This document shows, one piece after another, positions 1-64,000 of a stretch of DNA of 64,000 bases. The DNA lies in NCBI GenBank assembly GCA_017526785.1, contig JAFXQV010000027.1, positions 105,876 to 169,875 of the forward strand. The letters are read 5' to 3'. The notes under the pieces were generated by a model, which did not search any database, was not told the DNA's origin, and saw only the letters and a list, made by a program, of their open reading frames with translations. Numbering within the stretch: the first letter of the stretch is position 1; every line of letters starts with the position of its first letter. A program made the position numbers and the translations under genes. Origin of the DNA: Oscillibacter sp. (GTDB lineage Bacteria > Bacillota > Clostridia > Oscillospirales > Oscillospiraceae).

Positions 1-36
1 CTCCGGGGCGTTGTTCCAATTGTCATTGCCGTACAT
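1..36 (-). CDS. Start of a leftward gene, cut by the window edge
   Basis: Only the first twelve codons are visible, reading MYGNDNWNNAPE. The ATG (complement of 34-36) is preceded by a GAGGAGG ribosome-binding site at 47-53 with ten bases between, which makes this a convincing start. The first residues are polar and Asn-rich, with no signal peptide. The family cannot be told from this fragment. Confidence 0.6.
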   Translation of the reverse strand, partial: MYGNDNWNNAPE

Positions 37-185
37 AATCACAATTCCTCCTCAAATGTATTCTGTCTTTATAGAGGCAGTTTTTATGGCATGAGTTCGG
101 CGGAATTCCGTGTTCCGCGTCCCTCTCTCAACCGTCTGGCGACATGATAGCACCCGTAACTTAAAAAATCCTGAAAATTTAAAAA

Positions 186-413
186 AACACCAGTTTCCAA
201 GTTTTCTGGACAGGCCTCCTATGAAAAGTTCAGAAATTTAGCGAGTTATGTGGAATTTCGCAATATTTCAAGGCATTAAAATGACGACTATATTTTTGAG
301 GCTTTAAGGGGTGCCTCCCAAAGTGGCAAAAAATCCGAGCCTGATTCATTCTTGCCCGAATAATGGGCTTTTTGAGGGGGATATGTGCGCCCAAAAACTT
401 GGAAACTGGTGTT
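186..413. repeat. 228-bp intergenic element with 20-bp perfect terminal inverted repeats
   Basis: Bases 186-205 and 394-413 are exact inverted copies (core CACCAGTTTCCAAG), separated by 188 bp of AT-rich sequence without a convincing gene. Short A/T runs lie outside both arms. The layout suggests a small non-autonomous element or a very long-range hairpin. Its ends do not match the 184-bp MITE family found elsewhere in the window. No clear target duplication is seen. It fills most of the gap between the partial first gene and the SLH-GH25 gene. Confidence 0.5.
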
Positions 414-463
414 AAAAAAAGATTCCCGCTCTATCCGCGCTGGAATGGGCGGCAAAACGCGAA

Positions 464-486
464 CCTCCCCCGCGAAACGGGGGAGG
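464..486 (-). terminator. Hairpin after the SLH-GH25 gene
   Basis: An 8-bp stem CCTCCCCC / GGGGGAGG with a seven-base loop sits just past the stop of the leftward SLH-GH25 gene. On the minus strand it is followed by a short T-rich stretch (TTCGCGTTTT), so it is probably a weak intrinsic terminator. Confidence 0.55.
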
Positions 487-491
487 CCACT

Positions 492-2987
492 TTATTTCGC
501 CTTAAACCAGATGTTGGCGTCAATTTTCCTGCCGATACCCTCGACTACCGCGCTGTCCGTGAACTGCCAGTAGTCCATTTGATAGTAGAGGTTCGGGTAG
601 GGGTACTCGATATCGGTGCCGGGGTACTGCGGATACCACATCATGTACGGGGCAAGCGCGCCTTGGTCGTATTTGAGGTAGCAGACATAACGGCTGTTGT
701 AGACCATGGGCGTATACCCGGCGGCGGCGACGCGCTTGCAGAACGCCACCGCGCACGCGGTCGCCATTTCCTTGGACGTGCCGTAGACGCGATAGGAGCG
801 GTCCTGCATTTCCCAGTCGTAGGAGACGGGGCCATTGATTTTATGGTAGCGCAAGCGGGCAATGACGAAATCGGCTTCCTCGATGGCCTCGGCGATGGTC
901 TTGGCCTGCGCGAAGATGTAGACCCCGGTCTGGATACCCTGCGCCATAGCGCCGTCAATATTGCGGCCGTAGTAGGCGTCCTCGCGGAGCGCGCCCGTGG
1001 AAGTGCCGCGCAAGCCAACGCGAATCATGGCGAACTGTACGCCGTCGGCCTTGGCGGCCGCCCAGTTAATGGTGCCGTTGGCGCGGTCGCGGTTCTGGTA
1101 GGCGGACACGTCCACGCCGAATTTCGCGTCATAGCGGCCGCCCAGATAACGGAGGCGGTGCCCGGTGCGCCACACAAAGTCCCCGGCGTACACGTTCCGC
1201 GTCTTGACACCCGCGTAGACGGGAATTCTACTGCCTTGGTAGGTGAAATACTGTCCGGTGGTTCTGCCGGGCGTGTAGACATCCGAAATGGTGAGCTGTG
1301 AGACGGGTTTATTGGGGAGTGTGCCGTAACCCGTGTTGGCGGGGACATAGGGCGCGGGCGTGGATGTGGACGTATTCGGATAGCCGGTGGGCATTTCATT
1401 TTCCGGATTGGGCTTGTAGGGTTCGGGCGGGTAGAATTCGGGATTCTCCACGTTGCTTTTCCCGGAATTGGACGTTTGACCGGGGTCGAAAATATCGCCG
1501 TTGCCGGAATTCGACGTTTTCCCGGAATCCGTGCTTTTGCCGGAATCGGTTGTTTTGCCGGAATCCGTGGTTTTGCCGGAATCGCCGTTGGGGGTCGTGC
1601 CGGGCGTGTAGAAGAACTCGCCATTATCCGACAGAACCGGGGCGGCCGGAGTAGCCGGAGTGGCCGGGACGGCCGGAAGCTGGCTTTCCGGCTCTTCAAG
1701 AGGCGTGGGCGCGGCGGTCTTGCCGGAGTCGGGAGCCTTGGTCGTCGCGCCGGGGTCGTAGAAAATATCGCCATAACTCGGCGGAGTTTGCGCGGGCGCG
1801 GTTGTAGTGGGCGTGGGCGTGGGCGTAGGCGCGGCGGTCTTGCCGGAATCGCCGTTGGAGGTCGCGCCGGGCGTGTAGAAAAATTCGCCGTTATCCGACA
1901 AAACGGGCGCGGGAGGGGTTGCCGGGACAGCCTTTTCGGGGACAGTGGGCGCGGGAACGGGCGCGGGCGTCGTCACACCGCTGTCCGCGGGCGCGGCAGT
2001 CTTGCCGGAATCGACCGTTTTGCCGGGGTCGTAGAAAATATCGCCGTCGGAGGCGGCACTTTTCTTTTGTGCGAAGTCGTCCATTTCGGGATTGGAGCCG
2101 GACGCGTCCATATCGGGGTTGGAATAGTCAAATTCGCCCGCGTCCGGGCTGGAAACAGGCTCAAATTCGTCCGGTTCCGGCGCGGATATGGGGGAGCGTT
2201 CCACAACCGCGTCCGGCGAGAAATTCAGGATTTCCCCGTCAATGGTCGCGTCCTCCAGAACGACGGAACCCGTCACCCCGTGGGCGATATACAAGTCACC
2301 AAAGACGCGCATGCCGCGCAAAGTCGCGCCGTCCGTACAGCTTACGAGGACATTGCCCGTGACATCTTCCGACAGCGGCGTGTCGTCGAGAATCATCACG
2401 CTTATCATGTTATCGAAGATACGCACCACGTCGGCGCGGGTAATGGGGTCGTTGGGGCGGAAATAGTCCCCGGCGACGCCGTCCAGATAGCCAAGCTCCG
2501 TCATGCGGGAAACCACGCCCCGGGCGTAGCCCTCAATATCCACATCGTCGACATAGTGCGGGTGAATGGAATCGGCGGAGAAATGGAAGGCGCGGGCGAG
2601 CATGGAGACGGCCTGCTGACGGGTAATCGGGGCGGATGGGTTGGCGTAGCCGTTAAACCCCTGAAACACTCCGTTGGCATGAAGTTTCAAGACAGCGTCC
2701 TCCCAGTAGTCCCCGGCGGTGTCGCGGAACGCGGAGGGCGGGGATTTCGTGGAAAAGTGCATCATGCGGTCGAGAATGCCCGCGAAAGCCCCTCTTGTAA
2801 TGGAGGCGTCGGGGCGAAAGGTTCCGTCACCATATCCGGAAATCAGGCCGTATCCGGTACTCCACTTGTCGATAGCTTCTTCCGAGGGGTGGCCTTGCGT
2901 ATCCGAAAAGGCACAGGCCGCCGTCATGGAGAGCCACACAACCAGCAGAGCCGCGAGCAGAGATTGGAAGCGATGTAATTGTGGCAT
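492..2987 (-). CDS. SLH-domain cell-surface protein with C-terminal GH25 muramidase
   Basis: This is a secreted 831-residue protein. An N-terminal signal peptide (about 1-26, ending near TAACA) is followed by three S-layer homology repeats (about 30-205, with motifs such as GYGDGTFRPDASITR). These are known to anchor proteins to secondary cell-wall polymers. Residues about 270-600 form a low-complexity Pro/Thr/Ser/Gly linker with repeated GDIFYDPG, NGEFFYTPG and DSGKT units. From about residue 624 there is a glycoside hydrolase family 25 domain, with the first catalytic Asp in GVDVSAYQ and the DxE pair in YDWEMQD. Inference: a wall-anchored lysozyme-like enzyme acting on peptidoglycan or remodelling the wall. 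A consensus promoter and an AGAGAGG ribosome-binding site precede the ATG. Confidence 0.9.
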   Translation of the reverse strand: MPQLHRFQSLLAALLVVWLSMTAACAFSDTQGHPSEEAIDKWSTGYGLISGYGDGTFRPDASITRGAFAGILDRMMHFSTKSPPSAFRDTAGDYWEDAVLKLHANGVFQGFNGYANPSAPITRQQAVSMLARAFHFSADSIHPHYVDDVDIEGYARGVVSRMTELGYLDGVAGDYFRPNDPITRADVVRIFDNMISVMILDDTPLSEDVTGNVLVSCTDGATLRGMRVFGDLYIAHGVTGSVVLEDATIDGEILNFSPDAVVERSPISAPEPDEFEPVSSPDAGEFDYSNPDMDASGSNPEMDDFAQKKSAASDGDIFYDPGKTVDSGKTAAPADSGVTTPAPVPAPTVPEKAVPATPPAPVLSDNGEFFYTPGATSNGDSGKTAAPTPTPTPTTTAPAQTPPSYGDIFYDPGATTKAPDSGKTAAPTPLEEPESQLPAVPATPATPAAPVLSDNGEFFYTPGTTPNGDSGKTTDSGKTTDSGKSTDSGKTSNSGNGDIFDPGQTSNSGKSNVENPEFYPPEPYKPNPENEMPTGYPNTSTSTPAPYVPANTGYGTLPNKPVSQLTISDVYTPGRTTGQYFTYQGSRIPVYAGVKTRNVYAGDFVWRTGHRLRYLGGRYDAKFGVDVSAYQNRDRANGTINWAAAKADGVQFAMIRVGLRGTSTGALREDAYYGRNIDGAMAQGIQTGVYIFAQAKTIAEAIEEADFVIARLRYHKINGPVSYDWEMQDRSYRVYGTSKEMATACAVAFCKRVAAAGYTPMVYNSRYVCYLKYDQGALAPYMMWYPQYPGTDIEYPYPNLYYQMDYWQFTDSAVVEGIGRKIDANIWFKAK

Positions 2988-3071
2988 GGCAGTCCTCTCT
3001 TTCCTGTTTGTAATGTAAGGGCGGCGGTACCGCGCCTTCTTTTTGCGATATGATGTAAAAAAGCATAGTAT

Positions 3072-3100
3072 ATTATATCGGGTTTTGGATGTGGGGTCAA
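3072..3100 (-). promoter_or_regulatory. Sigma-A type promoter for the SLH-GH25 gene
   Basis: On the minus strand TTGACC (3095-3100) and TATAAT (3072-3077) are 17 bp apart, leaving a 5' leader of about 80 nt before the start codon at 2987. Confidence 0.75.
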
Positions 3101-3170
3101 GCGCCGATGTTTATTGCTTTTGACGAATCTGTTTCGGGAGTAACCCGCCAATTTTGATACTTTCGACAAA

Positions 3171-3207
3171 ACGAAAGCCTGTCCGCATGCGTCGGACAGG
3201 CTTTCGT
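3171..3207 (-). terminator. Intrinsic terminator after the wzc-cpsB unit
   Basis: A 14-bp perfect stem (3172-3185 with 3193-3206) with a seven-base loop directly follows the cpsB stop codon. Reading leftward it is followed by a T run (CGTTTTGTCG). The TTTAA on the other side may let it work in both directions. Confidence 0.8.
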
Positions 3208-3888
3208 TTAAGGGGCGTTTTTGCCGGAAAAGAGATTTTCCTGATGATTGAGAATCTCCGGGGCGACTTTCCGCGTGAGGGTATCCCAGTCGGGGCGGCG
3301 GGAGGTCATATTGTGCGCGTCACTGCCCAGAACGTACGGACAGCCTTTCCGGACGAGCGAACGCACGAAACGGCGTCCCCAGAATGTGCGGAAAGCCTCG
3401 TTGTTAATCTGAAACACGGCGTCGGCCTGCAGGACTTCCGACATCTGCGCCCGGGAGTAGAACCCGGCATAGCGGTGGACATGCGCCAGCACGGGCGTGA
3501 GGCCGTAACGCTGGGAGAGGTCGAAGATTTCTTCCAACATCCAGTGCGCGAAGGGCGCGTAGGGCAATTCCAAGAGGATATAGGGCGTCCGCGCAAGCGT
3601 AAGCAGGTGAATTCCGGGAAGCCGGCTGATTCCCTGCTCAACGGCGACTTCCGCGCCGAGGTGGATGTAGGGGAGGGTCATATCGGTGTCGGCAATCTGC
3701 CGGAAAGCGTTCTGACGGCGTTCGAGCCAGTCGTAGACGCTCTTTTCCCGGTGGGCGTAAAAGTGCGGCGTGGCCACAATGCGGTCGACGCCCTGCGCCA
3801 TCATCAGGCGTATCATGTCCAGCGAGAGCGCGACATCTTTGGGGCCGTCGTCCATGCGGGGGAGGATGTGGCAATGATAGTCAGTCAT
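3208..3888 (-). CDS. cpsB: CpsB/YwqE-type protein-tyrosine phosphatase (PHP family)
   Basis: This 226-residue protein starts with the metal-binding motif HCHILPRMDDG and keeps the downstream PHP histidines (VATPHFY, HVHRYAGF, GSDAHN). These identify the manganese-dependent tyrosine phosphatases of Gram-positive capsule and exopolysaccharide loci. Known role: dephosphorylation of the partner Wzc/CpsD autokinase, controlling polysaccharide chain length and export. It lies 21 bp downstream of the kinase on the same strand, so the two form a kinase-phosphatase pair. No glycosyltransferases or polymerase genes are adjacent, so the polysaccharide locus must be elsewhere. Confidence 0.9.
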   Translation of the reverse strand: MTDYHCHILPRMDDGPKDVALSLDMIRLMMAQGVDRIVATPHFYAHREKSVYDWLERRQNAFRQIADTDMTLPYIHLGAEVAVEQGISRLPGIHLLTLARTPYILLELPYAPFAHWMLEEIFDLSQRYGLTPVLAHVHRYAGFYSRAQMSEVLQADAVFQINNEAFRTFWGRRFVRSLVRKGCPYVLGSDAHNMTSRRPDWDTLTRKVAPEILNHQENLFSGKNAP

Positions 3889-3909
3889 GGGTTGTACCGC
3901 CTTTCCGGC

Positions 3910-5598
3910 TTACAGTGGGCTTTGGGGCTGGGGTGGCACATCGGAATCAGGCGGCGCGGAGGGTTCGTCGGACAACGGCGCGGAGGGTTCGTCAATCAGC
4001 GGCGCGGACGGCGCGTCGGCGAACAGCGCGGCATTCGCGGCGGCAATCTCCGGCGTGACGGCCGTCGCGGTCTGTCTGCGGCGGCGGCCGTAGCCGTACC
4101 CGTAGCCGTAACCGTAGCGGTAGCCGTAACGGCTGTAGTACGCCCCGGCGGGGTGGCGCTCCACGTCGTTGACGACGAAGCCCAGCATATTCCCGCCGGA
4201 CAGGTCTATTTTTTTCATGGCCTCGGCGATATCCTCGTAGGTGGCCTGCGCGTAACGCGCCACAAGCAGAATCCCGCCGACGCCGCGCATAACCAAGGCG
4301 TCGCTGACAACGTTCATCGGGGGCGTGTCGATAATCACGTAATCGTAGCGTTCGGAGAGAGCCGCGAGCAGTTCCTGAAACTGCGACGACGAGAGCAGTT
4401 CGGACGGGTTCGGCGGCAGAGGCCCCGACGGCAGTAAATCCAGATTCCCCATGACGTGGTGTCTTATGGAGGTCTCGACGGACGACAGGGCAATGATGAG
4501 CGTGGACAGCCCGGTACTGTTGTCCACAACGAATGTCCTGTGCATGACGGGCTTTCGCATGTCGGCGTCGATGAGCAGGACGCGGCCGGAAATCTGCGCG
4601 AAGGCCAGAGCGATATTCGCGGCGGTCGTGGACTTGCCCTCGTGGGGCGAGGCACTCGACACGACAATGGCTTTACGCTCCGCCGTGCCGAGCGCGAACA
4701 CAATATTACTGCGAATGGATTTGTAGCCCTCCACGATAGTAAAGGGGATGTTGTCGTCCGTGATGAGTGTCCGGCGGGAGCGGTGGCCTGTCCGGCGCGG
4801 ACGGCTTGACCGCTTTTTCCGCTTGACCGGGGAAAATGCCGCGATGAAGTTCCGCACCCGTGACAGGAACGGCTCCCTTTCCGTGCCGCTGGTACTCTGG
4901 ATTTCGCCCAGAATGGGGCGGGAGAAGGCTTTCAGCAATTTTTCGGTATCCCGGACGGTATCGTCGAAGAAGTCCAGCGCCAGCACCAGAAGCACGGCCG
5001 CCGCAAGCCCCGCGAGTGCGCCAATCAGCGTCACAAGCGGGATATTCGGCGACACGGGGCGGTAAATCGGCACCGCCTCGTCAATCACTTCCACGGAACC
5101 CGCGCCCACGACGCGAATCAGCGCCTCCGGCGCGATGGACACTAAAATGTTGCAGATTCGCGCCGACACCTCGGGGCTTTTCGTGTTTGCGGTAATTCTC
5201 ATGACTTCCGTGGAATTGACGGCGTTCATTTTGATACAGTCCAGCACGTCCGGGGGGTTCGACGCCCCGGCTCCCGGGAACGCCGTCCACAAAGTCGCCT
5301 CGTCCAGCGTGTCGCACAACTGCCGTGAGACCTCGTTCATCACCGTCTGACTGGTCAGCACGGCGATATAGGTACTCACCAGCGATTTCGACGCGTTCAG
5401 GTCGCTGAGATTGACATTGCCCGTCCGTTCAGTGTCCGCGCGCACGTACATGGACGCGTAAGCCTCGTAATGGAACGGCATCCAGAACCGCGCGGCCAGC
5501 AGCGCCGCCATACCGAAGAGTATGGTACAAATCACGATGAACCGGAGGCGGCCTAACAGGACGGCGGCCACATTCCGCAAGGTGTAGGTCTGATTCAT
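3910..5598 (-). CDS. Wzc-like polysaccharide co-polymerase and BY-kinase (chain-length determinant fused to tyrosine kinase)
   Basis: A 562-residue inner-membrane protein. The N-terminal Wzz domain is bounded by two membrane segments (about 20-40 and about 170-195). A CpsD/CapB-type kinase follows, with Walker A (SPHEGKSTT), Walker A' (VLLIDADMRKP) and Walker B (YVIIDTPP). The tail has a striking tyrosine cluster, YYSRYGYRYGYGYGYGYG, the usual autophosphorylation site, then a Pro/Ser/Asp-rich extension with SAPL repeats. Firmicutes often split the two domains into separate proteins, so the fusion is of the Wzc type. I chose the start at 5598 because AAAGGAA lies nine bases upstream and the sequence begins with a membrane helix; the longer open frame contains the promoter. 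Likely role: control of capsule or exopolysaccharide length and export. Confidence 0.9.
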   Translation of the reverse strand: MNQTYTLRNVAAVLLGRLRFIVICTILFGMAALLAARFWMPFHYEAYASMYVRADTERTGNVNLSDLNASKSLVSTYIAVLTSQTVMNEVSRQLCDTLDEATLWTAFPGAGASNPPDVLDCIKMNAVNSTEVMRITANTKSPEVSARICNILVSIAPEALIRVVGAGSVEVIDEAVPIYRPVSPNIPLVTLIGALAGLAAAVLLVLALDFFDDTVRDTEKLLKAFSRPILGEIQSTSGTEREPFLSRVRNFIAAFSPVKRKKRSSRPRRTGHRSRRTLITDDNIPFTIVEGYKSIRSNIVFALGTAERKAIVVSSASPHEGKSTTAANIALAFAQISGRVLLIDADMRKPVMHRTFVVDNSTGLSTLIIALSSVETSIRHHVMGNLDLLPSGPLPPNPSELLSSSQFQELLAALSERYDYVIIDTPPMNVVSDALVMRGVGGILLVARYAQATYEDIAEAMKKIDLSGGNMLGFVVNDVERHPAGAYYSRYGYRYGYGYGYGYGRRRRQTATAVTPEIAAANAALFADAPSAPLIDEPSAPLSDEPSAPPDSDVPPQPQSPL

Positions 5599-5635
5599 GA
5601 AATACAGTTCCTTTCGTGCCAGAAATGACGGCTTC

Positions 5636-5664
5636 ATTATATCCGGCGCGAAAACAGATGTCAA
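5636..5664 (-). promoter_or_regulatory. Consensus promoter for wzc-cpsB
   Basis: TTGACA (5659-5664) and TATAAT (5636-5641) on the minus strand are 17 bp apart, both perfect sigma-A hexamers. The promoter is divergent from the shikimate operon that begins at 5824. Confidence 0.85.
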
Positions 5665-5823
5665 GTGAACAAGCGGAAGAAGTCCGCGCCAAGGAATCAT
5701 TGGCAGGGCGTTATTGGGCAGTCTGTGAAAAATGCAACACATCCCGCCGCCTGATTTGTACGAGTTGCCGCTTTTCTTTTCCGGCGAAACGTGTTTTGAT
5801 ATAACCAAAAGGAGGGATTTCCC

Positions 5824-6852
5824 GTGATTGTCATACTCAAACAAAGTCCGAATCCCGGACAGTTGGGAAGCCTCATTGAATGGCTGAAGGAAAAGGGCGT
5901 ACAGGTTCACACCAGCGTCGGCGAGAGGAACACGATTTTAGGCCTTGTCGGCGACACGTCCCGTATCGACATTGACCTGATTGCCGCCCTTGATATCGTC
6001 GAGGACGTGAAGCGGGTGCAGGAACCCTACAAAAACGCGAACCGGAAATTTCATCCGGAAGACACGGTCATCCCCGTTGGGAGTACGCAAGTCGGCGGCG
6101 GGACGCTGACAATTATGGCGGGGCCTTGTTCCGTGGAGTCCGAGGAGCAGGTAGTGGGAATCGCCAAGGCGGTCAAGGCCAGCGGGGCTACCATGCTTCG
6201 GGGCGGCGCGTTCAAGCCGCGCACGTCCCCCTACGCGTTCCAAGGGCTGGGGGAGCGCGGCCTTGCGTACCTCAAAAGCGCCCGCGAGGAGACCGGACTG
6301 CCCATTGTCACGGAATTGATGGACGTGACGCAACTGCCCCTTTTCAAAGACGTGGACGTTATCCAAATCGGGGCGCGGAACATGCAGAATTTCGACCTGC
6401 TCAAAGCCGTTGGACATCAGGAAAAGCCGGTCATGATTAAGCGCGGCATGTCGGCGACGTACGAGGAATGGCTGATGAGTGCCGAGTACGTCATGGCGGG
6501 CGGTAACGAAAACGTCATTCTGTGCGAGCGCGGCGTCCGGACGTTTGAGAGCTTCACCCGGAACACGCTTGACCTCTGCTGTATTCCGGTTTTGCGGCAC
6601 CTGACCCATTTGCCGATAGTGGTAGACCCCAGTCACGCGACGGGGAAATACTGGCTTGTGGAGCCCATGGCGCTGGGCGCGGTCGCCGCCGGGGCGGACG
6701 GCTTATTGATTGAGGTTCACAACGACCCGGAACACGCGCTTTGCGACGGGTCGCAGTCCCTGAAACCGGGCGTCTTTGACGCGGTATCCCGGAAACTGCT
6801 TGCGCTTCACGCCGCTATGAAGTCCATTCACGGAGAGGGGGCGTCGACTTGA
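5824..6852 (+). CDS. aroF: 3-deoxy-7-phosphoheptulonate (DAHP) synthase
   Basis: The first enzyme of the shikimate pathway, joining phosphoenolpyruvate and erythrose 4-phosphate. The 342-residue protein has the short ferredoxin-like N-terminal regulatory domain (about 1-70) and the TIM-barrel core of the type I-beta class, with motifs MAGPCSVES, RGGAFKPRTSPYAFQG and VDPSHATGK. A GTG start is used, with AAAGGAGGG seven bases upstream. It opens an operon of five closely spaced genes covering the pathway except shikimate dehydrogenase and shikimate kinase. The stop overlaps the next start. Confidence 0.95.
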   Translation: MIVILKQSPNPGQLGSLIEWLKEKGVQVHTSVGERNTILGLVGDTSRIDIDLIAALDIVEDVKRVQEPYKNANRKFHPEDTVIPVGSTQVGGGTLTIMAGPCSVESEEQVVGIAKAVKASGATMLRGGAFKPRTSPYAFQGLGERGLAYLKSAREETGLPIVTELMDVTQLPLFKDVDVIQIGARNMQNFDLLKAVGHQEKPVMIKRGMSATYEEWLMSAEYVMAGGNENVILCERGVRTFESFTRNTLDLCCIPVLRHLTHLPIVVDPSHATGKYWLVEPMALGAVAAGADGLLIEVHNDPEHALCDGSQSLKPGVFDAVSRKLLALHAAMKSIHGEGAST

Positions 6853-7907
6853 ACGCGGTTTCGATATCGGTCAACACGCGTCCGGCCTACCGGGTTCTCG
6901 TGGGCGGCGGACTGCTGTCCGACTGCGGTTCCCTCCTGCGGGACACGCTCAACGGCTGTCGCGTCGCCGTCGTGGCGGACGACGTTGTTTCGTCGCTGTA
7001 TCTGGACGCCGCGCGCCGGAGTTTGGAGAAGGCCGGGTTTGACGTGCGTTCTTATGTCTTTCCCGCCGGAGAGGAACATAAAAACCTGCGCACATTGGGC
7101 GGCATTCTGGAATTTCTGGCGCAAGAGCGTTTCACGCGTTCCGACGCGCTGATTGCGCTGGGCGGCGGCGTCACGGGGGATATGGCGGGCTTCGCGGCGG
7201 CCGTGTACCTGCGGGGCGTCCGGTATGTCCAAATGCCCACGACACTGCTTGCCGCCGTGGATTCCTCCGTAGGGGGAAAGACGGCCGTGGACTTGCGCGC
7301 GGGGAAAAATCTTGCGGGGGCGTTCGCGCAGCCCGCCGCCGTGCTGTGCGACACGGATTGTCTGTCGACTTTGCCGCCGGATGTGTTCGCCGACGGCGCG
7401 GCGGAGGCCGTCAAGACGGGCGTACTGTGCGACGAAAGCCTGTTTTCGCTCTGCGAGGCGGGGGAACTGTCAAGCCGCGCGGCGGAAGTCATCGCCCGCT
7501 GTGTGGCGTACAAGGCGGGCGTGGTGGAGCGCGACGAGCGCGAACAGGGCGAACGGCGGCTGTTAAACTTGGGACACACCGTCGGACACGCTATCGAGAA
7601 ATGCAGCGGCTACACAATCCCCCACGGACACGCGGTAGCGGCCGGACTGGGCGTGATTGCGCGGGCGTCAGAGGCGTTGGGCTGGACGGCGGAACCCGTG
7701 GCGGCGCGAATCTGCCGTTGTCTGGCGGGAAACGGCCTGCCGACCGGGACAGATTTCCCGCCCGAAGCGCTGGCGGAGGCGGCGCTGTCCGATAAAAAGC
7801 GTTCCGGCGAACATGTCACGCTGGCGGTGCCGGAGCGTATCGGACACTGCGTGTTGAAAACGGTTCCCGTGGGCGAACTGCCGCGAATTATCCGGGCGGG
7901 GGTGTGA
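6849..7907 (+). CDS. aroB: 3-dehydroquinate synthase
   Basis: Second step of the shikimate pathway: NAD- and metal-dependent conversion of DAHP to 3-dehydroquinate. The 352-residue protein shows the NAD-binding GGGVTGDMAGFAA motif, SSVGGKTAVD, and the metal ligands in LNLGHTVGHAIE and HGHAVAAG. Translation starts at a TTG that overlaps the aroF stop (TTGA), indicating translational coupling. Confidence 0.95.
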   Translation: MNAVSISVNTRPAYRVLVGGGLLSDCGSLLRDTLNGCRVAVVADDVVSSLYLDAARRSLEKAGFDVRSYVFPAGEEHKNLRTLGGILEFLAQERFTRSDALIALGGGVTGDMAGFAAAVYLRGVRYVQMPTTLLAAVDSSVGGKTAVDLRAGKNLAGAFAQPAAVLCDTDCLSTLPPDVFADGAAEAVKTGVLCDESLFSLCEAGELSSRAAEVIARCVAYKAGVVERDEREQGERRLLNLGHTVGHAIEKCSGYTIPHGHAVAAGLGVIARASEALGWTAEPVAARICRCLAGNGLPTGTDFPPEALAEAALSDKKRSGEHVTLAVPERIGHCVLKTVPVGELPRIIRAGV

Positions 7908-7911
7908 CGCC

Positions 7912-9096
7912 GTGGACGTGACGATTTACCCGCGCCGCCTCTGCGGCACACTGACGCCGCCGCCCTCAAAGTCGATGGCGCACCGGGTCGCATTGGCGGA
8001 ACTGTTGGCGGGCAAAGATACCTTTTCCGTGTCGGCGTCGCTCTCGGAGGATATCCGCGCCACGCTCTCCTGCGCCGACGCCCTGCGATTGTCCGCGCCG
8101 GACTGTGTTGAATTGCCCGCGCTGGACTGCGGGGAATCCGGCTCTACTCTGCGCTTTCTGATTCCGGTTGCCCTTGTTTTGCGGGGCGGGGGCGTGTTCA
8201 CCGGACGCGGGCGGCTGTTGGAACGCCCTATGGAACCCTACCGGAACCTGTTCCGGGAAAAAGGCGTGCTGTGCGAACAGTCGGAAAATTATCTGACCGT
8301 CCGGGGACGCCTCACGCCCGGGGAATACCGCCTGCCCGGCGACGTGTCCAGCCAGTTTGTCACGGGGCTTCTGTTCGCCCTGCCGCTCTTGCGCGGAGAT
8401 TCCGCTATCCGGCTGACATCCCCGCTTGAATCTGCCGCCTACGTCGACATGACGCTTGACGTGCTGGACAAATGCGGCGTCGCCGTCGCGCGTCCCGACG
8501 CGGAGACGTTCCTTGTACCCGGCGGACAGCGTTACCGGGCGGACGGTCTCTCCGTGGAGGCGGACTGGTCTCAGGCGGCCTTCTGGTGCGCGGCGAACTT
8601 TCTGGGCAACCGCGTCAAGATTCTGGGACTTAACCCGGCGTCCGTTCAGGGAGACCGGGCAATTGTGGAGATATTCCGGAAAATGGCGAACCCGAACCCG
8701 ATACCGATTGAAATTGACCTGTCCGGCATTCCGGACTTGTTCCCGCCGCTGGCGGTCATGGCGGCGTGGCACACAGTAACATATTTTACCCACGCCGGGC
8801 GACTGCGGCTCAAAGAAAGTGACCGTCTGGACAGTATCGCAAACCTGTTGCGCGCGTTCGGCGCAAGCGTCAAAACCGGTTCGGACTGGATGCGCGTACA
8901 CGGCGGGATTTCCGACCCCGGCGCGCCGCTGACGCTCGACGGACACAATGACCACAGAATCGTTATGGCGGCGGCGGTACTGGCGTCGGTCTGGGACAAG
9001 CCCGTGACGATTTGCGGCGCGGAGGCCGTCAACAAGTCCTATCCGGCGTTTTTCGCGGACTATCAAAAGTTAGGGGGGAAAATCCGTGTCCTCTGA
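7912..9096 (+). CDS. aroA: 3-phosphoshikimate 1-carboxyvinyltransferase (EPSP synthase)
   Basis: Transfers enolpyruvate from phosphoenolpyruvate to shikimate 3-phosphate. The 394-residue protein carries PPSKSMAHR near the N terminus, DCGESGSTLRF, the RLKESDR motif and DHRIVMA in the second lobe. It is slightly shorter than the usual 420-440 residues but has both lobes. It uses a GTG start four bases after the aroB stop and overlaps aroC by 11 bp. The first motif reads GTLTPPPSKS, without a clear match to either of the two best-known glyphosate-sensitivity classes, so I make no claim on that. Confidence 0.93.
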   Translation: MDVTIYPRRLCGTLTPPPSKSMAHRVALAELLAGKDTFSVSASLSEDIRATLSCADALRLSAPDCVELPALDCGESGSTLRFLIPVALVLRGGGVFTGRGRLLERPMEPYRNLFREKGVLCEQSENYLTVRGRLTPGEYRLPGDVSSQFVTGLLFALPLLRGDSAIRLTSPLESAAYVDMTLDVLDKCGVAVARPDAETFLVPGGQRYRADGLSVEADWSQAAFWCAANFLGNRVKILGLNPASVQGDRAIVEIFRKMANPNPIPIEIDLSGIPDLFPPLAVMAAWHTVTYFTHAGRLRLKESDRLDSIANLLRAFGASVKTGSDWMRVHGGISDPGAPLTLDGHNDHRIVMAAAVLASVWDKPVTICGAEAVNKSYPAFFADYQKLGGKIRVL

Positions 9097-10168
9097 ATTT
9101 GGAAACATTTTGCGGGTGTCGGTGTTCGGACAGTCCCACGGTGACGCCGTGGGCGTCCTCATGGACGGCCTCCCCGCCGGGGAGACTATCGACCTCGCGG
9201 AACTGCAAGCATTTCTGGAGCGCCGCCGCGCAAAGCCGGACGGCCTCTCCACGACCCGCGCCGAAAGCGATACTCCGCGCTTCCTGTCGGGACTGCAAAA
9301 CGGCAGAACCTGCGGCTTTCCGCTCTGCGCGGTTCTCGAAAACAAAAACCAGCGTTCGGGGGATTACGCGTCGCTCGAAAACAAGCCCCGTCCCGGACAC
9401 GCCGATTATACGGCGTTTGTCAAGTGGCGCGGCTTCGCAGACATGCGCGGCGGCGGACACTTTTCCGGGCGGCTGACGGCTCCTTTGTGCGTGGCGGGCG
9501 GTATCGCAAAGCAGATTCTGGCGCGGCGCGGCGTTTACGTCGGCGCACATCTGCGACGCGTCGGCGGGGTGTCCGACGCGCCGTTTCCCGTACTCCCGAC
9601 GCCGGATTTGCTGGCGCGTGTCGCCGCGAAACCGTTTCCCGTGCTGGACGACGCCGCCGGGGAACGCATGATAGAAACGATTGCGCAAGCCCGTAAGGAC
9701 TGTGACAGCGTGGGCGGCGTCGTGGAATGCGCCGCGACAGGCTTTCCCGCCGGAATAGGCGGCGCTCTGTTCGGCGGACTGGAAAGCCGTATTTCTTTCG
9801 CCGTGTTCGGAATCCCGGCCGTAAAGGGCGTGGAATTTGGCGAGGGCTTCCACGCGGCGGAACTGCGCGGCTCCCGGAACAACGACCCCTTTACCGTACG
9901 CAATGGCACCGTTGTCACGGAGACCAACCACTGCGGCGGCATTCTGGGCGGAATCAGTGACGGAATGCCGCTCGTATTCCGGGCGGCGTTCAAGCCCACG
10001 CCGTCTATCGGGAAGCCGCAAAACACGGTCAATCTGTCCACGATGACGCCGGATGTCTTGGCGGTGTCCGGGCGGCATGACCCCTGCGTGGCACACCGCG
10101 CGGTTCCCGTCGTGGAGGCCGTGACGGCCTGCGTACTGCTGGACGCGCTTTTGGAACAAGGAGAATAA
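9086..10168 (+). CDS. aroC: Chorismate synthase
   Basis: Catalyses the last step to chorismate, an FMN-dependent anti-elimination. The 360-residue protein begins with GNILRVSVFGQSHG, followed by DGLPAGE and the FMN-site segments RPGHADYT and GGGHFSGR. GTG start inside the end of aroA. The order aroB-aroA-aroC after aroF is typical of Clostridia. Confidence 0.95.
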   Translation: MSSEFGNILRVSVFGQSHGDAVGVLMDGLPAGETIDLAELQAFLERRRAKPDGLSTTRAESDTPRFLSGLQNGRTCGFPLCAVLENKNQRSGDYASLENKPRPGHADYTAFVKWRGFADMRGGGHFSGRLTAPLCVAGGIAKQILARRGVYVGAHLRRVGGVSDAPFPVLPTPDLLARVAAKPFPVLDDAAGERMIETIAQARKDCDSVGGVVECAATGFPAGIGGALFGGLESRISFAVFGIPAVKGVEFGEGFHAAELRGSRNNDPFTVRNGTVVTETNHCGGILGGISDGMPLVFRAAFKPTPSIGKPQNTVNLSTMTPDVLAVSGRHDPCVAHRAVPVVEAVTACVLLDALLEQGE

Positions 10169-10170
10169 CC

Positions 10171-10902
10171 ATGGAACTGACGGAAATCCGGGAGCAAATC
10201 AGCCGCGTGGACGCGGAATTACTGCGGCTCTTTCTGGAACGGATGGCGCTTTCGGAACAGGTCTCGGCGTACAAGGCCGCGCACGGTCTGCCGATTCTCT
10301 GTGCGGAGCGGGAACGCGAAATTTTAGCGAACGTCGCGGAAAAGTCGGGAGAATACGCGTGTTACGCGCAACGGTTTTTCTCGACACTGATGGAACTGTC
10401 CCGCCGCCGACAGGCGGAATTGCTTCCGGCGTCCGCGAAAATTCTGGTGCTGAACGGTTCCAACATGAACCTGTTGGGCGTACGGGAGCCGGAACTGTAC
10501 GGCGGCCGGACGTACGCCGATTTACTGGACATGGTACGGCGCGAAGCGGACAACTTGGGCGTGGCCGTGGACTTTTTCCAGTCGAACCACGAGGGCGCGC
10601 TGGTCGACGCCATACAGGAGGCCTATTTCGACAAAACGGACGGTATCATCTTCAACCCCGCCGCGTACACCCACACAAGCGTGGCGATTCTGGACGCGCT
10701 GAAAGCGACGGCCATTCCGACGGTCGAAGTACACGTCACGAACCCCGACACGCGGGAGGACTTCCGGCATGTGTCGTATATCCGGAGCGCGGTTATCGCC
10801 ACGATTCGCGGACACGGGCTGGAAGGATATTTAGAGGCCTTGCGGCTCTTGGCCGAATATGTAAAAATCCCCTCTCCGATGTCGGAGAAGGGTACGGACT
10901 GA
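10171..10902 (+). CDS. aroQ: Fusion of AroQ-class chorismate mutase and type II 3-dehydroquinate dehydratase
   Basis: The 243-residue protein has two parts. Residues 1-87 are helical and match the AroQ chorismate mutase fold (LTEIREQISRVDAELLRLFLERM, with the Arg and downstream ERE/EILA features), which converts chorismate to prephenate. Residues about 91-235 are a type II dehydroquinase (LVLNGSNMNLLG, ELYGGRTYADL, QSNHEGALVDAIQEA, NPAAYTHTSVA, EVHVTNPDTREDFRH), the third step of the pathway. The protein therefore holds one enzyme before and one after chorismate, in an operon that makes chorismate. Separate genes are the usual state. It starts at ATG two bases past aroC with AAGGAGAA upstream. 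The stop faces the converging methyltransferase gene with one base between. Confidence 0.9.
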   Translation: MELTEIREQISRVDAELLRLFLERMALSEQVSAYKAAHGLPILCAEREREILANVAEKSGEYACYAQRFFSTLMELSRRRQAELLPASAKILVLNGSNMNLLGVREPELYGGRTYADLLDMVRREADNLGVAVDFFQSNHEGALVDAIQEAYFDKTDGIIFNPAAYTHTSVAILDALKATAIPTVEVHVTNPDTREDFRHVSYIRSAVIATIRGHGLEGYLEALRLLAEYVKIPSPMSEKGTD

Positions 10903-10903
10903 C

Positions 10904-11527
10904 CTATATTTTCCCGGCCATGACGCACATCCAGAGCATGTTATTATGATGAATCACGCGTACGCGGGGGAACCCGGCGTATTTCAGCGCGGCCTCTAAA
11001 TCCTCCCCGGTGTATGTACGCATACGCTTTATAATCTTCACGTACTCGTCGCCTGTGCCGTTGCGGCCGTCCAGCTCGTTGACAATCATGAACGTACCGC
11101 CCGGACGGAGTACGCGGTACACCTCCCGGAAACCCTGCTCAATGGTCGTCCAGAAGTACACGGTCTCGATAGCCGTCACGAGGTCGAAGGCGTCGTCCGG
11201 TAACGGCAGACTCATCGCGTTGCCCTCCACGACGCGACAGCGCCCCGCGAAAACCGCGCCGCGGTTCTTGGCTTTCGTCATGCGTACCGACAGCGGCGCG
11301 TAGTCGACGCCAGTGCCGCGGGCGTCCGGGTAACGGTGCAGGAGTGCCGACAAATTCCGGCCGCCCCCGCAGCCAATGTCCAGAATCTCCGCCGGGTTGC
11401 CCTGATAAATGCCCATAGACCAGTCCGCCAGTTTGGCGTGTCTGCCGTTCATGCGGTTTAACATGAGTGTCCCCAGAAAGCCTTTCGGTTTCCGGGTCAT
11501 ATTCAGGAAGCGCTCTTTCAGATTCAC
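10904..11527 (-). CDS. Class I SAM-dependent methyltransferase (UbiE-like), substrate unknown
   Basis: A 207-residue protein with SAM-binding motif I (ILDIGCGGGRNL), acidic loop (GTGVDYAPLSV), motif II region (LPDDAFDLVTAIETVYFW) and motif III (EVYRVLRPGGTFMIVNE). This places it in the Methyltransf_11/UbiE-like group, acting on small molecules. I chose the GTG at 11527 because AAGGGGGA lies seven bases upstream and a promoter precedes it; a longer open frame upstream overlaps that promoter. The gene converges on aroQ. Neighbours give no substrate. Confidence 0.8.
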   Translation of the reverse strand: MNLKERFLNMTRKPKGFLGTLMLNRMNGRHAKLADWSMGIYQGNPAEILDIGCGGGRNLSALLHRYPDARGTGVDYAPLSVRMTKAKNRGAVFAGRCRVVEGNAMSLPLPDDAFDLVTAIETVYFWTTIEQGFREVYRVLRPGGTFMIVNELDGRNGTGDEYVKIIKRMRTYTGEDLEAALKYAGFPRVRVIHHNNMLWMCVMAGKI

Positions 11528-11594
11528 GCAAGATTCCCCCTTGCCGCTTTCTTCGGTGAACACGGCGCGGACGCCGTGGTGAAATTCTGCGCCT

Positions 11595-11623
11595 ATTTTA
11601 CCAGTATCGGCGCGGAGCGTCAA
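11595..11623 (-). promoter_or_regulatory. Promoter for the methyltransferase gene
   Basis: TTGACG (11618-11623) and TAAAAT (11595-11600) on the minus strand with 17 bp spacing. The leader contains a 7-bp hairpin (CACGGCG / CGCCGTG, 11562-11579). Confidence 0.65.
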
Positions 11624-11712
11624 GCGACAATCTGTGAACAATCTGTATCCATTTTCCGGTAAATTGTTACCGTTTTTCGGAAAAAGTAAATTCTTGTCGA
11701 AATGCGCGTTTT

Positions 11713-11912
11713 GCCGACAAAGTCGGCATAACTTTTTTGTAGGGGAATCTTCCAAAATATGGAAGTTTTGATTAAGGCGGAAAGAAACTGTAGAGAATCG
11801 GCAAAATCGCGCTGAAAATTGAACCCCCAGAATAGGCTCTTTTCATGCCGTTTCCCCATTTCCAGCCGTTTTCAGAAAATCCCTACAACAAAGTGATACC
11901 GACTGCCGACAA
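11713..11912 (+). mobile_element. MITE copy 1: 184 bp with imperfect TIRs and an 8-bp target duplication
   Basis: The element proper is 11721-11904. Its ends read AGTCGGCATAACTTT inward from the left and AGTCGGTATCACTTT inward from the right on the other strand, each followed by TGTAGGG a few bases later. It is flanked on both sides by GCCGACAA (11713-11720 and 11905-11912), a clean 8-bp target duplication. There is no coding capacity. Related copies lie at 41205-41388 (inverted, also 184 bp) and about 54415-54600 (diverged). No transposase with matching ends is in the window. It sits directly upstream of the cas12f1 promoter. Confidence 0.85.
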
Positions 11913-11920
11913 AAAAAGTC

Positions 11921-11949
11921 TTGCAAAAGAATCCCGTGTTTGCTATAAT
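11921..11949 (+). promoter_or_regulatory. Promoter of the cas12f1 locus
   Basis: TTGCAA (11921-11926) and TATAAT (11944-11949) with 17 bp spacing lie nine bases past the MITE target duplication. Transcription would start near 11956, which makes the ATG at 11955 unlikely and supports the start at 11982. Confidence 0.8.
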
Positions 11950-11981
11950 TAGGCATGTTCCGACAGGAAGGGGGAACCCAC

Positions 11982-13283
11982 ATGGGAAAGGGCGTCCTCG
12001 CCAAAGTTATGAAATATGAGCTTCGCTATCTTGACGGTTGCGGCGACTTCTCCAATATGCAGGAACAGGTGTGGGCGTTGCAACGTCAAACCCGCGAGAT
12101 TTTGAACCGCTCCATACAAATCGCGTTTCAATGGGACTGCGCCAACAGCGAACACCACCGGAAAACAGGTGAATATCTGGACTTGAAAACCGAAACCGGG
12201 TATAAGCGTCTTGACGGGCATATTTACAATTGCCTGAAAGGACAGTATGAAGATATGGCCACCAGTAATCTAAACGCGACTATTCAAAAAGCGTGGAAAA
12301 AATACAATTCCTCAAAAAAAGAAATTCTGCGCGGTTCCATGTCGATACCGTCCTACAAGATGAATCAGCCGCTTACATTGGATAAGAATACTGTAAAATT
12401 GTCGGAAGGTGAACGCAATCCCATTGTTACTTTGACGCTCTTTTCCGACAAGTTCAAACGGGCGCAAGGCGTTTCCAACGTCAAATTTTCCATGCCTCTG
12501 CATGACGGGACGCAAAGAGCGATTTTCGCCAATCTGATGAATGGCACGTACCAGCTTGGAGAATGCCAACTGGTTTACAAGCGTCCGAAATGGTTTTTGT
12601 TTGTAACGTACAAATTCCCGCCTGTTGAACACCCGTTAGACCCGGATAAAATTCTGGGCGTTGACATGGGCGAAGCCTGCGCTTTGTACGCCAGCACATT
12701 CGGCGAACACGGCTATTTGAAAATTGACGGCGGAGAAATCACGAAATACGCCAAAAAAATGGAAGCGCGTATCCGCTCCATGCAGAAACAGGCGGCGCAC
12801 TGCGGGGAAGGGCGTATCGGACACGGAACAAAAACGCGGGTGTCTGTTGTCTATCAGGCGAAAGACAAAGTGGCGCGTTTTCGTGACACAATCAACCACC
12901 GCTACAGTAAAGCGTTGATTGACTACGCGCTGAAAAACCAGTGCGGAACCATTCAAATGGAGGATTTGACGGGGATTAAGGAAGATACCGGATTTCCGAA
13001 GTTTCTGCGCCACTGGACTTACTATGACCTTCAGTCCAAAATTGAAGCGAAAGCGGCGGAACACGGGATTCAGGTTGTGAAAATCAATCCGCGCCACACG
13101 TCGCAAAGGTGCAGTCGGTGCGGACACATTGACAAGGCAAACCGAACCAGTCAGGCGGATTTCTGCTGTACGAAATGTGGCTTTTCCGCGAACGCCGATT
13201 TTAACGCCTCTCAGAACATCTCCATTCGGAATATTGACAAAATCATAGCGAAAGCAATAGGTGCGAACCGTAAGCAAACATAA
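11982..13283 (+). CDS. cas12f1: Cas12f1, miniature type V-F CRISPR effector nuclease
   Basis: A 433-residue RNA-guided DNA nuclease of the TnpB-derived Cas12f family. The RuvC residues are Asp228 (ILGVDMGEA), Glu327 (IQMEDLTGI) and Asp406 (NADFNASQN). The zinc finger in the nuclease lobe has Cys377/380 and Cys396/399 (CSRCGH, CTKCGF). The N-terminal segments LQRQTREILNRS, KEILRGSMSIPSYK and FRDTINHRYSKALID, and WTYYDLQSKIEAKA near the end, closely resemble my recollection of Acidibacillus AsCas12f1 (422 residues). The length equals that reported for Oscillibacter OsCas12f1 (433 residues); identity was not tested. Start at 11982: AGGAAGGGGG precedes it and the upstream ATG lies at the transcription start. 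A tracrRNA-like segment and CRISPR array follow. Known homologues act as asymmetric dimers on T-rich-PAM DNA. An IS605 TnpB is excluded by the array and lack of element ends. Confidence 0.93.
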   Translation: MGKGVLAKVMKYELRYLDGCGDFSNMQEQVWALQRQTREILNRSIQIAFQWDCANSEHHRKTGEYLDLKTETGYKRLDGHIYNCLKGQYEDMATSNLNATIQKAWKKYNSSKKEILRGSMSIPSYKMNQPLTLDKNTVKLSEGERNPIVTLTLFSDKFKRAQGVSNVKFSMPLHDGTQRAIFANLMNGTYQLGECQLVYKRPKWFLFVTYKFPPVEHPLDPDKILGVDMGEACALYASTFGEHGYLKIDGGEITKYAKKMEARIRSMQKQAAHCGEGRIGHGTKTRVSVVYQAKDKVARFRDTINHRYSKALIDYALKNQCGTIQMEDLTGIKEDTGFPKFLRHWTYYDLQSKIEAKAAEHGIQVVKINPRHTSQRCSRCGHIDKANRTSQADFCCTKCGFSANADFNASQNISIRNIDKIIAKAIGANRKQT

Positions 13284-13441
13284 AATTCCCGGAAGGTTCG
13301 CACAATTCAGGGGCGACTTCCCGTCCCAAAATCGAGACAGTAGCCGTAAAACTTTGAGTTTCAGAGTGGGCGACACACTCGAAAAGGTTAAGATATGCAC
13401 ATAGTAATCCGTGCATGAGCCGCAAACTTGTGCGGAATTGC
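13284..13441 (+). ncRNA. tracrRNA-like structured segment with anti-repeat, between cas12f1 and its array
   Basis: The 158 bp after the cas12f1 stop contain no gene but several local stems: 13310-13315 with 13322-13327, 13351-13356 with 13362-13367, and 13395-13400 with 13411-13416. A longer-range CGAG/CTCG pair (13333-13336 with 13378-13381) encloses the second, a layout that resembles published Cas12f tracrRNAs. The 3' part is an anti-repeat: TGAGCCGC (13416-13423) pairs with GCGGCTTG of the repeat with two G-U pairs, GCGG (13432-13435) with CCGC, and TTGC (13438-13441) with GCAA. That gives 16 pairs with two internal loops. The first repeat begins at 13443. No strong separate promoter was found; TTGACA at 13234-13239, inside cas12f1, lacks a good -10. 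The 5' end is unknown. Confidence 0.8.
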
Positions 13442-13442
13442 C

Positions 13443-13608
13443 GTTGCAACCCGCGTATGGGCGCGGCTTGAAGGTTATGACTGATTCCGAACTCGCCGGA
13501 CGCCTCCGTTGCAACCCGCGTATGGGCGCGGCTTGAAGGACACCAAGAGGTAGGCATTGTTACACCCCCTGTTTACGTTGCAACCCGCGTATGGGCGCGG
13601 CTTGAAGG
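13443..13608 (+). CRISPR. Type V-F CRISPR array: three identical 32-bp repeats, two full spacers
   Basis: Repeats lie at 13443-13474, 13508-13539 and 13577-13608. They begin GTTGCAACCCGCG and end GGCGCGGCTTGAAGG, with an inner stem CCGCG/CGCGG. A C precedes all three, so the unit may be 33 bp. Spacers are 13475-13507 (33 nt) and 13540-13576 (37 nt). A possible third spacer (13609-13638) is followed by GGCGCAAC, perhaps the relic of a fourth repeat. The repeat shares GTTGCA...ACCCG...TGAAGG elements with the Un1Cas12f1 repeat as I recall it. No cas1, cas2 or cas4 is in the window, so new spacers would need adaptation proteins from elsewhere. Confidence 0.93.
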
Positions 13609-13654
13609 CCCATGATTACGTCCGTGTACTCGCGTACAGGCGCAACAAATAACA

Positions 13655-13683
13655 ACAGCCCCGCCCGGAATGGGCGGGGCTGT
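13655..13683. terminator. Bidirectional terminator between the Cas12f array and ptsI
   Basis: A perfect 12-bp stem (13655-13666 with 13672-13683) and five-base loop stand between two converging units. Leftward, after ptsI, it is followed by a T-rich stretch (TTGTTATTTGTTG). Rightward it would end the CRISPR transcript with a poorer tail. Confidence 0.8.
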
Positions 13684-13710
13684 CGTTATGCGGGATTGCG
13701 TCAGAGGCAA

Positions 13711-15366
13711 TCAGCATTTGAGGGCGTCGAGGGTGCAGGTCTTGGCAATGCTCTTGCGGATTTCGGCGCGGAGCGGCAGTACCGACGACGGCGACACGCT
13801 CAGCTCGTCAATACCGATTGCAAGGAACGTCGGCAGAAGCGACAGGTCAGCGCCCAACTCGCCACAAATGCCAATCCAGATACCCTTCTCGTGGGCGGCG
13901 TCGGCGGCCATTTTCAGGGCGCGGAGAACCGCCGGGTGGTGCGCGTCGAAAAAGCGTCCCAAATCGCTGGCCTGACGGTCACAAGCAAGGGTGTACTGGG
14001 TGAGGTCGTTCGTGCCGACGGAGAAGAAGTCGACTTCCTCGGCGAGTTCCGGCGCGACAAAGATAGAGGACGGCGTCTCAATCATGATACCGATTTCGGT
14101 TTCCTTGTTGTAGGGGACGCCTTCCTTGTCGAGTTCGGCCATAACGTCCGCACAGGCGCGCTTGCACTCCTTGACTTCCCAAACAGAGGTAATCATCGGG
14201 AACATGATGGCGACCTTGCCGTAGGCGGAGGCGCGGTACAGGGCGCGGAGCTGGGTACGGAACACCTCGCGGTTGTTCAGGCAGATACGGATAGCGCGTA
14301 CGCCCATGGCGGGGTTTTCTTCCTTTTTGAGGTGGAAGTATTCGACCTGCTTGTCAGCGCCGATATCGAGCGTACGGATGATGACGCGCTTGCCCTCCAT
14401 GGCGGCGGCGACTTTCTTGTAGGCTTGGAACTGCTTTTCTTCGGAGGGGTAGTCGGTCTCCGCCAGATACAGGAACTCGGAGCGGAACAGGCCGATTCCC
14501 TGTCCGTCGTTGTTCTTGACGGCGGCCACGTCGTCGGGGTTGCCGATGTTGCAGTAGACGTTGATGTGACGCCCGTCGAGGGTCACGTCCTCCTGTCCCT
14601 TCATGGCGTCCATGAGTTCCTTGAACTTCTTCTGCTTCTCCATCTTGTCCTTAAAGGTCTGAATGGTGAGGTTGTCGGGGTCAAGGACTACTTTTCCGGT
14701 CTCGCCGTCGAGGTAGGCCATACGGCCTTGCAGGGTCTCTTTGAGGTCCGCGCCGAGACTGCAGGCGGCGGGAATGCCCATGGTACGCGCCAGAATGGCG
14801 GTGTGGCCGTTGCTGGAACCGGCGGTAAGGGCAAAGCCCAGAATCTTGGACTTGTCAAGCTGGAGGGTTTCGGAGGGGGCGAGGTCGTCGGAACAGAGAA
14901 TGACGGGTTCTTCGGAGTCAATGCCGCCTTCGGCAATGCCCATGAGGTTGTTAAGGATACGCTGTGTAACGTCCTTGACATCGGCGGAACGCGCTCTCAT
15001 GTAGGCGTCGTCCATGGCGGCGAACATGGCGGCGAACTGCTCCCCGGCTTCCTTGACGGCGTACTCGGCGTTGCAGGATTCGTCGTTGAGCATGGTTTCA
15101 ATGGCTTCCACGTAGTCGTCATCGTCGCAGAACATGGCGTGGGTCTCGAAGAGAATCGCGCTTTCCTCTCCGGCCTCTTCCCGGCACTTGTCCGCCAGCT
15201 CGTAGAGCTGGTTGGAGGACTTTTCCCGCGCTTCCACGACGCGCGCCTTTTCGGCGGCAACGTCGGCGACTTTCACCTTGGCAATGTCGTAATTGGGACG
15301 CTGGAAGAAGTAGAGGGGGCCACGGACAACGCCCTTGGAGATACCTTTGCCTTGAATCAGAACCAT
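13711..15366 (-). CDS. ptsI: PTS enzyme I (phosphoenolpyruvate-protein phosphotransferase)
   Basis: Starts the sugar phosphotransferase chain by taking phosphate from phosphoenolpyruvate and passing it to HPr. The 551-residue protein has the N-terminal HPr-binding/swivelling domain with active-site His188 in SNGHTAILAR and the C-terminal PEP-binding barrel (GIGLFRSEFLYL, RTLDIGADKQ, GIMIETPSS, and the Cys loop WIGICGELGAD). The residues before the histidine are SNG rather than the common RTS, but the histidine and downstream TAILAR are intact. GGGAGGA precedes the ATG. It lies downstream of ptsH with a hairpin-rich 127-bp gap. Confidence 0.95.
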   Translation of the reverse strand: MVLIQGKGISKGVVRGPLYFFQRPNYDIAKVKVADVAAEKARVVEAREKSSNQLYELADKCREEAGEESAILFETHAMFCDDDDYVEAIETMLNDESCNAEYAVKEAGEQFAAMFAAMDDAYMRARSADVKDVTQRILNNLMGIAEGGIDSEEPVILCSDDLAPSETLQLDKSKILGFALTAGSSNGHTAILARTMGIPAACSLGADLKETLQGRMAYLDGETGKVVLDPDNLTIQTFKDKMEKQKKFKELMDAMKGQEDVTLDGRHINVYCNIGNPDDVAAVKNNDGQGIGLFRSEFLYLAETDYPSEEKQFQAYKKVAAAMEGKRVIIRTLDIGADKQVEYFHLKKEENPAMGVRAIRICLNNREVFRTQLRALYRASAYGKVAIMFPMITSVWEVKECKRACADVMAELDKEGVPYNKETEIGIMIETPSSIFVAPELAEEVDFFSVGTNDLTQYTLACDRQASDLGRFFDAHHPAVLRALKMAADAAHEKGIWIGICGELGADLSLLPTFLAIGIDELSVSPSSVLPLRAEIRKSIAKTCTLDALKC

Positions 15367-15397
15367 AAAATTTTCCTCCCGACTGATATTTTATGGA

Positions 15398-15459
15398 GCC
15401 GCCCGGAGTACGGGCGGCGCTACGGGAAAACGGGAGCGCCCGCGGCGCGGTCGTTCCCG
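15398..15459 (-). terminator. Two hairpins between ptsH and ptsI, possible attenuator
   Basis: Reading leftward, a hairpin at 15431-15459 (CGGGAACG arm) is followed by TTTT. A second perfect 8-bp stem lies at 15398-15405 with 15411-15418. The first resembles a partial terminator that would let more HPr than enzyme I be made; the second has no T tail and may be a stabilising or processing element. Confidence 0.45.
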
Positions 15460-15496
15460 TTGCGTTTGATTTCCTGTCCGCGGAACGCGGAGCGGA

Positions 15497-15769
15497 TTAA
15501 ATTTCGGCGGCGAAATTGTTCTTGAAGAACGCCTTCATGGCGTCGATAGCGGCGGCTTCGTCTCCGCCCTCGGCGCTGACGGTCACTTCGTCGCCCTTCT
15601 TGACGCCGAGACCCATGAGTTTCATGAGCTGGGAGGCCTTCACGGTCTTGTCGCCCTTGGTGACGCTGATGGTGGTCTCGCCAAAGTTCTTGGCTTCCTT
15701 GGCAAGCTGTCCGGCGGGGCGGGCGTGAATTCCGAGTTCGTCGTTAATGACACACTTAAATTCCAACAT
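15497..15769 (-). CDS. ptsH: HPr phosphocarrier protein
   Basis: A 90-residue soluble carrier passing phosphate from enzyme I to sugar-specific EII proteins. The phosphorylated His15 lies in ELGIHARPAG. Ser46 (VKASQLMKLMGLG) sits where HPr kinase acts in Firmicutes, so catabolite control via HPr-Ser-P and CcpA is possible; this is family knowledge, not shown here. AGAAGGAG precedes the ATG. A 6-2-6 inverted repeat (TAACAC AG GTGTTA, 15786-15799) overlaps the region just upstream and could be a regulatory site. Confidence 0.95.
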   Translation of the reverse strand: MLEFKCVINDELGIHARPAGQLAKEAKNFGETTISVTKGDKTVKASQLMKLMGLGVKKGDEVTVSAEGGDEAAAIDAMKAFFKNNFAAEI

Positions 15770-15859
15770 GGTTAAACTCTCCTTCTAACACAGGTGTTAA
15801 AGTGGAATATTGGAAGCGGGCGCGGGAGACCCGCTTACAACCGATACGAAAGCCCCGAA

Positions 15860-15896
15860 AGCCTGTCCGGACGCGTCCGCGTGACGCGGACAGGCT
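15860..15896 (-). terminator. Hairpin after the PTS EIIBCA gene
   Basis: A perfect 10-bp outer stem (15860-15869 with 15887-15896) lies 20 bp past the EIIBCA stop. The leftward tail is only weakly T-rich, so termination may be partial. It separates EIIBCA from ptsH. Confidence 0.6.
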
Positions 15897-15916
15897 CTCA
15901 TCTCCGTCAGGGCTTG

Positions 15917-17794
15917 TCAGGCGTTCACGACGCCGGGGAACGACACGGAGCTGTAGTCGTCGCTGTTGGTCAGAAGCGTGACGACAACATCGGGGTGGTT
16001 TGCGGCTTTGATTTTAGCGCGGTCGAACTTCACGAGAGGCTGTCCGGCCTTGACCTCGTCGCCCTCTTTGACAAGGGCTTGGAAGCCGTCGCCGTTCATG
16101 GCAACCGTGTCGACGCCGATATGGATAAGCACTTCCATGTCGCCGGGGCCGGTAATGCCGACGGCGTGCTGTGTCTCCGCGACAGAGGAAATGGTACCGT
16201 CATAGGGAGCGCGCACAATGCCCTCTTCCGGCCAAACGCCGACGCCGCTGCCCAGTACGCCAGCCGCAAAAGTCGGGTCGGGGATTTCGGTGTGGGGAAT
16301 GACCTTGCCAGGGACGGGCGCTAACACCGTTCCGGCCTCGCAGGTAATCACGGGTTCTTGGGGCTTGGAGGGTTGCGCGGGAATGTCGGACGGCGCGGCT
16401 TTCGGGGCGGGGGCTTCCTCACTCCATACGAACCAAGTGCCGACGAAGGCGATACCGCCGGAGACGGCAAGCAGAATCGTGTACACCACGGGGTTGTTGA
16501 TGGTCAGGTAGCCGGGAATGCCCGTGACGCCGTAGGCGGTAGCGCCCAGTCCGGTAATCGCGCCGAAGATAGCGCCGACAGCGCCGCCGACCATGCCGCA
16601 CACAAACGGCTTGAAGAAGCGCATATTCACGCCGAAAATGGCAGGTTCCGTAATGCCCAGCGCGGCGGAGGCGGAGGAGGGGATAGCGATAACTTTCGTC
16701 TTGTTGTTGACGGCTTTGAGACCGACGGCCAAGCACGCGCCGAACTGCGCGAAGTTCGCGGCGGAGGCAATCGGCATCCACGTATTCAAGCCCGCTGACG
16801 ACAGCATGCCCGCCTCAATGACGTTGTACATGTGGTGCAGACCCATAACGACCGTGGCCGGGTACACGGCACCCATGACCATGGCGCCAATGGGGTTCTT
16901 GACAATGACCGTGGCGAGATTGAGTACGATAGTTTCCAGACCGGAGAAGATGGGGCCAATGACCATGAATGTCAGCAGAGCCGTGACAAACACGGTGCAG
17001 AGCGGGGTAACGAACAGGTCAATCATTTCGGGGACGTGCTTGTGCAGCCACTTCTCCCACTGGCACATAAACCAGACGGAGATTACCACCGGAATGACGT
17101 GGCCTTGATAACCGAGCTGGTTAATCTGGCCAAGCGTGTAGGAATCGGTAATCTTGATGTGTCCGAAGAGGTACCAGACATCGTAACCGTCGGCGGCGTT
17201 CCAGCCGTTTGTCAGCGCGGAGTGAATCATGAGCAGACCCACGACAGCGCCGAGGAAGATATTCCCGCCGAACACGCGCGCGGCGGACACGGCCACGATT
17301 ACGGGCAGGTACGCAAAAGCGGTGTTGGCAACCATGTCGAGGAAGCCGTACCAGTCGGTATCGGCGAAGCCGAGGCCGGGGATTTTGCCGAGCGCTTCCA
17401 CGAGACCCATCATGAGGCCGGAGGCCACGATAGCGGGAAGAATGGGTACAAATACGTCGCCTAAAGCCTTGACCATGCGCTTGGGCAGGGGCTGTTGGGC
17501 GGCGGCGGCGGCCTTGACTTCTTCCTTGCTGGCGGCGGTCAGTCCGGTAATGGCAAGGAATTCGTCATAGACCTTGTTGACGGTACCGGTACCGATGATG
17601 AGCTGAAGCTGTCCGGCGTTTGAGAAGACGCCCTTGACTCCCTCCACGTCTTCCAGAGCCTTCATGTCCATCTTGCTGTTGTCCGCGATGACAAGACGCA
17701 GACGGGTTGCGCAGTGCGCGGCGCTGACAACGTTCTCCTTGCCGCCGAGGTGGCTAAAGATTTCTTCCGCGCATTTCCGATAGTCTAATGCCAT
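15917..17794 (-). CDS. PTS sucrose/trehalose-family transporter, EIIBCA fusion
   Basis: A 625-residue sugar permease that phosphorylates its substrate on import. EIIB is at residues 1-90 with phospho-Cys28 (AAHCATRLRL). The EIIC membrane domain spans about 110-450 with around ten hydrophobic segments. The glucose-type EIIA is about 480-625 with the His motif EVLIHIGVDTV. The EIIBC part belongs to the sucrose/trehalose branch (ScrA/TreP). Nearby amylosucrase and fructokinase favour sucrose, but substrate cannot be fixed from sequence. I start at 17794 (GGGAGAG five bases upstream) rather than an upstream TTG. A promoter lies at 17856-17884. No dedicated regulator gene is present. Confidence 0.88.
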   Translation of the reverse strand: MALDYRKCAEEIFSHLGGKENVVSAAHCATRLRLVIADNSKMDMKALEDVEGVKGVFSNAGQLQLIIGTGTVNKVYDEFLAITGLTAASKEEVKAAAAAQQPLPKRMVKALGDVFVPILPAIVASGLMMGLVEALGKIPGLGFADTDWYGFLDMVANTAFAYLPVIVAVSAARVFGGNIFLGAVVGLLMIHSALTNGWNAADGYDVWYLFGHIKITDSYTLGQINQLGYQGHVIPVVISVWFMCQWEKWLHKHVPEMIDLFVTPLCTVFVTALLTFMVIGPIFSGLETIVLNLATVIVKNPIGAMVMGAVYPATVVMGLHHMYNVIEAGMLSSAGLNTWMPIASAANFAQFGACLAVGLKAVNNKTKVIAIPSSASAALGITEPAIFGVNMRFFKPFVCGMVGGAVGAIFGAITGLGATAYGVTGIPGYLTINNPVVYTILLAVSGGIAFVGTWFVWSEEAPAPKAAPSDIPAQPSKPQEPVITCEAGTVLAPVPGKVIPHTEIPDPTFAAGVLGSGVGVWPEEGIVRAPYDGTISSVAETQHAVGITGPGDMEVLIHIGVDTVAMNGDGFQALVKEGDEVKAGQPLVKFDRAKIKAANHPDVVVTLLTNSDDYSSVSFPGVVNA

Positions 17795-17855
17795 GCTCAC
17801 TCTCCCTTTCTTCTCCAAGGTGGTTGGCGGCTTTCCAGACCGCTAAACATTACAT

Positions 17856-17884
17856 ATTGTAATCGTTTTGTAGCATTTTGTAAA
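17856..17884 (-). promoter_or_regulatory. Promoter for the PTS EIIBCA gene
   Basis: TTTACA (17879-17884) and TACAAT (17856-17861) on the minus strand, 17 bp apart. The leader carries a small stem (GCGG/CCGC). Confidence 0.65.
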
Positions 17885-17914
17885 GCCGCAAAATTCATAA
17901 ACATTGTGACGCTC

Positions 17915-17963
17915 CCTTGTGCAAAGCGTCTAATCGCCTCCCGAAAACCTTGTGCAATGCGTC
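17915..17963. promoter_or_regulatory. Pair of 16-bp direct repeats upstream of the PTS promoter, likely operator
   Basis: CCTTGTGCAAAGCGTC (17915-17930) and CCTTGTGCAATGCGTC (17948-17963) differ at one base and are exactly 33 bp (about three helical turns) apart, on one face of the DNA. They lie 31-79 bp upstream of the -35 box, a position suited to an activator or looping repressor. Confidence 0.55.
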
Positions 17964-18030
17964 AATTTCTGAAAAGTTACGCGGGGGCGGAAAAGGTCGG
18001 GTTCCGGAAAGCCGCGTGTCATGAAAACCG

Positions 18031-18053
18031 CCCGCCCCACGGCGCGGGGCGGG
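18031..18053 (-). terminator. Terminator after the fructokinase-amylosucrase unit
   Basis: CCCGCCCC / GGGGCGGG with a seven-base loop lies 24 bp past the amylosucrase stop. The leftward tail contains GGTTTTCATG. Confidence 0.6.
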
Positions 18054-18076
18054 AGAACATGCGGAACGAATCAAAC

Positions 18077-19918
18077 TCAGTCGAGTTTGGTATAGAGCCA
18101 CGCGAAGCCGTAGCCGGGGAGGTCTACTTTCAGGTCGGAGCGCGGCTTTCCGGTCAGAAGGTCGATATAGTTTTCCGGCTCGTTGAGCCACGCGGACTGC
18201 TCAATCTGGGAGAAGTTGAAGAGCGCTAACAGCTTCTCGCGGCGGTAGTAGCGCCCGATTGCCAGTACGTGGTCATTGAGCGGCTCCATCGTCCACACAT
18301 CGGCGTCGGGGTCAAAGACGGGGTGCTCGGCGCGGAGCTTCTCAATCTCGCGGAGGAAGGTGTAAATCCGTCCCTGACGCGTGGCGGGGTCGTTGCGGTT
18401 CTTGGCGTCGTCCCACGAGAAGTCGCCGCGGTGAATGTAACGGCTGTCCTCCACTTTCAGGGGGTCGTTGTGATAGTTGTTGTCGTTCAACTGCGCGATT
18501 TCGTCGCCGCTGTAGAGGACGGGAATACCGCTCTGTGTCAACAGGAACGCGTGCAAAGTTTCGTCGAGACGGAGCGCGAGTTCCAGCGCGACCTTGTCGC
18601 CCTTTTCCTCGGCACCCTCCGCGCCGCACAGAGAGGCCGTTGTGCCGCACATGCGGGCGTCGCCCAGACGCGGGTCGTCGTTGTAGAGTTCGCCGCGCGA
18701 CATGCTCCCGGGATACTTGCCCGTGAACCAGTCGTTGAGATACTTCTTGTGGGAGACCTCGTCCACGCCGAAGGGTTTCAGGAAGGGGTAGTCAAGCCCC
18801 CAGCCGATGTCGTCGTGACAGCGCAGGTAGTTCAGGAAGGTGTACTGTTTCGGCAGTGCGAAAACGGTGTCCATCTGGTGGCGGAGCAGGCGTACGTCGG
18901 ACGTTGCGACGGTGTGCCAAGTGCTGGCCATGGTGGTGACGTTGTAGAGCATGTGGCACTCGGGCTTCTCGACGGTGCCGAAGTACGGGACGACTTTCGA
19001 CGGCTCCATGACGATTTCCCCGAGCAGAAGCGTCCCCGGACAGACAATCTCGCAGGCAAGGCGCATCATGCGGACGAGCGTATGCACTTTCGGCAGGTTC
19101 CGGCAACTGGTGTACAGCTCTTTCCAGATATACGGGGTGGCGTCCAGACGGATGATGTCCACGCCCTGATTGCACAGGTAGAGCATGTTGTCCGTCATTT
19201 CGTTGAACACGACCGGGTTGGCGTAGTTGAGGTCCCACTGATACGGCCAGAACGTGGTCATGACGACCTTTCCGGCCTCCGGACACCAACTGAAGTTGCC
19301 CGGGGCGGTCTGCGGGAAGACTTGCGGGACGGTCTTTTCAAACTCGTTGGGAATGTCCCAGTTGTCGTAAAAGAAGTAACGCTTCTGGTATTCGGGGTCT
19401 CCGGCGCGGGCGCGCACCGCCCATTCGTGGTCTTCGCTGGTGTGGTTCATCACGAAATCGAGGCAGACGGAGATTCCGCGCTTGTGGCAGTCGGCGTTGA
19501 GCGCGGCGAGTTCCTCCATGGTGCCGAGTTCGGGTTCCACGGCGCGGAAGTCGGAGACCGCGTAGCCGCCGTCACTGCGGCCTTTCGGGCTTTGCAGGAG
19601 GGGCATGTAGTGAATGTAGTTAATGCCGCTCTCTTCCAGATAGTCGAGGTGCTTCTGTACGCCTTTGAGCGTCTTTCCGAAGCACTGGACGTACATCAGC
19701 ATGCCCAGCACGTCGCGCTCCCGGTACCATTCGGGGTGAGCCTCCCGCGCCTCGTCCATCATGCGCAGTTCGGGGTTTCTGCTCTTGTAGGCCTTATAGA
19801 GCATGGTACGGAAGTAGTCGAAGGCGGCCTCATTCCCGTACAGCTCCATATAGAGCCATCTTAATTCGTCGTATTTCGACCAAAGGCGGTCATAGAAAAT
19901 CTGGTCTTCTCTCGTCAA
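18077..19918 (-). CDS. Amylosucrase-like GH13 enzyme
   Basis: A 613-residue GH13 enzyme that by family splits sucrose, moving glucose onto an alpha-glucan and releasing fructose. Catalytic residues: nucleophile Asp in DIIRLDATPYIWK, acid/base Glu in TLLLGEIV, transition-state Asp in LRCHDDIGW. The stretch QWDLNYANPVVFNEM and the N-terminal helical region match amylosucrases better than sucrose phosphorylases. I start at the TTG at 19918, overlapping the fructokinase stop (TTGA), with GGAGGAGGG nine bases upstream, so the two genes are translationally coupled. The released fructose would feed the neighbouring kinase. Sucrose phosphorylase or another GH13 transglycosylase activity is the alternative. 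No signal peptide: cytoplasmic. Confidence 0.82.
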   Translation of the reverse strand: MTREDQIFYDRLWSKYDELRWLYMELYGNEAAFDYFRTMLYKAYKSRNPELRMMDEAREAHPEWYRERDVLGMLMYVQCFGKTLKGVQKHLDYLEESGINYIHYMPLLQSPKGRSDGGYAVSDFRAVEPELGTMEELAALNADCHKRGISVCLDFVMNHTSEDHEWAVRARAGDPEYQKRYFFYDNWDIPNEFEKTVPQVFPQTAPGNFSWCPEAGKVVMTTFWPYQWDLNYANPVVFNEMTDNMLYLCNQGVDIIRLDATPYIWKELYTSCRNLPKVHTLVRMMRLACEIVCPGTLLLGEIVMEPSKVVPYFGTVEKPECHMLYNVTTMASTWHTVATSDVRLLRHQMDTVFALPKQYTFLNYLRCHDDIGWGLDYPFLKPFGVDEVSHKKYLNDWFTGKYPGSMSRGELYNDDPRLGDARMCGTTASLCGAEGAEEKGDKVALELALRLDETLHAFLLTQSGIPVLYSGDEIAQLNDNNYHNDPLKVEDSRYIHRGDFSWDDAKNRNDPATRQGRIYTFLREIEKLRAEHPVFDPDADVWTMEPLNDHVLAIGRYYRREKLLALFNFSQIEQSAWLNEPENYIDLLTGKPRSDLKVDLPGYGFAWLYTKLD

Positions 19919-20886
19919 GGCAAAATTCCCTCCTCCTCCAATTCTTTGAGCCAAGGCATGGCGGGCAGTGCGCCGGGGCGGCTGACGGTCAGGGACGCGG
20001 CCTTGTTGGCAAAGCGCAGAATGCGTTCGAGTTCGTCTTGCGCGAGGCCGCCGAGCGGGTCGCCGCGCTTGGCCAGACAGCGCAGTACCGCGCCGAAGAA
20101 CGTGTCACCCGCGCCGTTGGTGTCGGCGATTTTCACGGAGAAGCCGGGGACGGTTCCGGTCATCGCGTCGCCGCCGTTCTGGAGACGGTAGTACACGCCC
20201 GCGCCGCCCAGCGTGACGAGTACGAGCTTGATACCCTGTCCCGTGAGGACTTCTGCGGCGGCCTCCGGGGTGTCCTTGCCGGACATGAGTACCATTTCTT
20301 CGTCGCTGATTTTCAGCACGTCCACCATGGGGAGCGGTTCGCGCATACGCGCCCCGGCGTCCTCGTTTTTCGGCCAGAGGGCGGCGCGGTAGTTCGGGTC
20401 GTAGGTAATCAGCGCGCCCAATTTTTTCGCGTCGCGGGCGGCGGTCAGTGTTGCGGTGCGGGACGGGTCGGCGGTCAGACTGACGCTCCCGAAGTGTACG
20501 ATTTTCGCGTCCGCCAAGAGGGAATCGGGAATTTGTTCCCGCGTCAGGCACAGGTCAGCGCCCGGACTGCGGTAAAAGGTAAAACTGCGTTCCCCCGTCT
20601 CGTCGACCGTCACGACCGCCAGCGTGGTCGGAACCACGGGGTTCATCGCCACGGCGGACACGTCCACGTTGTTGTCTTTGAGGGTCTGAATCAAACCCGC
20701 GCCGAAGGAGTCGTCCCCCACGCACCCGGCAAAGGCCGCGTTCGCGCCGAGACGCGCCGCCGCTACCGCCGCGTTCGCCGGAGCGCCGCCGGGGTTCGCC
20801 GCCAGCAGTCGGACGCCTCTGCTGTCAACTCCCGTCTGTGTCAAGTCAATGAGTACCTCGCCAACCGTCAACAAGTCCAGTTTCAA
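19915..20886 (-). CDS. scrK: PfkB-family fructokinase
   Basis: A 323-residue ribokinase-type sugar kinase, expected to phosphorylate fructose at C6. It has the PfkB signatures GGAPANAAVAAARLG near the N terminus and DTNGAGDTFFGAVL with the catalytic Asp near the C terminus. It begins at TTG (20886) behind AGGAGGAG and is the first gene of a two-gene unit with amylosucrase, which would supply its fructose. A promoter with a palindrome between its hexamers lies upstream. Confidence 0.9.
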   Translation of the reverse strand: MKLDLLTVGEVLIDLTQTGVDSRGVRLLAANPGGAPANAAVAAARLGANAAFAGCVGDDSFGAGLIQTLKDNNVDVSAVAMNPVVPTTLAVVTVDETGERSFTFYRSPGADLCLTREQIPDSLLADAKIVHFGSVSLTADPSRTATLTAARDAKKLGALITYDPNYRAALWPKNEDAGARMREPLPMVDVLKISDEEMVLMSGKDTPEAAAEVLTGQGIKLVLVTLGGAGVYYRLQNGGDAMTGTVPGFSVKIADTNGAGDTFFGAVLRCLAKRGDPLGGLAQDELERILRFANKAASLTVSRPGALPAMPWLKELEEEGILP

Positions 20887-20950
20887 TTACATCTCCTCCT
20901 GTTCCGCCTGCAAACCGGAAGCGGCTTCCAAACAGACAATATCGAACCTT

Positions 20951-20979
20951 ATTATAAACAACACGCGGAAATTCCGCAA
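20951..20979 (-). promoter_or_regulatory. Promoter of scrK-amylosucrase with an embedded operator
   Basis: TTGCGG (20974-20979) and TATAAT (20951-20956) on the minus strand, 17 bp apart. A perfect 6-1-6 inverted repeat GCGGAA-A-TTCCGC (20965-20977) overlaps the -35 box and spacer, where a repressor would block polymerase. The rest of this gap up to the rpe gene at 21191 shows no gene. Confidence 0.65.
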
Positions 20980-21190
20980 GAGTTCGGCCTTTGGGCAACT
21001 TTCAGAATTTTTGCCTCGAAAATTGTGCAATATGACCATACCGCAAAATTTCGCCCCGTTTCCGCGAGAAAACGCTTGCTTTTGACAGCGAACTTTGATA
21101 AACTTGCTTGGATTTCCGAAGCCGGACGGAAGCGGATACCCTGACACAATCTCCGGAAGCATTACAAATTCGGGAAAGAGGTCTTTCTGT

Positions 21191-21835
21191 ATGATTAAAA
21201 TTGCCCCGTCCGTGCTGTCGGCGGATTTCTCAAACCTTGCGGAAGCGCTCCGGCCTGTCGCGTCCGCGGACTACCTCCATGTGGACATCATGGACGGCGC
21301 TTTCGTGCCGAATATCTCTCTGGGCTTCCCGGTGCTGGCGGGAATCCGCAAGGCGACCGCCCTGCCGCTCGACGTACACTTAATGGTAGAGCGCCCCGTG
21401 CGCTACGTCGAACGCTTCTGCGACGGCGGCGCGTCCATTGTGACCGTGCATGTCGAGGCCGATTCCGGGGAGAACACCCGCGCCGCCCTTGACAAAATCC
21501 ACGCAAAAGGCAAAAAAGCGGGCGTCGTGGTCAAGCCCAAAACCCCCGCCGAGGCCGTACTGCCGTTTCTGGACGAGTGCGACATCATCCTTGTCATGAC
21601 CGTGGAACCCGGTTTCGGCGGACAGAAATTTATGTCCGACATGATGCCCAAGGTCTCGCAAATCCGCCGCTGGATTGACGAGCGGAAGCCGGGCTGTGAA
21701 CTGGAAGTGGACGGGGGCGTAGCGCCCGACACCTGCCGAACCTGCATTGAAGCGGGTGCCAACGTCCTTGTGGCCGGGAGTTCGGTGTTCGGGGCGGACG
21801 ACATTCCGGCGCGTATCGCGGCGTTAAGGGGATGA
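21191..21835 (+). CDS. rpe: Ribulose-phosphate 3-epimerase
   Basis: Interconverts ribulose 5-phosphate and xylulose 5-phosphate in the pentose phosphate pathway. The 214-residue TIM barrel shows IAPSVLSADF, HVDIMDGAFVPN (metal-binding His and Asp), DVHLMVERP, VMTVEPGFGGQKF and EVDGGV. I start at 21191, where the conserved sequence begins and AGAGG lies upstream. It is four bases upstream of the PLP enzyme gene. Confidence 0.95.
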   Translation: MIKIAPSVLSADFSNLAEALRPVASADYLHVDIMDGAFVPNISLGFPVLAGIRKATALPLDVHLMVERPVRYVERFCDGGASIVTVHVEADSGENTRAALDKIHAKGKKAGVVVKPKTPAEAVLPFLDECDIILVMTVEPGFGGQKFMSDMMPKVSQIRRWIDERKPGCELEVDGGVAPDTCRTCIEAGANVLVAGSSVFGADDIPARIAALRG

Positions 21836-21838
21836 AGT

Positions 21839-22795
21839 ATGAAAGAGTTACCAAAACTTTCGCTTGGCCTGTTCCCGACGCCCTGCTATCCGCTGGAGGC
21901 CGTCAGCGCCCGATACGGCCGGGATATCTGGATAAAGCGGGAGGATTTGTGCGGCGTGGCGCTGGGCGGGAACAAAATCCGAAAACTCGAATATCTGTTG
22001 GCCGAGGCGCAGAACAACGGCTGTGACACCGTTTTCACGACCGGGAGCGCGCAGTCTAACCACGCCATGCTGACGGCCGCCTGCGCGGCGCGTCTGGGCA
22101 TGCGCTGTGTGCTGTTCCTGAAAGAGCGCGGCGTTACGGAACCGCGTGGAAATCTGTTGCTTGACCGCCTCTACGGCGCGGAAGTGCGCTTCTTCGACAC
22201 CGACCAGTATTCTTATATTTACGACCAGATGTTGGCGCTTGACGAGGAACTGTCGGCGCAAGGACACAAGTGTTTCGCCATCCCAGTAGGCGGCTCGACG
22301 CCGCTGGGTGCCGTGGGCTACGTCAGTTGCGCGGAGGAAATCGCGTCGCAGTGTGACAGCGTGGGGCATATCGTCAGCGCGACCGGCTCCGGCGGCACGG
22401 CCGCCGGACTGCTTCTGGGCGCGAAGCTCTACCTCCCCGGCGCGAACGTTACCGGGGTTTCGGTCTACCCCGACGCGTTCGAGGATATCGTGCCGCAACT
22501 GGCCGAGGACGCCGCCGCGCTGATTGACGTGCCGTTTGCGCGGACGGCGGACGATTTCCGGATTGTCCCCCGAATCGGCGCGGGCTACGCCGTCCCGACA
22601 CCCGCCGACACGCCATATATTGAAGAACTGGCGCGGCTGGAGGGCGTTCTGCTTGACCCCATCTACACCGGAAAGGCGTGGGCGGGCATGCTGGAACTTC
22701 TGAAAGAGGGCGCGTTCCCGGGCGACGGGAGCATAGTCTTTGTCCACACGGGCGGCGCGGCGGCGCTGTTCGCCTACGACCTGCCGGAGCCGTGA
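21839..22795 (+). CDS. dcyD: D-cysteine desulfhydrase / ACC deaminase-family PLP enzyme
   Basis: A 318-residue fold-type II PLP enzyme. The PLP lysine is in GGNKIRKLEYL, substrate contacts in TGSAQSNHAMLTAA, and the phosphate-binding loop is ATGSGGTAAGL. The family includes D-cysteine desulfhydrase (D-cysteine to pyruvate, sulfide and ammonia), ACC deaminase and related lyases. The sequence alone favours desulfhydrase as most common in gut Clostridia, but the substrate is uncertain. It is cotranscribed with rpe (three-base gap) and closed by a strong terminator. Confidence 0.8.
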   Translation: MKELPKLSLGLFPTPCYPLEAVSARYGRDIWIKREDLCGVALGGNKIRKLEYLLAEAQNNGCDTVFTTGSAQSNHAMLTAACAARLGMRCVLFLKERGVTEPRGNLLLDRLYGAEVRFFDTDQYSYIYDQMLALDEELSAQGHKCFAIPVGGSTPLGAVGYVSCAEEIASQCDSVGHIVSATGSGGTAAGLLLGAKLYLPGANVTGVSVYPDAFEDIVPQLAEDAAALIDVPFARTADDFRIVPRIGAGYAVPTPADTPYIEELARLEGVLLDPIYTGKAWAGMLELLKEGAFPGDGSIVFVHTGGAAALFAYDLPEP

Positions 22796-22809
22796 ACAGG
22801 AACCATATC

Positions 22810-22838
22810 ACAGAACCGGGTTTCCGGTTCTGTTTTTT
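22810..22838 (+). terminator. Strong intrinsic terminator after rpe-dcyD
   Basis: A perfect 10-bp stem ACAGAACCGG / CCGGTTCTGT with a four-base loop and a T6 tail, 15 bp past the stop codon. Confidence 0.93.
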
Positions 22839-22877
22839 GCGCCACAAACAATTTTTCCCAAATCATCGACTTTCTCT

Positions 22878-22905
22878 TTGCAAATCCGACATCTTGTGAT
22901 ATACT
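22878..22905 (+). promoter_or_regulatory. Extended -10 promoter for nudF-walRK
   Basis: TTGCAA (22878-22883) and TATACT (22900-22905) with 16 bp spacing and a TGn extension before the -10. It probably drives the NUDIX gene and the downstream walR-walK-yycH-yycI genes. Confidence 0.65.
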
Positions 22906-22940
22906 GCTTGCCGGAAACACGCGAAAGGAGCGCGAACGAC

Positions 22941-23486
22941 ATGGAACCCATGAACCTGACGGAAACCACGCTCGAACGGGAGGACGTTTTCAAGGGGCGT
23001 ATTTTCTCCGTACACGTTGACAAGGTGCGCCTGCCCAACGGCGAAACGTCCACGCGGGAGGTCATCGAACACGGCGGCGGCGCGGCCGTTCTGGCGCTGG
23101 ACGAAAACAACAATGTCCTTGTCGTCACACAGTACCGCTACACGTTCGGGCGCACCCTGCTGGAACTGCCCGCCGGGAAACTCGAACCCGGGGAAGACCC
23201 CGCCGTTACGGCGTTGCGCGAACTCAAAGAGGAGACGGGAGCCGTGCCGGAGACATTCGAGCCGCTGGGGCGGATTTTCCCGTCACCGGGTTGTTATTCG
23301 GAGCGCCTGTATCTGTATCTGGCGCGGGGACTGCGCATGGAAGAGCAAAAGTTAGACCATAACGAGTTTCTCAACGTCGCGCGGGTGCCGTTTCAGGAGA
23401 TGGTCGACCGCTGTCTGTCCGGGGAAATCGAGGACGCCAAAACCGTTGTCGCCGTACTGAAAGCGAAATTAAAACTGAATTTGTGA
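22941..23486 (+). CDS. nudF: ADP-ribose pyrophosphatase (NUDIX hydrolase)
   Basis: A 181-residue NUDIX protein. The NUDIX box runs GKLEPGEDPAVTALRELKEETGAV in sequence order, with its REL..EE..G core intact. The flanking strands (VIEHGGGAAVLALDE before, LGRIFPSPGCYSERLYLYLA after) are typical of ADP-ribose pyrophosphatases (ADP-ribose to AMP and ribose 5-phosphate). I start at 22941 with AAAGGAG upstream. It lies 19 bp before walR. Confidence 0.9.
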   Translation: MEPMNLTETTLEREDVFKGRIFSVHVDKVRLPNGETSTREVIEHGGGAAVLALDENNNVLVVTQYRYTFGRTLLELPAGKLEPGEDPAVTALRELKEETGAVPETFEPLGRIFPSPGCYSERLYLYLARGLRMEEQKLDHNEFLNVARVPFQEMVDRCLSGEIEDAKTVVAVLKAKLKLNL

Positions 23487-23505
23487 ACTTCACAGAGGAG
23501 GGTGC

Positions 23506-24225
23506 ATGGACAATAAAAAAACAATTTTAATCGTGGAGGACGAAAAGAACATTGTCGACATTCTGCGGTTTAACTTGCAACGTTCGGGCTACGAGACCGT
23601 CGAGGCCTACGACGGCGAGGACGGGCTTTCCAAAGCCCGGAGCGCAAACCCGGACTTAATCCTGCTTGACGTGATGTTGCCGAAAGTCAACGGGTTCGAG
23701 GTCTGCAAGTCTCTCCGCGACGAGGGAAACAACGTGCCTGTGATTATCCTCACGGCGCGCGAGGAGGAGGCCGACAAAGTACGCGGTCTGGAAATCGGCG
23801 CGGACGACTACATCACCAAGCCCTTTTCCATGCGGGAACTGATAGCGCGTGTCGGGGCGAACATCCGCCGGACGACGGTGCTTTCCCACGCCGTGGACAC
23901 CAGTACCGGAGCCGTGCCGCTGGCCGGGGATTTGTCCGTCAACGCCGAAAGCCACATGGTCTTCCGCGCCGGACACCCCATCGACCTCACACAGCGCGAG
24001 TACGACCTTCTGACATTCCTTTCCGCCAACCCGAACAAGGTTTACTCCCGCGTCGACCTCATGGAACAGGTCTGGAATTACGGCTACGTGGGCGACGACG
24101 TGCGGACGGTCGATGTGACCGTCCGGCGTCTGCGGGAGAAAATCGAGGAGAACCCCGCGAGCCCCGTCTACATCCGAACCCGGCGCGGCATGGGCTACTA
24201 CTTCTCCGCCGTCGCCGAGACATAA
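23506..24225 (+). CDS. walR: OmpR-family response regulator, WalR-like
   Basis: A 239-residue regulator: receiver domain (1-120) with phospho-acceptor Asp55 (LILLDVMLPKVNG), acidic pair ED at 11-12 and Lys in ADDYITKPFS. The winged-helix DNA-binding domain (about 135-232) has LTQREYDLLTFL and VRTVDVTVRRLREKIE. The gene order with a PAS-containing kinase and two YycH/YycI-type proteins identifies the WalRK cell-wall homeostasis system, often essential in Firmicutes. The nearby murA and the SLH-GH25 hydrolase fit a wall theme. Confidence 0.9.
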   Translation: MDNKKTILIVEDEKNIVDILRFNLQRSGYETVEAYDGEDGLSKARSANPDLILLDVMLPKVNGFEVCKSLRDEGNNVPVIILTAREEEADKVRGLEIGADDYITKPFSMRELIARVGANIRRTTVLSHAVDTSTGAVPLAGDLSVNAESHMVFRAGHPIDLTQREYDLLTFLSANPNKVYSRVDLMEQVWNYGYVGDDVRTVDVTVRRLREKIEENPASPVYIRTRRGMGYYFSAVAET

Positions 24226-24246
24226 CGCGCTTACAGGTGATGACCC

Positions 24247-26055
24247 ATGTTCCGAAGCCTGCACATGAAACTGACCATGATAATGCTGATGCTGATTGGC
24301 TCCCAGATGACGATTGTCGGAACTTTTCTGACCACCGGCGTCAGCGGTTTCTACATGAACGGTTTTTATCGGCAATTGAACAGCGTATTCGGACCCGACC
24401 AGCGGGAGTTTGTGTCCGACCTGCGCAGCGCCGCCGGGGACGACGACGGAGCCGAAAGCCTGCGGAAAATGTTGGAGGCCAACGCCGGCCCGCTGGGCAT
24501 TGACTACCACACCCGGAATTACTTCGTACTCGACGGCGACACGGGCGCGTGGCTGGCGGGTTCGGCCAACGCCGACGCCCTGCCCATGCGGCAAAGCCTC
24601 AATCTGACGACGGCGCGGGCGGCCGTCGCGCGCGGGGACGCCTCCGGCGTCGGCGACGAAAGCTACCTCAACGCCGAGTATCTGGACGCCGCCATTCCGA
24701 TTCTCTCCGACGGACACGCTTACATTATCTACATTCTGGACAATCAGGAGACGCTTTCCGGGCTGAATCGGCAGTTGTTCCATATCATCCTGCAATCGCT
24801 GATATTAGGCCTGCTGATTACGGCGCTGTTAAGTTTCCTGCTGGCCAAGACGATGGTGGGGCCGCTGGAGAAACTCACCGCCGGGGCGGAGAAAGTCGCC
24901 GCCGGGGACTTCGACACGGCACTGCCCGTCGAGTCCACGGACGAAATCGGCATTCTGACCGGGACTTTCAACGAAATGGCGGGGGTGCTTCACACCACGC
25001 TCGCGGCCATGGAGAACGAACGCAACAAGCTCGACACGCTCTTCCTCTACATGACCGACGGCGTGGTAGCGTTCGACATGTCCGGGGCGGTCATCCACTG
25101 CAACCCCGCCGCCACGAACATGTTACAGCGCAAAGTCGAGGCCGGGAGCCGCTATGACGAACTTTTCGGGGGGCTGTTCGCGTTCGGGGACGTGCTGGCG
25201 CTGAAGCGTCCGCGCCACGCCGAGGGGGAAATGATGGTCGGCCAGAGGACGCTTGAACTGCTGTTAGCGCCCTTTTCACATCAGACATTGGGCGGGGTTC
25301 TGGCCGTCCTGCACGACGTGACGGAGCGTCACCGCAACGAGGAGCGCCGCAAGGAATTTGTGGCGAACGTCTCCCACGAACTGCGTACCCCGCTGACGAA
25401 CGTCCGCAGTTACGCCGAGACGCTCCGCGACGCCGAAGGCTCGATTCCGCCCGACACGTCCAACGGCTTCCTTGACATCATCATCAACGAAACAGACCGC
25501 ATGACGCACATTGTGCAGGATTTGTTGATTCTCTCCCGTCTGGACGCCGGAAACACGGAGATTGCTTTCACGCGCTTTCCGTTTCAGGAAGCGATTGAAA
25601 GCGTAGTCCGCGCCAACGCCCTGAACGCCCGGACGCGCAGTCACGAGTTATCTTTCCGCGCCGAGGAGCCGCTTCCGTGCGTCGAGGGAGACCGGAACCG
25701 TCTGGAACAGGTCATGATGAACATCATTGGCAACGCAATCAAATACACGCCCGACGGCGGACATATCCGCGTGACCGCCGGGCTGACCCCCGACCGGAAA
25801 CAGGTCTGGATGGACGTATGGGACGACGGTATCGGCATTCCGGAGGAATCGCGGGGGCGCATTTTCGAGCGCTTCTACCGCGTGGACAAGGCGCGCTCCC
25901 GGGAATCGGGCGGCACGGGGCTGGGGCTGTCCATTGCGTGGGAAATCGTGCAACGCCACCACGGCACGCTGTCCCTCCCGCCTCACGACGGTTCCGGCAC
26001 GACCATTCGTTTGACGCTCCCCGTCACGCAGAAGCCGGAGGTGGCCGCGCCATGA
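24247..26055 (+). CDS. walK: Membrane sensor histidine kinase, WalK-like
   Basis: A 602-residue kinase with two membrane segments (about 8-30 and 180-202) around an extracytoplasmic sensor domain, then HAMP (about 203-255), PAS (about 265-360), HisKA with His377 (FVANVSHELRTPLTNVRS) and HATPase with N box (NRLEQVMMNIIGNAIKYT), G1 (VWDDGIGIPEE) and G2 (GGTGLGLSIAWEI). The HAMP-PAS layout is characteristic of WalK. It follows walR by 21 bp and its stop overlaps the start of the YycH-like gene (ATGA). Confidence 0.92.
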   Translation: MFRSLHMKLTMIMLMLIGSQMTIVGTFLTTGVSGFYMNGFYRQLNSVFGPDQREFVSDLRSAAGDDDGAESLRKMLEANAGPLGIDYHTRNYFVLDGDTGAWLAGSANADALPMRQSLNLTTARAAVARGDASGVGDESYLNAEYLDAAIPILSDGHAYIIYILDNQETLSGLNRQLFHIILQSLILGLLITALLSFLLAKTMVGPLEKLTAGAEKVAAGDFDTALPVESTDEIGILTGTFNEMAGVLHTTLAAMENERNKLDTLFLYMTDGVVAFDMSGAVIHCNPAATNMLQRKVEAGSRYDELFGGLFAFGDVLALKRPRHAEGEMMVGQRTLELLLAPFSHQTLGGVLAVLHDVTERHRNEERRKEFVANVSHELRTPLTNVRSYAETLRDAEGSIPPDTSNGFLDIIINETDRMTHIVQDLLILSRLDAGNTEIAFTRFPFQEAIESVVRANALNARTRSHELSFRAEEPLPCVEGDRNRLEQVMMNIIGNAIKYTPDGGHIRVTAGLTPDRKQVWMDVWDDGIGIPEESRGRIFERFYRVDKARSRESGGTGLGLSIAWEIVQRHHGTLSLPPHDGSGTTIRLTLPVTQKPEVAAP

Positions 26056-27344
26056 CCGAACGACAACGCCTTGCACTCGATTTCCGGCAGAATCTCGCCA
26101 TTGCCCTGCTTTCGGTCATGGCGGTGGCGCTGTTCGCCCGGACGGAACTGTTTCACTTGGGCTGGGAGACGGTCAGCGGCGAATTTCAGGCGGTGTCCGA
26201 ACCGCCGGAGACCGCGCCGGAGGAACCCGTGCCGAGTACGCTGTCCGTCCCGGTGCGCTTCGCGGCGACGGGCGTCTATGGCGACGTGCGCGGCCGCTAC
26301 GTCAGCCTCGGCATGAAAACCGGGGAGCGCGCTTTCCGCGGGGTGCGCCGCCTGTTCCGGGAGGCGCTGGAGAGTTCCACGGACTTTGACCGTATTTCGC
26401 GGGAAACCTTTCTGTCATCCGTGCGGGGGAGTTCGCTCTACTGTGACTTTCTGACGCCCCTGCCGCTGTCCTTGCTGTGCGGACTGCTGGACGCGTCCTC
26501 GACGGACGAGCGTCCGGTGCGCTGTATGGCGCTGGCGCGGGACTGGGACGGCGTAAGGCTCTACATCTGGGACGGCGGCGCGGAATACTCCGGACGCCTT
26601 ACGGCGATATCCGGGCGGCAGGTCGATGAACTTGTCAGCAACTACGAACTCGGGAGCGGCGTCTTTGGTATGGACTTCCAAGACGCGGACGGCCGCCGCC
26701 GGAACGTGTCGCCGCTGTCGCTGTTCCCGGACAAAGCGCCGTCTCTGCCCGTGTACGCGGTCTCTGTCAGCCTGCCGGACACGGGGCAGTTGCTGACCGC
26801 GTTCCGCTTCAACCCCTTGACCAAATCCCGCTATACAGAGGCCAACGGCACGGAAGTCATCATGGAGGGCGGGAGAAGTGTCCGAATCCGCACAAACGGC
26901 ACCATCTACTACCAGAGCGGGGAGCGCGGGGAGCTGAGCATCGAGAGCGCCGCCGAAATCCCCACCACTTGGGAGGCCGTCACGGAATGCGCCGCCCTGC
27001 TGAACAGTATTCTTGTCGCGCAAGGCTACGCGCCTGTCATTCCGCGAGAGGTGCGCAGACAGGACAACCTTACACTGTTGCGCTTCGGCTACGCCCTGAA
27101 CGGCGTCCCGGTATTCCACGCCGACGGCGGAGCCGCCGCCGTCGTGACGCTCGACTGCCGCAAAGTCGTTTCCGTGGAACTCCGCCCCCGCCGCTACAGC
27201 GCCACCGACGCGCAGTCACTGTTGTTGCCTCTGGAACAGGCGCTCGGCGTCGCGGAACTCCACCCCGGCGCGGAACTGTGCCTTGGGTATCAGGACAACG
27301 GCGGAGCCAGAATGAACGCGCAGTGGTTTGCCGTGCCGGAATAG
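26052..27344 (+). CDS. yycH: YycH-like regulator of WalK
   Basis: A 430-residue protein with one N-terminal membrane anchor (NLAIALLSVMAVALFA) and a large external domain. Sequence similarity to YycH is weak by eye; the call rests on position after walK, the topology, and the partner gene. In Bacillus, YycH and YycI bind WalK transmembrane segments and inhibit it. The ATG overlaps the walK stop codon; a longer frame upstream is inside walK and is not the start. Confidence 0.75.
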   Translation: MTERQRLALDFRQNLAIALLSVMAVALFARTELFHLGWETVSGEFQAVSEPPETAPEEPVPSTLSVPVRFAATGVYGDVRGRYVSLGMKTGERAFRGVRRLFREALESSTDFDRISRETFLSSVRGSSLYCDFLTPLPLSLLCGLLDASSTDERPVRCMALARDWDGVRLYIWDGGAEYSGRLTAISGRQVDELVSNYELGSGVFGMDFQDADGRRRNVSPLSLFPDKAPSLPVYAVSVSLPDTGQLLTAFRFNPLTKSRYTEANGTEVIMEGGRSVRIRTNGTIYYQSGERGELSIESAAEIPTTWEAVTECAALLNSILVAQGYAPVIPREVRRQDNLTLLRFGYALNGVPVFHADGGAAAVVTLDCRKVVSVELRPRRYSATDAQSLLLPLEQALGVAELHPGAELCLGYQDNGGARMNAQWFAVPE

Positions 27345-27354
27345 CGGGGGACAT

Positions 27355-28140
27355 ATGGAACGACATCAACTCAAGCGCATCATGATTATCATCCTTGCCA
27401 CGCTGAACGCCTTTTTATGCCTGTATCTGGTTCGGCAACGGGTGTCGGAACGCGCCGCCGCCTATCACGCCGAACAAAATTTACTGGAACTGTTCGCCGC
27501 CGACGGCATTGCCCTATCCCCGAAGACGATTCCGCACGGCGCGCCCCCGCCCGTGATACGGCTTTTCCCCGACGGCGCGGAACTGGCGCAGGCCGCTGCG
27601 TTTTTCATCGGGGACGGCGCGACGCAGACCAGCGCCCGGCGCTTCGAGGCCGGGGAAAGCGTGGTACGCTTCCACTCCGACGGGAGCTTCACGGCCACCG
27701 GGCTGTCCAACCACGTGAACCCCGACGCGTTCTGCCGGGAGTTCTGCCGGAACTGGTCGTACGCCCCGCCCGATTCGGACAGTATCGGCGAGGACGACAT
27801 CACGCTGACAGCCCGCTACGGCAATCTGAGCGTGTACAACTGCGGGGTGTGCTTTCTCTTCGACGGGGACGTGCTTGTGGAGGCCTACGGCACGCTGATT
27901 CCCCGCACTGGGAAGCCCGCAGAGACGCCCAAACTGACCGCCATGGACGCGCTCGCCATTTTTCAGGCCAAACGGCGCGAAAACCGCGTGGTTTCGGCGG
28001 AAATCCGCCGTGTTTCCCTCTGCTACGCAATCCAAAGCACCGAGGAGGAGGCACTGATACTGGTTCCCGTGTGGCGCGTGGAGACGGATACCGTCCCGTA
28101 TTACGTCAACTGCGTCACGGGCGGGCTGATTTTTTCGTAA
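27355..28140 (+). CDS. yycI: YycI-like regulator of WalK
   Basis: A 261-residue protein with a single N-terminal membrane segment (IMIIILATLNAFLCLYLV) and an external region. The C-terminal half (LTAMDALAIFQAKR...VPVWRVETDTVPYYVNCVTGG) fits the YycI/YycH two-domain family, a PepSY-like fold. It starts ten bases after the YycH-like gene and ends the wal operon. Likely a partner of YycH in restraining WalK at the membrane. Confidence 0.78.
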   Translation: MERHQLKRIMIIILATLNAFLCLYLVRQRVSERAAAYHAEQNLLELFAADGIALSPKTIPHGAPPPVIRLFPDGAELAQAAAFFIGDGATQTSARRFEAGESVVRFHSDGSFTATGLSNHVNPDAFCREFCRNWSYAPPDSDSIGEDDITLTARYGNLSVYNCGVCFLFDGDVLVEAYGTLIPRTGKPAETPKLTAMDALAIFQAKRRENRVVSAEIRRVSLCYAIQSTEEEALILVPVWRVETDTVPYYVNCVTGGLIFS

Positions 28141-28167
28141 CGCGTCGCGCAGGGGTTCTGTCCTCGC

Positions 28168-28192
28168 GAATTTGCGAACAGTTCGCAAATTC
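28168..28192. promoter_or_regulatory. 25-bp palindrome between yycI and murA
   Basis: GAATTTGCGAAC-A-GTTCGCAAATTC is a perfect 12-1-12 inverted repeat, 27 bp past the yycI stop. It has no immediate T tail, so either a terminator helped by T7 further on (28217-28223) or a protein-binding site. The core CGCGAATTTGCG recurs at 28306-28317 in the murA leader. Confidence 0.5.
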
Positions 28193-28255
28193 AAGGGGCG
28201 TATCTGAACTGTTACGTTTTTTTCCATTTTTTCATAAAAAATATTCCGGAAAGAT

Positions 28256-28351
28256 TTGCATTTTCTGTCCGCTTGTGGTATGCTTGCCAGTGTAACACTC
28301 TGTCCCGCGAATTTGCGCGCGGCGGACGCCTCCCGGGTGCCGCCGGGACAG
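28256..28351 (+). promoter_or_regulatory. murA: murA promoter and structured leader
   Basis: TTGCAT (28256-28261) and TATGCT (28279-28284) lie 17 bp apart. The transcript would have a leader of about 200 nt. At its start is a hairpin whose 8-bp outer stem is CTGTCCCG (28300-28307) with CGGGACAG (28344-28351), closing a GC-rich inner arm. It does not match any riboswitch I recognise. Confidence 0.55.
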
Positions 28352-28491
28352 AATGCCTCCGGGAACGGGGTATTACTTTCCGGCTGACGGGCAAACTGCT
28401 CTTTGGGAGTGCCGGAATCGTCCGTTTCCGGCCAAACGTACGCCGATTTGGACAGGCAGAAAACGACTTCCATGAAAAGAGGGTCACGACT

Positions 28492-29784
28492 TTGACAAAA
28501 TACATTGTGCAGGGCGGCAAGCCCTTATTCGGAGAGGTTGAAATCAGCGGCGCGAAAAACGCGGCTGTGGCGATTATCCCGGCGGCTCTGATGGTCAACG
28601 GCGTCTGCCGCATTGAGAACGTGCCGCAGATTTCCGATGTCACCCTGCTGTTGCAGATTTTAGAGGAATTGGGCGCTTCCGTCCGGTTCATGAACCGCCA
28701 CACGGTCGAAATTGACTGTACCCGCGTCCGCTCCGCCAAAACAAACTATGACCTCTGCCAGAAAATCCGCGCCTCCTACTACCTCATTGGGGCGCTTCTG
28801 GCGCGCTTCGGCGAGGCCGACGTGGCCATGCCCGGCGGGTGCTGGTTCGGCGGCGTCCGGCCTATCGACCAGCATGTGAAGGGCTTCACGGCGCTGGGCG
28901 CGAGCGTCACCATGCGCGGCGGCTTCATCTACGCCAAGGCGCTTGACCGCCGCCTGAAAGGCGCGAATATCTATCTGGACGTGGTTTCCGTCGGAACGAC
29001 CATGAACGTCATGATGGCCGCCGTCACGGCCGAGGGCAACACCGTCATTGAGAACGCCGCCAGAGAGCCGCATATCGTCGACCTTGCCAATTTCCTGAAC
29101 TCGATGGGCGCGAACATTCGCGGCGCGGGTACGGACACGATTAAAATTCAGGGCGTCCCGTCGCTCCACGGCGGCACTTACGCCATTATCCCCGACCAGA
29201 TAGAGGCCGGAACCTATATGGCCGCCGTCGCCGCCACGGGCGGACAGCTCCTTATCAAGAACATCATCCCCAAACACATGGACTGTATCACCGCCAAGTT
29301 GCGGGAAATGGGCGTCGACGTGGAGGAACACGAGGACACGCTTCTTGTCCGCCGCACGGACGAACTCCGCAAGACGAACGTAAAGACCCTGCCCTATCCG
29401 GGCTTCCCGACGGACATGCAGCCGCAGATTACCACGGTTTTGACACTCGCCAAAGGGACTTCCCTTGTCACGGAGGGCGTCTGGAACAGCCGCTACCGCT
29501 ACGTGGACGAGCTGAGGCGGATGGGCGCGTCAATCCAAGTCGAGGACAAGACCGCCGTTGTGGAGGGCGTCGACCACCTGACGGGCGCGCCTGTCAAGGC
29601 GTACGACTTGCGCGCCGGGGCGGCCATGGTTATCGCGGCACTCGCCGCCCACGGCGTCACGGAGATTACCGGAGTGCAGTATATCGAGCGCGGCTACGAG
29701 GACATCATAGGAAAACTGCGCATGCTGGGCGCGACGATTTACGCCGAAACCGAAAGCGAAGTCCCGGCGGCCATGGTCGGATAA
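28492..29784 (+). CDS. murA: UDP-N-acetylglucosamine 1-carboxyvinyltransferase
   Basis: First committed step of peptidoglycan precursor synthesis: adds enolpyruvate to UDP-GlcNAc in the cytoplasm. The 430-residue protein has KNAAVAIIPAALM near the N terminus, catalytic Cys117 in MPGGCWFGGVRPID (Cys115 in E. coli), and PTDMQPQITT. Cys rather than Asp implies fosfomycin sensitivity by family knowledge. TTG start at 28492 with AGAGGG eight bases upstream. The rlmH start follows directly. Confidence 0.93.
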   Translation: MTKYIVQGGKPLFGEVEISGAKNAAVAIIPAALMVNGVCRIENVPQISDVTLLLQILEELGASVRFMNRHTVEIDCTRVRSAKTNYDLCQKIRASYYLIGALLARFGEADVAMPGGCWFGGVRPIDQHVKGFTALGASVTMRGGFIYAKALDRRLKGANIYLDVVSVGTTMNVMMAAVTAEGNTVIENAAREPHIVDLANFLNSMGANIRGAGTDTIKIQGVPSLHGGTYAIIPDQIEAGTYMAAVAATGGQLLIKNIIPKHMDCITAKLREMGVDVEEHEDTLLVRRTDELRKTNVKTLPYPGFPTDMQPQITTVLTLAKGTSLVTEGVWNSRYRYVDELRRMGASIQVEDKTAVVEGVDHLTGAPVKAYDLRAGAAMVIAALAAHGVTEITGVQYIERGYEDIIGKLRMLGATIYAETESEVPAAMVG

Positions 29785-30264
29785 GTGCAAAAGCTGACGC
29801 TGGTCTGTGTCGGACGGCTCCGGGAACCGTTCTATATCGACGCGGCGGCCGAGTACGTCAAGCGCCTGTCGCGCTACCGCAAAGCCGACATCGTGGAACT
29901 GCCCGAAACCCGCCTCCCGGAACGCCCGTCGCCCGGACAGGTACGCGCCGCGCTCGAAAAGGAAGCGTCCGCTATCCGAAAGCAGTACGCGCCCAACGCC
30001 TTTGTGACCGCGCTGTGTATCGAGGGCAAGCCGTATTCCAGCGAACAGTTTTCGGAACTGCTGTCGGACTTGTCGAACCGGAGTTTGTCGCCGCTGTTCG
30101 TCATCGGCGGTTCGTACGGCCTGCACCCGTCCGTCAAGGACGCCGCCGCGCTGCGGCTCTCCATGTCGCCCATGACGTTCCCGCACCATTTGGCACGCGT
30201 CATGCTGTTGGAGCAACTCTACCGCGCCTGTCAGATTCAGGCCGGGGGGCAGTACCATAAATAA
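29785..30264 (+). CDS. rlmH: 23S rRNA pseudouridine-1915 N3-methyltransferase
   Basis: A 159-residue SPOUT methyltransferase acting on helix 69 of 70S ribosomes. It shows LVCVGRLREPFY at the N terminus, the SAM-binding knot FVIGGSYGLHPSVKDAA, and the C-terminal signature FPHHLARVMLLEQLYRACQI ending in GGQYHK, diagnostic of RlmH. GTG start immediately after the murA stop codon. Confidence 0.95.
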   Translation: MQKLTLVCVGRLREPFYIDAAAEYVKRLSRYRKADIVELPETRLPERPSPGQVRAALEKEASAIRKQYAPNAFVTALCIEGKPYSSEQFSELLSDLSNRSLSPLFVIGGSYGLHPSVKDAAALRLSMSPMTFPHHLARVMLLEQLYRACQIQAGGQYHK

Positions 30265-30283
30265 CGCGAAAGGAAGAGTGTCT

Positions 30284-30616
30284 GTGAGCATTGTTATGAA
30301 CCTGTACTACACGGGCAAGGACGGCAACGCCCGGAAGTTCGCCGAGGAAATGGAGCGTTCCGGCACCGCCGACGCAATCCGCGCCGAACCCGGCAACGAA
30401 AAATACGCCTACTTCTTCCCCATGCACGACCCCGAAACCGTCCTGTTAATCGACGCGTGGTCTGACCAAGCGGCGCTTGACGCCCACCACGCCACGCCCA
30501 TGATGGCCACTATCGCCGCACTGCGCGAAAAGTACGACCTGCGCATGAAGGCCGAGCGCTACATCTCCGACGCGGCGGGCGTCCCCGCGTCCGACACGAA
30601 GTTTATCCGTACGTGA
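30284..30616 (+). CDS. ABM-domain protein (YgiN-like putative quinol monooxygenase)
   Basis: A 110-residue single-domain protein of the antibiotic biosynthesis monooxygenase (dimeric alpha-beta barrel) type. The features are VMNLYYTGKDGNARKFAEEM, then PMHDPETVLLIDAWSDQAALDAHHATPMM and a closing strand with MKAERY. The substrate is unknown; homologues handle quinones or act as small oxidative-stress proteins. I prefer the GTG at 30284 (GGAAG seven bases upstream) over the GTG at 30278. It is the last gene after murA-rlmH. Confidence 0.75.
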   Translation: MSIVMNLYYTGKDGNARKFAEEMERSGTADAIRAEPGNEKYAYFFPMHDPETVLLIDAWSDQAALDAHHATPMMATIAALREKYDLRMKAERYISDAAGVPASDTKFIRT

Positions 30617-30625
30617 ACAGTGACC

Positions 30626-30654
30626 ACTTTTCCCCGCACACGCGGGGCTAATCC
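30626..30654 (+). repeat. Single CRISPR type I-E-like repeat, or hairpin terminator
   Basis: The sequence TTTTCCCCGCACACGCGGGG plus CTAATCC closely resembles the common I-E repeat form (TTTTCCCCGCACACGCGGGG then GTGATCC, from memory). The 6-bp stem CCCCGC/GCGGGG is intact. There is only one copy and no T tail. It sits ten bases after the ABM gene stop. Confidence 0.45.
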
Positions 30655-30702
30655 CTCTGTTATCCCGGCAAAATTCATATATTGAAGATGGAGGAGTTCG
30701 CA

Positions 30703-32430
30703 ATGGATTTCATGAAAGAGTATGAAAAGTGGCTGGCAAGTCCGGCGCTGTCGGCGGAGGAGAAGGCGGAGCTTGAATCCATTCGCGGCGACGCGAAGGA
30801 AATCGAATCCCGCTTCTACGGCCCGCTGGAGTTCGGCACCGCCGGACTGCGCGGCACAATGTGCGTTGGCCTCCACCAGATGAATACTCACGTTGTCCGC
30901 TGGGCTACGCAAGGTTTCGCCGACATCATCTGCGCCGAGGGCGAGGAGGGCAAAAAGCGCGGCGTGGCAATCTGCATGGACTGCCGCAATAACTCTTGGG
31001 AGTTCGCGGTAGCCGCCGCCGAAGTCTGCGCCGCCAACGGAATTCATGTGCGGCTGTTCGAGTCCCTGCGCCCGACGCCCGAACTGTCGTTTGCCGTCCG
31101 CGAGTACCACTGTCAGGCCGGTATCAACGTCACCGCCAGCCACAACCCCAAGGAGTACAACGGGTACAAGGTCTACTGGCAGGACGGCGCGCAGCTCCCG
31201 CCCAAACACGCCGACGCCATTTCCGCCCGTCTGGAACAAATCGACATCTTCAACGACGTTAAGACCATGCCCTACTATGACGCCGTACGCGCCGGGCTGA
31301 TTGAGCGTATCGGCACCGAAACCGACGAAAAGTTTCTTGCCAACGTCATGGAGCAGGTCAACGACTATGAGAGCGTCAAGAAAGTCGCCGACACGTTCAA
31401 GGTCGTCTTTACGCCGTTCCACGGCACCGGGCACAAGCTGATTCCCGAAGCCCTGTACCGTCTGGGCATTAAGAATCTCTATTGCGAACCCCAGCAGATG
31501 GTCATCGACGGCAATTTCCCCACCGTCAAGTCCCCCAACCCCGAAAACCCCGAAGGATTCGCCCTCGCCGTCGAACTGGCAAAGAAAGTCGGCGCTGACT
31601 TCATCATCGGTTCCGACCCCGACGCCGACCGCCTCGGCTTGATGGTGCGTACCGCCGACGGCGACTTCAAAGTGCTGTCCGGCAACCAAATCGGCGTGCT
31701 GTTGCTTGACTACGTCATCGGAGCCAAGAAACGCGCCGGGATTATGCCCAAGAACCCCACCGCGTTAAAGAGCCTCGTTTCCACCGAAATGGCGCGCAAG
31801 GTCTGCGAAGTCAACGGCCTGCAGTGCTTTGACACCTTTACCGGGTTCAAGTTCCTTGCCGAGAAGAAGGATAAGCTCGAAAACTCCGGAGAGGGCAACG
31901 TCCTGATTTCCTTTGAGGAGAGCAACGGCTACATGGTGGGCAGTTACTGCCGCGACAAGGACTCTATCGGCGCGGCGATGCTGGTCGCCGAAATGGCCGC
32001 CTACTACGCCACGCAGGGCAAGACCCTCGGCGACGCTATGGACGAACTCTACGAGAAGTACGGCTATTTCTCCGAACACACCTATAATCTGGTCATGCCG
32101 GGTCTCGACGGCCTCAAGGACATGGCGGAACTCATGCGCAAACTCCGCGAAGAGCCGCCCGCCGAACTCTCCGGCGTCAAGATTGTCACCCGCAAGGACT
32201 ACAAGGACGGCACCGCCATTGACACGACCACTGGCAAAGTCGACACCATGGAATTGAGCGGTTCCAACGTCCTCCGCTTTGAGATGGCCGACGGAACGTC
32301 GGTTATCGTGCGTCCGTCCGGCACGGAGCCGAAAGTCAAGGTCTACGTGCTGGCGCAGGGCAAGGACGCCGCCGAAGCCAAGGCGAATAATGAGCGTTAC
32401 GGCGCGTGGGTCAAGTCCTTGCAGAAGTAA
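30703..32430 (+). CDS. pgcA: Phosphoglucomutase / phosphomannomutase
   Basis: A 575-residue alpha-D-phosphohexomutase interconverting glucose 1- and 6-phosphate, supplying UDP-glucose for polysaccharides and glycogen-type glucan. The phosphoserine loop is NVTASHNPKEYNG, the metal loop DPDADRLG, the sugar-binding loop FEESNGYMVG and the phosphate-binding loop RPSGTEPKVK. Length fits the long Firmicutes PgcA type. Start at 30703 with GGAGGAG six bases upstream. Connects naturally with amylosucrase-derived glucan and with wall polymers. Confidence 0.93.
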   Translation: MDFMKEYEKWLASPALSAEEKAELESIRGDAKEIESRFYGPLEFGTAGLRGTMCVGLHQMNTHVVRWATQGFADIICAEGEEGKKRGVAICMDCRNNSWEFAVAAAEVCAANGIHVRLFESLRPTPELSFAVREYHCQAGINVTASHNPKEYNGYKVYWQDGAQLPPKHADAISARLEQIDIFNDVKTMPYYDAVRAGLIERIGTETDEKFLANVMEQVNDYESVKKVADTFKVVFTPFHGTGHKLIPEALYRLGIKNLYCEPQQMVIDGNFPTVKSPNPENPEGFALAVELAKKVGADFIIGSDPDADRLGLMVRTADGDFKVLSGNQIGVLLLDYVIGAKKRAGIMPKNPTALKSLVSTEMARKVCEVNGLQCFDTFTGFKFLAEKKDKLENSGEGNVLISFEESNGYMVGSYCRDKDSIGAAMLVAEMAAYYATQGKTLGDAMDELYEKYGYFSEHTYNLVMPGLDGLKDMAELMRKLREEPPAELSGVKIVTRKDYKDGTAIDTTTGKVDTMELSGSNVLRFEMADGTSVIVRPSGTEPKVKVYVLAQGKDAAEAKANNERYGAWVKSLQK

Positions 32431-32458
32431 GCCTGTAAAGCGATAACGCGTAAAAATG

Positions 32459-32496
32459 CCGTTCCCGTGTCCGGTTCCGGATACGGGAACGGTTTT
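32459..32496 (+). terminator. Strong terminator after pgcA; stem sequence duplicated at 33911
   Basis: Arms CCGTTCCCGTGTCCGG and CCGGATACGGGAACGG (32459-32492) pair over nearly their whole length, followed by TTTTATT. The identical 34 bases occur at 33911-33944. It also lies at the end of the converging higBA unit. Confidence 0.88.
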
Positions 32497-32497
32497 A

Positions 32498-32788
32498 TTA
32501 CGCTATCGGCTGGAAATCCAGACGCAAGGTCATTCCCAAACCCGCCGCGAGACGTTTTAAGTCCGTCAAAGTCGGGTCGGCGGAGCCTTCTTCCAGACGG
32601 ATGATTTCAGCCGGGGAAATGCCTGTCACTTCCGAAAGCTGTTCCTCACTGAAATTCCGCGCCTCCCGGCCTTCGATAATCGCCCGGATAATCTGAAATT
32701 CCGGTTCGAGCGCGTCCCATTCGGCCTTAAATTCCGGGTCTTTCATCTGTTCCGCAAGGTATTCGTCAAATGTTACCGGGTGATTCAT
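32498..32788 (-). CDS. higA: HigA-like antitoxin (XRE helix-turn-helix)
   Basis: A 96-residue DNA-binding antitoxin. The helix-turn-helix is residues about 45-88 (NFSEEQLSEVTGISPAEIIRLEEGSADPTLTDLKRLAAGLG) in order. Its ATG overlaps the stop of the upstream toxin gene, the toxin-first order of HigBA modules. Expected to bind HigB and repress the promoter at 33169-33196. Confidence 0.85.
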   Translation of the reverse strand: MNHPVTFDEYLAEQMKDPEFKAEWDALEPEFQIIRAIIEGREARNFSEEQLSEVTGISPAEIIRLEEGSADPTLTDLKRLAAGLGMTLRLDFQPIA

Positions 32789-33144
32789 TTCCTGTCAGCC
32801 TCCCTACGTTCATAATCCGCTTTATATCGCTTTGCGCGTTCGATTTCAAGGGGCGGCGTCTTTTGCGTCTTCTTTGTGAAGCCGTTCGTGAGGACGATTT
32901 TCTGTCCGTCCCAAAAGAAGTATAGGACACGGGCAATATTGCCTTCCTGCTGGGCGCGTATCTGGAAAATGCCGTCTTTGAGATATTCTGAGTACGGCAT
33001 GCGCAGTTTTACGCCCTCCTCCCGGAGCAGAACAATCAACTTTGCAAAGCGGGTACGCATTTTTTGGGACAAGCCATCCATAAATTTACGGGCTGGCTGT
33101 GTGCCGTCCTCTTTTGTGTAAAAGATAATCTGGAATTGTTCCAT
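32785..33144 (-). CDS. higB: HigB-like toxin (RelE/Gp49 superfamily mRNA interferase)
   Basis: A 119-residue protein of the phage-derived Gp49/HigB family. It has KEDGTQPARKFMDGLSQKM near the start, LKDGIFQIRAQQEGNIARVLYFF and VLTNGFTKKTQKTPPLEIERAK, the strand and helix that carry the catalytic region in RelE-fold toxins. These cut mRNA on the ribosome. Toxin first, antitoxin second with a four-base overlap. Confidence 0.87.
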   Translation of the reverse strand: MEQFQIIFYTKEDGTQPARKFMDGLSQKMRTRFAKLIVLLREEGVKLRMPYSEYLKDGIFQIRAQQEGNIARVLYFFWDGQKIVLTNGFTKKTQKTPPLEIERAKRYKADYERREADRK

Positions 33145-33168
33145 ATCCTCACCCGACTTTCCCTTTTT

Positions 33169-33196
33169 ATTATATTCGGTTTGTTCCGATTGTCAA
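33169..33196 (-). promoter_or_regulatory. higBA promoter
   Basis: TTGACA (33191-33196) and TATAAT (33169-33174) on the minus strand with 16 bp spacing, 25 bp upstream of the toxin start. Confidence 0.75.
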
Positions 33197-33266
33197 TGAT
33201 TTTACGCCGATTTCAGAGCAGAGGCGCGGACGCCTGTCCCGGTGTCCGCACCCCATTGCGTAATGA

Positions 33267-33431
33267 TTACGCTCTCTCCCACTTAAAGCGGTGCCACTTG
33301 TCCGAACTGTTGGGACATCCCATTTGTGGCGAAGGCGGATGGATAGTAGGCGGTCCGTTCCTCACGGTAGTGGAACTACCTTTCTTTCCGCAGTATTGAC
33401 ACACTGCGTAATACTTTACAGCGTCAGCCAT
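33267..33431 (-). CDS. Small CxxC protein of unknown function (54 aa)
   Basis: The start at 33431 has AAAGGAG nine bases upstream, the strongest part of the case. The product begins MADAVKYYAVCQYCGKKG and ends SDKWHRFKWERA. It has CxxC near the N terminus and one further Cys (MGCPNSS), so it may bind zinc with an incomplete site. No function is recognised. It lies upstream of higBA on the same strand, 100 bp beyond its promoter. Confidence 0.65.
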   Translation of the reverse strand: MADAVKYYAVCQYCGKKGSSTTVRNGPPTIHPPSPQMGCPNSSDKWHRFKWERA

Positions 33432-34098
33432 TTTGTTTTGCTCCTTTCTCTTTGATTCCTGTAGCGTCCAGAAGTTCTCCACATCCCGACCTTTCCGACA
33501 GTTGGTGTCCGAACACGTCCAGACCATCCCTGTCAGAAACAAAACAAGCGGTGCCGAGCGTGAACTCAACACCGCCTGAATATAATCAGACCATGACACA
33601 ACGATTACACCCCGATTTCCGGCTTGTAAAATCTTGGGAAAACGGGTATACTATGCCTACGGTGCAGGCATAATCGTCTGTTGTGTTGAGTGCCGCTTTC
33701 AAACTTGTCACTCATCATAGGGCTGTACGGTGCTGGAACACTGCACGGCCTACCGCTTATTCTGTTTCTGTCAACGGACGCCGTACGGCGTTCGTTGTGC
33801 CTGTATTATGACCGATAGCGGCGGAAATTGCAAGCGTTTTTCCGAAAGAAGTAGAAAATTGTCAGGATATCCAAAATTCACGGCTTGTTTTGATAAAATT
33901 GACAAGCGTACCGTTCCCGTGTCCGGTTCCGGATACGGGAACGGTTTCAATTTACGTGACTGAAAAACCAAAAGTCTTGCAATCCTCTTGAAATCGTGGT
34001 AGCATGTGAAAGTTTTAAAGAGGACGGGCTTTTGTGCGACCATTCCGGCGGACACGGAATGCTGTTTGGATATGTCCGTATTTCGTCCGCGCCTGTCG
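33432..34098. other. 667-bp region without a convincing gene
   Basis: No open frame here has a ribosome-binding site. Contents: the second copy of the 34-bp pgcA-type hairpin (33911-33944) and a promoter-like pair TTGCAA (33977-33982) and TAGCAT (34000-34005), 17 bp apart, reading rightward into the end of the oppositely oriented transglutaminase gene. It could produce a short or antisense RNA. Base composition is more AT-rich than the neighbours, which may mark acquired DNA. Confidence 0.5.
33911..33944 (+). repeat. Second identical 34-bp hairpin
   Basis: Same 34 bases as the pgcA terminator stem at 32459-32492, here followed by TTTCAATTT. Together the copies bracket higBA and the small CxxC gene. 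No gene ends immediately before it on the plus strand. Confidence 0.85.
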
Positions 34099-35439
34099 TC
34101 ACTCCCACTCGCCGCTGTCCGGGTTAAACCAGTACACGGTATCGGGGTCGCCGTCGGAATACGCGCCGAAAGTCCCGTCTTCCTCGTCGTAGATATAGGT
34201 GAACTCGGTTTCGTCGTCGTAGATGTACCACCAGCTTTCGCCGTCGTACTCCCAATCGTCTATCTCCCAACTGTCATCCAGCGCGCTCCACCAATCGTAT
34301 TCCACGTCGCTGTAATCGTAATCGTAATCGTCGCCGCCGTCGTAATCGTAATCGTAATCGTCGCCGCCGTCGTAATCGTCGTTCTCATCGTCCGGCCACT
34401 CGGGGGACGCGGCGGACAAAGTTCCGTGAAGCGCGTCGAAATCGGTGCCGTAGGCGTCGCCGCCGAACGCGTTTTGATAGCTCATGGCCGTTCCGTTGGC
34501 TTGCGGCAGTTTCTCTGAAATGGTGAGGCCTTCCACGCCCCGCTTGTGGTTCGCGGAAATCTGCCTGTCCGTGATGTTGAAGTAGTCGTAGTCGTAGTCG
34601 TCGGGGCTGGTGTCGGGGTCGTCCCACGTCACATCCATCATGTAATACTCGCCAGAGAGTTTCAGGATGTTCCACGCGTGGGGGCCTCCGGCGTCGCCAA
34701 TCACGTAGGCGCAGGGAATCCCCATTTTGTGCATCATGTAGGAGAAGCACTTCGCATATCCGGCGCACACCGTCTGTTTCCAGACGAAACCGCTGTAGGC
34801 GTTCTGGTCCATGTCGTTATGGGCGTAGGTAATGGTATGGGTCAGGTAATCGTGGGCGTACTTGACCTTTTCGATATCGGTTCCGAGGCTCCACATGTCC
34901 GCAAGCGCCCCGCGCACGCTCTCCTCCATCTCCGCTTTCATCGCGTCCACGTCGATGTCCCAGTATACCGGCTTGATTTCCGTGAGAAAATTGCTGTTGT
35001 TATAGCAGTAGTTACAGGTCGAAGTCACCCAGAAGATTTCCGGGTGGTCACTGAGTACGGTGTTGTATACGTACTGAAAATCGTCTGCGGGTACGGGCGT
35101 CGACAGGACAATGGAACTCCGCCTCTGCGTCAAGCCTTGGCAGACTTGGTCGTAGGCGTCCTGATACTGTTCCGTGAGCGTGTTCCGGTAGAGGTAGAAG
35201 TTCTCCGGCACGCTGTCACCGTCAAAGCGTGCAATACGCGTCTGCCGGATGGGTTCGACACTGCGGCGGATTGCGCGCTCGGGGTTCGTGTCGAGTGTGG
35301 AAGTGACGCTCCCCATGTCAAGGCCGCTCCGTCCCGTGACGGGCGCGGCGGCCGTCTGTCCGCCTCCGGCACCGCCGCAGGCCGTCAGGGCGCAGAGCGC
35401 CGCGATTATCAGAAGCAGGGATAGCAGTTTTCTTTTCAT
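34099..35439 (-). CDS. Secreted lipoprotein with transglutaminase-like domain and Asp/Tyr-rich tail
   Basis: A 446-residue protein. The lipoprotein signal is MKRKLLSLLLIIAALCALTAC, with the modified Cys at 21. A transglutaminase-like/CYK3-type domain lies at about 175-270 with the triad Cys (KQTVCAGYAKCF), His (GGPHAWNILKL) and Asp (MMDVTWDDP). Such domains in bacterial surface proteins are proteases or crosslinkers; which applies here is unknown. The C terminus (about 350-446) is very acidic and aromatic, with repeats of GGDDYDYDY and many Trp. It is convergent with an untranscribed region and divergent from the ABC exporter operon. Confidence 0.85.
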   Translation of the reverse strand: MKRKLLSLLLIIAALCALTACGGAGGGQTAAAPVTGRSGLDMGSVTSTLDTNPERAIRRSVEPIRQTRIARFDGDSVPENFYLYRNTLTEQYQDAYDQVCQGLTQRRSSIVLSTPVPADDFQYVYNTVLSDHPEIFWVTSTCNYCYNNSNFLTEIKPVYWDIDVDAMKAEMEESVRGALADMWSLGTDIEKVKYAHDYLTHTITYAHNDMDQNAYSGFVWKQTVCAGYAKCFSYMMHKMGIPCAYVIGDAGGPHAWNILKLSGEYYMMDVTWDDPDTSPDDYDYDYFNITDRQISANHKRGVEGLTISEKLPQANGTAMSYQNAFGGDAYGTDFDALHGTLSAASPEWPDDENDDYDGGDDYDYDYDGGDDYDYDYSDVEYDWWSALDDSWEIDDWEYDGESWWYIYDDETEFTYIYDEEDGTFGAYSDGDPDTVYWFNPDSGEWE

Positions 35440-35583
35440 GCCAAAGTCTCCTTTCGATGTTCATGGAGCCGCCCGTTTGCCATTGTATCACAGAACCCGC
35501 GCAAAAGAAAGCAAAATTCGACCAGTTCTCCGCCCCGTGTCCTTGACGGGGCGGAAGCGCGGCGGCAAACCGCGCACTTTCCC

Positions 35584-35613
35584 TTGACAGCGGCGGGGAA
35601 CGCGTGTTAGTAT
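35584..35613 (+). promoter_or_regulatory. Promoter of the ABC exporter-apbE unit
   Basis: TTGACA (35584-35589) and TAGTAT (35608-35613) with 18 bp spacing, about 45 bp before the first start codon, which has AAAGGAGG. Confidence 0.7.
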
Positions 35614-35661
35614 CCTTGTATTGTCAGAGGAATTCCGGGGAAGGTAAAGGAGGTTGACCGT

Positions 35662-37395
35662 ATGAAAAAAATCTGGGGCTGCATGCGCCCCTATGTTCCG
35701 CTGATTGCGGCGGGAATCGCCTGTTCGGCCGCCGAAGCCATTTTTGAACTGCTCATTCCCATGGTCATGAGTGACATCGTGGATATCGGCATTGCCAGCG
35801 CCGACACGGCCTACATTTTGCGGGAAGGCCTCAAAATGGTGGGCATGGCGGTACTGTCACTGTGCTTCGGCATGTCGGCGGCGGTACTCTCGTCCATGGC
35901 GGGCATGGGCTTCGGCGCGAACCTGCGCAAGGCGGAGTACGAACAGATTCAGACCTACGCTTTCGCCAATATCGAGAAGTTTTCCACGGCGTCACTCGTC
36001 ACGCGCCTGACAAGCGACGTGACCGCCCTGCAAATCACGCTCATGATGGGCATGAGAATCGCCGTGCGCTCTCCGGTCATGCTGGTGGCGGCTATCGTGT
36101 TTTCGGTGCGAATCAGCGCCCGGTTGAGTTCGGTCTTTCTGGTGTCCCTGCCGATACTGGCGGCGGTCGTGGCGCTGATTATGGTTCGGGCAAGCCCGCT
36201 GTTTCAGGCGCTACAGGAACAGACCGACGCGTTAAATCTGGTCGTGCAGGAAAACTTGACGGGTATCCGGGTCGTCAAGTCGTTCGTGCGCGAGGACGGA
36301 GAGACGGAAAAGTTTCAGGAACGCAACAAGGCCTTGAAAAACACGTCCCTGCGGGCGTTCGGTACGGTCGTCGTCAACATGCCCGTGATGATGCTGATTA
36401 TCTATTCCACGCTCATTGCGGTGATGTGGTTTGGCGGACACATGGTGTACGCCGGGACGCTCGGGAAAGGGGACTTGATGGTGTACTTTACGTACATCAC
36501 GCAGATTATGATATCCCTGATGATGTTCTCGATGATGTTCATGATGGCGACGCGCGCGATAGCGTGTCTGCGGCGGGTGCTGGAAGTCCTGAACGAGACA
36601 CCCACGGTCACGGACGCCGACGCCGACGCGTCGGCGCGTGTCGCGGACGGCTCCATAGACTTCGACGGCGTGTCGTTCCGCTACCACGACGACAGCCCCG
36701 AATGGGTGCTGAAAAACATTAACCTGCACATTCAATCCGGGGAGACAATCGGCATTTTGGGCGGCACGGGTTCCGGGAAAACGTCTCTGGTGTCGCTGAT
36801 ACCGCGCCTGTACGAGTGCCAAGAGGGTACGGTGCGCGTCGGCGGGAGACCCGTACGGGACTACACCATGGAACATCTCCGGACTGCCGTCAGCATGGTT
36901 CTACAGAAGAACACGCTCTTTTCGGGGACTATCCGCGACAATCTGCTGTGGGGCAAGCCCGACGCAACCGACGCCGAGTTATGGGACGCCTGCCGGGCGG
37001 CCTGCGCCGACGAGTTCTTGAAGGCCATGCCCGACGGCCTCGACACCGACCTTGGACAGGGCGGCGTGAACGTCTCCGGCGGACAGAAACAGCGGCTCTG
37101 TATCGCCCGGGCGTTGCTGGCGAACCCGAACATTCTAATCTTAGACGACTCGACAAGCGCCGTGGACATGGCCACGGACGCCAAAATACGGGAGGCGTTC
37201 CGGACGGGCTTTTCGGGCGCGACAAAGCTGATTATCGCCCAGCGCGTGGCGTCGGTCATGGACGCGGACAGAATCATCGTCATGGACAACGGCGCGATTG
37301 TCGACGCGGGTACCCACGGCGAACTGTTACAACGCTGTGAGATTTACCGGGATGTGTGGCAGTCGCAACAGGAAGGGGTGATGGCAAATGGCTAA
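35662..37395 (+). CDS. ABC exporter half-transporter with degenerate Walker B
   Basis: A 577-residue type IV ABC exporter subunit: six membrane helices (about 1-320) then the ATPase with Walker A GGTGSGKTS, Q loop, signature NVSGGQKQR and Walker B ILILDDSTSAVD. The catalytic Glu after Walker B is Asp here, so this subunit supplies the degenerate site of a heterodimer, as in the BmrC/TM287-type exporters. Exports drugs, lipids or peptides; substrate unknown. The end overlaps the partner gene by eight bases. Confidence 0.92.
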   Translation: MKKIWGCMRPYVPLIAAGIACSAAEAIFELLIPMVMSDIVDIGIASADTAYILREGLKMVGMAVLSLCFGMSAAVLSSMAGMGFGANLRKAEYEQIQTYAFANIEKFSTASLVTRLTSDVTALQITLMMGMRIAVRSPVMLVAAIVFSVRISARLSSVFLVSLPILAAVVALIMVRASPLFQALQEQTDALNLVVQENLTGIRVVKSFVREDGETEKFQERNKALKNTSLRAFGTVVVNMPVMMLIIYSTLIAVMWFGGHMVYAGTLGKGDLMVYFTYITQIMISLMMFSMMFMMATRAIACLRRVLEVLNETPTVTDADADASARVADGSIDFDGVSFRYHDDSPEWVLKNINLHIQSGETIGILGGTGSGKTSLVSLIPRLYECQEGTVRVGGRPVRDYTMEHLRTAVSMVLQKNTLFSGTIRDNLLWGKPDATDAELWDACRAACADEFLKAMPDGLDTDLGQGGVNVSGGQKQRLCIARALLANPNILILDDSTSAVDMATDAKIREAFRTGFSGATKLIIAQRVASVMDADRIIVMDNGAIVDAGTHGELLQRCEIYRDVWQSQQEGVMANG

Positions 37396-39238
37396 ACACG
37401 AACCGGGTCACGGTCCGCAAAAGCACGGCTTCCAGAAGCCGAAAGACCTCAAAACGACCATTGTCAAACTCATGCGGTATCTTGCGCCGTACAAGTTCGT
37501 ACTGGTACTCGTGGCGTTTTTACTCGTGGCCAGTTCGCTTTGCACGGTCGGCGGGTCGTACCTGCTGAAGCCCCTGATTAACGACTACATCATACCCGGC
37601 GACTTCGCCGGACTGGCGCGTATGCTGTGCGTGATGGGCGTCATTTACGCCGTGGGCGCGGCGTGTTCCTACGGCTATGCCCGGATTATGGTGCAGGTCT
37701 CACAGAACGCCGTCTCGGAGATACGCCGCGACATGTTCTCAAAAATGCAGTCCCTGCCCCTGCGCTACTTCGACGCCCATACCCACGGTGAACTGATGAG
37801 CCGCTACACGAACGATATCGAGAACGTGTCGGAGGCGTTAAACAACAGCTTCGGAAGTCTGATTTCCAGTACGCTGAATTTCACATTCACCATTACGGCC
37901 ATGTTCCTGCTGAACCCGGTTCTGACGCTCGTCACAATGGGCATGCTGGTCGTTATGCTGACGGTCGTCCGCGTCATCGGGAGCCGGAGCCGCCGCTACT
38001 TCTCCGCGCAACAGAAAGCGTTAGGCGAACTCAACGGCTACATTGAAGAGATGACAGGCGGTCAAAAAGTTATCAAAGTGTTCCACCACGAGGACGCCGC
38101 CAAAGCCGGATTCTATGAGAAGAACAACGCCTACCGTACCGCCGCGACAAGAGCGCAGATTTTCGCCGGAATCATGATGCCCGCCATGGGAAATCTGAGT
38201 TACATTAACTACGCGCTGACTTGCTCTGTGGGGGCGCTTCTGGCAATCCGGAGCGGGGACTTGGGCGGCTTGGGCGCGTTTCTGCTGTACTCGCGGCAGG
38301 TCAGCCAGCCTATCACGCAAGTTTCGCAACAGGTAAACACGATACTGTCCGCCGTCGCGGGCGCGGAGCGCGTTTTCGACATGATGGAGGCCGAACCCGA
38401 ACCCGACGCCGGGCGCGTCACGCTGACGCGCGTCGACGAACGCGGACGCCCCGACGAGTACGGCGCGTGGGCGTGGAGACAGCCCGACGGCACGTTAATT
38501 CCACTGCGCGGGGACGTGCGCTTCGATAACGTGACATTCGGCTATGTGCCGGAAAAAACGGTGTTGCGCGGCGTGTCGCTGTACGCGGAGCCGGGGCAGA
38601 AAATCGCGTTTGTCGGTTCCACGGGCGCGGGGAAAACGACCGTCACAAGCCTGTTGAACCGCTTCTACGACATTCAGGACGGCACCATTACCTATGACGG
38701 AATCAACGTGCGCGACATCGCCAAGGAATCGCTGCGGCGCTCGCTGGGCGTCGTGCTACAGGATACGCACCTGTTCACGGGAACCGTACGCGAGAATATC
38801 CGCTACGGCCGCCCCACGGCGTCCGACGGCGAGGTGTACGCGGCCGCGAAACTCGCGGGCGCGGACAGCTTTATAAAGCGTCTGCCCAAGGGCTACGATA
38901 CGGAACTCTCCGGCGACGGCGGGAGTTTAAGTCAGGGCGAAAGACAGCTCTTGAACATCGCCCGCGCCGCTTGCGCCGACCCGCCCGTGCTGATTTTGGA
39001 CGAGGCCACAAGCTCTATCGACACCCGTACCGAAAAGCTGATTGAACAGGGCATGGACGCCCTTATGACAGGCCGTACCGTGTTCGTGATTGCCCACCGC
39101 CTTTCGACAGTCCGGAGCGCGCAGGCGATACTCGTGCTGGAACACGGCGAAATCATAGAGCGCGGCAGTCACGACGAACTGTTAGCCGCGAAAGGGCGGT
39201 ATTACCGTCTCTACACCGGGCAGGCGGAGTTGGACTAA
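37388..39238 (+). CDS. ABC exporter half-transporter, catalytic partner
   Basis: A 616-residue partner of the preceding subunit. Six membrane helices (about 35-330), an ATPase domain insertion (about 345-385, charged), Walker A GSTGAGKTT, signature LSQGERQL and canonical Walker B VLILDEATSSID with the catalytic Glu. One canonical and one degenerate site is the mark of heterodimeric multidrug-type exporters. The start lies inside the end of the upstream gene, giving translational coupling. Confidence 0.93.
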   Translation: MAKHEPGHGPQKHGFQKPKDLKTTIVKLMRYLAPYKFVLVLVAFLLVASSLCTVGGSYLLKPLINDYIIPGDFAGLARMLCVMGVIYAVGAACSYGYARIMVQVSQNAVSEIRRDMFSKMQSLPLRYFDAHTHGELMSRYTNDIENVSEALNNSFGSLISSTLNFTFTITAMFLLNPVLTLVTMGMLVVMLTVVRVIGSRSRRYFSAQQKALGELNGYIEEMTGGQKVIKVFHHEDAAKAGFYEKNNAYRTAATRAQIFAGIMMPAMGNLSYINYALTCSVGALLAIRSGDLGGLGAFLLYSRQVSQPITQVSQQVNTILSAVAGAERVFDMMEAEPEPDAGRVTLTRVDERGRPDEYGAWAWRQPDGTLIPLRGDVRFDNVTFGYVPEKTVLRGVSLYAEPGQKIAFVGSTGAGKTTVTSLLNRFYDIQDGTITYDGINVRDIAKESLRRSLGVVLQDTHLFTGTVRENIRYGRPTASDGEVYAAAKLAGADSFIKRLPKGYDTELSGDGGSLSQGERQLLNIARAACADPPVLILDEATSSIDTRTEKLIEQGMDALMTGRTVFVIAHRLSTVRSAQAILVLEHGEIIERGSHDELLAAKGRYYRLYTGQAELD

Positions 39239-39247
39239 GGGGGCGGC

Positions 39248-40246
39248 ATGAAAAGACTTTGCGTGATATGCGCGCTGATATTGTCGCTGACGGCTTGCGG
39301 GGGAAGCGCCGCGCCCGCAAAGCTGGACTTCTTCGCAATGGACACCGTGATGGAGTTCTCCGCGTACAAGGCCAGCGAAAACTTGTTAGCAGAGGCGCGG
39401 GATATCGTCATGGACATTGAGCGCCGCGTCTCCACGACCCGCGAAACAAGCGAAATCTACGCCCTGAACCGCGACGGCGGCGGGACGGTCTCCCCGGAGA
39501 CCGCCGCGTTACTCGATACCGCGCTGTCGATGTGCCGCGTGACGGGCGGCGCGTTCGACGTGTCGATTTACCCGGTAGTCCGGGCGTGGGGCTTCACGAC
39601 GGACGAGTACCGCGTGCCGTCCTACGACGAGACCGCCGCGTTACTCGAACACGTCGACTACGCCCGAATCCGCGTCAGCGGCGACGCCGTGACATTGCCC
39701 GACGGCATGGAAATCGACCTCGGCGGCGTGGCCAAGGGCTACGCCGGACGCGAGGCCGCCGCGTATCTGCGCCGACACGGCGTCACGTCCGGCCTGCTGA
39801 ATCTGGGCGGCAACGTCCAGACCATCGGGAGCAAGCCCGACGGCACCGCGTGGCGCGTGGCGATACGCGACCCTAACGACGATACGCATTACGCCGGAAT
39901 CGTCGAAATCCGCGACAAAGCCGCCGTCACGTCCGGCGGATACGAGCGTTATTTCACCGCCGACGACGGCCAAACCTACTGGCACATCATGGACCCGGCC
40001 ACGGGGCGTCCGGCGCGGAACGGGGTTATTTCGGCGACGGTTATCGCCGACGACGGCGCGTTATGCGACGCGCTGTCAACGGCCTTATTTGTCATGGGCG
40101 CGGAGAAGGCCGAACGTTTCTGGCGGAATCACCCCGACTTTGACATGGCGCTGATTACCGACGACGGCGAAATACTGGTAACGCCGGGGCTAACGTATGA
40201 ACCCGTGGAGGGCGTGCCGTACGCCGTGCGGACGCTGGAAGCGTAA
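39248..40246 (+). CDS. apbE: ApbE: FAD:protein FMN transferase, lipoprotein
   Basis: A 332-residue lipoprotein (signal to LSLTAC, Cys17) that covalently attaches FMN to Thr/Ser of partner proteins such as RnfG/NqrC or surface flavoproteins. Motifs: FFAMDTVMEF, EIDLGGVAKGYAG, NLGGNVQTIG and the metal/FAD site YWHIMDPATGRP. It lies nine bases after the ABC exporter genes, but its flavoprotein target is not in the window. Possible link: extracellular electron transfer. Confidence 0.92.
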   Translation: MKRLCVICALILSLTACGGSAAPAKLDFFAMDTVMEFSAYKASENLLAEARDIVMDIERRVSTTRETSEIYALNRDGGGTVSPETAALLDTALSMCRVTGGAFDVSIYPVVRAWGFTTDEYRVPSYDETAALLEHVDYARIRVSGDAVTLPDGMEIDLGGVAKGYAGREAAAYLRRHGVTSGLLNLGGNVQTIGSKPDGTAWRVAIRDPNDDTHYAGIVEIRDKAAVTSGGYERYFTADDGQTYWHIMDPATGRPARNGVISATVIADDGALCDALSTALFVMGAEKAERFWRNHPDFDMALITDDGEILVTPGLTYEPVEGVPYAVRTLEA

Positions 40247-40252
40247 CACATA

Positions 40253-40281
40253 TTGCAATCGAAGCCCGGATATGTTACAAT
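40253..40281 (+). promoter_or_regulatory. Promoter of the orphan antitoxin gene
   Basis: TTGCAA (40253-40258) and TACAAT (40276-40281) with 17 bp spacing, 24 bp before the GTG start. Confidence 0.7.
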
Positions 40282-40305
40282 GTGGCCAGCGAAGGAGGCG
40301 ACACT

Positions 40306-40599
40306 GTGCAAAATTATGAACTCTCCATTGACCCGGTATTAGCGCGGGAGGCACAAAGCGTCTTTCAGGAACTCGGGACGAATCTCCCGGCCGCCATGGC
40401 GGTATTTCTGCGCCGGACGGTCAACCGCCACGCGTTCCCGTTCCCGGCCGAAAAAAGCGAGTTCACGGATGAAGAACTTGCGGAAGCCCACAGGCGCGGC
40501 ATGGAACAAATTCAAGCGGGAAAGTGCGTCCGCGTCAGCATGGCGGACTTGGAGAAAATGGATAGTTCGGCCTCTGGACATTATGACGATGAAAAGTAA
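40306..40599 (+). CDS. RelB/DinJ-family antitoxin without a toxin partner
   Basis: A 97-residue protein with the ribbon-helix-helix start typical of RelB/DinJ (YELSIDPVLAREAQSVFQELGTNLPAAMAVFLRRTV). GTG start with GGAGG upstream. In RelBE modules the toxin gene overlaps the antitoxin stop; here a terminator follows 40 bp later and then a CRISPR array, so the toxin is missing. It may be a relic, a regulator, or an antidote to a toxin elsewhere. Confidence 0.82.
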   Translation: MQNYELSIDPVLAREAQSVFQELGTNLPAAMAVFLRRTVNRHAFPFPAEKSEFTDEELAEAHRRGMEQIQAGKCVRVSMADLEKMDSSASGHYDDEK

Positions 40600-40640
40600 A
40601 TCGAGCCGGGAACGTTTCGACGTTCCCGGCCGCTTTGTAT

Positions 40641-40680
40641 AAAAAGAGCTGTCCCGCAGTCACGGGACGGCTCTTTTTTT
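40641..40680. terminator. Bidirectional terminator between the RelB-like gene and CRISPR array 2
   Basis: Stem AGAGCTGTCCCG with CGGGACGGCTCT (one G-U), six-base loop, A5 on the left and T7 on the right. It ends the antitoxin transcript rightward and, leftward, would end the CRISPR precursor transcript. Confidence 0.93.
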
Positions 40681-40684
40681 GTCG

Positions 40685-41129
40685 CTGTAAAGCCCTCATA
40701 GGGAAGGTATGAACGCGGTCACATTCCTTGACGTTGACACCAGCGGACTCCCGTTTTAATCCCTCATAGGGAAGGTATGAACACAGCTCAAGATTAGCCA
40801 CGCAACGCTCCTGCCCGGGTTTTAATCCCTCATAGGGAAGGTATGAACATGTGCAGTCCATCGTGCAGAGCGAGCTGGCGAAGTTTTAATCCCTCATAGG
40901 GAAGGTATGAAGTGTTCTGAATACCAGAAAGATGTGGACTGGTGGGCGAATGTGTTTTAATCCCTCATAGGGAAGGTATGAACGATGACCGAGCGAAGCG
41001 ATGCTTTCAACATGACGACCTCCTTTTCGTTTTAATCCCTCATAGGGAAGGTATGAACGTAAAAGGCGCAAAGTCGCAGGAGATTGCGAACTGGCTCGCG
41101 TTTTAATCCCTCATAGGGAAGGTATGGAC
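40685..41129 (-). CRISPR. CRISPR array 2: seven 30-bp repeats, six spacers, no cas genes nearby
   Basis: Repeats start at 40685 (degenerate), 40753, 40819, 40883, 40954, 41029 and 41100. Spacers are 38, 36, 34, 41, 45 and 41 nt. On the minus strand the repeat reads GTTCATACCTTCCC then TATGAGGGATTAAAAC, close to type I-B/III repeats ending in AAAC. The orientation is minus: the repeat at 40685 is decayed in its 3' half, as usual at the leader-distal end, and a perfect promoter lies at the other end. The repeats at 40883 and 41100 each carry one changed base. The effector and adaptation genes must be elsewhere or lost. Confidence 0.97.
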
Positions 41130-41159
41130 AGCGTTAAAGGCTTCTTACAGCATGACGCC

Positions 41160-41188
41160 ATTATAACCGCTTTCCGGCGGCGTGTCAA
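41160..41188 (-). promoter_or_regulatory. Leader promoter of CRISPR array 2
   Basis: On the minus strand TTGACA (41183-41188) and TATAAT (41160-41165) are exactly 17 bp apart, a perfect sigma-A promoter. Transcription would start about 24 bp before the first repeat. Only about 75 bp separate that repeat from the MITE, so the leader is short or truncated. Confidence 0.88.
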
Positions 41189-41204
41189 GGCGTTTACCGA
41201 AAAA

Positions 41205-41388
41205 AGTCGGTATCACTTTGCTGTAGGGATTTTCTGAAAGGGACTGGAAACGGGGAAAGGGTATGAAAAAGAGCCTATTCCGGGGTTCAATTTTCGGCGC
41301 GATTTTGCCGATTCTCTACAGTTTCTCTCCGCCTCAGTCGAGACTTCCATATTTCGGAAAATTCCCTTACAAAAATGTTATGCCGACT
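41205..41388 (-). mobile_element. MITE copy 2: 184 bp, inverted, in the CRISPR leader region
   Basis: Same length and ends as the copy at 11721-11904 but inverted: AGTCGGTATCACTTT at 41205 and ATGTTATGCCGACT ending at 41388. Internal identity is high, for example the shared CTGTAGAGAATCGGCAAAAT on the minus strand. No matching 8-bp flanks were found (CCGAAAAA left, ATATAGGC right), so either the duplication has decayed or this copy was moved by recombination. Confidence 0.85.
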
Positions 41389-41472
41389 ATATAGGCGGCG
41401 TCTGTTCTTTGCAGTCCTTGTCCTCTGTCGAGTGAGCCGGGACGTTGCTCTGAATACGCAGGTTGCAAAGTT

Positions 41473-41523
41473 TTATCGCCGAATATATAAAAACAATGTC
41501 GGTGTCAAGTTACTATAAGACAT
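41473..41523 (-). CDS. Possible 16-residue peptide gene
   Basis: A short frame MSYSNLTPTLFLYIRR with AAAGGAG six bases before its ATG, and a TATACT -10-like box further upstream (about 41576) lacking a good -35. It could be a leader peptide or the remnant of a gene interrupted near the MITE. The coding evidence is only the ribosome-binding site. Confidence 0.25.
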   Translation of the reverse strand: MSYSNLTPTLFLYIRR

Positions 41524-41585
41524 GACGTACTCCTTTCTTTCGTTCTTTCGGCATACTGTGGATTTCTACAGCCTCAGTATACCAC

Positions 41586-41640
41586 ATGCCTTATTTTTGT
41601 TCGCTTCTTTGGGACACGCCCTAAGAAATGCCTTATTTTT
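41586..41640 (+). repeat. Two direct copies of ATGCCTTATTTTT upstream of spo0A
   Basis: Copies at 41586-41598 and 41628-41640, 42 bp apart (four helical turns). They could be binding sites upstream of the spo0A promoter. No exact Spo0A box was seen. The rest of 41389-41839 holds no other gene. Confidence 0.35.
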
Positions 41641-41839
41641 ACGGTTTTTGGGGAAATTCACAACTTTTTAGGGAAACCAAGGGAAGCGTGTCAAAATATT
41701 CTCAGAAAATTTCCGGCCTTTCGCTTGTAATTTATTCCACATTATGGTATTTTATGGATAAACAGAGATACGCCACGATTTGTGTCGGATGTTCTCTGCA
41801 TTCGCTGAAACGCTGTAATTGTTGAAGGAGGAACTGAAG

Positions 41840-42604
41840 ATGATGGAGGAACGCAAGACGGTTCTACTGGCGGACGCCAACCCGGAATTCCGCGCCATGC
41901 TGCGCGATGAAATCGACGCGTGCGGTGAATTTCATGTTGTGGCCTGTGTGGACAGCGGCACGCGGGCGCTGGAAGAAATCCTGTCCAAGTCCCCGGACAT
42001 GGTCGTTATGGACGCCATTCTGCCCGGCAAGGACGCGCTTTCCATCCTGCGATATCTGCGGGAGAACAACAAGGGCCTGAAAACGGTACTCTACTCCTCG
42101 TTCTGCAACGACGCCATGCTGTCCGAAGCGCACCATCTGGGCGCGAATTACTTTCTTCCCAAGCCGTTTGACATCCCCGACCTGCTGGACAGAATGCGCT
42201 ACACGCTCCGTCCGGCGACAGTACCCGTATCGAAGCACGACCTGTCCCTGAAAAGCATTGTCACCTCCATCATCCACGAAATCGGCGTCCCGGCACATAT
42301 CAAGGGGTACCAATACCTCCGCGAGGCCATCATGATGACCGTCGAGGACATGGACTCCATCAACGCCGTGACGAAGGTACTGTATCCGGCCGTGGCGCGG
42401 GAGTACAAAACCACGGCCTCCCGCGTCGAACGCGCCATACGGCACGCAATCGAAGTCGCGTGGGACCGTGGGGATTTGGAAGTCCTGCAAAAGTATTTCG
42501 GATACACCGTCAGCAACTCCAAGGGCAAGCCGACCAACTCCGAGTTTATCGCCCTCATCGCCGACCGGGTTTTATTGGGCTATGAGCGTTCCGCCGTACT
42601 CTGA
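41840..42604 (+). CDS. spo0A: Spo0A, master regulator of sporulation
   Basis: A 254-residue response regulator. The receiver domain has phospho-Asp58 ([15 protein letters not shown]) and Lys in YFLPKPFD. The effector domain is diagnostic: [36 protein letters not shown], and [21 protein letters not shown], which binds 0A boxes. The usual DD acidic pair reads D12-A13 here. Start at 41840 with AAGGAGG eight bases upstream; an earlier TTG is part of that site. Present only in endospore formers and relatives. It converges on coaX with a 25-bp overlap. spoIVB is not upstream. Confidence 0.96.
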
Positions 42605-43371
42605 CAGTTTTTCTGATAGATACTCCAAAGGCCGTTCATGAGCAGATACTTGTCGTATACAATCTCGTTGCGGCAGTAGCGGACAATCACGGGGGCGTTT
42701 CCGCCCGTGGCGACGGCGGTCACGACCCGCCCCCGGAACTCGTCCCGGATACGGTCTATGATGCCGTCGAGCATGCAGGCCGTGCCGTAGACGATGCCCG
42801 CGCGCATGCACTCCTCTGTCGTGCGCCCGATAAGCGCTTTGGGGCGCTGAATCGAGATATCCGGCAACTGCGCGGCGCTGTGGCTGAGCGCCTCCAGCGA
42901 CACCCCCACGCCCGGCAACAGCAGGCCGCCCTCGTACGTCCGCCCCTCCGTGATGACCCCGATTGTCGTGGCGGTACCCATGTCGATAGTGACAATGGGC
43001 GGCGCGAAGCGTTCCAGCGCCGCCACGGCGTCCGCCACGATATCCGCGCCCATCTGCGCCTGCACGGACAGGCGGATGTTGAGACCCGTCCGGATTCCCG
43101 GGCTGACGACCATCGGCGGGCGTCCGAGCAGACGCGCCAGCGCCTTTTCCATCATGAAGTTGAGCGGCGGAACCACACTGCACAGTATCGCCCCCGTGAC
43201 TTCTCTATGGGAATGCCCGTAGAGCGCGAACAGGTTCATCAGGTCAATGGAAATCTGGTCGGCGGTTTTCCGGCTGTCAGTGTTGAGGGAGGCCAGAAAG
43301 CACAATTCCCGGCTCTCCCGGAACAGCCCAATGGAAGTCGTGGAGTTGCCCACATCGACCGCTAACAGCAT
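42580..43371 (-). CDS. coaX: Type III pantothenate kinase
   Basis: First step of coenzyme A synthesis from pantothenate. A 263-residue ASKHA-fold kinase with [16 protein letters not shown] (phosphate 1), the [11 protein letters not shown] motif, [14 protein letters not shown] (phosphate 2) and TGGNAPV. Type III enzymes are not inhibited by CoA. The C terminus overlaps the spo0A end on the opposite strand by 25 bp. Confidence 0.95.
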
Positions 43372-43400
43372 AACACCGTCCCCTTTCCGGAAAACTGGAA

Positions 43401-43457
43401 GCGGTTCCCGTTCCGGAACCGCCTCACGGCACCCTCCCCCGGCGCGGGAGAGGGTGC
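43401..43457 (-). terminator. Tandem hairpins between coaX and the 157-aa gene
   Basis: Stems 43401-43408 with 43415-43422 and 43429-43436 with 43450-43457. Leftward, the first-named is followed by CAGTTTTCC, giving a plausible terminator for the gene at 43460-43933. The second has TTTTA only on its rightward side. Confidence 0.5.
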
Positions 43458-43459
43458 TT

Positions 43460-43933
43460 TTATGCGCGGAGAAAGACCGCTTTCAGAATGCCGAGCAGTT
43501 TTCCGCCGTATTCGCCGAACAGCGGGAGCAGGGACGCGAGTTTGTCCTTGTCGTCGAGGAACGGCTTAATCAAGTCCCACGCTTTTTGATTGGCGTCCGG
43601 CACCGCTTCCGCCGCGCCGGTGTCCGGCACCGCCTCCGCCGGGCGCACGGTCTGCAACGCGGCAACCAGCGGAGCCAGTTTCAGCAGAACCGACGGGGAG
43701 AGCTTGCTTTTGGCCGCCAGAGACAGCAGACCCGTTTTCAAGGCCTCGAGTTTTTCCGCGTCCAGAAAGTTTGTGTTCCGGATGACTTCTGCCAGCGCGC
43801 CCAAGTCGCCGAAATTCAGTCCGGCGGCAGGATTTGCCGCGCCGCTCTGACTTGTGCCGCCGTTCTGGCTGGCCGCGGCTCCGAGAATGGAATTCACGGT
43901 ATTCAGAATGTCGCCCGCGTTCAAGTTTGCCAT
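43460..43933 (-). CDS. Helical protein of unknown function (157 aa)
   Basis: Starts MANLNAGDILNTVNSILGAAA behind AAAGGAG eight bases upstream. The protein is Ala/Leu-rich and predicted helical, with a linker of GAANPAAG type, a repeated AEAVPD motif (about 100-115) and an amphipathic C terminus (LLPLFGEYGGKLLGILKAVF). No signal peptide or catalytic motif is seen. No family is recognised. It lies upstream and opposite to the TerY-type operon, with no shown link. Confidence 0.7.
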   Translation of the reverse strand: MANLNAGDILNTVNSILGAAASQNGGTSQSGAANPAAGLNFGDLGALAEVIRNTNFLDAEKLEALKTGLLSLAAKSKLSPSVLLKLAPLVAALQTVRPAEAVPDTGAAEAVPDANQKAWDLIKPFLDDKDKLASLLPLFGEYGGKLLGILKAVFLRA

Positions 43934-44061
43934 GTCTGCCACTCCTTTGCGAAAGTCATACAATGCCATGTTCCGTATCTTACCACGCCCGGCGCGGGAT
44001 TTCAACCGCTTTCGCGAAATCAAGGCCGACACGCTTTTGTAACCAAAATTTAATACTTGCG

Positions 44062-44090
44062 TTGACAAAGCGCGTGGAATCGGGTATGAT
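44062..44090 (+). promoter_or_regulatory. Promoter of the kinase-vWA-PP2C-RM operon
   Basis: TTGACA (44062-44067) and TATGAT (44085-44090) with 17 bp spacing; AAAGGGGGG follows before the first ATG at 44113. It is the only strong promoter seen for the six genes. Confidence 0.85.
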
Positions 44091-44112
44091 GAACCGTAAA
44101 GGGGGGTTGTAT

Positions 44113-45408
44113 ATGCCAACGCTGGAAAACGGTTTCCATTTGCGGACGGAGTTCCACCGGGATTTGACGGTCAATCGGCTTCTGGGCGAGGGCGGACAGG
44201 GCGAAGTCTATCACGTCACCTGCGACGGACAGCCCGCCGCCCTGAAATGGTACAAGAAAGACAGCCTCAAAAATCCCGACGCCTTCCGGGAAAACCTGCG
44301 TCAGAACATCATGCGCGGCGCGCCGAGCCGGGAATTCCTCTGGCCTCTCGACCTGACCGGATGGGAGCGCGGCAGTTTCGGCTACGTCATGGACTTGCGC
44401 CCCGACGGCTATTACGACATCACCGATTTTACGCTTTGCCATGTGCGCTTTCCGTCCTACAAGGCGGTCATCGACGCCTGTCTCTCGATTGTCTCCGCGT
44501 TCCGCATTCTCCATAACGACGGCTACAGCTACCAAGACCTCAACGACGGCAATTTCTTTATCAACCCGCGAAACGGGAAAGTCCTCATCGGCGACAACGA
44601 CAATGTGGCACCCGACAAGACCGAGACGGGCATTGTCGGCAAGCCGCGCTACATGGCACCGGAAATCGTACTCCGAAAGAACATGCCCGACAGCCTGAGT
44701 GACCGCTTTTCCATGTCGGTCATACTCTATATGCTCTTCTGCCTGAATCACCCGCTGGAGGGACAGCGTTACCTCGTCCCGGCGCTGACGCCCGTGTTAG
44801 AGGAAAAGCTATATGGCAGTGAAGCGCTGTTTATGATGGACCCCGACGACCACGCCAACGCGCCGAATCCCGCCGTACACGGCAACTCTATCAAAGTCTG
44901 GGGCTGTCTGCCGGATTATATGCGGAAAATCTTTCTGGACGCGTTCAGCCGGAAAGCGTTGGAGAAGCCGTCGGCGCGTCCGAGCGAGGCCGTGTGGCTC
45001 AACACCTTGACGCGCTTCCGAAGCGACATTGTGCCGTGTACATGCGGCAACGAGATTTTCACCCGCGACGGGAAGCCGCGCAAGTGCGAGAAATGCGGGC
45101 GTCCGGCACAAATTCCGTTTCGGTTACAGTTCAGCCAGTACGCGATTCCGGCCGTGCGCGGGAGCCGCATTTACCGCTGTCAGTTAGGCGTCTGCGACGC
45201 CAAGGACGCGTTAAGCCCCGTGGGAATGGTCGTGGCCAAGGAGAACCGCCCCGACATTCTGGGAATCCGTAACAAGAGTGACCGCCGCTGGGACGCCGTG
45301 ACCAGCAGGGGCGAGGCGCGGAAAGTCGCCCCCGAGGAGACAATCCCGCTGAAAGACGGAATCCGCTTCACGGCCTGCGGGGAGAACATCGAAATTCTGT
45401 CCAACTGA
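44113..45408 (+). CDS. Ser/Thr protein kinase of a TerY-phosphorylation triad
   Basis: A 431-residue kinase. Glycine loop LLGEGGQGEVYHV, Lys in AALKWYKK, catalytic loop SYQDLNDGNFFIN (D and N kept, HR replaced), and the metal loop GDNDN where most kinases have DFG, then KPRYMAPEIV. After the kinase (about residue 310) a zinc ribbon follows (CTCGNEIF, KCEKCGRP) and an FHA-like or beta-rich tail. No membrane segment: cytoplasmic. It heads an operon with a vWA protein and PP2C, the composition described for TerY-P triads. Start at 44113 with a strong ribosome-binding site. Confidence 0.88.
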   Translation: MPTLENGFHLRTEFHRDLTVNRLLGEGGQGEVYHVTCDGQPAALKWYKKDSLKNPDAFRENLRQNIMRGAPSREFLWPLDLTGWERGSFGYVMDLRPDGYYDITDFTLCHVRFPSYKAVIDACLSIVSAFRILHNDGYSYQDLNDGNFFINPRNGKVLIGDNDNVAPDKTETGIVGKPRYMAPEIVLRKNMPDSLSDRFSMSVILYMLFCLNHPLEGQRYLVPALTPVLEEKLYGSEALFMMDPDDHANAPNPAVHGNSIKVWGCLPDYMRKIFLDAFSRKALEKPSARPSEAVWLNTLTRFRSDIVPCTCGNEIFTRDGKPRKCEKCGRPAQIPFRLQFSQYAIPAVRGSRIYRCQLGVCDAKDALSPVGMVVAKENRPDILGIRNKSDRRWDAVTSRGEARKVAPEETIPLKDGIRFTACGENIEILSN

Positions 45409-45449
45409 AATCAAATCCGCCGCAACCTGCGCGAGAAAGTGAGGACGTT

Positions 45450-46217
45450 ATGCCGACCACGAATGAATTGACCGATATGCCCCGCAAAGACCTGCACATC
45501 TTCTATATTCTGGACACGTCCGGGAGCATGGAGGGAACCAAAATCAGCGCGCTGAACCACGCCATGGACGAGACAATCGAAGTCCTGCGCACACTCTCAA
45601 AGCAGAACGCCGACGCGCGCCTGAAAATCGCCGTCCTGAGCTTCAACACCGGCGCGGAGTGGGTCACAGCCAACGGCCCCGAATATCTGGAAGAACATTT
45701 CGAGTACGAGTATCTGGAAGCCGGCGGACTGACCGACATGGGCGCGGCTCTGCGCGAACTCAACGGCAAACTCTCACAACATGAATTTTTAGGCTCCATG
45801 ATGGGCGCGTTAATGCCGGTCATGATTTTCATGACCGACGGCTACGCCACCGACAACTACGAGGAAGCGTTAGAGGAAATCCGGAAAAACCGCTGGTTCG
45901 CCCGCGGCACAAAAATCGGGTTCGCGCTCGGAGAGGACGCCGATGTGAAAATGATTTCGTCCATTGTGGGCAACAGCGAGGCCGTCATCCGCGTGACGGA
46001 CAACGAGTTATTCCGGCGCTTAATGCGGTTCGTGTCGGTCACGTCGTCGATGGTGCGCTCACAGTCCGCTACGGCCGACAGCGCCCCCTCCGGCGCGGAA
46101 ATCCTCCAGCGGGTCGACGGAATCCCCGACGAAGCCAAGGTCAGTCTCGAAAAGGACGACTACAACCCCGAACCCAAAATGCAAGAGGACGACGACTGGG
46201 GTGATGACAAGTGGTAA
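45450..46217 (+). CDS. terY: TerY-like von Willebrand factor A protein
   Basis: A 255-residue protein with a complete MIDAS metal site: DxSxS (ILDTSGSMEG), Thr (GGLTDMGAAL) and Asp (IFMTDGYATD). The vWA domain covers about 12-200; the tail is acidic (EDDDWGDDKW). This matches TerY-type vWA proteins in tellurium-resistance-linked stress systems, where it probably scaffolds the phosphorylated complex. Unlike many TerY proteins it lacks the C-terminal zinc domain, which is a separate gene at 49763. It overlaps PP2C by seven bases. Confidence 0.87.
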   Translation: MPTTNELTDMPRKDLHIFYILDTSGSMEGTKISALNHAMDETIEVLRTLSKQNADARLKIAVLSFNTGAEWVTANGPEYLEEHFEYEYLEAGGLTDMGAALRELNGKLSQHEFLGSMMGALMPVMIFMTDGYATDNYEEALEEIRKNRWFARGTKIGFALGEDADVKMISSIVGNSEAVIRVTDNELFRRLMRFVSVTSSMVRSQSATADSAPSGAEILQRVDGIPDEAKVSLEKDDYNPEPKMQEDDDWGDDKW

Positions 46218-47599
46218 CCTACAGTTTCAGCAGTACGGCGCGGGGGGCGTCGCATATTGAGCGGAAAATCCCCTGCGAGGACGCGTCCGGCGCGTTCACG
46301 GCCGCCGACGGCGCGTTTCATATTATCGCCGTCGCGGACGGCCACGGCGACCCGCGCTGTTTCCGGAGCCGTGCGGGTGCGGAAATGGCCGTCTCCGTCG
46401 CCATGGACTTTCTCAAGGAAGTGGCGGCCGAGAAGCAGGCCGCGTCCGAAACCTTGCGGGAGCGATTCTTTCACGACATATTCGCAAACGCCCGCTATCG
46501 TCAATTGGAGTTCCGGCGCTGGACGGACGTTATTTTAAGCCGCTGGACGGACGCCATACGCCGGGACTACGAACAAAACCCGCCCGACGCCGGGGAAATG
46601 GAACTCTTGCCGGAACGCATGCGCGAGCCGGACGCCATTCCCCATATCTACGGCACAACATTAATGGCCGCGCTGTACTTCCCGCCCGCGCTCATGCTTC
46701 TGCAACAGGGCGACGGGCGCTGTGAGGTACTCTACGCCGACGGGCGCGCCGAGCAGCCCATTCCGTGGGACAGCCGCTGTGAGGGCAATGTCACGACTTC
46801 CCTGTGTGACCCCGACGCCACGGTCAGTTTCCGGAGCCGCATTTTGGACTTGCGCGAAACGCCCGTGATTGCCTGCTACATGGGTACCGACGGCGTCGAG
46901 GACGCCTTCCGCGACACCTACGCCGACCTCGGCGAAAGCCATGCCTTAATGGGCGGCGTGCATACGTTCTACAAGTCCCTGAGTTGTGAGGCGGCGTCGC
47001 GTACGCCCGGCGGGTTGTCGGCGTATCTCGCGGAAATGCTTCCGGGGTTCAGCATGCGCGGCCTGTACGGCTACGGCGGCAGTTGGGACGACGTGTCGGT
47101 AGCGGGCATTGTGTGCCCGGAGGAGCTGGCGCGTTTCGCCGAACTCTGGCGCATGGATGTCAGGCGATACGGACTGGAAGAAGGCCTCTTCTGGAAGGGC
47201 GACGAACTCCGGAGCGGGGCGCGGAAATACGAAACTCTCTCCAAGCGGATGCGCGACGCGCAAAGCCGCTTGGACTTGGTTCGAGAGGAGTATTCCATGT
47301 ACCATGAGGAATTGGCGTTTCTGATGGTCAGCAAAACGTCGCTGGAAAAGACGCCGGGGAATCACGCGGAGGAATTGGGACAGCTCGCGGAGGAAATCCG
47401 GCAACGGGAGCGCTTGCAAGCCGCTTGTGAGGGCAGTCTGAAAGCCCGGAAACGGGAGTTCGAGGACGCCGAAAGAGCCTTTTCCGCGTACGACGCGAAA
47501 TATCAGGCGGTCAAAGCGGAACGGCGTCAACTGCTGTCGGAACTGCTGGCGCTCTCCAACACGGACAGCGCCTCCGCCGGAGACGGGGGTTCTTCATGA
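46211..47599 (+). CDS. PP2C-family protein phosphatase with coiled-coil tail
   Basis: A 462-residue metal-dependent phosphatase. Metal-binding motifs are in CEDASGAF, VADGHGDPR, and YMGTDGVEDAF; later GGSWDDVSVAGIV. Residues about 345-450 are strongly charged and helical (coiled coil). It forms, with the kinase and vWA protein, a phosphorylation switch. GTG start inside the end of the vWA gene; the stop overlaps the restriction gene start (ATGA). Confidence 0.87.
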   Translation: MVTYSFSSTARGASHIERKIPCEDASGAFTAADGAFHIIAVADGHGDPRCFRSRAGAEMAVSVAMDFLKEVAAEKQAASETLRERFFHDIFANARYRQLEFRRWTDVILSRWTDAIRRDYEQNPPDAGEMELLPERMREPDAIPHIYGTTLMAALYFPPALMLLQQGDGRCEVLYADGRAEQPIPWDSRCEGNVTTSLCDPDATVSFRSRILDLRETPVIACYMGTDGVEDAFRDTYADLGESHALMGGVHTFYKSLSCEAASRTPGGLSAYLAEMLPGFSMRGLYGYGGSWDDVSVAGIVCPEELARFAELWRMDVRRYGLEEGLFWKGDELRSGARKYETLSKRMRDAQSRLDLVREEYSMYHEELAFLMVSKTSLEKTPGNHAEELGQLAEEIRQRERLQAACEGSLKARKREFEDAERAFSAYDAKYQAVKAERRQLLSELLALSNTDSASAGDGGSS

Positions 47600-48244
47600 G
47601 ACCAGTTCTGACAATTGAACAGTTGATAAAATCGGCGGGAATCTTCTGTAGGGAAGAAGAAGCGCGGAATCATGTCCAGTTAATCGGCGTCACGGACGGA
47701 AAGACGGTCGGGGCGTATGTGGAACACGCGTTTCGGAAGTTTTTGCAATCCCGTTACGAATTTGAGGCGGGAAACAGCGCGAAGGGAATCGACCTGCCGG
47801 GCGGAGGTATTCTGACGGACATTAAAGTAACTTCTGTCACACAGCCGCAGTCCAGTTGCCCGTTCCGAAACGCGCGTCAGAAGATTTTCGGCCTCGGCTA
47901 ATCTGCTTGTGTTCGTCTATGAGAAATCGGACGCGGAAAACGCCTGTACTCTGCGCTTCACGCATTGCGCGTTTATCGACAAAGACCGAACCGGAGATTT
48001 CACCACCACGAAGCGTCTGCGGGAAATGCTCTCTGACGGCGCGAACCGTGAGGACATTATCGCCTATCTGCAGGACAGAAATGTGCCGGGGGACGAAATC
48101 ATCTATGGGAACTTAGCCGACGAAATCCTGTCCCGTACGCCGGAACAGGGCTATTTGACCGTCAGCAACGCCTTACAGTGGCGGCTACAGTACGCAAGGG
48201 TCATCGAACTGGGAAACCGCGTTTCCGGGGTCGTGAACCTGTGA
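47596..48244 (+). pseudogene. Type II-like restriction endonuclease gene with a frameshift
   Basis: Two frames make one protein of about 215 residues. The first (47596-47901) has a PD-(D/E)xK site: KGIDLPGGG then TDIKVTSVTQPQSSCPF. It stops after ARQKIFGLG at TAA. The continuation (from about 47900, reading NLLVFVYEKSD) is in the next frame and ends at 48244. Adding one base in GGCTAATCTG would restore GLGYNLLVFVYEKSD. The short deletion therefore inactivates the enzyme unless it is a sequencing error or programmed slip. The downstream partner methyltransferase is intact and overlaps its end. Confidence 0.85.
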
Positions 48245-49758
48245 GCGGGAAACGGGAGTACGGGGACTATCAGACACCGCCCCGCTTCGCTGAAAAGGTG
48301 TGTCTGTATCTGAAAGACTGCCGGAATGTCCGCCCCGCCGCAGTCGTGGAACCGACTTGCGGCGTGGGAAACTTTCTGCGCGGCGGCTTGATGTTCTCCG
48401 CCGAGGCCTATTACGGCGTGGAACTCAATCCCGACTACTGCGCGGTCTGCGGGGACACTATCCGGGACGAGAGGGTACACATTATCCAAGGCAACGTGTT
48501 TTCGGTTCGGTTCCGCGCCCTGACGCGGAACCGTTCCCCGGTGCTGGTCATCGGGAATCCCCCGTGGGTCACGAACAGCACACTCTCCGCGCTTGATTCC
48601 GGCAATCTGCCGCCGAAAGCCAATTTCAAGGGCTTGCGTGGGCTGGACGCCAAAACCGGAGCGGCGAATTTTGATATCTGTGAAGCCGTCATTTTGCGCC
48701 TGATTCGGGAATACCGGGGTTCCCGGACGCTCATTGCCATGCTCTGCAAAACGTCCGTGGCGCGGAACGTGTTTCAGGAGTTAAAGCGGACAAAAACGCC
48801 GTTTGAATTCTGCGACCTGCTGGAATTTGACGCTTGGAAAGTGTTTGGTGTCCACGCGAGCGCCTGCCTCCTGCTGGTTCAGCTTACGGACAGGGAGCTG
48901 TCCCCGGATGTGTCCTGTGTGTACGACTTCGAGAACCCGGCCGAGGCCAAGTCACGCTTCCGGTTTGCCAATGGGCAGTGCGAGCGCGAGGCCGCGCAAG
49001 ATTCCCTTGACGGACACTGCTGTTTTGCGTGGCGGCAGGGCGTCAAACACGACTGCGCGAAAGTCATGGAGCTGACGTATCACAACGGCGTCCTCTGCAA
49101 CGGACACAAGGTGCCTGTCGCAATCGAACCCGATTTTGTATTTCCGCTGGTCAAGAGCAGTATGTTCAAGACGCCTGTTGTCAACCGTTTTTCAAAATGC
49201 GTTCTTGTGACCCAGCGAAAGCCCCGCGAGGATACGGCGCACATCGCCCATGAAGCCCCGGAGACATGGGCATATCTCAACCGTTACCGGGATTCGTTTG
49301 AAAAGCGGAAAAGTTCGATTTATCGCAGCGCGCCGCCGTTCTCCATGTTCGGCGTGGGGGATTATTCCTACGCGCGGTATAAAGTGGGCGTCAGCGGATT
49401 TTATAAAGAGCCGCTGTTCTCCCTCCTGTACTCCGGGGACGGAAAGCCGGTCATGACCGACGACACCAGTTATTTTCTCCCGTTCGAGCAGTACGATTTG
49501 GCTTACGTCGCCATGCTTCTGCTGAATTCGGAACGGGTGCGGGGCTTTCTAACCGGGATTGCGTTTCCCGATATGAAACGCCCCTATACGAAACAGGTTC
49601 TCTCCCGGCTGGACTTCCGGAAAATCGTCCGGGAAATTTCCCTTGACGAACTGCGGCGCACGGAACAAAATTTGAATTTGGCTTGCTACGTAACCGATTC
49701 CATGTACGCGGAATTTCAAGGTTTCGTGGAATCGGCGGAGACGCGTAAAGGAGCGTGA
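48241..49758 (+). CDS. Adenine-type DNA methyltransferase of a restriction-modification system
   Basis: A 505-residue N6-adenine methyltransferase. SAM motif I is VVEPTCGVGNFLRGG, preceded by the YGDYQTPPRFAEKV start seen in type II/IIG enzymes, and the catalytic motif IV is VIGNPPWVTNS. The C-terminal half is a probable target-recognition domain (about 290-490). GTG start overlapping the nuclease stop (GTGA). Together with the frameshifted nuclease it forms an R-M pair. The methyltransferase remains open, so the site should be methylated without cutting. Confidence 0.9.
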   Translation: MSGKREYGDYQTPPRFAEKVCLYLKDCRNVRPAAVVEPTCGVGNFLRGGLMFSAEAYYGVELNPDYCAVCGDTIRDERVHIIQGNVFSVRFRALTRNRSPVLVIGNPPWVTNSTLSALDSGNLPPKANFKGLRGLDAKTGAANFDICEAVILRLIREYRGSRTLIAMLCKTSVARNVFQELKRTKTPFEFCDLLEFDAWKVFGVHASACLLLVQLTDRELSPDVSCVYDFENPAEAKSRFRFANGQCEREAAQDSLDGHCCFAWRQGVKHDCAKVMELTYHNGVLCNGHKVPVAIEPDFVFPLVKSSMFKTPVVNRFSKCVLVTQRKPREDTAHIAHEAPETWAYLNRYRDSFEKRKSSIYRSAPPFSMFGVGDYSYARYKVGVSGFYKEPLFSLLYSGDGKPVMTDDTSYFLPFEQYDLAYVAMLLLNSERVRGFLTGIAFPDMKRPYTKQVLSRLDFRKIVREISLDELRRTEQNLNLACYVTDSMYAEFQGFVESAETRKGA

Positions 49759-49762
49759 CGAC

Positions 49763-50113
49763 ATGGAAGCGACGGTCATACTGGCGCGGTGTCCCGACAA
49801 CGGGCAGCTCTACGGCATGCGCACACAGAAAATGCCCGACGGCGACTGGCGGCGGAATTGGGCGTTTCCGGTCAATGCGCGTCAGGCCAAGTCCGAGGGT
49901 TACGACCGCATGGAAATTCGGGGCAGTCTGCGCTACGAGGCCGATTACCCCGGCTGCCCGTACTGCGGCGCGAAGAATCTGGTACAGTGCGGCAAGTGCG
50001 GGAAGCTGACCTGTTGGAAGGGCGGAAAGGCGCTTGTCTGCGGCTGGTGCGGAATCCGCGCGGAACGATTTGAGTGGGTGTCGGAAGTGCGCGTCAGCGG
50101 CGGCGACATGTGA
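49763..50113 (+). CDS. Free-standing TerY-C-like metal-binding protein
   Basis: A 116-residue protein with eight cysteines in four CxxC-type pairs: CPYCGAKN, CGKCGKLTC, and CGWC. The pattern CPYC..CGKC...C...CGWCG with flanking beta strands resembles the TerY-C zinc domain usually fused to TerY vWA proteins. Here it is separate, at the end of the operon, after the R-M genes. That links all six genes. Could alternatively be an unrelated zinc ribbon. Confidence 0.7.
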   Translation: MEATVILARCPDNGQLYGMRTQKMPDGDWRRNWAFPVNARQAKSEGYDRMEIRGSLRYEADYPGCPYCGAKNLVQCGKCGKLTCWKGGKALVCGWCGIRAERFEWVSEVRVSGGDM

Positions 50114-50183
50114 AAATGCAGGGCGTTTCGTGGAATCATGCAAAACACGCGGCGCGCAACCGGAAATTTCCCACAGATTGCCG

Positions 50184-50229
50184 TTGAAAGTGCAAGATAG
50201 TTGTGCTAAAATTGCAATCCGTGATTGCA
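50184..50229 (+). promoter_or_regulatory. Citrate synthase promoter with operator-like palindrome
   Basis: TTGAAA (50184-50189) and TAAAAT (50207-50212), 17 bp apart. A 6-5-6 inverted repeat TGCAAT-CCGTG-ATTGCA (50213-50229) lies directly at the transcription start, suited to repression. Confidence 0.65.
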
Positions 50230-50250
50230 CCGTGCAAGGAGGTTTCGGTT

Positions 50251-51624
50251 ATGGTTCGTACGGAGGAAAACGCCTATTCAAAAATTACGCCCGCCATTCT
50301 GTCATTGAAAGAGCAGTGGGAGAAGAAAAACTACATCGACCCCAAACTCTACAAAGAGTACAACGTCAAGCGCGGACTCCGCAACGAGGACGGGCGCGGC
50401 GTCTTAACGGGACTGACCCGCGTCGCCGAAATCCAGTCGTACACCGTCCGGGGCGACCGCGGACACGAAATGATTTCCCCCGTCGACGGCGTTCTGTACT
50501 ACCGGGGTATCGACTGCCGGAAAATCGTGGAGGGTTCCGCGCGCTTCGCGTTCGAGGAGGCCGCGTACCTGCTTCTGTTCGGCGAACTGCCCAGCCATGA
50601 GCAGTTGGAGGACTTCTGCGGGCAGTTGGCCTCTTACCGCACACTCCCGACCAACTTTTTCCGCGACGTTATCATGAAAGCCCCCACGGGCGACCTCATG
50701 AACACCATGCAGAGGGGCATTCTGACGCTCTTCTGCTACGACGACAACCCAAACGACATCGGCCTTGAGAACGTCCTGCGGCAGTCGTTGCAGTTGATTG
50801 CCAATATGCCCGTGCTGGCGATTTACGCCTATCAGGCGTGGCGGTACGTACAGGGCGAAAGCCTGTTTATCCACGTTCCGCTACCGGAACTCTCCACGGC
50901 GGAGAACTTCCTGCGGCTTCTGCGCGAGGACAGGAGTTACACCGACTTGGAGGCGCGTACATTAGACGTGGCTCTGGTACTCCACGCCGACCACGGCGGC
51001 GGCAACAACTCCACCTTCACGAACCACGTCGTCACGTCGTCGGGTACGGACACCTACTCGGCCATGGCGGCGGCCATGGCGTCGCTGAAAGGCCCCCGCC
51101 ACGGCGGCGCGAACAGCAAAGTCATGATGATGATGGACGATATCAAGGACAATGTGCGGGACTGGTCGGACGAGGACTGTATCCGGGCATACCTGACGCG
51201 CATGCTCAACCGGGACGCGTTCGACCGAAGCGGCCTGATTTACGGTCTCGGACACGCGGTCTACACGAAGTCCGACCCGCGCTGTGAGGTGTTCCGGGAG
51301 TACGTGCGGCGTCTGGCGGCGGAGAAGGGACGCGACAAAGAACTTGCGCTTTACCAGAAAGTGGAATCCGTCGGGAAAGCGCTCCTGAAAGAGCGCCAGC
51401 ACAAGAAAGCCCTCTCGACCAACATTGACTTTTACAGCGGCTTTGTCTACGAAATGCTCGGGCTTCCCACCGAATTGTATACGCCTCTGTTTGCAATCGC
51501 CCGTATCGCCGGATGGAGCGCCCACCGTATGGAGGAGTTAAGCGTCGGCGGCAAGCTGATTCGTCCGCGCTATGAGTGCGTCGAGGAACACCGCTCGTAT
51601 GTCCCGATGGAGAACCGGGAATAA
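50251..51624 (+). CDS. Citrate synthase
   Basis: A 457-residue citrate/2-methylcitrate synthase joining oxaloacetate and acetyl-CoA. It shows YRGIDCRKIVE, HADHGGGNNSTF (first catalytic His), GPRHGGANSKVM, GLIYGLGHAVYTKSDPR (second His) and NIDFYSGFVYEMLGLP with the catalytic Asp, then RPRYECVEEH. The long form is common in Clostridia. Start at 50251 with AAGGAGG. It stands alone behind its own promoter and terminator. No other TCA gene is near, so it may serve glutamate synthesis. Confidence 0.92.
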   Translation: MVRTEENAYSKITPAILSLKEQWEKKNYIDPKLYKEYNVKRGLRNEDGRGVLTGLTRVAEIQSYTVRGDRGHEMISPVDGVLYYRGIDCRKIVEGSARFAFEEAAYLLLFGELPSHEQLEDFCGQLASYRTLPTNFFRDVIMKAPTGDLMNTMQRGILTLFCYDDNPNDIGLENVLRQSLQLIANMPVLAIYAYQAWRYVQGESLFIHVPLPELSTAENFLRLLREDRSYTDLEARTLDVALVLHADHGGGNNSTFTNHVVTSSGTDTYSAMAAAMASLKGPRHGGANSKVMMMMDDIKDNVRDWSDEDCIRAYLTRMLNRDAFDRSGLIYGLGHAVYTKSDPRCEVFREYVRRLAAEKGRDKELALYQKVESVGKALLKERQHKKALSTNIDFYSGFVYEMLGLPTELYTPLFAIARIAGWSAHRMEELSVGGKLIRPRYECVEEHRSYVPMENRE

Positions 51625-51723
51625 TATCCCCGAAAATAGCTTTAGCCCCCGTAAACGGAAAATCTCTCTGTGACCGTACAAAAGCGGCGACAAGTGGAGG
51701 GTGACTTGACTGGATTCATAAAG

Positions 51724-51758
51724 AAACGCCTCTCCCGGCGTACGGGAGGGGCGTTTTT
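51724..51758. terminator. Terminator between citrate synthase and the 839-aa gene
   Basis: Stem AAACGCCTCTCCCG with CGGGAGGGGCGTTT, five-base loop, T5 on the right and A-rich on the left (TTT on the minus strand), so it can serve both converging genes. Confidence 0.9.
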
Positions 51759-51769
51759 CATGGATTGCG

Positions 51770-54289
51770 TCAGAACGCGACGGGGTCGGCCAGCGGCGCG
51801 AGGGTTTCGCGGTCAAAGAGGAATACGCGTACCTTGGCCGCGTCGGCGAGTTTGGACTTGTCGCCGTCGAAGCGCACATAAATTTCGGAGCCGTCACGCT
51901 TCAAATCCGCGTAGGACTGCACGGCGGCGCCCAGAAAACGACCGCTGTTGTCGTAAATAGAGGCAATCAGCGTGGCACTCTGCCCGGTCGGCCCCGCGCA
52001 GACGGCGTAAAAGTAACCGTCCTGCCGGAAACCTTCCATGACGTTTTCCTCGTTGGAGTACGATTTCACGGACATGATTTGCGGCTTTACGCCGTTGCTG
52101 AACACGTCAATGGTAAAGTTGACGCCGGAGCGGTCGCCCGTGACCGTGGGGCCTTTGCCCCATTCCTTGGAAACGTTCCAGTTTTCGTCCACGTACAAAT
52201 CATCGTCCGCGGCGCGTCCGTCGGTACTGCCCCGCATGTACATTTGGAGAGAGGAGAGCTTCCCGGCGGGAACCGTGAAGTAATACGGGGAGGAAGTCTG
52301 CCCCTTCAAAATGGAGACGTACGAGTAGGAATAGGCGGAGTATGAGTTGTCGCTGTCATTGAGATTGGCGGCTAATTCCATGCTCGCGCCCACGTCTTTC
52401 ACGCCGGACGCGAAAGAAACCGTGCCGGAAATCACGGCCGATTTCAGAAAGACAAGGGATTGGTTCTGATACCACGCCTTGCGCTCTGCATCACTGGTAG
52501 AGTCGTCGAAATACTTGCTTTGGGAAATCTCTTGGTAAACGCCGGACAGACGGCCGCACAGATAAGCGTGCATGGATTCCGAGCTGTAATCCTCCCGTCT
52601 GTAGCTCTGGAAGGAGAACGCGACGCTGTTCTTTCCGCCGGGGATAATATAATATACGTCGCCCTCGTATTGCACTTCAAACTGTACGGCCTGTCCGCCC
52701 GTAGGTGCCGTGACGCCGTCCGGCAGGGACACCGTGCCGGAAACTGTGAAATAGCCGTCGGAAACGGAGACACTCCCGGCGGACACATTGCCGCTAAACG
52801 TCACGGAAACGGGGGCGGAAGCGCTCGATTCCAGCGGCCTGTTGCTGTTGGTCTCCGCCATTGCCGCGCTTAACTCGAACTTCTGCCCGTTGTGCGTCAT
52901 GGGAACGTAGATGACATATCCGGCGGAATCGGCGGTTCCCAGCGGGACGCGGGCGCAGTAGCGTTCCCCGTCCGGAAACTTGGCATAGACGTAAGCGGCT
53001 TCGGGCATTCCGGCGTTAAAGCCGTTGCGGCTGACGCTTCCCGTCACGCGGCCGCAGGCGGGCTCCCGAATCGTTACGGAGGCGTCCCCCGCGAACGTGA
53101 ATTTTTTCGCGTTTTCGTACAGCGTGGTAATGCCGCCGTCCTTGGAGAGATAGCGCATGTCTTTCGAGGTTTCGGGGTTGTAGATACTGTTGCAGTCCGT
53201 TGTGTCGTGATAGCCTATGGCGTACTCCCTGCCCTTTTGCAGGGTTATGGTGCTGGAAAAGCTGACCTGTCCGGCTTCGACATTTTTATAAGACGACCTT
53301 GAAGATAGATAATTGTCGTTCTGATATACGGCGGAAACCGCGTATTCCCGTTGCTGTGTCAAGGCTTCCGGGAGCGTAACGGAAACGTCAACTTTCACCG
53401 TTTCCGCCTTTTCAGTTTTGCCCAACAGGATGTCGCCGTCAATGGTTCCGAGGTCTCTGTCCGCGCCGGAGACTACATGGCAGACATAGTGTTTGTTATA
53501 CTCCTTTGTGAGTGTTCCCTCGTAATCCAGATAATAGTAATCTTCTACCGAAAAATCCAGAGAGTAGCCGCCGGACGTCACGCCAATGGAGAACGGAACG
53601 GAAGTCGCGCCCCGCTGTCCGGTAAAGTAGACGTAATAATTATCCCGATATCTGCCTTGTCCGGAGCAATAGATTTCAAATTCCGTATCCTGCGACAGGG
53701 GAGAGTTGAAGCGCAAAACGCCGCTGATAAAGGCATCCGCCGCCGGAAGCGTGACAGTTCTGCTCACGTTCTGTCCGTCGGAGACCGAAAACGGCGTGGC
53801 CGTGTACTCGCTGGAAGCAAACGAACCGTCGGCGTTATAATACAGGTCGTAGCAGTTGAGGACTTTACAGCCTGTCATATGGGCGGTATAGGTATTGAGG
53901 ACATAGTTCCCCGCCGCAATGCCTTGAAAGACGACCGTGGCGGAGGAAGCGCCCTTCGGAAATTGTGCCTTTTCGCTGTCGACCCATACGGGTTCCCGAA
54001 TCACGCGCCCGGAGGCGTCAATCTCGGCGGGGCTGTAAAGGTACATGTACATGTACGTATCCGCGTCGGCGGCCGCGCCGGAGGGCAGGCGGACATTCAC
54101 GGTCACGCTCGCGGAACCGCCCGCCATGAGCGCGGCCTGTTGGCCGTTCGCTTCGAGTTCGCGGAGTCTGCGCAGTTCGGCCTCGTGGCGTTCCCGAACC
54201 TCGAACGGCTCCGCGCCGTCGGCCTCGTGCGCCCACGCCGGAAGCGTCAGCAGTACGAGCGTAAGCAGAAGTAACGTCAATTTTTTCAT
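51770..54289 (-). CDS. Large secreted protein of unknown function (839 aa)
   Basis: A signal peptide (MKKLTLLLLTLVLLTLPAWA, cleaved near 20) is followed by a short charged helix (about 22-45, EVRERHEAELRRLREL) and about 780 residues of beta-rich sequence. Repeated patterns resemble carboxypeptidase-regulatory or Ig-like folds: SVTVNVRLPSGAAADADTY, KVDVSVTLPEALTQQ, VSGTVSLPDGVTAP and VISGTVSFASGVKD, each opening a module of about 120-150 residues. No catalytic site, SLH or LPXTG anchor is seen. It is rich in Tyr and Ser. Divergent from the giant adhesin and probably a surface or matrix component. Start 54289 with AAAGG upstream. Confidence 0.8.
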   Translation of the reverse strand: MKKLTLLLLTLVLLTLPAWAHEADGAEPFEVRERHEAELRRLRELEANGQQAALMAGGSASVTVNVRLPSGAAADADTYMYMYLYSPAEIDASGRVIREPVWVDSEKAQFPKGASSATVVFQGIAAGNYVLNTYTAHMTGCKVLNCYDLYYNADGSFASSEYTATPFSVSDGQNVSRTVTLPAADAFISGVLRFNSPLSQDTEFEIYCSGQGRYRDNYYVYFTGQRGATSVPFSIGVTSGGYSLDFSVEDYYYLDYEGTLTKEYNKHYVCHVVSGADRDLGTIDGDILLGKTEKAETVKVDVSVTLPEALTQQREYAVSAVYQNDNYLSSRSSYKNVEAGQVSFSSTITLQKGREYAIGYHDTTDCNSIYNPETSKDMRYLSKDGGITTLYENAKKFTFAGDASVTIREPACGRVTGSVSRNGFNAGMPEAAYVYAKFPDGERYCARVPLGTADSAGYVIYVPMTHNGQKFELSAAMAETNSNRPLESSASAPVSVTFSGNVSAGSVSVSDGYFTVSGTVSLPDGVTAPTGGQAVQFEVQYEGDVYYIIPGGKNSVAFSFQSYRREDYSSESMHAYLCGRLSGVYQEISQSKYFDDSTSDAERKAWYQNQSLVFLKSAVISGTVSFASGVKDVGASMELAANLNDSDNSYSAYSYSYVSILKGQTSSPYYFTVPAGKLSSLQMYMRGSTDGRAADDDLYVDENWNVSKEWGKGPTVTGDRSGVNFTIDVFSNGVKPQIMSVKSYSNEENVMEGFRQDGYFYAVCAGPTGQSATLIASIYDNSGRFLGAAVQSYADLKRDGSEIYVRFDGDKSKLADAAKVRVFLFDRETLAPLADPVAF

Positions 54290-54371
54290 TGAGTTTTGCA
54301 CACCTTTCCTGAATTTGGCATTTATGCGGGGTCGGTGTTTCCTTATGTCCGTTGTGATTGGACTTGGCTTG

Positions 54372-54400
54372 ATTATAAGACCTCTCTTCCGGTTTGTCAA
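54372..54400 (-). promoter_or_regulatory. Perfect promoter of the 839-aa gene
   Basis: TTGACA (54395-54400) and TATAAT (54372-54377) on the minus strand, 17 bp apart, about 80 bp before the start. MITE copy 3 lies just upstream of it. Confidence 0.88.
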
Positions 54401-54414
54401 TGGCACCGCTCGCT

Positions 54415-54600
54415 GTCGTGGCCATAACTTTTTTGTGGGAGAATTTTCCAAAATCATTGAAGCCTTGGTGGAAGCGGAAAAAATTGTAGAGAATCAACAA
54501 AATTACGCCAAAAATTCAACCCGGAACAGGTTCTTTTTCATACCGTTTCCCCATTTCCAGTCCCTTTCAGAAAACCCCACGCGACAAAGTGATACCGACG
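54415..54600 (+). mobile_element. MITE copy 3, diverged
   Basis: Same order as copy 1: CCATAACTTTTTTGT near the left end, TTGTAGAGAATC inside, and CAAAGTGATACCGAC at the right end. The left end (TGTCGTGG) is altered and there are many substitutions, so this is an older copy. No target duplication is seen. It sits between the divergent promoters of two surface proteins. Confidence 0.78.
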
Positions 54601-54615
54601 TAACATACTTGTTTC

Positions 54616-54644
54616 TTGACGGCGTGGCTCAAATTTGGTAAAAT
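54616..54644 (+). promoter_or_regulatory. Promoter of the giant adhesin gene
   Basis: TTGACG (54616-54621) and TAAAAT (54639-54644), 17 bp apart, beginning 15 bp after the MITE. The leader of about 85 nt has two short GC-rich hairpins before AAAGGAGAG. Confidence 0.75.
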
Positions 54645-54734
54645 ATAAATGTGGAATTATACGAAAATCCCGCTTTCGGCGGGAATTGGCGGCGCGGAGC
54701 CGCTTTCGGAAACCCCGGAAAGGAGAGATTTCCA

Positions 54735-57700
54735 ATGAAACTTGCGAAGGATATGCGAAAAGGGACATTTTTGGTACTTTTCCTGTTGCTGATACTGTTC
54801 AGCATGTTGACGACGGCGCGGGCGGCCAACACCTACGGACTTCATGTCGGCGGCGTGGAAATCACAAGCGACAATCTCACCGTGTCCGGCGGTTCCGGCA
54901 CGGCTACTTACGACCCCGAAACCCATACGCTTACCTTGAATAACTATTCATATGCCGGAAACGGGTATACTGAGTGGGGAGAAGGCGGCGGCATTGACTA
55001 TCGAGGCGGGAACTTGCGCATTGTATTGCAAGGAAGCAACTCCATCGTGAAAAGCGCGACTTCCGATCCGGATTGTAGTCATGGGATTTATTTCAGGGGG
55101 GGAACATTGACTATCAGCGGCGAGGGAAGCCTTGACATTTCCTTTCAGGCGGCGACAAGCGGAATCTGGAAGAGAAACGGCATTTTCTGCGAGCCGGGCG
55201 CGTTCGTCATGGAAAGCGGAACCGTGACCACTGCGGGCGGATACGCGAAGGAGAGCGCGGGCATTTATACCCAAGACGGAATTACCATCAACGGCGGGAC
55301 GTTTACGGGCATCGGAAACCCGACGTCGGCTTATGAGAGCAGAGGAATTTATTCCCACGGTTCGATAAGAATCAACGACGGAACCGTGACGGCGCGGGCG
55401 ACAAACAACGGCTACGAGGCTTTTGCGTTCCACGGAGGCGTTACCATCAACGGCGGCGAAGTGACCGCTTCCGCAAGTTCTGACGACGAAGCGAAGGCTT
55501 TCTGCGATTCCTGCAATGTGGCGGGCAAACTGCTCGGAATGAAGGTAGGCGATTCGGCGGAAAGCGCCGTTGCGACCACGAATCCGGGCGACGCGTCCGG
55601 GAAAAAATACGTGTATACAAAGGTGTTGCCTCCTGTATCCTATCAGGACGCGGCGTGGAATGCGGAGACAAAAACCGTGGACTTCACGGAGAAAACGTGC
55701 AAGGATTACACGCCCGTCACGTCCGGCGCTACGGCGTGGAACGGCGGGACGGACGGCGCGTGGTACGTCGTCAACAGCAACGTGACGATTGCAAGCCGTA
55801 TCACGGTCACGGGCGACGTAAAGCTGATTCTGTGCGACGGCGCGACGCTTACGGCCAGCGAGGGCATTACCGTCAACGAGGGCAACAGCCTGACGATTTA
55901 CGGGCAGACCAACGGCACAGGCGCGTTGACCATTCCCACAGGCGTTAGCTTGGGCGCGGGCATTGGCGGCCTCAGTCTGTCCGAAGGTGGCTACACGACG
56001 GAATACCACAGCGGCGGCACGATTATCATCAACGGCGGCAAAATCACGGCGACCGGGGGTCAGGCCGGCGCGGGCATTGGCGGCGGTTATGGCGGCGGCG
56101 GTGGCACGATTACCATCAACGGCGGCACGGTCGAGGCATACGGCTGTCCGAATAACAGTGACGGCGCGGGTATCGGCGGCGGACAATGGGGTAGCGGCGG
56201 CACAATTACGATTAATGGCGGCACCGTCACGGCACAAGCCGGAATGGGCGGCGCGGGTATCGGCAGTGCCAGCGCTAGCCAGTCCGGCCAGCCAACCAGT
56301 GTCATCATCAACGGCGGTACCATTGCGGCGACCGGAGGAATGGGCGGCGCGGGTATCGGCGACGGCGGCAGTAGTATAAACATTGAGGTAACGATTCACA
56401 GTGGCACAGTCACGGCGACCGGAGGAATGGGCGGCGCGGGTATCGGCGGTGGCATGGCGTCCTTGGGCGGCACGATTACCATCACGGGCGGCACAGTCAC
56501 AGCAACCGGAGGTGCCGTCACGGGAACGTCAAATATAGGCGTCGCGGGTATCGGCAGTGGCGCGGACACCAGCAGTCTTACGGGCGGCGCGGGTATCGGC
56601 GGTGGCACAATTGGCATCGGCGGCGGTGGCGGCGGCGGTAGTAGCACTCCTTCGATGTACGGCAACGGCCCCGAAATTACCATCACGGGCGGCACCGTCA
56701 CGGCGATAGGTAGCGGCGGCGGCGCGGGTATTGGCAACGCCGACAGCGCAACGCTTTCCATCGGGGACGGCATAACCGTAAAAGCCGGAAACGACGCGGC
56801 GTCCGCTGTGGCGGTGAGCGTGGCGTCTTTCACGGAGAGCCATACACAACCCTACGCTTATCTTGCGTACTCCGCGTGGGCGGACTTGCAAGCCAAGTTG
56901 AACGCGGGCGGCGAAATCACTCTGACGGAGGATGTCACGGCATCGGCGTCGGACAGCTATTTGGAAGTCCCGTCCGGGAAAACGGTCACGCTCGACCTCA
57001 ACGGACACACCATTGACCGCGCCCTCACAGCGGCGACAAGTGACGGTTCTGTAATCCAAGTGTCCGGTACGTTGACGGTCAAGGACAGCGGCACGGGCGG
57101 CAAAATCACGGGCGGCCATACCAATACCCACGGCGGCGGCGTGTACATCCCCGACGGCGGTGCGTTCACGCTGGAAAGCGGCGAAATCTCCGGCAATATA
57201 GCGGACTTCCACGGCGGCGGCGTGAACATCGACGACGGCGGCGAGTTCACCATGAGCGGCGGCGCAATCTCCGGCAACACGGCGAAATACGACGGCGGCG
57301 GCGTGTTCATCTTTGACGGCGCGTTTACGATGTACGGCGGCGAAATCTCCGGCAACACGGCAGACTACGGCGGCGGCGCGTACATCGATGGCGGCAGCGG
57401 CGCGTTCACGCTGGAAAGCGGCGAAATCTCCGGCAATATAGCGAACTCCCACGGCGGCGGCGTGTGGAACAGCAACGAGTTCACGATGAAGGGCGGCGAA
57501 ATTTCCGGCAACACGGCGGCGCAATTCGGCGGCGGCGTGGCCAACAACGGTACATTCACCATGAGCGGCGGCGCAATCTCCGGCAACACGGCGCAATTCG
57601 GCGGCGGCGTACTCAACTTATCAGGCGAGTTCACCATGAGCGGCGGCGCAATCTCCGGCAACACGGTGGCGCAATTCGGCGGCGGCGTACTCAGCAACTT

Positions 57701-60700
57701 AGGCGCGTTCAACCTCTCCGGAAGCCCCAAGATTACGGGCAACGTCACGGGCGGCACGATTACGGACGGCGTTTTGTCTGGCGGAACCGCCCAGAATGTG
57801 TATTTGGTGTCCGGTCAAACCATTACCATAGACGGAACACTGGCGGCGGCCTCTGTGGGCGTCACCACGCAGGACGCGCCCACGGCGGATTCCGCAGTGA
57901 TGATTACAAGCGGGCTTTCGGGCAAGGGCGCGGCGTCCAGTTTCGTTTCCGATGTCGGCTACCTTGTCAAGACGGACGACAGCGGTGAGGCGTACATGGA
58001 CGGCTCAACGGCGTGGGCGGACTTGCAAGCCAAGTTGAACGCGGGCGGCGAAATCAAACTGACGTGGGATGTCACGGCGTCGGCGTCGGACACGACCGCG
58101 TTGCAAGTCCCGTCCGGGAAAGCGGTCACGCTCGACCTCAACGGACACACCATTGACCGCGCCCTCACGGCGGCGACAAGTGACGGTTCTGTAATCCAAG
58201 TGTCCGGTACGTTAACGGTCAAAGACAGCGGCACGGGCGGCAAAATCACGGGCGGCTATAACAATCTCAACGGCGGCGGCGTGTACATCTACGGCGCGTT
58301 CACGCTGGAAAGCGGCGCAATCTCCGGCAACACGGCGGAATACGACGGCGGCGGCGTGAACATCGACGACGGCGGCGCGTTCACCATGAGCGGCGGCGAA
58401 ATCTCCGGCAACACGGCGAACTACAATGGCGGCGGCGTGCGCAACTACAATGGCGGTACGTTCACCATGAGCGGCGGCGCAATCTCCGGCAACACGGCAC
58501 AATCCGGCGGCGGTGTGTTCAACTACTATGGCAGTACGTTCACCATGAGCGGCGGCGAAATCTCCGGCAACACGGCGAACTACGGCGGCGGCGTGTACAA
58601 CTCCGGTGGTACGTTCACCATGAAGGGCGGCGCAATCTCCGGCAACACGGCGGCGCAATCCGGCGGCGGCGTGTACCACTACGGTACGTTCACCATGAGC
58701 GGCGGCGAAATCTCCGGCAACACGGCGAACTACGGCGGCGGCGTGTACAACTCCGGTGGTACGTTCACCATGAAGAGCGGCGAAATCTCCGGCAACACGG
58801 CGCAAGACAACGGCGGCGGCGTGTACATCTCCAACGGTACGTTCAACCTCTCCGAAAGCCCCAAGATTACGGGCAACGTCAAGGGCGGCACGATTACGGA
58901 CGGCGTTTTGTCTGGCGGAACCGCCCAAAATGTGTATTTGAAGTCCGGCAAAACCATTACCTTAGACGGAACACTGGCGGCGGCGGCCTCTGTGGGCGTC
59001 ACCACGGAGGACGTACCCGCGGCGGATTTTGCGGTCACAATCACAAGCGGGCTTTCGGGCAAGGGCGCGGCGTCTAATTTCACGAGTGACAGCGCGGATT
59101 ACGGCGTCAAGCTGAACAGCGACGGCGAGGCGGTTCTTATGGCTGCCGCGACGTTGACCACCGCACCCGCCGCACAGTCGCTGACCTATAACGGCAACGC
59201 GCAGGCGCTTGTTTCGGCGGGTGCCGCCACGGGCGGAACGGTACAGTATAAGTTGGACGACAGCGGAGAATACTCCGCGACAATCCCCACGGCGAAGGAC
59301 GCAGGGACGTATACAGTCTATTATAAAGTTGTGGGCGACGATGCCCACGCCGACACGAAAGAAGCAAGCGTATCCGTGACGATTGCCCCGGAAGAAGTCA
59401 CGCTGTCATGGGCAAACACGGCCTTGACGTACAACGGCGAGGCGCAAACGCCAACGGCGACAGCGGACGAGTTGATTGACGGCGACATCTGTACTGTGAC
59501 AGTCACGGGTGGACAGACCAACGCGGGGACTTATACCGCGACGGCGACGGCGTTGAGCAACGCCAACTACCGCTTACCCGCCACGGCGACAGCGGCCTTT
59601 ACCATTGCCAAAAAGGAAGTCACGCTGTCATGGGCAAACACGGCCTTGACGTACAACGGCGAGGCGCAAACGCCCACGGCGACAGCGGGGGGCTTGATTG
59701 ACGGCGATACCTGTACCGTGACGGTCACGGGTGGAAAGACCAACGCGGGGACTTATACCGCAACGGCAACGGCGTTGAGCAACGCCAATTATCAGTTACC
59801 CGCCACGGCGACAGCGGCCTTTACCATTGCCAAGGCGGAAGTCCCGGTCAATGCGGGTATGTACTTCAAACCCTATGGCGACCCCGACCCGGAGTTTACG
59901 TATACCGTGGGAAGCGGCGAAAGCAGTTCCAGTGTCGTCTTGGACGACCCGGACGCAGGCGGCGACACATCAGGAAGCGGTTCTGATGATGTTCCCTTGC
60001 CAACGAAAGACGACTTTATCGGCGCGTTGACACGCGAGACCGGGGAAGATGTCGGGATATACGAAATTAAACAAGGTACGCTTGCCCTTAAGGACTCGTG
60101 GGCGAATAACTATGAAATAAAGTTCACAGCGGGAAGTCTGGAAATTTACCCGAAAGAGATAACCGACCCCACGGTGACGGTCAGCGACAACAACGGCAAC
60201 GGCTGGACTTACACCGGTTCGGCGATAGAGCCGCCCGTGACGGTCAAGGACGGTAACACGGCGATACCGGATACGGAATACGAGGTTTCTTACAGCGACA
60301 ATATCAATGCGGGAACGGCGTCCGTCACGGTGACATTTCACAACGGGAATTATTCCTTTGTGGACGAGGATTTCAATCCTCTGGAAAACGTCGTTAAGGA
60401 ATTTGTTATCGCTCAAAAGCCCGTGACCGTGACGGCGGACGACAAGTCCAAGGCTTACGGCGATGCCGACCCGGAACTGACCGCCACTGTGGAAGGTGCC
60501 GTGGCGGGCGATACTGTCAACTATACGCTCTCCCGCGCCGAGGGCGAGGACGCGGGCGAATACGCCATTACCGTGACGCCGGGCGATAATCCCAACTATG
60601 ACGTGACGACGAACAGCGGCGTATTGACGATTACCGCTGTCATAGCCTATCTGGACGCGGCGTGGAACGCGGAGACAAAAACCGTGGACTTCACGGAGAA

Positions 60701-63700
60701 ACCGTGCAAGGATTACACGCTTGTCACGTCCGGCTTGACGGCGTGGGGCGCGGGTTGGTACGTTGTCAACAGCAACGTGACGATTAGCGACCGCGTAACC
60801 GTTACGGGAGAAGTCAACCTGATTCTGTGCGACGGCGCGACCTTGACCGCAAGCAAGGGAATCACCGTTGAAAACAGCAACCAGTTGACTGTCTACGCGC
60901 AAAGCGGCGGCACGGGTACCCTGATTGCAACCGCCTCCGGCAATGAAGAGGCCGGAATCGGCGCTTACCACTCAAACAACGGAAGCAGCAACTGCGGCAC
61001 AGTTACCATAAAAGGCGGCGTGATTGAAGCCAGAGGCAATAACGGCGCGGGAATCGGCGGCGCGGGCGGCAACAGCGGCGGCGGCAATGTCACGATTTAC
61101 GGCGGCTCCGTCACTGCCATCGGTCAGGCGATGAACACGGGCATTGGTAGCGGGTGGCGTCCCTATGGAAGCACTTCCGTCACGATTTACGGCGGCGAAA
61201 TCAACGCCACAGGCGGACAGAGGGCGGCGGGAATCGGCGGTGGAACGTCGGCGAGTAATATTACCGTGGCAATTTACGGGGGCGTTATCAACGCGACGGG
61301 CGGCTCGCAAAATTCCGCAGGGATTGGCTACGGCGACGACTCAAGCGGACGCCATATTATTGTGGCGATTCACGGCGGCGACGTGACAGCTTTCGGCGTT
61401 CTCGCCATCGGCACCCATTCCACTAATGAGACAACCGCGCTCACAATAGCGGACAGTCTGACCGTAAAAGCCGGAAACGACGTATCGTCTGCCGTGAAGG
61501 TTTCCACGTCCGATTTCATCGCAAGCCATACGCAGAAGTACGCGCATATTTTCACGGCGCACACGCACGATGATGACGACATAATTTTCGAGCCGTGGAG
61601 TGCTTCCGACAGTCTCCCCACGGTGGCGGGAGACTACTATCTGACCAAAGACGTGACGCTTTCCAGTACATGGAACGTCCCAAGCGGCGAAACCAACCTC
61701 TGCCTCAACGGCCACATTATCGCTGTAAATTATACGGATTCTCCTGCAATTCAAGTTGATTCCGCGACACTTAATCTGTATGATTGCGGTACAGAAACGC
61801 ATTATTATACAATTACAGACGGTCTTGCTGTTATCGGCAGTGGCGAAAACTCCTTCACCGGAGGATATATTACCGGCGTAAACTGGGAAAATGCCTCCGA
61901 TTACTCGTGCGGCGCGGTGGTTGTAGACGGTGGCAAGTTTGTTATGAACGGAGGTTCCATCATTGGAAACCAGTCAAACGCCAACACTGCGGGCGTATTT
62001 ATAGACCCATATGATTACCAAGATTCGACGTTTATAATGAACGGCGGGAATATCATTGGCAATAAAACTGCTATAGGCGGCGGGGTTTACGTTTATAACA
62101 ACGGGGTATTTTACATGAACGGCGGTTCTATACGCCATAACAGCAGTGACGGAGGCGGCGGAGTGTTTGCGCATGGTCGCGTTTATATGAACGGCGGCTC
62201 TATTTCCGATAATACGGCTGCATGGGCGAGCGGCATATGCGGAGGAACCATTCATATCAGCGGCGGGACGATTGCGAACAATATAGGCCTGAGCGACGCT
62301 CCCGGCGTGAGCGGAACTATTACGCTTTCCGGCAATCCGGTCATTTCCGGCAATAAGACGCAGGACGGCGTTATAAAAAACGTCAATGTGTCTTCCGACA
62401 ATGCCATTGCTATTGATGGGGCGCTGTCCAATGAAACGCCCATCGGCGTGACCATGCAGACGCCCGGCGTGTTCACCAGCGGATTGTCCGGCAAGGGCGC
62501 GGCGTCCAATTTCACCAGCGACAGTGCCGATTACGTCGTCAAGCTGAACGACAGCGGCGAGGCGGCTTTATTGGCAATGTCCACGCTGGACACAGCACCC
62601 GCCGCCGTGGAAAATTTGACCTATAACGCTACCGCACAAGCGCTTGTCACGGCGGGTGCCGCCACGGGCGGAACGGTACAGTATAAAGTGGGCGACAGCG
62701 GCGCATACTCCGCCACAATCCCCACGGCGACAGACGCCGGGACGTATACGGTTTACTATAAGGTGGTGGGCGACGACACCCACGCCGACACGGAGGAAGC
62801 AAGCATTTCCGTGACGATTGCAAAGGCGGCACTGACCGTGACGGCGGAAGCCAAGTCCAAGACCTACGGCGACGCTGACCCGACCTTGACGTATACAACG
62901 GACGGCCTTGTAAACGGTGACACAATCAGTGGCGCGTTGACCCGTGACGCCGGGGAGGATGTCGGCACGTACGCAATCAGTCAAGGAACGCTGTCAGCGG
63001 GCGACAATTACGCTATCAGCTTTACGGGCGCGGATTTCACAATCAGCAAGAAGCCCGTAACGGTATCGGGAATCACGGCGGCGAATAAGCCCTACGACGG
63101 CAACACCAACGCGACGTTAAATTATGATAACGTAACTTTTAACGGTATCATAACGGGCGACGCGCTGACAGTCACGGCGACAGGTATCTTTGACAGTGCG
63201 GATGTCGGCGACGGAAAAACAGTTACGATAAGCGGCTTGACGCTTTCCGGCGCGGACGTGGACAATTATCAGTTAGCGGAGACCGGACAGCAGTCCGAGA
63301 CGACCGCGAACGTCACCGCGAACGAGTTAAACGTGACGGCGCAGAGCTACAGCGGCACCTATGACGGGCAGGCACACAGTATCACCGTCACAGCACCGGA
63401 GGGCGTGACTGTAACTTATAGTGAAACCGAAAGCGGCACGTACGGCACGGAAAATCCGTCCTATACCGACGCCGAAAGTTATACGGTCTACTACAAGGCA
63501 ACGAAAATCGGCGCGAACGCTGTCACGGGTTCCGCGACAGTCACGATAAGCAAGAAGCCCGTGACGGTATCGGGAATCACGGCGGCGAATAAGCCTTATG
63601 ACGGCAACACCGACGCGACACTGAATTATGATAACGTAACTTTTAACGGTATCGTAAGCGGCGACACGCTGACGGTCACGGCGACAGGCACCTTTGACAG

Positions 63701-64000
63701 TGCGGATATCGGCGACGGAAAAACGGTTACGATAAGCGGCTTGACGCTTTCCGGCGCGGACGCGGACAATTATCAGTTAGCGAAGACCGGACAGCAGTCC
63801 GAGACGACCGCGAACGTCACCGCGAACGAGTTAAACGTGACGGCGCAGAGCTACAGCGGCGTCTATGACGGCAAAGCGCACAGTATCAGCGTCGACGTGC
63901 CGGAGGATGTTACCGTGACGTACAGCCAGACCGAAAGCGGCACGTACGGCGATAATCCGTCTTACAAGGACGCAGGAAGTTATACGGTCTACTACAAGGC
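54735..64000 (+). CDS. Giant repeat-rich surface adhesin, at least 3,088 residues, 3' end outside the window
   Basis: The frame is open from the ATG at 54735 (AAAGGAGAG upstream) to the window end. Order: signal peptide (about 1-32, ending ARA); carbohydrate-binding-like start; an AWNAETKTVDF module (about 300-390, repeated near 1975-2060); beta-helix repeats of the GGTITINGGTVTATGG type with GGAGIGGG turns (about 400-690); two long units, each with a WADLQAKLNAGGEI start and a run of FTMSGGEISGNTA repeats (7, then 8); MBG-type domains with LTYNGEAQTPTATA and TYGDADPTLTYT; more beta-helix; then YDG domains (ITAANKPYDGNT) twice. No anchor is visible because the C terminus is missing; SLH or sortase is expected. 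Likely adhesion or matrix role. Near-identical DNA repeats invite recombination. Confidence 0.9.
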   Translation, partial: MKLAKDMRKGTFLVLFLLLILFSMLTTARAANTYGLHVGGVEITSDNLTVSGGSGTATYDPETHTLTLNNYSYAGNGYTEWGEGGGIDYRGGNLRIVLQGSNSIVKSATSDPDCSHGIYFRGGTLTISGEGSLDISFQAATSGIWKRNGIFCEPGAFVMESGTVTTAGGYAKESAGIYTQDGITINGGTFTGIGNPTSAYESRGIYSHGSIRINDGTVTARATNNGYEAFAFHGGVTINGGEVTASASSDDEAKAFCDSCNVAGKLLGMKVGDSAESAVATTNPGDASGKKYVYTKVLPPVSYQDAAWNAETKTVDFTEKTCKDYTPVTSGATAWNGGTDGAWYVVNSNVTIASRITVTGDVKLILCDGATLTASEGITVNEGNSLTIYGQTNGTGALTIPTGVSLGAGIGGLSLSEGGYTTEYHSGGTIIINGGKITATGGQAGAGIGGGYGGGGGTITINGGTVEAYGCPNNSDGAGIGGGQWGSGGTITINGGTVTAQAGMGGAGIGSASASQSGQPTSVIINGGTIAATGGMGGAGIGDGGSSINIEVTIHSGTVTATGGMGGAGIGGGMASLGGTITITGGTVTATGGAVTGTSNIGVAGIGSGADTSSLTGGAGIGGGTIGIGGGGGGGSSTPSMYGNGPEITITGGTVTAIGSGGGAGIGNADSATLSIGDGITVKAGNDAASAVAVSVASFTESHTQPYAYLAYSAWADLQAKLNAGGEITLTEDVTASASDSYLEVPSGKTVTLDLNGHTIDRALTAATSDGSVIQVSGTLTVKDSGTGGKITGGHTNTHGGGVYIPDGGAFTLESGEISGNIADFHGGGVNIDDGGEFTMSGGAISGNTAKYDGGGVFIFDGAFTMYGGEISGNTADYGGGAYIDGGSGAFTLESGEISGNIANSHGGGVWNSNEFTMKGGEISGNTAAQFGGGVANNGTFTMSGGAISGNTAQFGGGVLNLSGEFTMSGGAISGNTVAQFGGGVLSNLGAFNLSGSPKITGNVTGGTITDGVLSGGTAQNVYLVSGQTITIDGTLAAASVGVTTQDAPTADSAVMITSGLSGKGAASSFVSDVGYLVKTDDSGEAYMDGSTAWADLQAKLNAGGEIKLTWDVTASASDTTALQVPSGKAVTLDLNGHTIDRALTAATSDGSVIQVSGTLTVKDSGTGGKITGGYNNLNGGGVYIYGAFTLESGAISGNTAEYDGGGVNIDDGGAFTMSGGEISGNTANYNGGGVRNYNGGTFTMSGGAISGNTAQSGGGVFNYYGSTFTMSGGEISGNTANYGGGVYNSGGTFTMKGGAISGNTAAQSGGGVYHYGTFTMSGGEISGNTANYGGGVYNSGGTFTMKSGEISGNTAQDNGGGVYISNGTFNLSESPKITGNVKGGTITDGVLSGGTAQNVYLKSGKTITLDGTLAAAASVGVTTEDVPAADFAVTITSGLSGKGAASNFTSDSADYGVKLNSDGEAVLMAAATLTTAPAAQSLTYNGNAQALVSAGAATGGTVQYKLDDSGEYSATIPTAKDAGTYTVYYKVVGDDAHADTKEASVSVTIAPEEVTLSWANTALTYNGEAQTPTATADELIDGDICTVTVTGGQTNAGTYTATATALSNANYRLPATATAAFTIAKKEVTLSWANTALTYNGEAQTPTATAGGLIDGDTCTVTVTGGKTNAGTYTATATALSNANYQLPATATAAFTIAKAEVPVNAGMYFKPYGDPDPEFTYTVGSGESSSSVVLDDPDAGGDTSGSGSDDVPLPTKDDFIGALTRETGEDVGIYEIKQGTLALKDSWANNYEIKFTAGSLEIYPKEITDPTVTVSDNNGNGWTYTGSAIEPPVTVKDGNTAIPDTEYEVSYSDNINAGTASVTVTFHNGNYSFVDEDFNPLENVVKEFVIAQKPVTVTADDKSKAYGDADPELTATVEGAVAGDTVNYTLSRAEGEDAGEYAITVTPGDNPNYDVTTNSGVLTITAVIAYLDAAWNAETKTVDFTEKPCKDYTLVTSGLTAWGAGWYVVNSNVTISDRVTVTGEVNLILCDGATLTASKGITVENSNQLTVYAQSGGTGTLIATASGNEEAGIGAYHSNNGSSNCGTVTIKGGVIEARGNNGAGIGGAGGNSGGGNVTIYGGSVTAIGQAMNTGIGSGWRPYGSTSVTIYGGEINATGGQRAAGIGGGTSASNITVAIYGGVINATGGSQNSAGIGYGDDSSGRHIIVAIHGGDVTAFGVLAIGTHSTNETTALTIADSLTVKAGNDVSSAVKVSTSDFIASHTQKYAHIFTAHTHDDDDIIFEPWSASDSLPTVAGDYYLTKDVTLSSTWNVPSGETNLCLNGHIIAVNYTDSPAIQVDSATLNLYDCGTETHYYTITDGLAVIGSGENSFTGGYITGVNWENASDYSCGAVVVDGGKFVMNGGSIIGNQSNANTAGVFIDPYDYQDSTFIMNGGNIIGNKTAIGGGVYVYNNGVFYMNGGSIRHNSSDGGGGVFAHGRVYMNGGSISDNTAAWASGICGGTIHISGGTIANNIGLSDAPGVSGTITLSGNPVISGNKTQDGVIKNVNVSSDNAIAIDGALSNETPIGVTMQTPGVFTSGLSGKGAASNFTSDSADYVVKLNDSGEAALLAMSTLDTAPAAVENLTYNATAQALVTAGAATGGTVQYKVGDSGAYSATIPTATDAGTYTVYYKVVGDDTHADTEEASISVTIAKAALTVTAEAKSKTYGDADPTLTYTTDGLVNGDTISGALTRDAGEDVGTYAISQGTLSAGDNYAISFTGADFTISKKPVTVSGITAANKPYDGNTNATLNYDNVTFNGIITGDALTVTATGIFDSADVGDGKTVTISGLTLSGADVDNYQLAETGQQSETTANVTANELNVTAQSYSGTYDGQAHSITVTAPEGVTVTYSETESGTYGTENPSYTDAESYTVYYKATKIGANAVTGSATVTISKKPVTVSGITAANKPYDGNTDATLNYDNVTFNGIVSGDTLTVTATGTFDSADIGDGKTVTISGLTLSGADADNYQLAKTGQQSETTANVTANELNVTAQSYSGVYDGKAHSISVDVPEDVTVTYSQTESGTYGDNPSYKDAGSYTVYYK
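56874..58252 (+). repeat. Long near-identical direct repeats within the adhesin gene
   Basis: About 242 bp starting GCGTGGGCGGACTTGCAAGC occurs at 56874-57115 and again at 58011-58252, offset by 1,137 bp (379 codons, in frame). The 3' edges of the two units (57716-57900 and 58853-59040) also match. The whole 1.1-kb unit was duplicated and then its internal repeats changed in number. Confidence 0.85.

Follow-up and report, generated by a model that had tools for sequence, protein, structure and literature searches.

The tracrRNA of a Cas12f1 locus from Oscillibacter sp. runs directly into the first repeat of its CRISPR array. This observation, already made in an initial annotation of the sequence, is real, was correctly read, is conserved among relatives and concerns the locus of an already known enzyme. 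Our study of the window (the whole stretch of 64,000 nucleotides, in which every feature given below lies on the + strand) establishes the identity of the locus, its layout, the conservation of that layout, the potential of the tracrRNA tail to pair with repeat 1 and the covariation among relatives. As a layout, one continuous transcript that pairs repeat 1 in cis is well supported. The account that fits best, and that we regard as probable, is a native locus read as one transcript in which repeat 1 would be captured in cis before the RNA is cut.

The native locus of OsCas12f1

The gene cas12f1 (11982..13283) encodes a protein of 433 amino acids (11982-13280) that proved identical, at 433/433 residues, to the chain "Cas12f" of PDB 9nzq, 9nzs and 9nzt in a sequence comparison (100% identity), and the initial annotation of a Cas12f1 locus was therefore right. 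The accessible part of PMC13186708 names the protein of these three entries OsCas12f, from Oscillibacter sp., and reports that the guide-bound dimer cuts DNA, while that of PMC10090079 describes OsCas12f1 as a protein of 433 aa. Pfam (Cas12f1-like TNB, PF07282, E 1.4e-22) and NCBIfam (guided_TnpB) agree in predicting a nuclease of the TnpB/Cas12f type, and the protein also matches PDB 8j12 (E 7.4e-103), which is AsCas12f according to the portion of PMC13186708 at hand. The features of type V-F1 are present, namely a small Cas12 (RuvC and C-terminal zinc ribbon) near Cas12f1 proteins, an adjoining CRISPR array and, on sequence and folding evidence, a tracrRNA with anti-repeat and pseudoknot. 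Judged by its sequence, this is where the published enzyme OsCas12f1 is natively encoded, in a CRISPR-Cas locus of type V-F1. Upstream of cas12f, a consensus scan found a weak promoter-like site (TTGCAA-17-TATAAT, its second hexamer preceded by TG; 11921..11949), its yield being 3 sites against 2.3 expected in shuffles; this crude scan listed no promoter-like site on the + strand from 12653 to 13800, and no promoter- or terminator-like site between cas12f and the array.

Copies of the repeat (GTTGCAAC...) begin at 13443, 13508 and 13577, so that the array reads as repeat 1 (13443..13474), spacer 1 (33 nt, 13475..13507), repeat 2, which equals repeat 1 (13508..13539), spacer 2 (37 nt, 13540..13576) and repeat 3 (13577..13608). 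The annotated start of repeat 1 at 13443 is a correct position, although 13442 is also possible because the preceding C is common to all three copies. Further on, CGCGTACAGGCGC (13631..13643), read by eye from the sequence, is repeat-like at 11/13 positions and may be the remnant of a fourth repeat, and a terminator-like inverted repeat with 18-nt arms, 94% complementary (13649..13689), lies between the array and the convergent downstream gene. The latter is absent from the list of the terminator scan, and Rfam returned three matches, all below gathering scores and all in the terminator area. Patterns of 20 nt taken from the first bases of spacer 1, spacer 2 and the stretch after repeat 3 had 0 exact matches each in viral_contigs, and a DNA search of phages with the array region gave no match. 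Cas1 (PF01867) is absent from the window's own genome (0/1 genome, 94.6% complete); the assembled genome is therefore without visible means of spacer addition, and to call spacer 1 the newest spacer is an assumption.

The tracrRNA core (13310..13415) is delimited by its fold, by pair counts and by a covariance model that scores it at 110 bits with the window's own sequence included in the model; the fold comprises stem 1 (13310-13327), stem 2 (13332-13382) and stem 3 (13397-13414). The initial annotation had the tracrRNA start at 13284, which probably does not hold: its 5' end is most likely near 13309-13310, judging from the limits of the conserved core. Another conserved hairpin (GTGCGAA..AAGC..ACAT..TTCGCAC, 13261..13303) has its 3' arm within positions 13284-13303; it spans the cas12f stop codon directly 5' of the tracrRNA and, in a pattern search, occurs once in the window's genome. 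Since a start at 13284 splits this hairpin, the best fold of 13284-13506 is a different one, in which the lone 3' arm captures part of the anti-repeat; for this reason, and given the limits of the conserved core, 13284 was dropped for a start near 13310.

Relatives and the placement of the tracrRNA

Relatives were collected from a scan of genome_contigs (27 loci), from a second scan of viral_contigs (24 loci; a first scan with a single protein had found no relative there), from searches of whole genomes in three sets of 300, 391 and 394, every set containing the window's own genome, in which 2, 1 and 3 further genomes matched (G007 appearing in two of the three result sets), and from plasmid and phage records (4 and 3 matches, four of these being read). 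A tracrRNA pattern scan of viral_contigs listed 80 stretches, 0 of which passed the core filter. Repeat starts and the labels 'tight', 'mid' and 'far' were assigned by hand, and duplicates were dropped with one per pair kept (L017, L008 or L030, L043, L052, L059, L140). The 23 units of the tail, pseudoknot and loop-stem counts include L143b and leave out L009, which was excluded from the tail tests because its tracrRNA lacks stem 3; the 23 arrays of the repeat count include L009 and leave out L143b, and alignment A3 leaves out L009, L034, L142 and L143.

In the Clostridial relatives, the tracrRNA takes up the space from the cas12f stop codon to repeat 1. Abutment on repeat 1 is seen in 23 related units, the window's included. 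Five viral contigs (L037, L042, L045, L047 and L049) also look tight by eye, but with the array preceding the gene; an automatic duplex search agrees on L042, L045, L047 and L049 and disagrees on L037. In the 7 far units, which are of the AsCas12f1 type, the best anti-repeat ends 53-149 nt upstream of repeat 1. The end of the best duplex is no more than 4 nt away from repeat 1 in 15/23 tight versus 0/7 far units, the strongest duplex with the repeat lying elsewhere upstream in 8/23 tight units. All tracrRNA-core matches listed by the covariance model (49/49) are on the cas12f strand.

The same tracrRNA core is found in the AsCas12f1-type loci of Sulfoacidibacillus, Anoxybacillus, Croceifilum and a viral contig (L029, L021, L022 and L038). 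Three of them (L021, L029 and L038) share with the window the order gene-tracrRNA-array but differ from it in leaving 134-149 nt between the end of their best anti-repeat and repeat 1; a 44-nt inverted repeat stands between the two, exact in L029 and L038 and decayed in L021. L022 departs from the window otherwise, with its tracrRNA core upstream of the gene. The repeat of L029 matches what we take to be the AsCas12f1 repeat.

Array size ranges from 2 to 21 repeats in 22/23 arrays counted (the other, L020, runs into Ns), and a single abutting tracrRNA may precede arrays of up to 21 repeats; most spacers, if used, would therefore need pairing in trans, as the initial annotation had expected for the later ones. 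Modules made of a tracrRNA and a mini-array are recurrent among the relatives. Within them, the tail favours the repeat of its own module in 10/14 comparisons, which is suggestive only, and at three loci with differing repeats the tails showed no clear preference for repeat 1 or repeat 2. Cas1 was found in 14/26 host genomes of related loci and is absent in 12/26, most of them of unknown completeness.

On a quick tree of 44 Cas12f and 3 TnpB proteins, the window protein falls inside Cas12f1, in a clade of 23 rows (support 82) of which 22 are tight and one (L032) is not. The initial annotation had named homologues with a distant tracrRNA and no conserved linkage as evidence against its view; the protein's own clade, where 22/23 rows are tight by hand label, does not show this pattern, but the AsCas12f1-type loci do. 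The initial annotation had suggested an intermediate between TnpB and Cas12f, and this idea is not supported: the tight state undergoes at least 6 changes over the quick tree, whose base state is without resolution, the protein sits within Cas12f1, and it shares only 22-24% identity with the genome's own TnpB-like proteins. The TnpB-omegaRNA-like feature of one guide per element without an array is absent, with three repeats here, and as an evolutionary intermediate the locus is not so placed by the tree. A proposed step between one-piece and two-piece guides is reportedly represented by TranC, in a study of functional RNA splitting. The window protein lacks a close relation to LaTranC (PDB 9jfo), which it matches over C-terminal residues 294-414 only (E 8e-5).

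Predicted pairing of the tracrRNA tail with repeat 1

The anti-repeat (13416..13441), drawn from folds and covariation, doubles as the end of the array leader and comes in three pieces: 13416-13423 (TGAGCCGC) with 13463-13470 (8 possible pairs, two of them G-U), 13432-13435 (GCGG) with 13451-13454 (CCGC), and 13438-13441 (TTGC) with 13446-13449 (GCAA), the last closing on the loop CGTT. The 8 + 4 + 4 pairs had been annotated at the correct positions, and all three helices are seen in the minimum-energy folds of 13416-13474, 13309-13474 and 13255-13474; of the first eight pairs the energy model retains 7, freeing 13470 for the pseudoknot. The minimum-energy fold of 13309-13474 consists of stems 1, 2 and 3 and of the three anti-repeat helices closing on CGTT, as had been proposed for a continuous transcript, and the addition of the upstream hairpin (13255-13474) leaves the anti-repeat helices unchanged. 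Both the sequence and these two longer folds thus bear out a tracrRNA that abuts repeat 1 and a plausible continuous fold. TracrRNA, repeat and spacer lie side by side in a sequence that can fold as one; once the whole array is included (13309-13645), the repeat 1 hairpin is no longer part of the best fold.

Taken alone, the tail-repeat pairing of the window locus is unexceptional, and it becomes clear only across relatives. Here 16% of dinucleotide-shuffled tails fold with the repeat at least as well as the true one, and, since the repeat alone already forms a hairpin of -12.1 kcal/mol, pairing gains little over each part folding on itself. The mean number of expected tail-repeat pairs is 17.4 in the 23 tight units versus 8.2 in the 7 far units, and 0/20000 permutations of tails and repeats reached the true pairing sum. 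The combined shuffle P is 1.6e-8 for tight versus 0.028 for far units on energy and, more weakly, 9e-4 versus 0.94 on pair number; singly, 8/23 tight units pass 5% on energy, the window not among them. Shared ancestry stays in the permutation and covariation tests, and relatedness inflates the covariation counts. Chance pairing is rejected at the level of the family by permutations and covariation, while at the single locus the shuffles match at the rate given above.

In an alignment of 19 rows, 81.2% of cells are paired under the structure described here, versus 27.8-43.4% when it is slid, and both-sided changes occur in 16/34 of its pairs. They affect 7/7 pairs of the first anti-repeat helix (72.0% of cells paired) and 5/8 pairs of the second and third pieces together (65.8% of cells paired), but one cell of 76 in the TTGC/GCAA stem. 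The initial annotation had looked to covariation for the fold: by these counts the anti-repeat covaries with the repeat, whereas the loop-closing stem hardly does. Unconstrained RNAalifold makes the repeat pair with itself and not with the anti-repeat, which counts against the anti-repeat reading.

The earlier reading had overlooked a pseudoknot, in which the loop of stem 1 (CTTC, 13317..13320) can pair with GAAG (13470-13473) near the repeat end. The two 4-mers, searched with some register freedom, are complementary in 22/23 tight units (L034 is the exception). With four variants among the relatives (CTTC/GAAG, CTCG/CGAG, CTTG/CAAG and CTCT/AGAG), the pseudoknot, too, covaries; MAFFT shifted the 4-mers by one column in alignment A3, where 61.8% are paired.

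A probable single transcript with cis capture and cutting

We infer co-transcription, cis capture and cutting as follows. Since the scan placed no promoter- or terminator-like site between gene and array, and since the array leader is the tracrRNA 3' end, cas12f, tracrRNA and array most likely form one transcript. The tail of the nascent tracrRNA would fold back on repeat 1, the first repeat to emerge, and a near full-length anti-repeat:repeat hairpin would form, the stem 1 loop pairing with the last bases of the repeat. Cleavage of the upper hairpin and of the array, most likely by host nucleases, would follow and release tracrRNA and crRNAs. Spacer 1 would thus be captured in cis, and the other spacers presumably in trans, with tracrRNA that further transcripts supply. 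An uncut RNA of tracrRNA, repeat 1 and spacer 1 would be expected as a precursor, and it may be active, since its junction lies in a stem that probably stays clear of the protein. Stem 4 of OsCas12f makes no direct protein contact, and deletion of nt 106-125 gave tenfold higher plasmid interference, according to the accessible part of PMC13186708; both stem 4 and these nucleotides probably correspond to the upper anti-repeat:repeat stem.

What is already published is the OsCas12f1 protein and the activity of an engineered guide: the available part of PMC10090079 takes its predicted tracrRNAs from the non-coding sequence that separates gene and array, and links tracrRNA and crRNA through a GAAA tetraloop. 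Native RNA processing data for OsCas12f1 were not found in the literature searched, as far as its texts were accessible, and the accessible writings on natural single guides, tracrRNA-array co-transcription and RNA splitting, few of them from subscription journals, do not describe the junction. Pull-downs of AsCas12f1 and SpCas12f1 recovered two RNAs, a tracrRNA of 169 or 153 nt and crRNAs of 40-50 nt (PMC8548392, in its accessible part). The initial annotation took separate tracrRNA and crRNA for the norm of Cas12f; these published cases agree with it. In this clade, though, the tracrRNA does not as a rule have a gene apart from the array. The AsCas12f1-type layout is non-abutting, and the comparison of layouts with the pull-down species covers that type only.

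The initial annotation had gone further and suggested a natural single guide, in which tracrRNA, repeat 1 and spacer 1 would remain joined and be loaded by Cas12f1 as a built-in guide. The exact abutment with its continuous fold, the conservation of the tight layout and the recurrent modules of tracrRNA and mini-array all speak for it, as do the activity of tracrRNA-crRNA fusions with a GAAA loop (PMC10090079, as far as accessible) and a junction stem that, if our mapping is right, is the one free of protein contact in PMC13186708. We nevertheless consider this reading unlikely, given the two separate RNAs bound by AsCas12f1 and SpCas12f1 (PMC8548392), the many repeats of most arrays, a hairpin that is probably a nuclease substrate, and a loop-closing stem that barely covaries and whose four TTGC/GCAA pairs are complete in 13/23 tight units. 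Under another explanation, the abutment reflects the array leader instead of a function of the RNA: the end bases of the leader (often TTTTGCN) would be kept for spacer integration, in compact loci the end of the tracrRNA would merely coincide with the leader, and the pairing that matters would all be in trans. In its favour, the leader ends in TTGC and 1 nt in 17/23 tight units, among them L011, L025 and L026, where the repeat has no GCAA at the facing place; two of the 7 far units (L021 and L038) have CTTTTGGG or TTTTTGGG before repeat 1, with anti-repeats ending 149 and 136 nt upstream; and Cas1 occurs in over half of the host genomes counted above. This explanation leaves the anti-repeat pairing up to the leader end unaccounted for. 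Moreover, in the computed folds of L025 and L026 the leader GC pairs with another GC of the repeat, so that pairing was changed and not lost, the T-rich end is absent or weak in the other far units, and Cas1 is missing from the window's genome as from the remaining host genomes. As a full account we hold it to be quite unlikely. In part it seems to be correct: TTGC is not upheld as a pure pairing element, and its retention without GCAA, together with the T-rich ends of L021 and L038, suggests an additional leader role for these bases, perhaps in spacer integration, the tip of the hairpin being probably, at least in part, a by-product.

An idea related to our preferred reading, one transcript with cis capture and subsequent cutting, is established for types II-A and VI, where base pairing between leader RNA and repeat 1 alters crRNA output; the II-A hairpin also speeds the maturation of the crRNA of the newest spacer (Liao 2022, cited after the accessible parts of PMC13187072 and PMC12080349). 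The II-A and VI hairpins, as these partial sources present them, block a useless first crRNA, whereas at the present locus the spacer behind repeat 1 is a real one and the tracrRNA itself forms the leader. Cas9 has a natural single guide in the long tracrRNA tracr-L, which combines the roles of tracrRNA and guide in one molecule; its guide is fixed, and it keeps the cas promoter repressed. A single guide at the present locus would differ in carrying an array spacer.

For Clostridial Cas12f1 and several viral lineages, one may tentatively extend this reading, in a form that we find rather doubtful: the leader would be the tracrRNA 3' end, each pre-crRNA would supply tracrRNA in cis to its repeat 1, the leader-adjacent spacer would be the first to be served, through a guide that is covalent or formed in cis, and growth would proceed by duplicated modules of tracrRNA and mini-array instead of one common tracrRNA. 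OsCas12f1 is a genome-editing nuclease. If repeat 1 receives its tracrRNA in cis, immunity would follow from the order of the spacers with no further factor needed, and moving the junction could directly test how one-piece guides were split in two. If it does not, the clade still offers a natural contrast between tracrRNAs that abut the array and those that stand, in most far units, roughly 130-150 nt apart from it, and hence a way to ask what the linkage of tracrRNA and array does.

A hairpin at the border of cas12f

A hairpin of 43 nt (GTGCGAA..AAGC..ACATAA..TTCGCAC) adjoins cas12f at window positions 13261-13303, where Rfam returned no match, and it recurs in several of the related Cas12f loci that we gathered, namely L055, L051 (two copies), L158, L040 and L046, among others, with almost no variation in length. 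Using a model built from 15 copies out of 14 sources and a cut-off of E ≤0.01, the hairpin was detected on the cas12f strand in 24 of 61 sources, the 14 model-building sources being counted among them, and in none of five TnpB loci. Its placement follows several arrangements: in clostridial loci it lies over or 3' of the cas12f stop codon, in L040, L046 and L158 it stands 5' of the start codon, and in L044 it is located between the tracrRNA stems. The hairpin may be the boundary at which mRNA gives way to guide RNA.

Paired modules and the end of the window array

Two modules per locus, each made of a tracrRNA and a mini-array and arranged either in tandem or flanking cas12f on both sides, were observed in L153 (2632-3150), L154 (1-454, minus strand), L051, L036, L157, L159/L045, L046 and L158. 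The tracrRNA model gave two matches apiece in L153, L154, L051 and L036, and two weak ones in L157 (E 0.04-0.06); the second module of L159 and the modules of L046 and L158 were recognised by eye alone. Among these two-module loci, the tracrRNA tail fitted the repeat of its own module better in 10 of 14 comparisons. In the window itself, positions 13631-13643, 3' of a very short third spacer, are possibly the remnant of a fourth repeat.

Atypical relatives and a shared inverted repeat

In L009 the tracrRNA (4330-4440) has neither stem 3 nor the first anti-repeat piece, and its stem 2 is without the 3' side; despite this incompleteness 11 repeats lie downstream. The locus may be a decayed system, a differently supplied one or an assembly fault. 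The Cas12f1 relative on Ruminococcus albus 7 plasmid pRUMAL01 (L156) carries a tracrRNA core 5' of the gene (1217-1339, E 2e-8), and no repeat array was found within about 1.4 kb on each side.

A 44-nt inverted repeat (GTCGTCGA..TCGACGAC) precedes the array, exact in the AsCas12f1-type loci L029, L038 and L022 and decayed in L021, of the same type, L036 and L053. The genome containing L029 (G1043) holds a second copy about 520 bp past a cas1 match that shares its contig, as if this leader element were common to the arrays of different systems.
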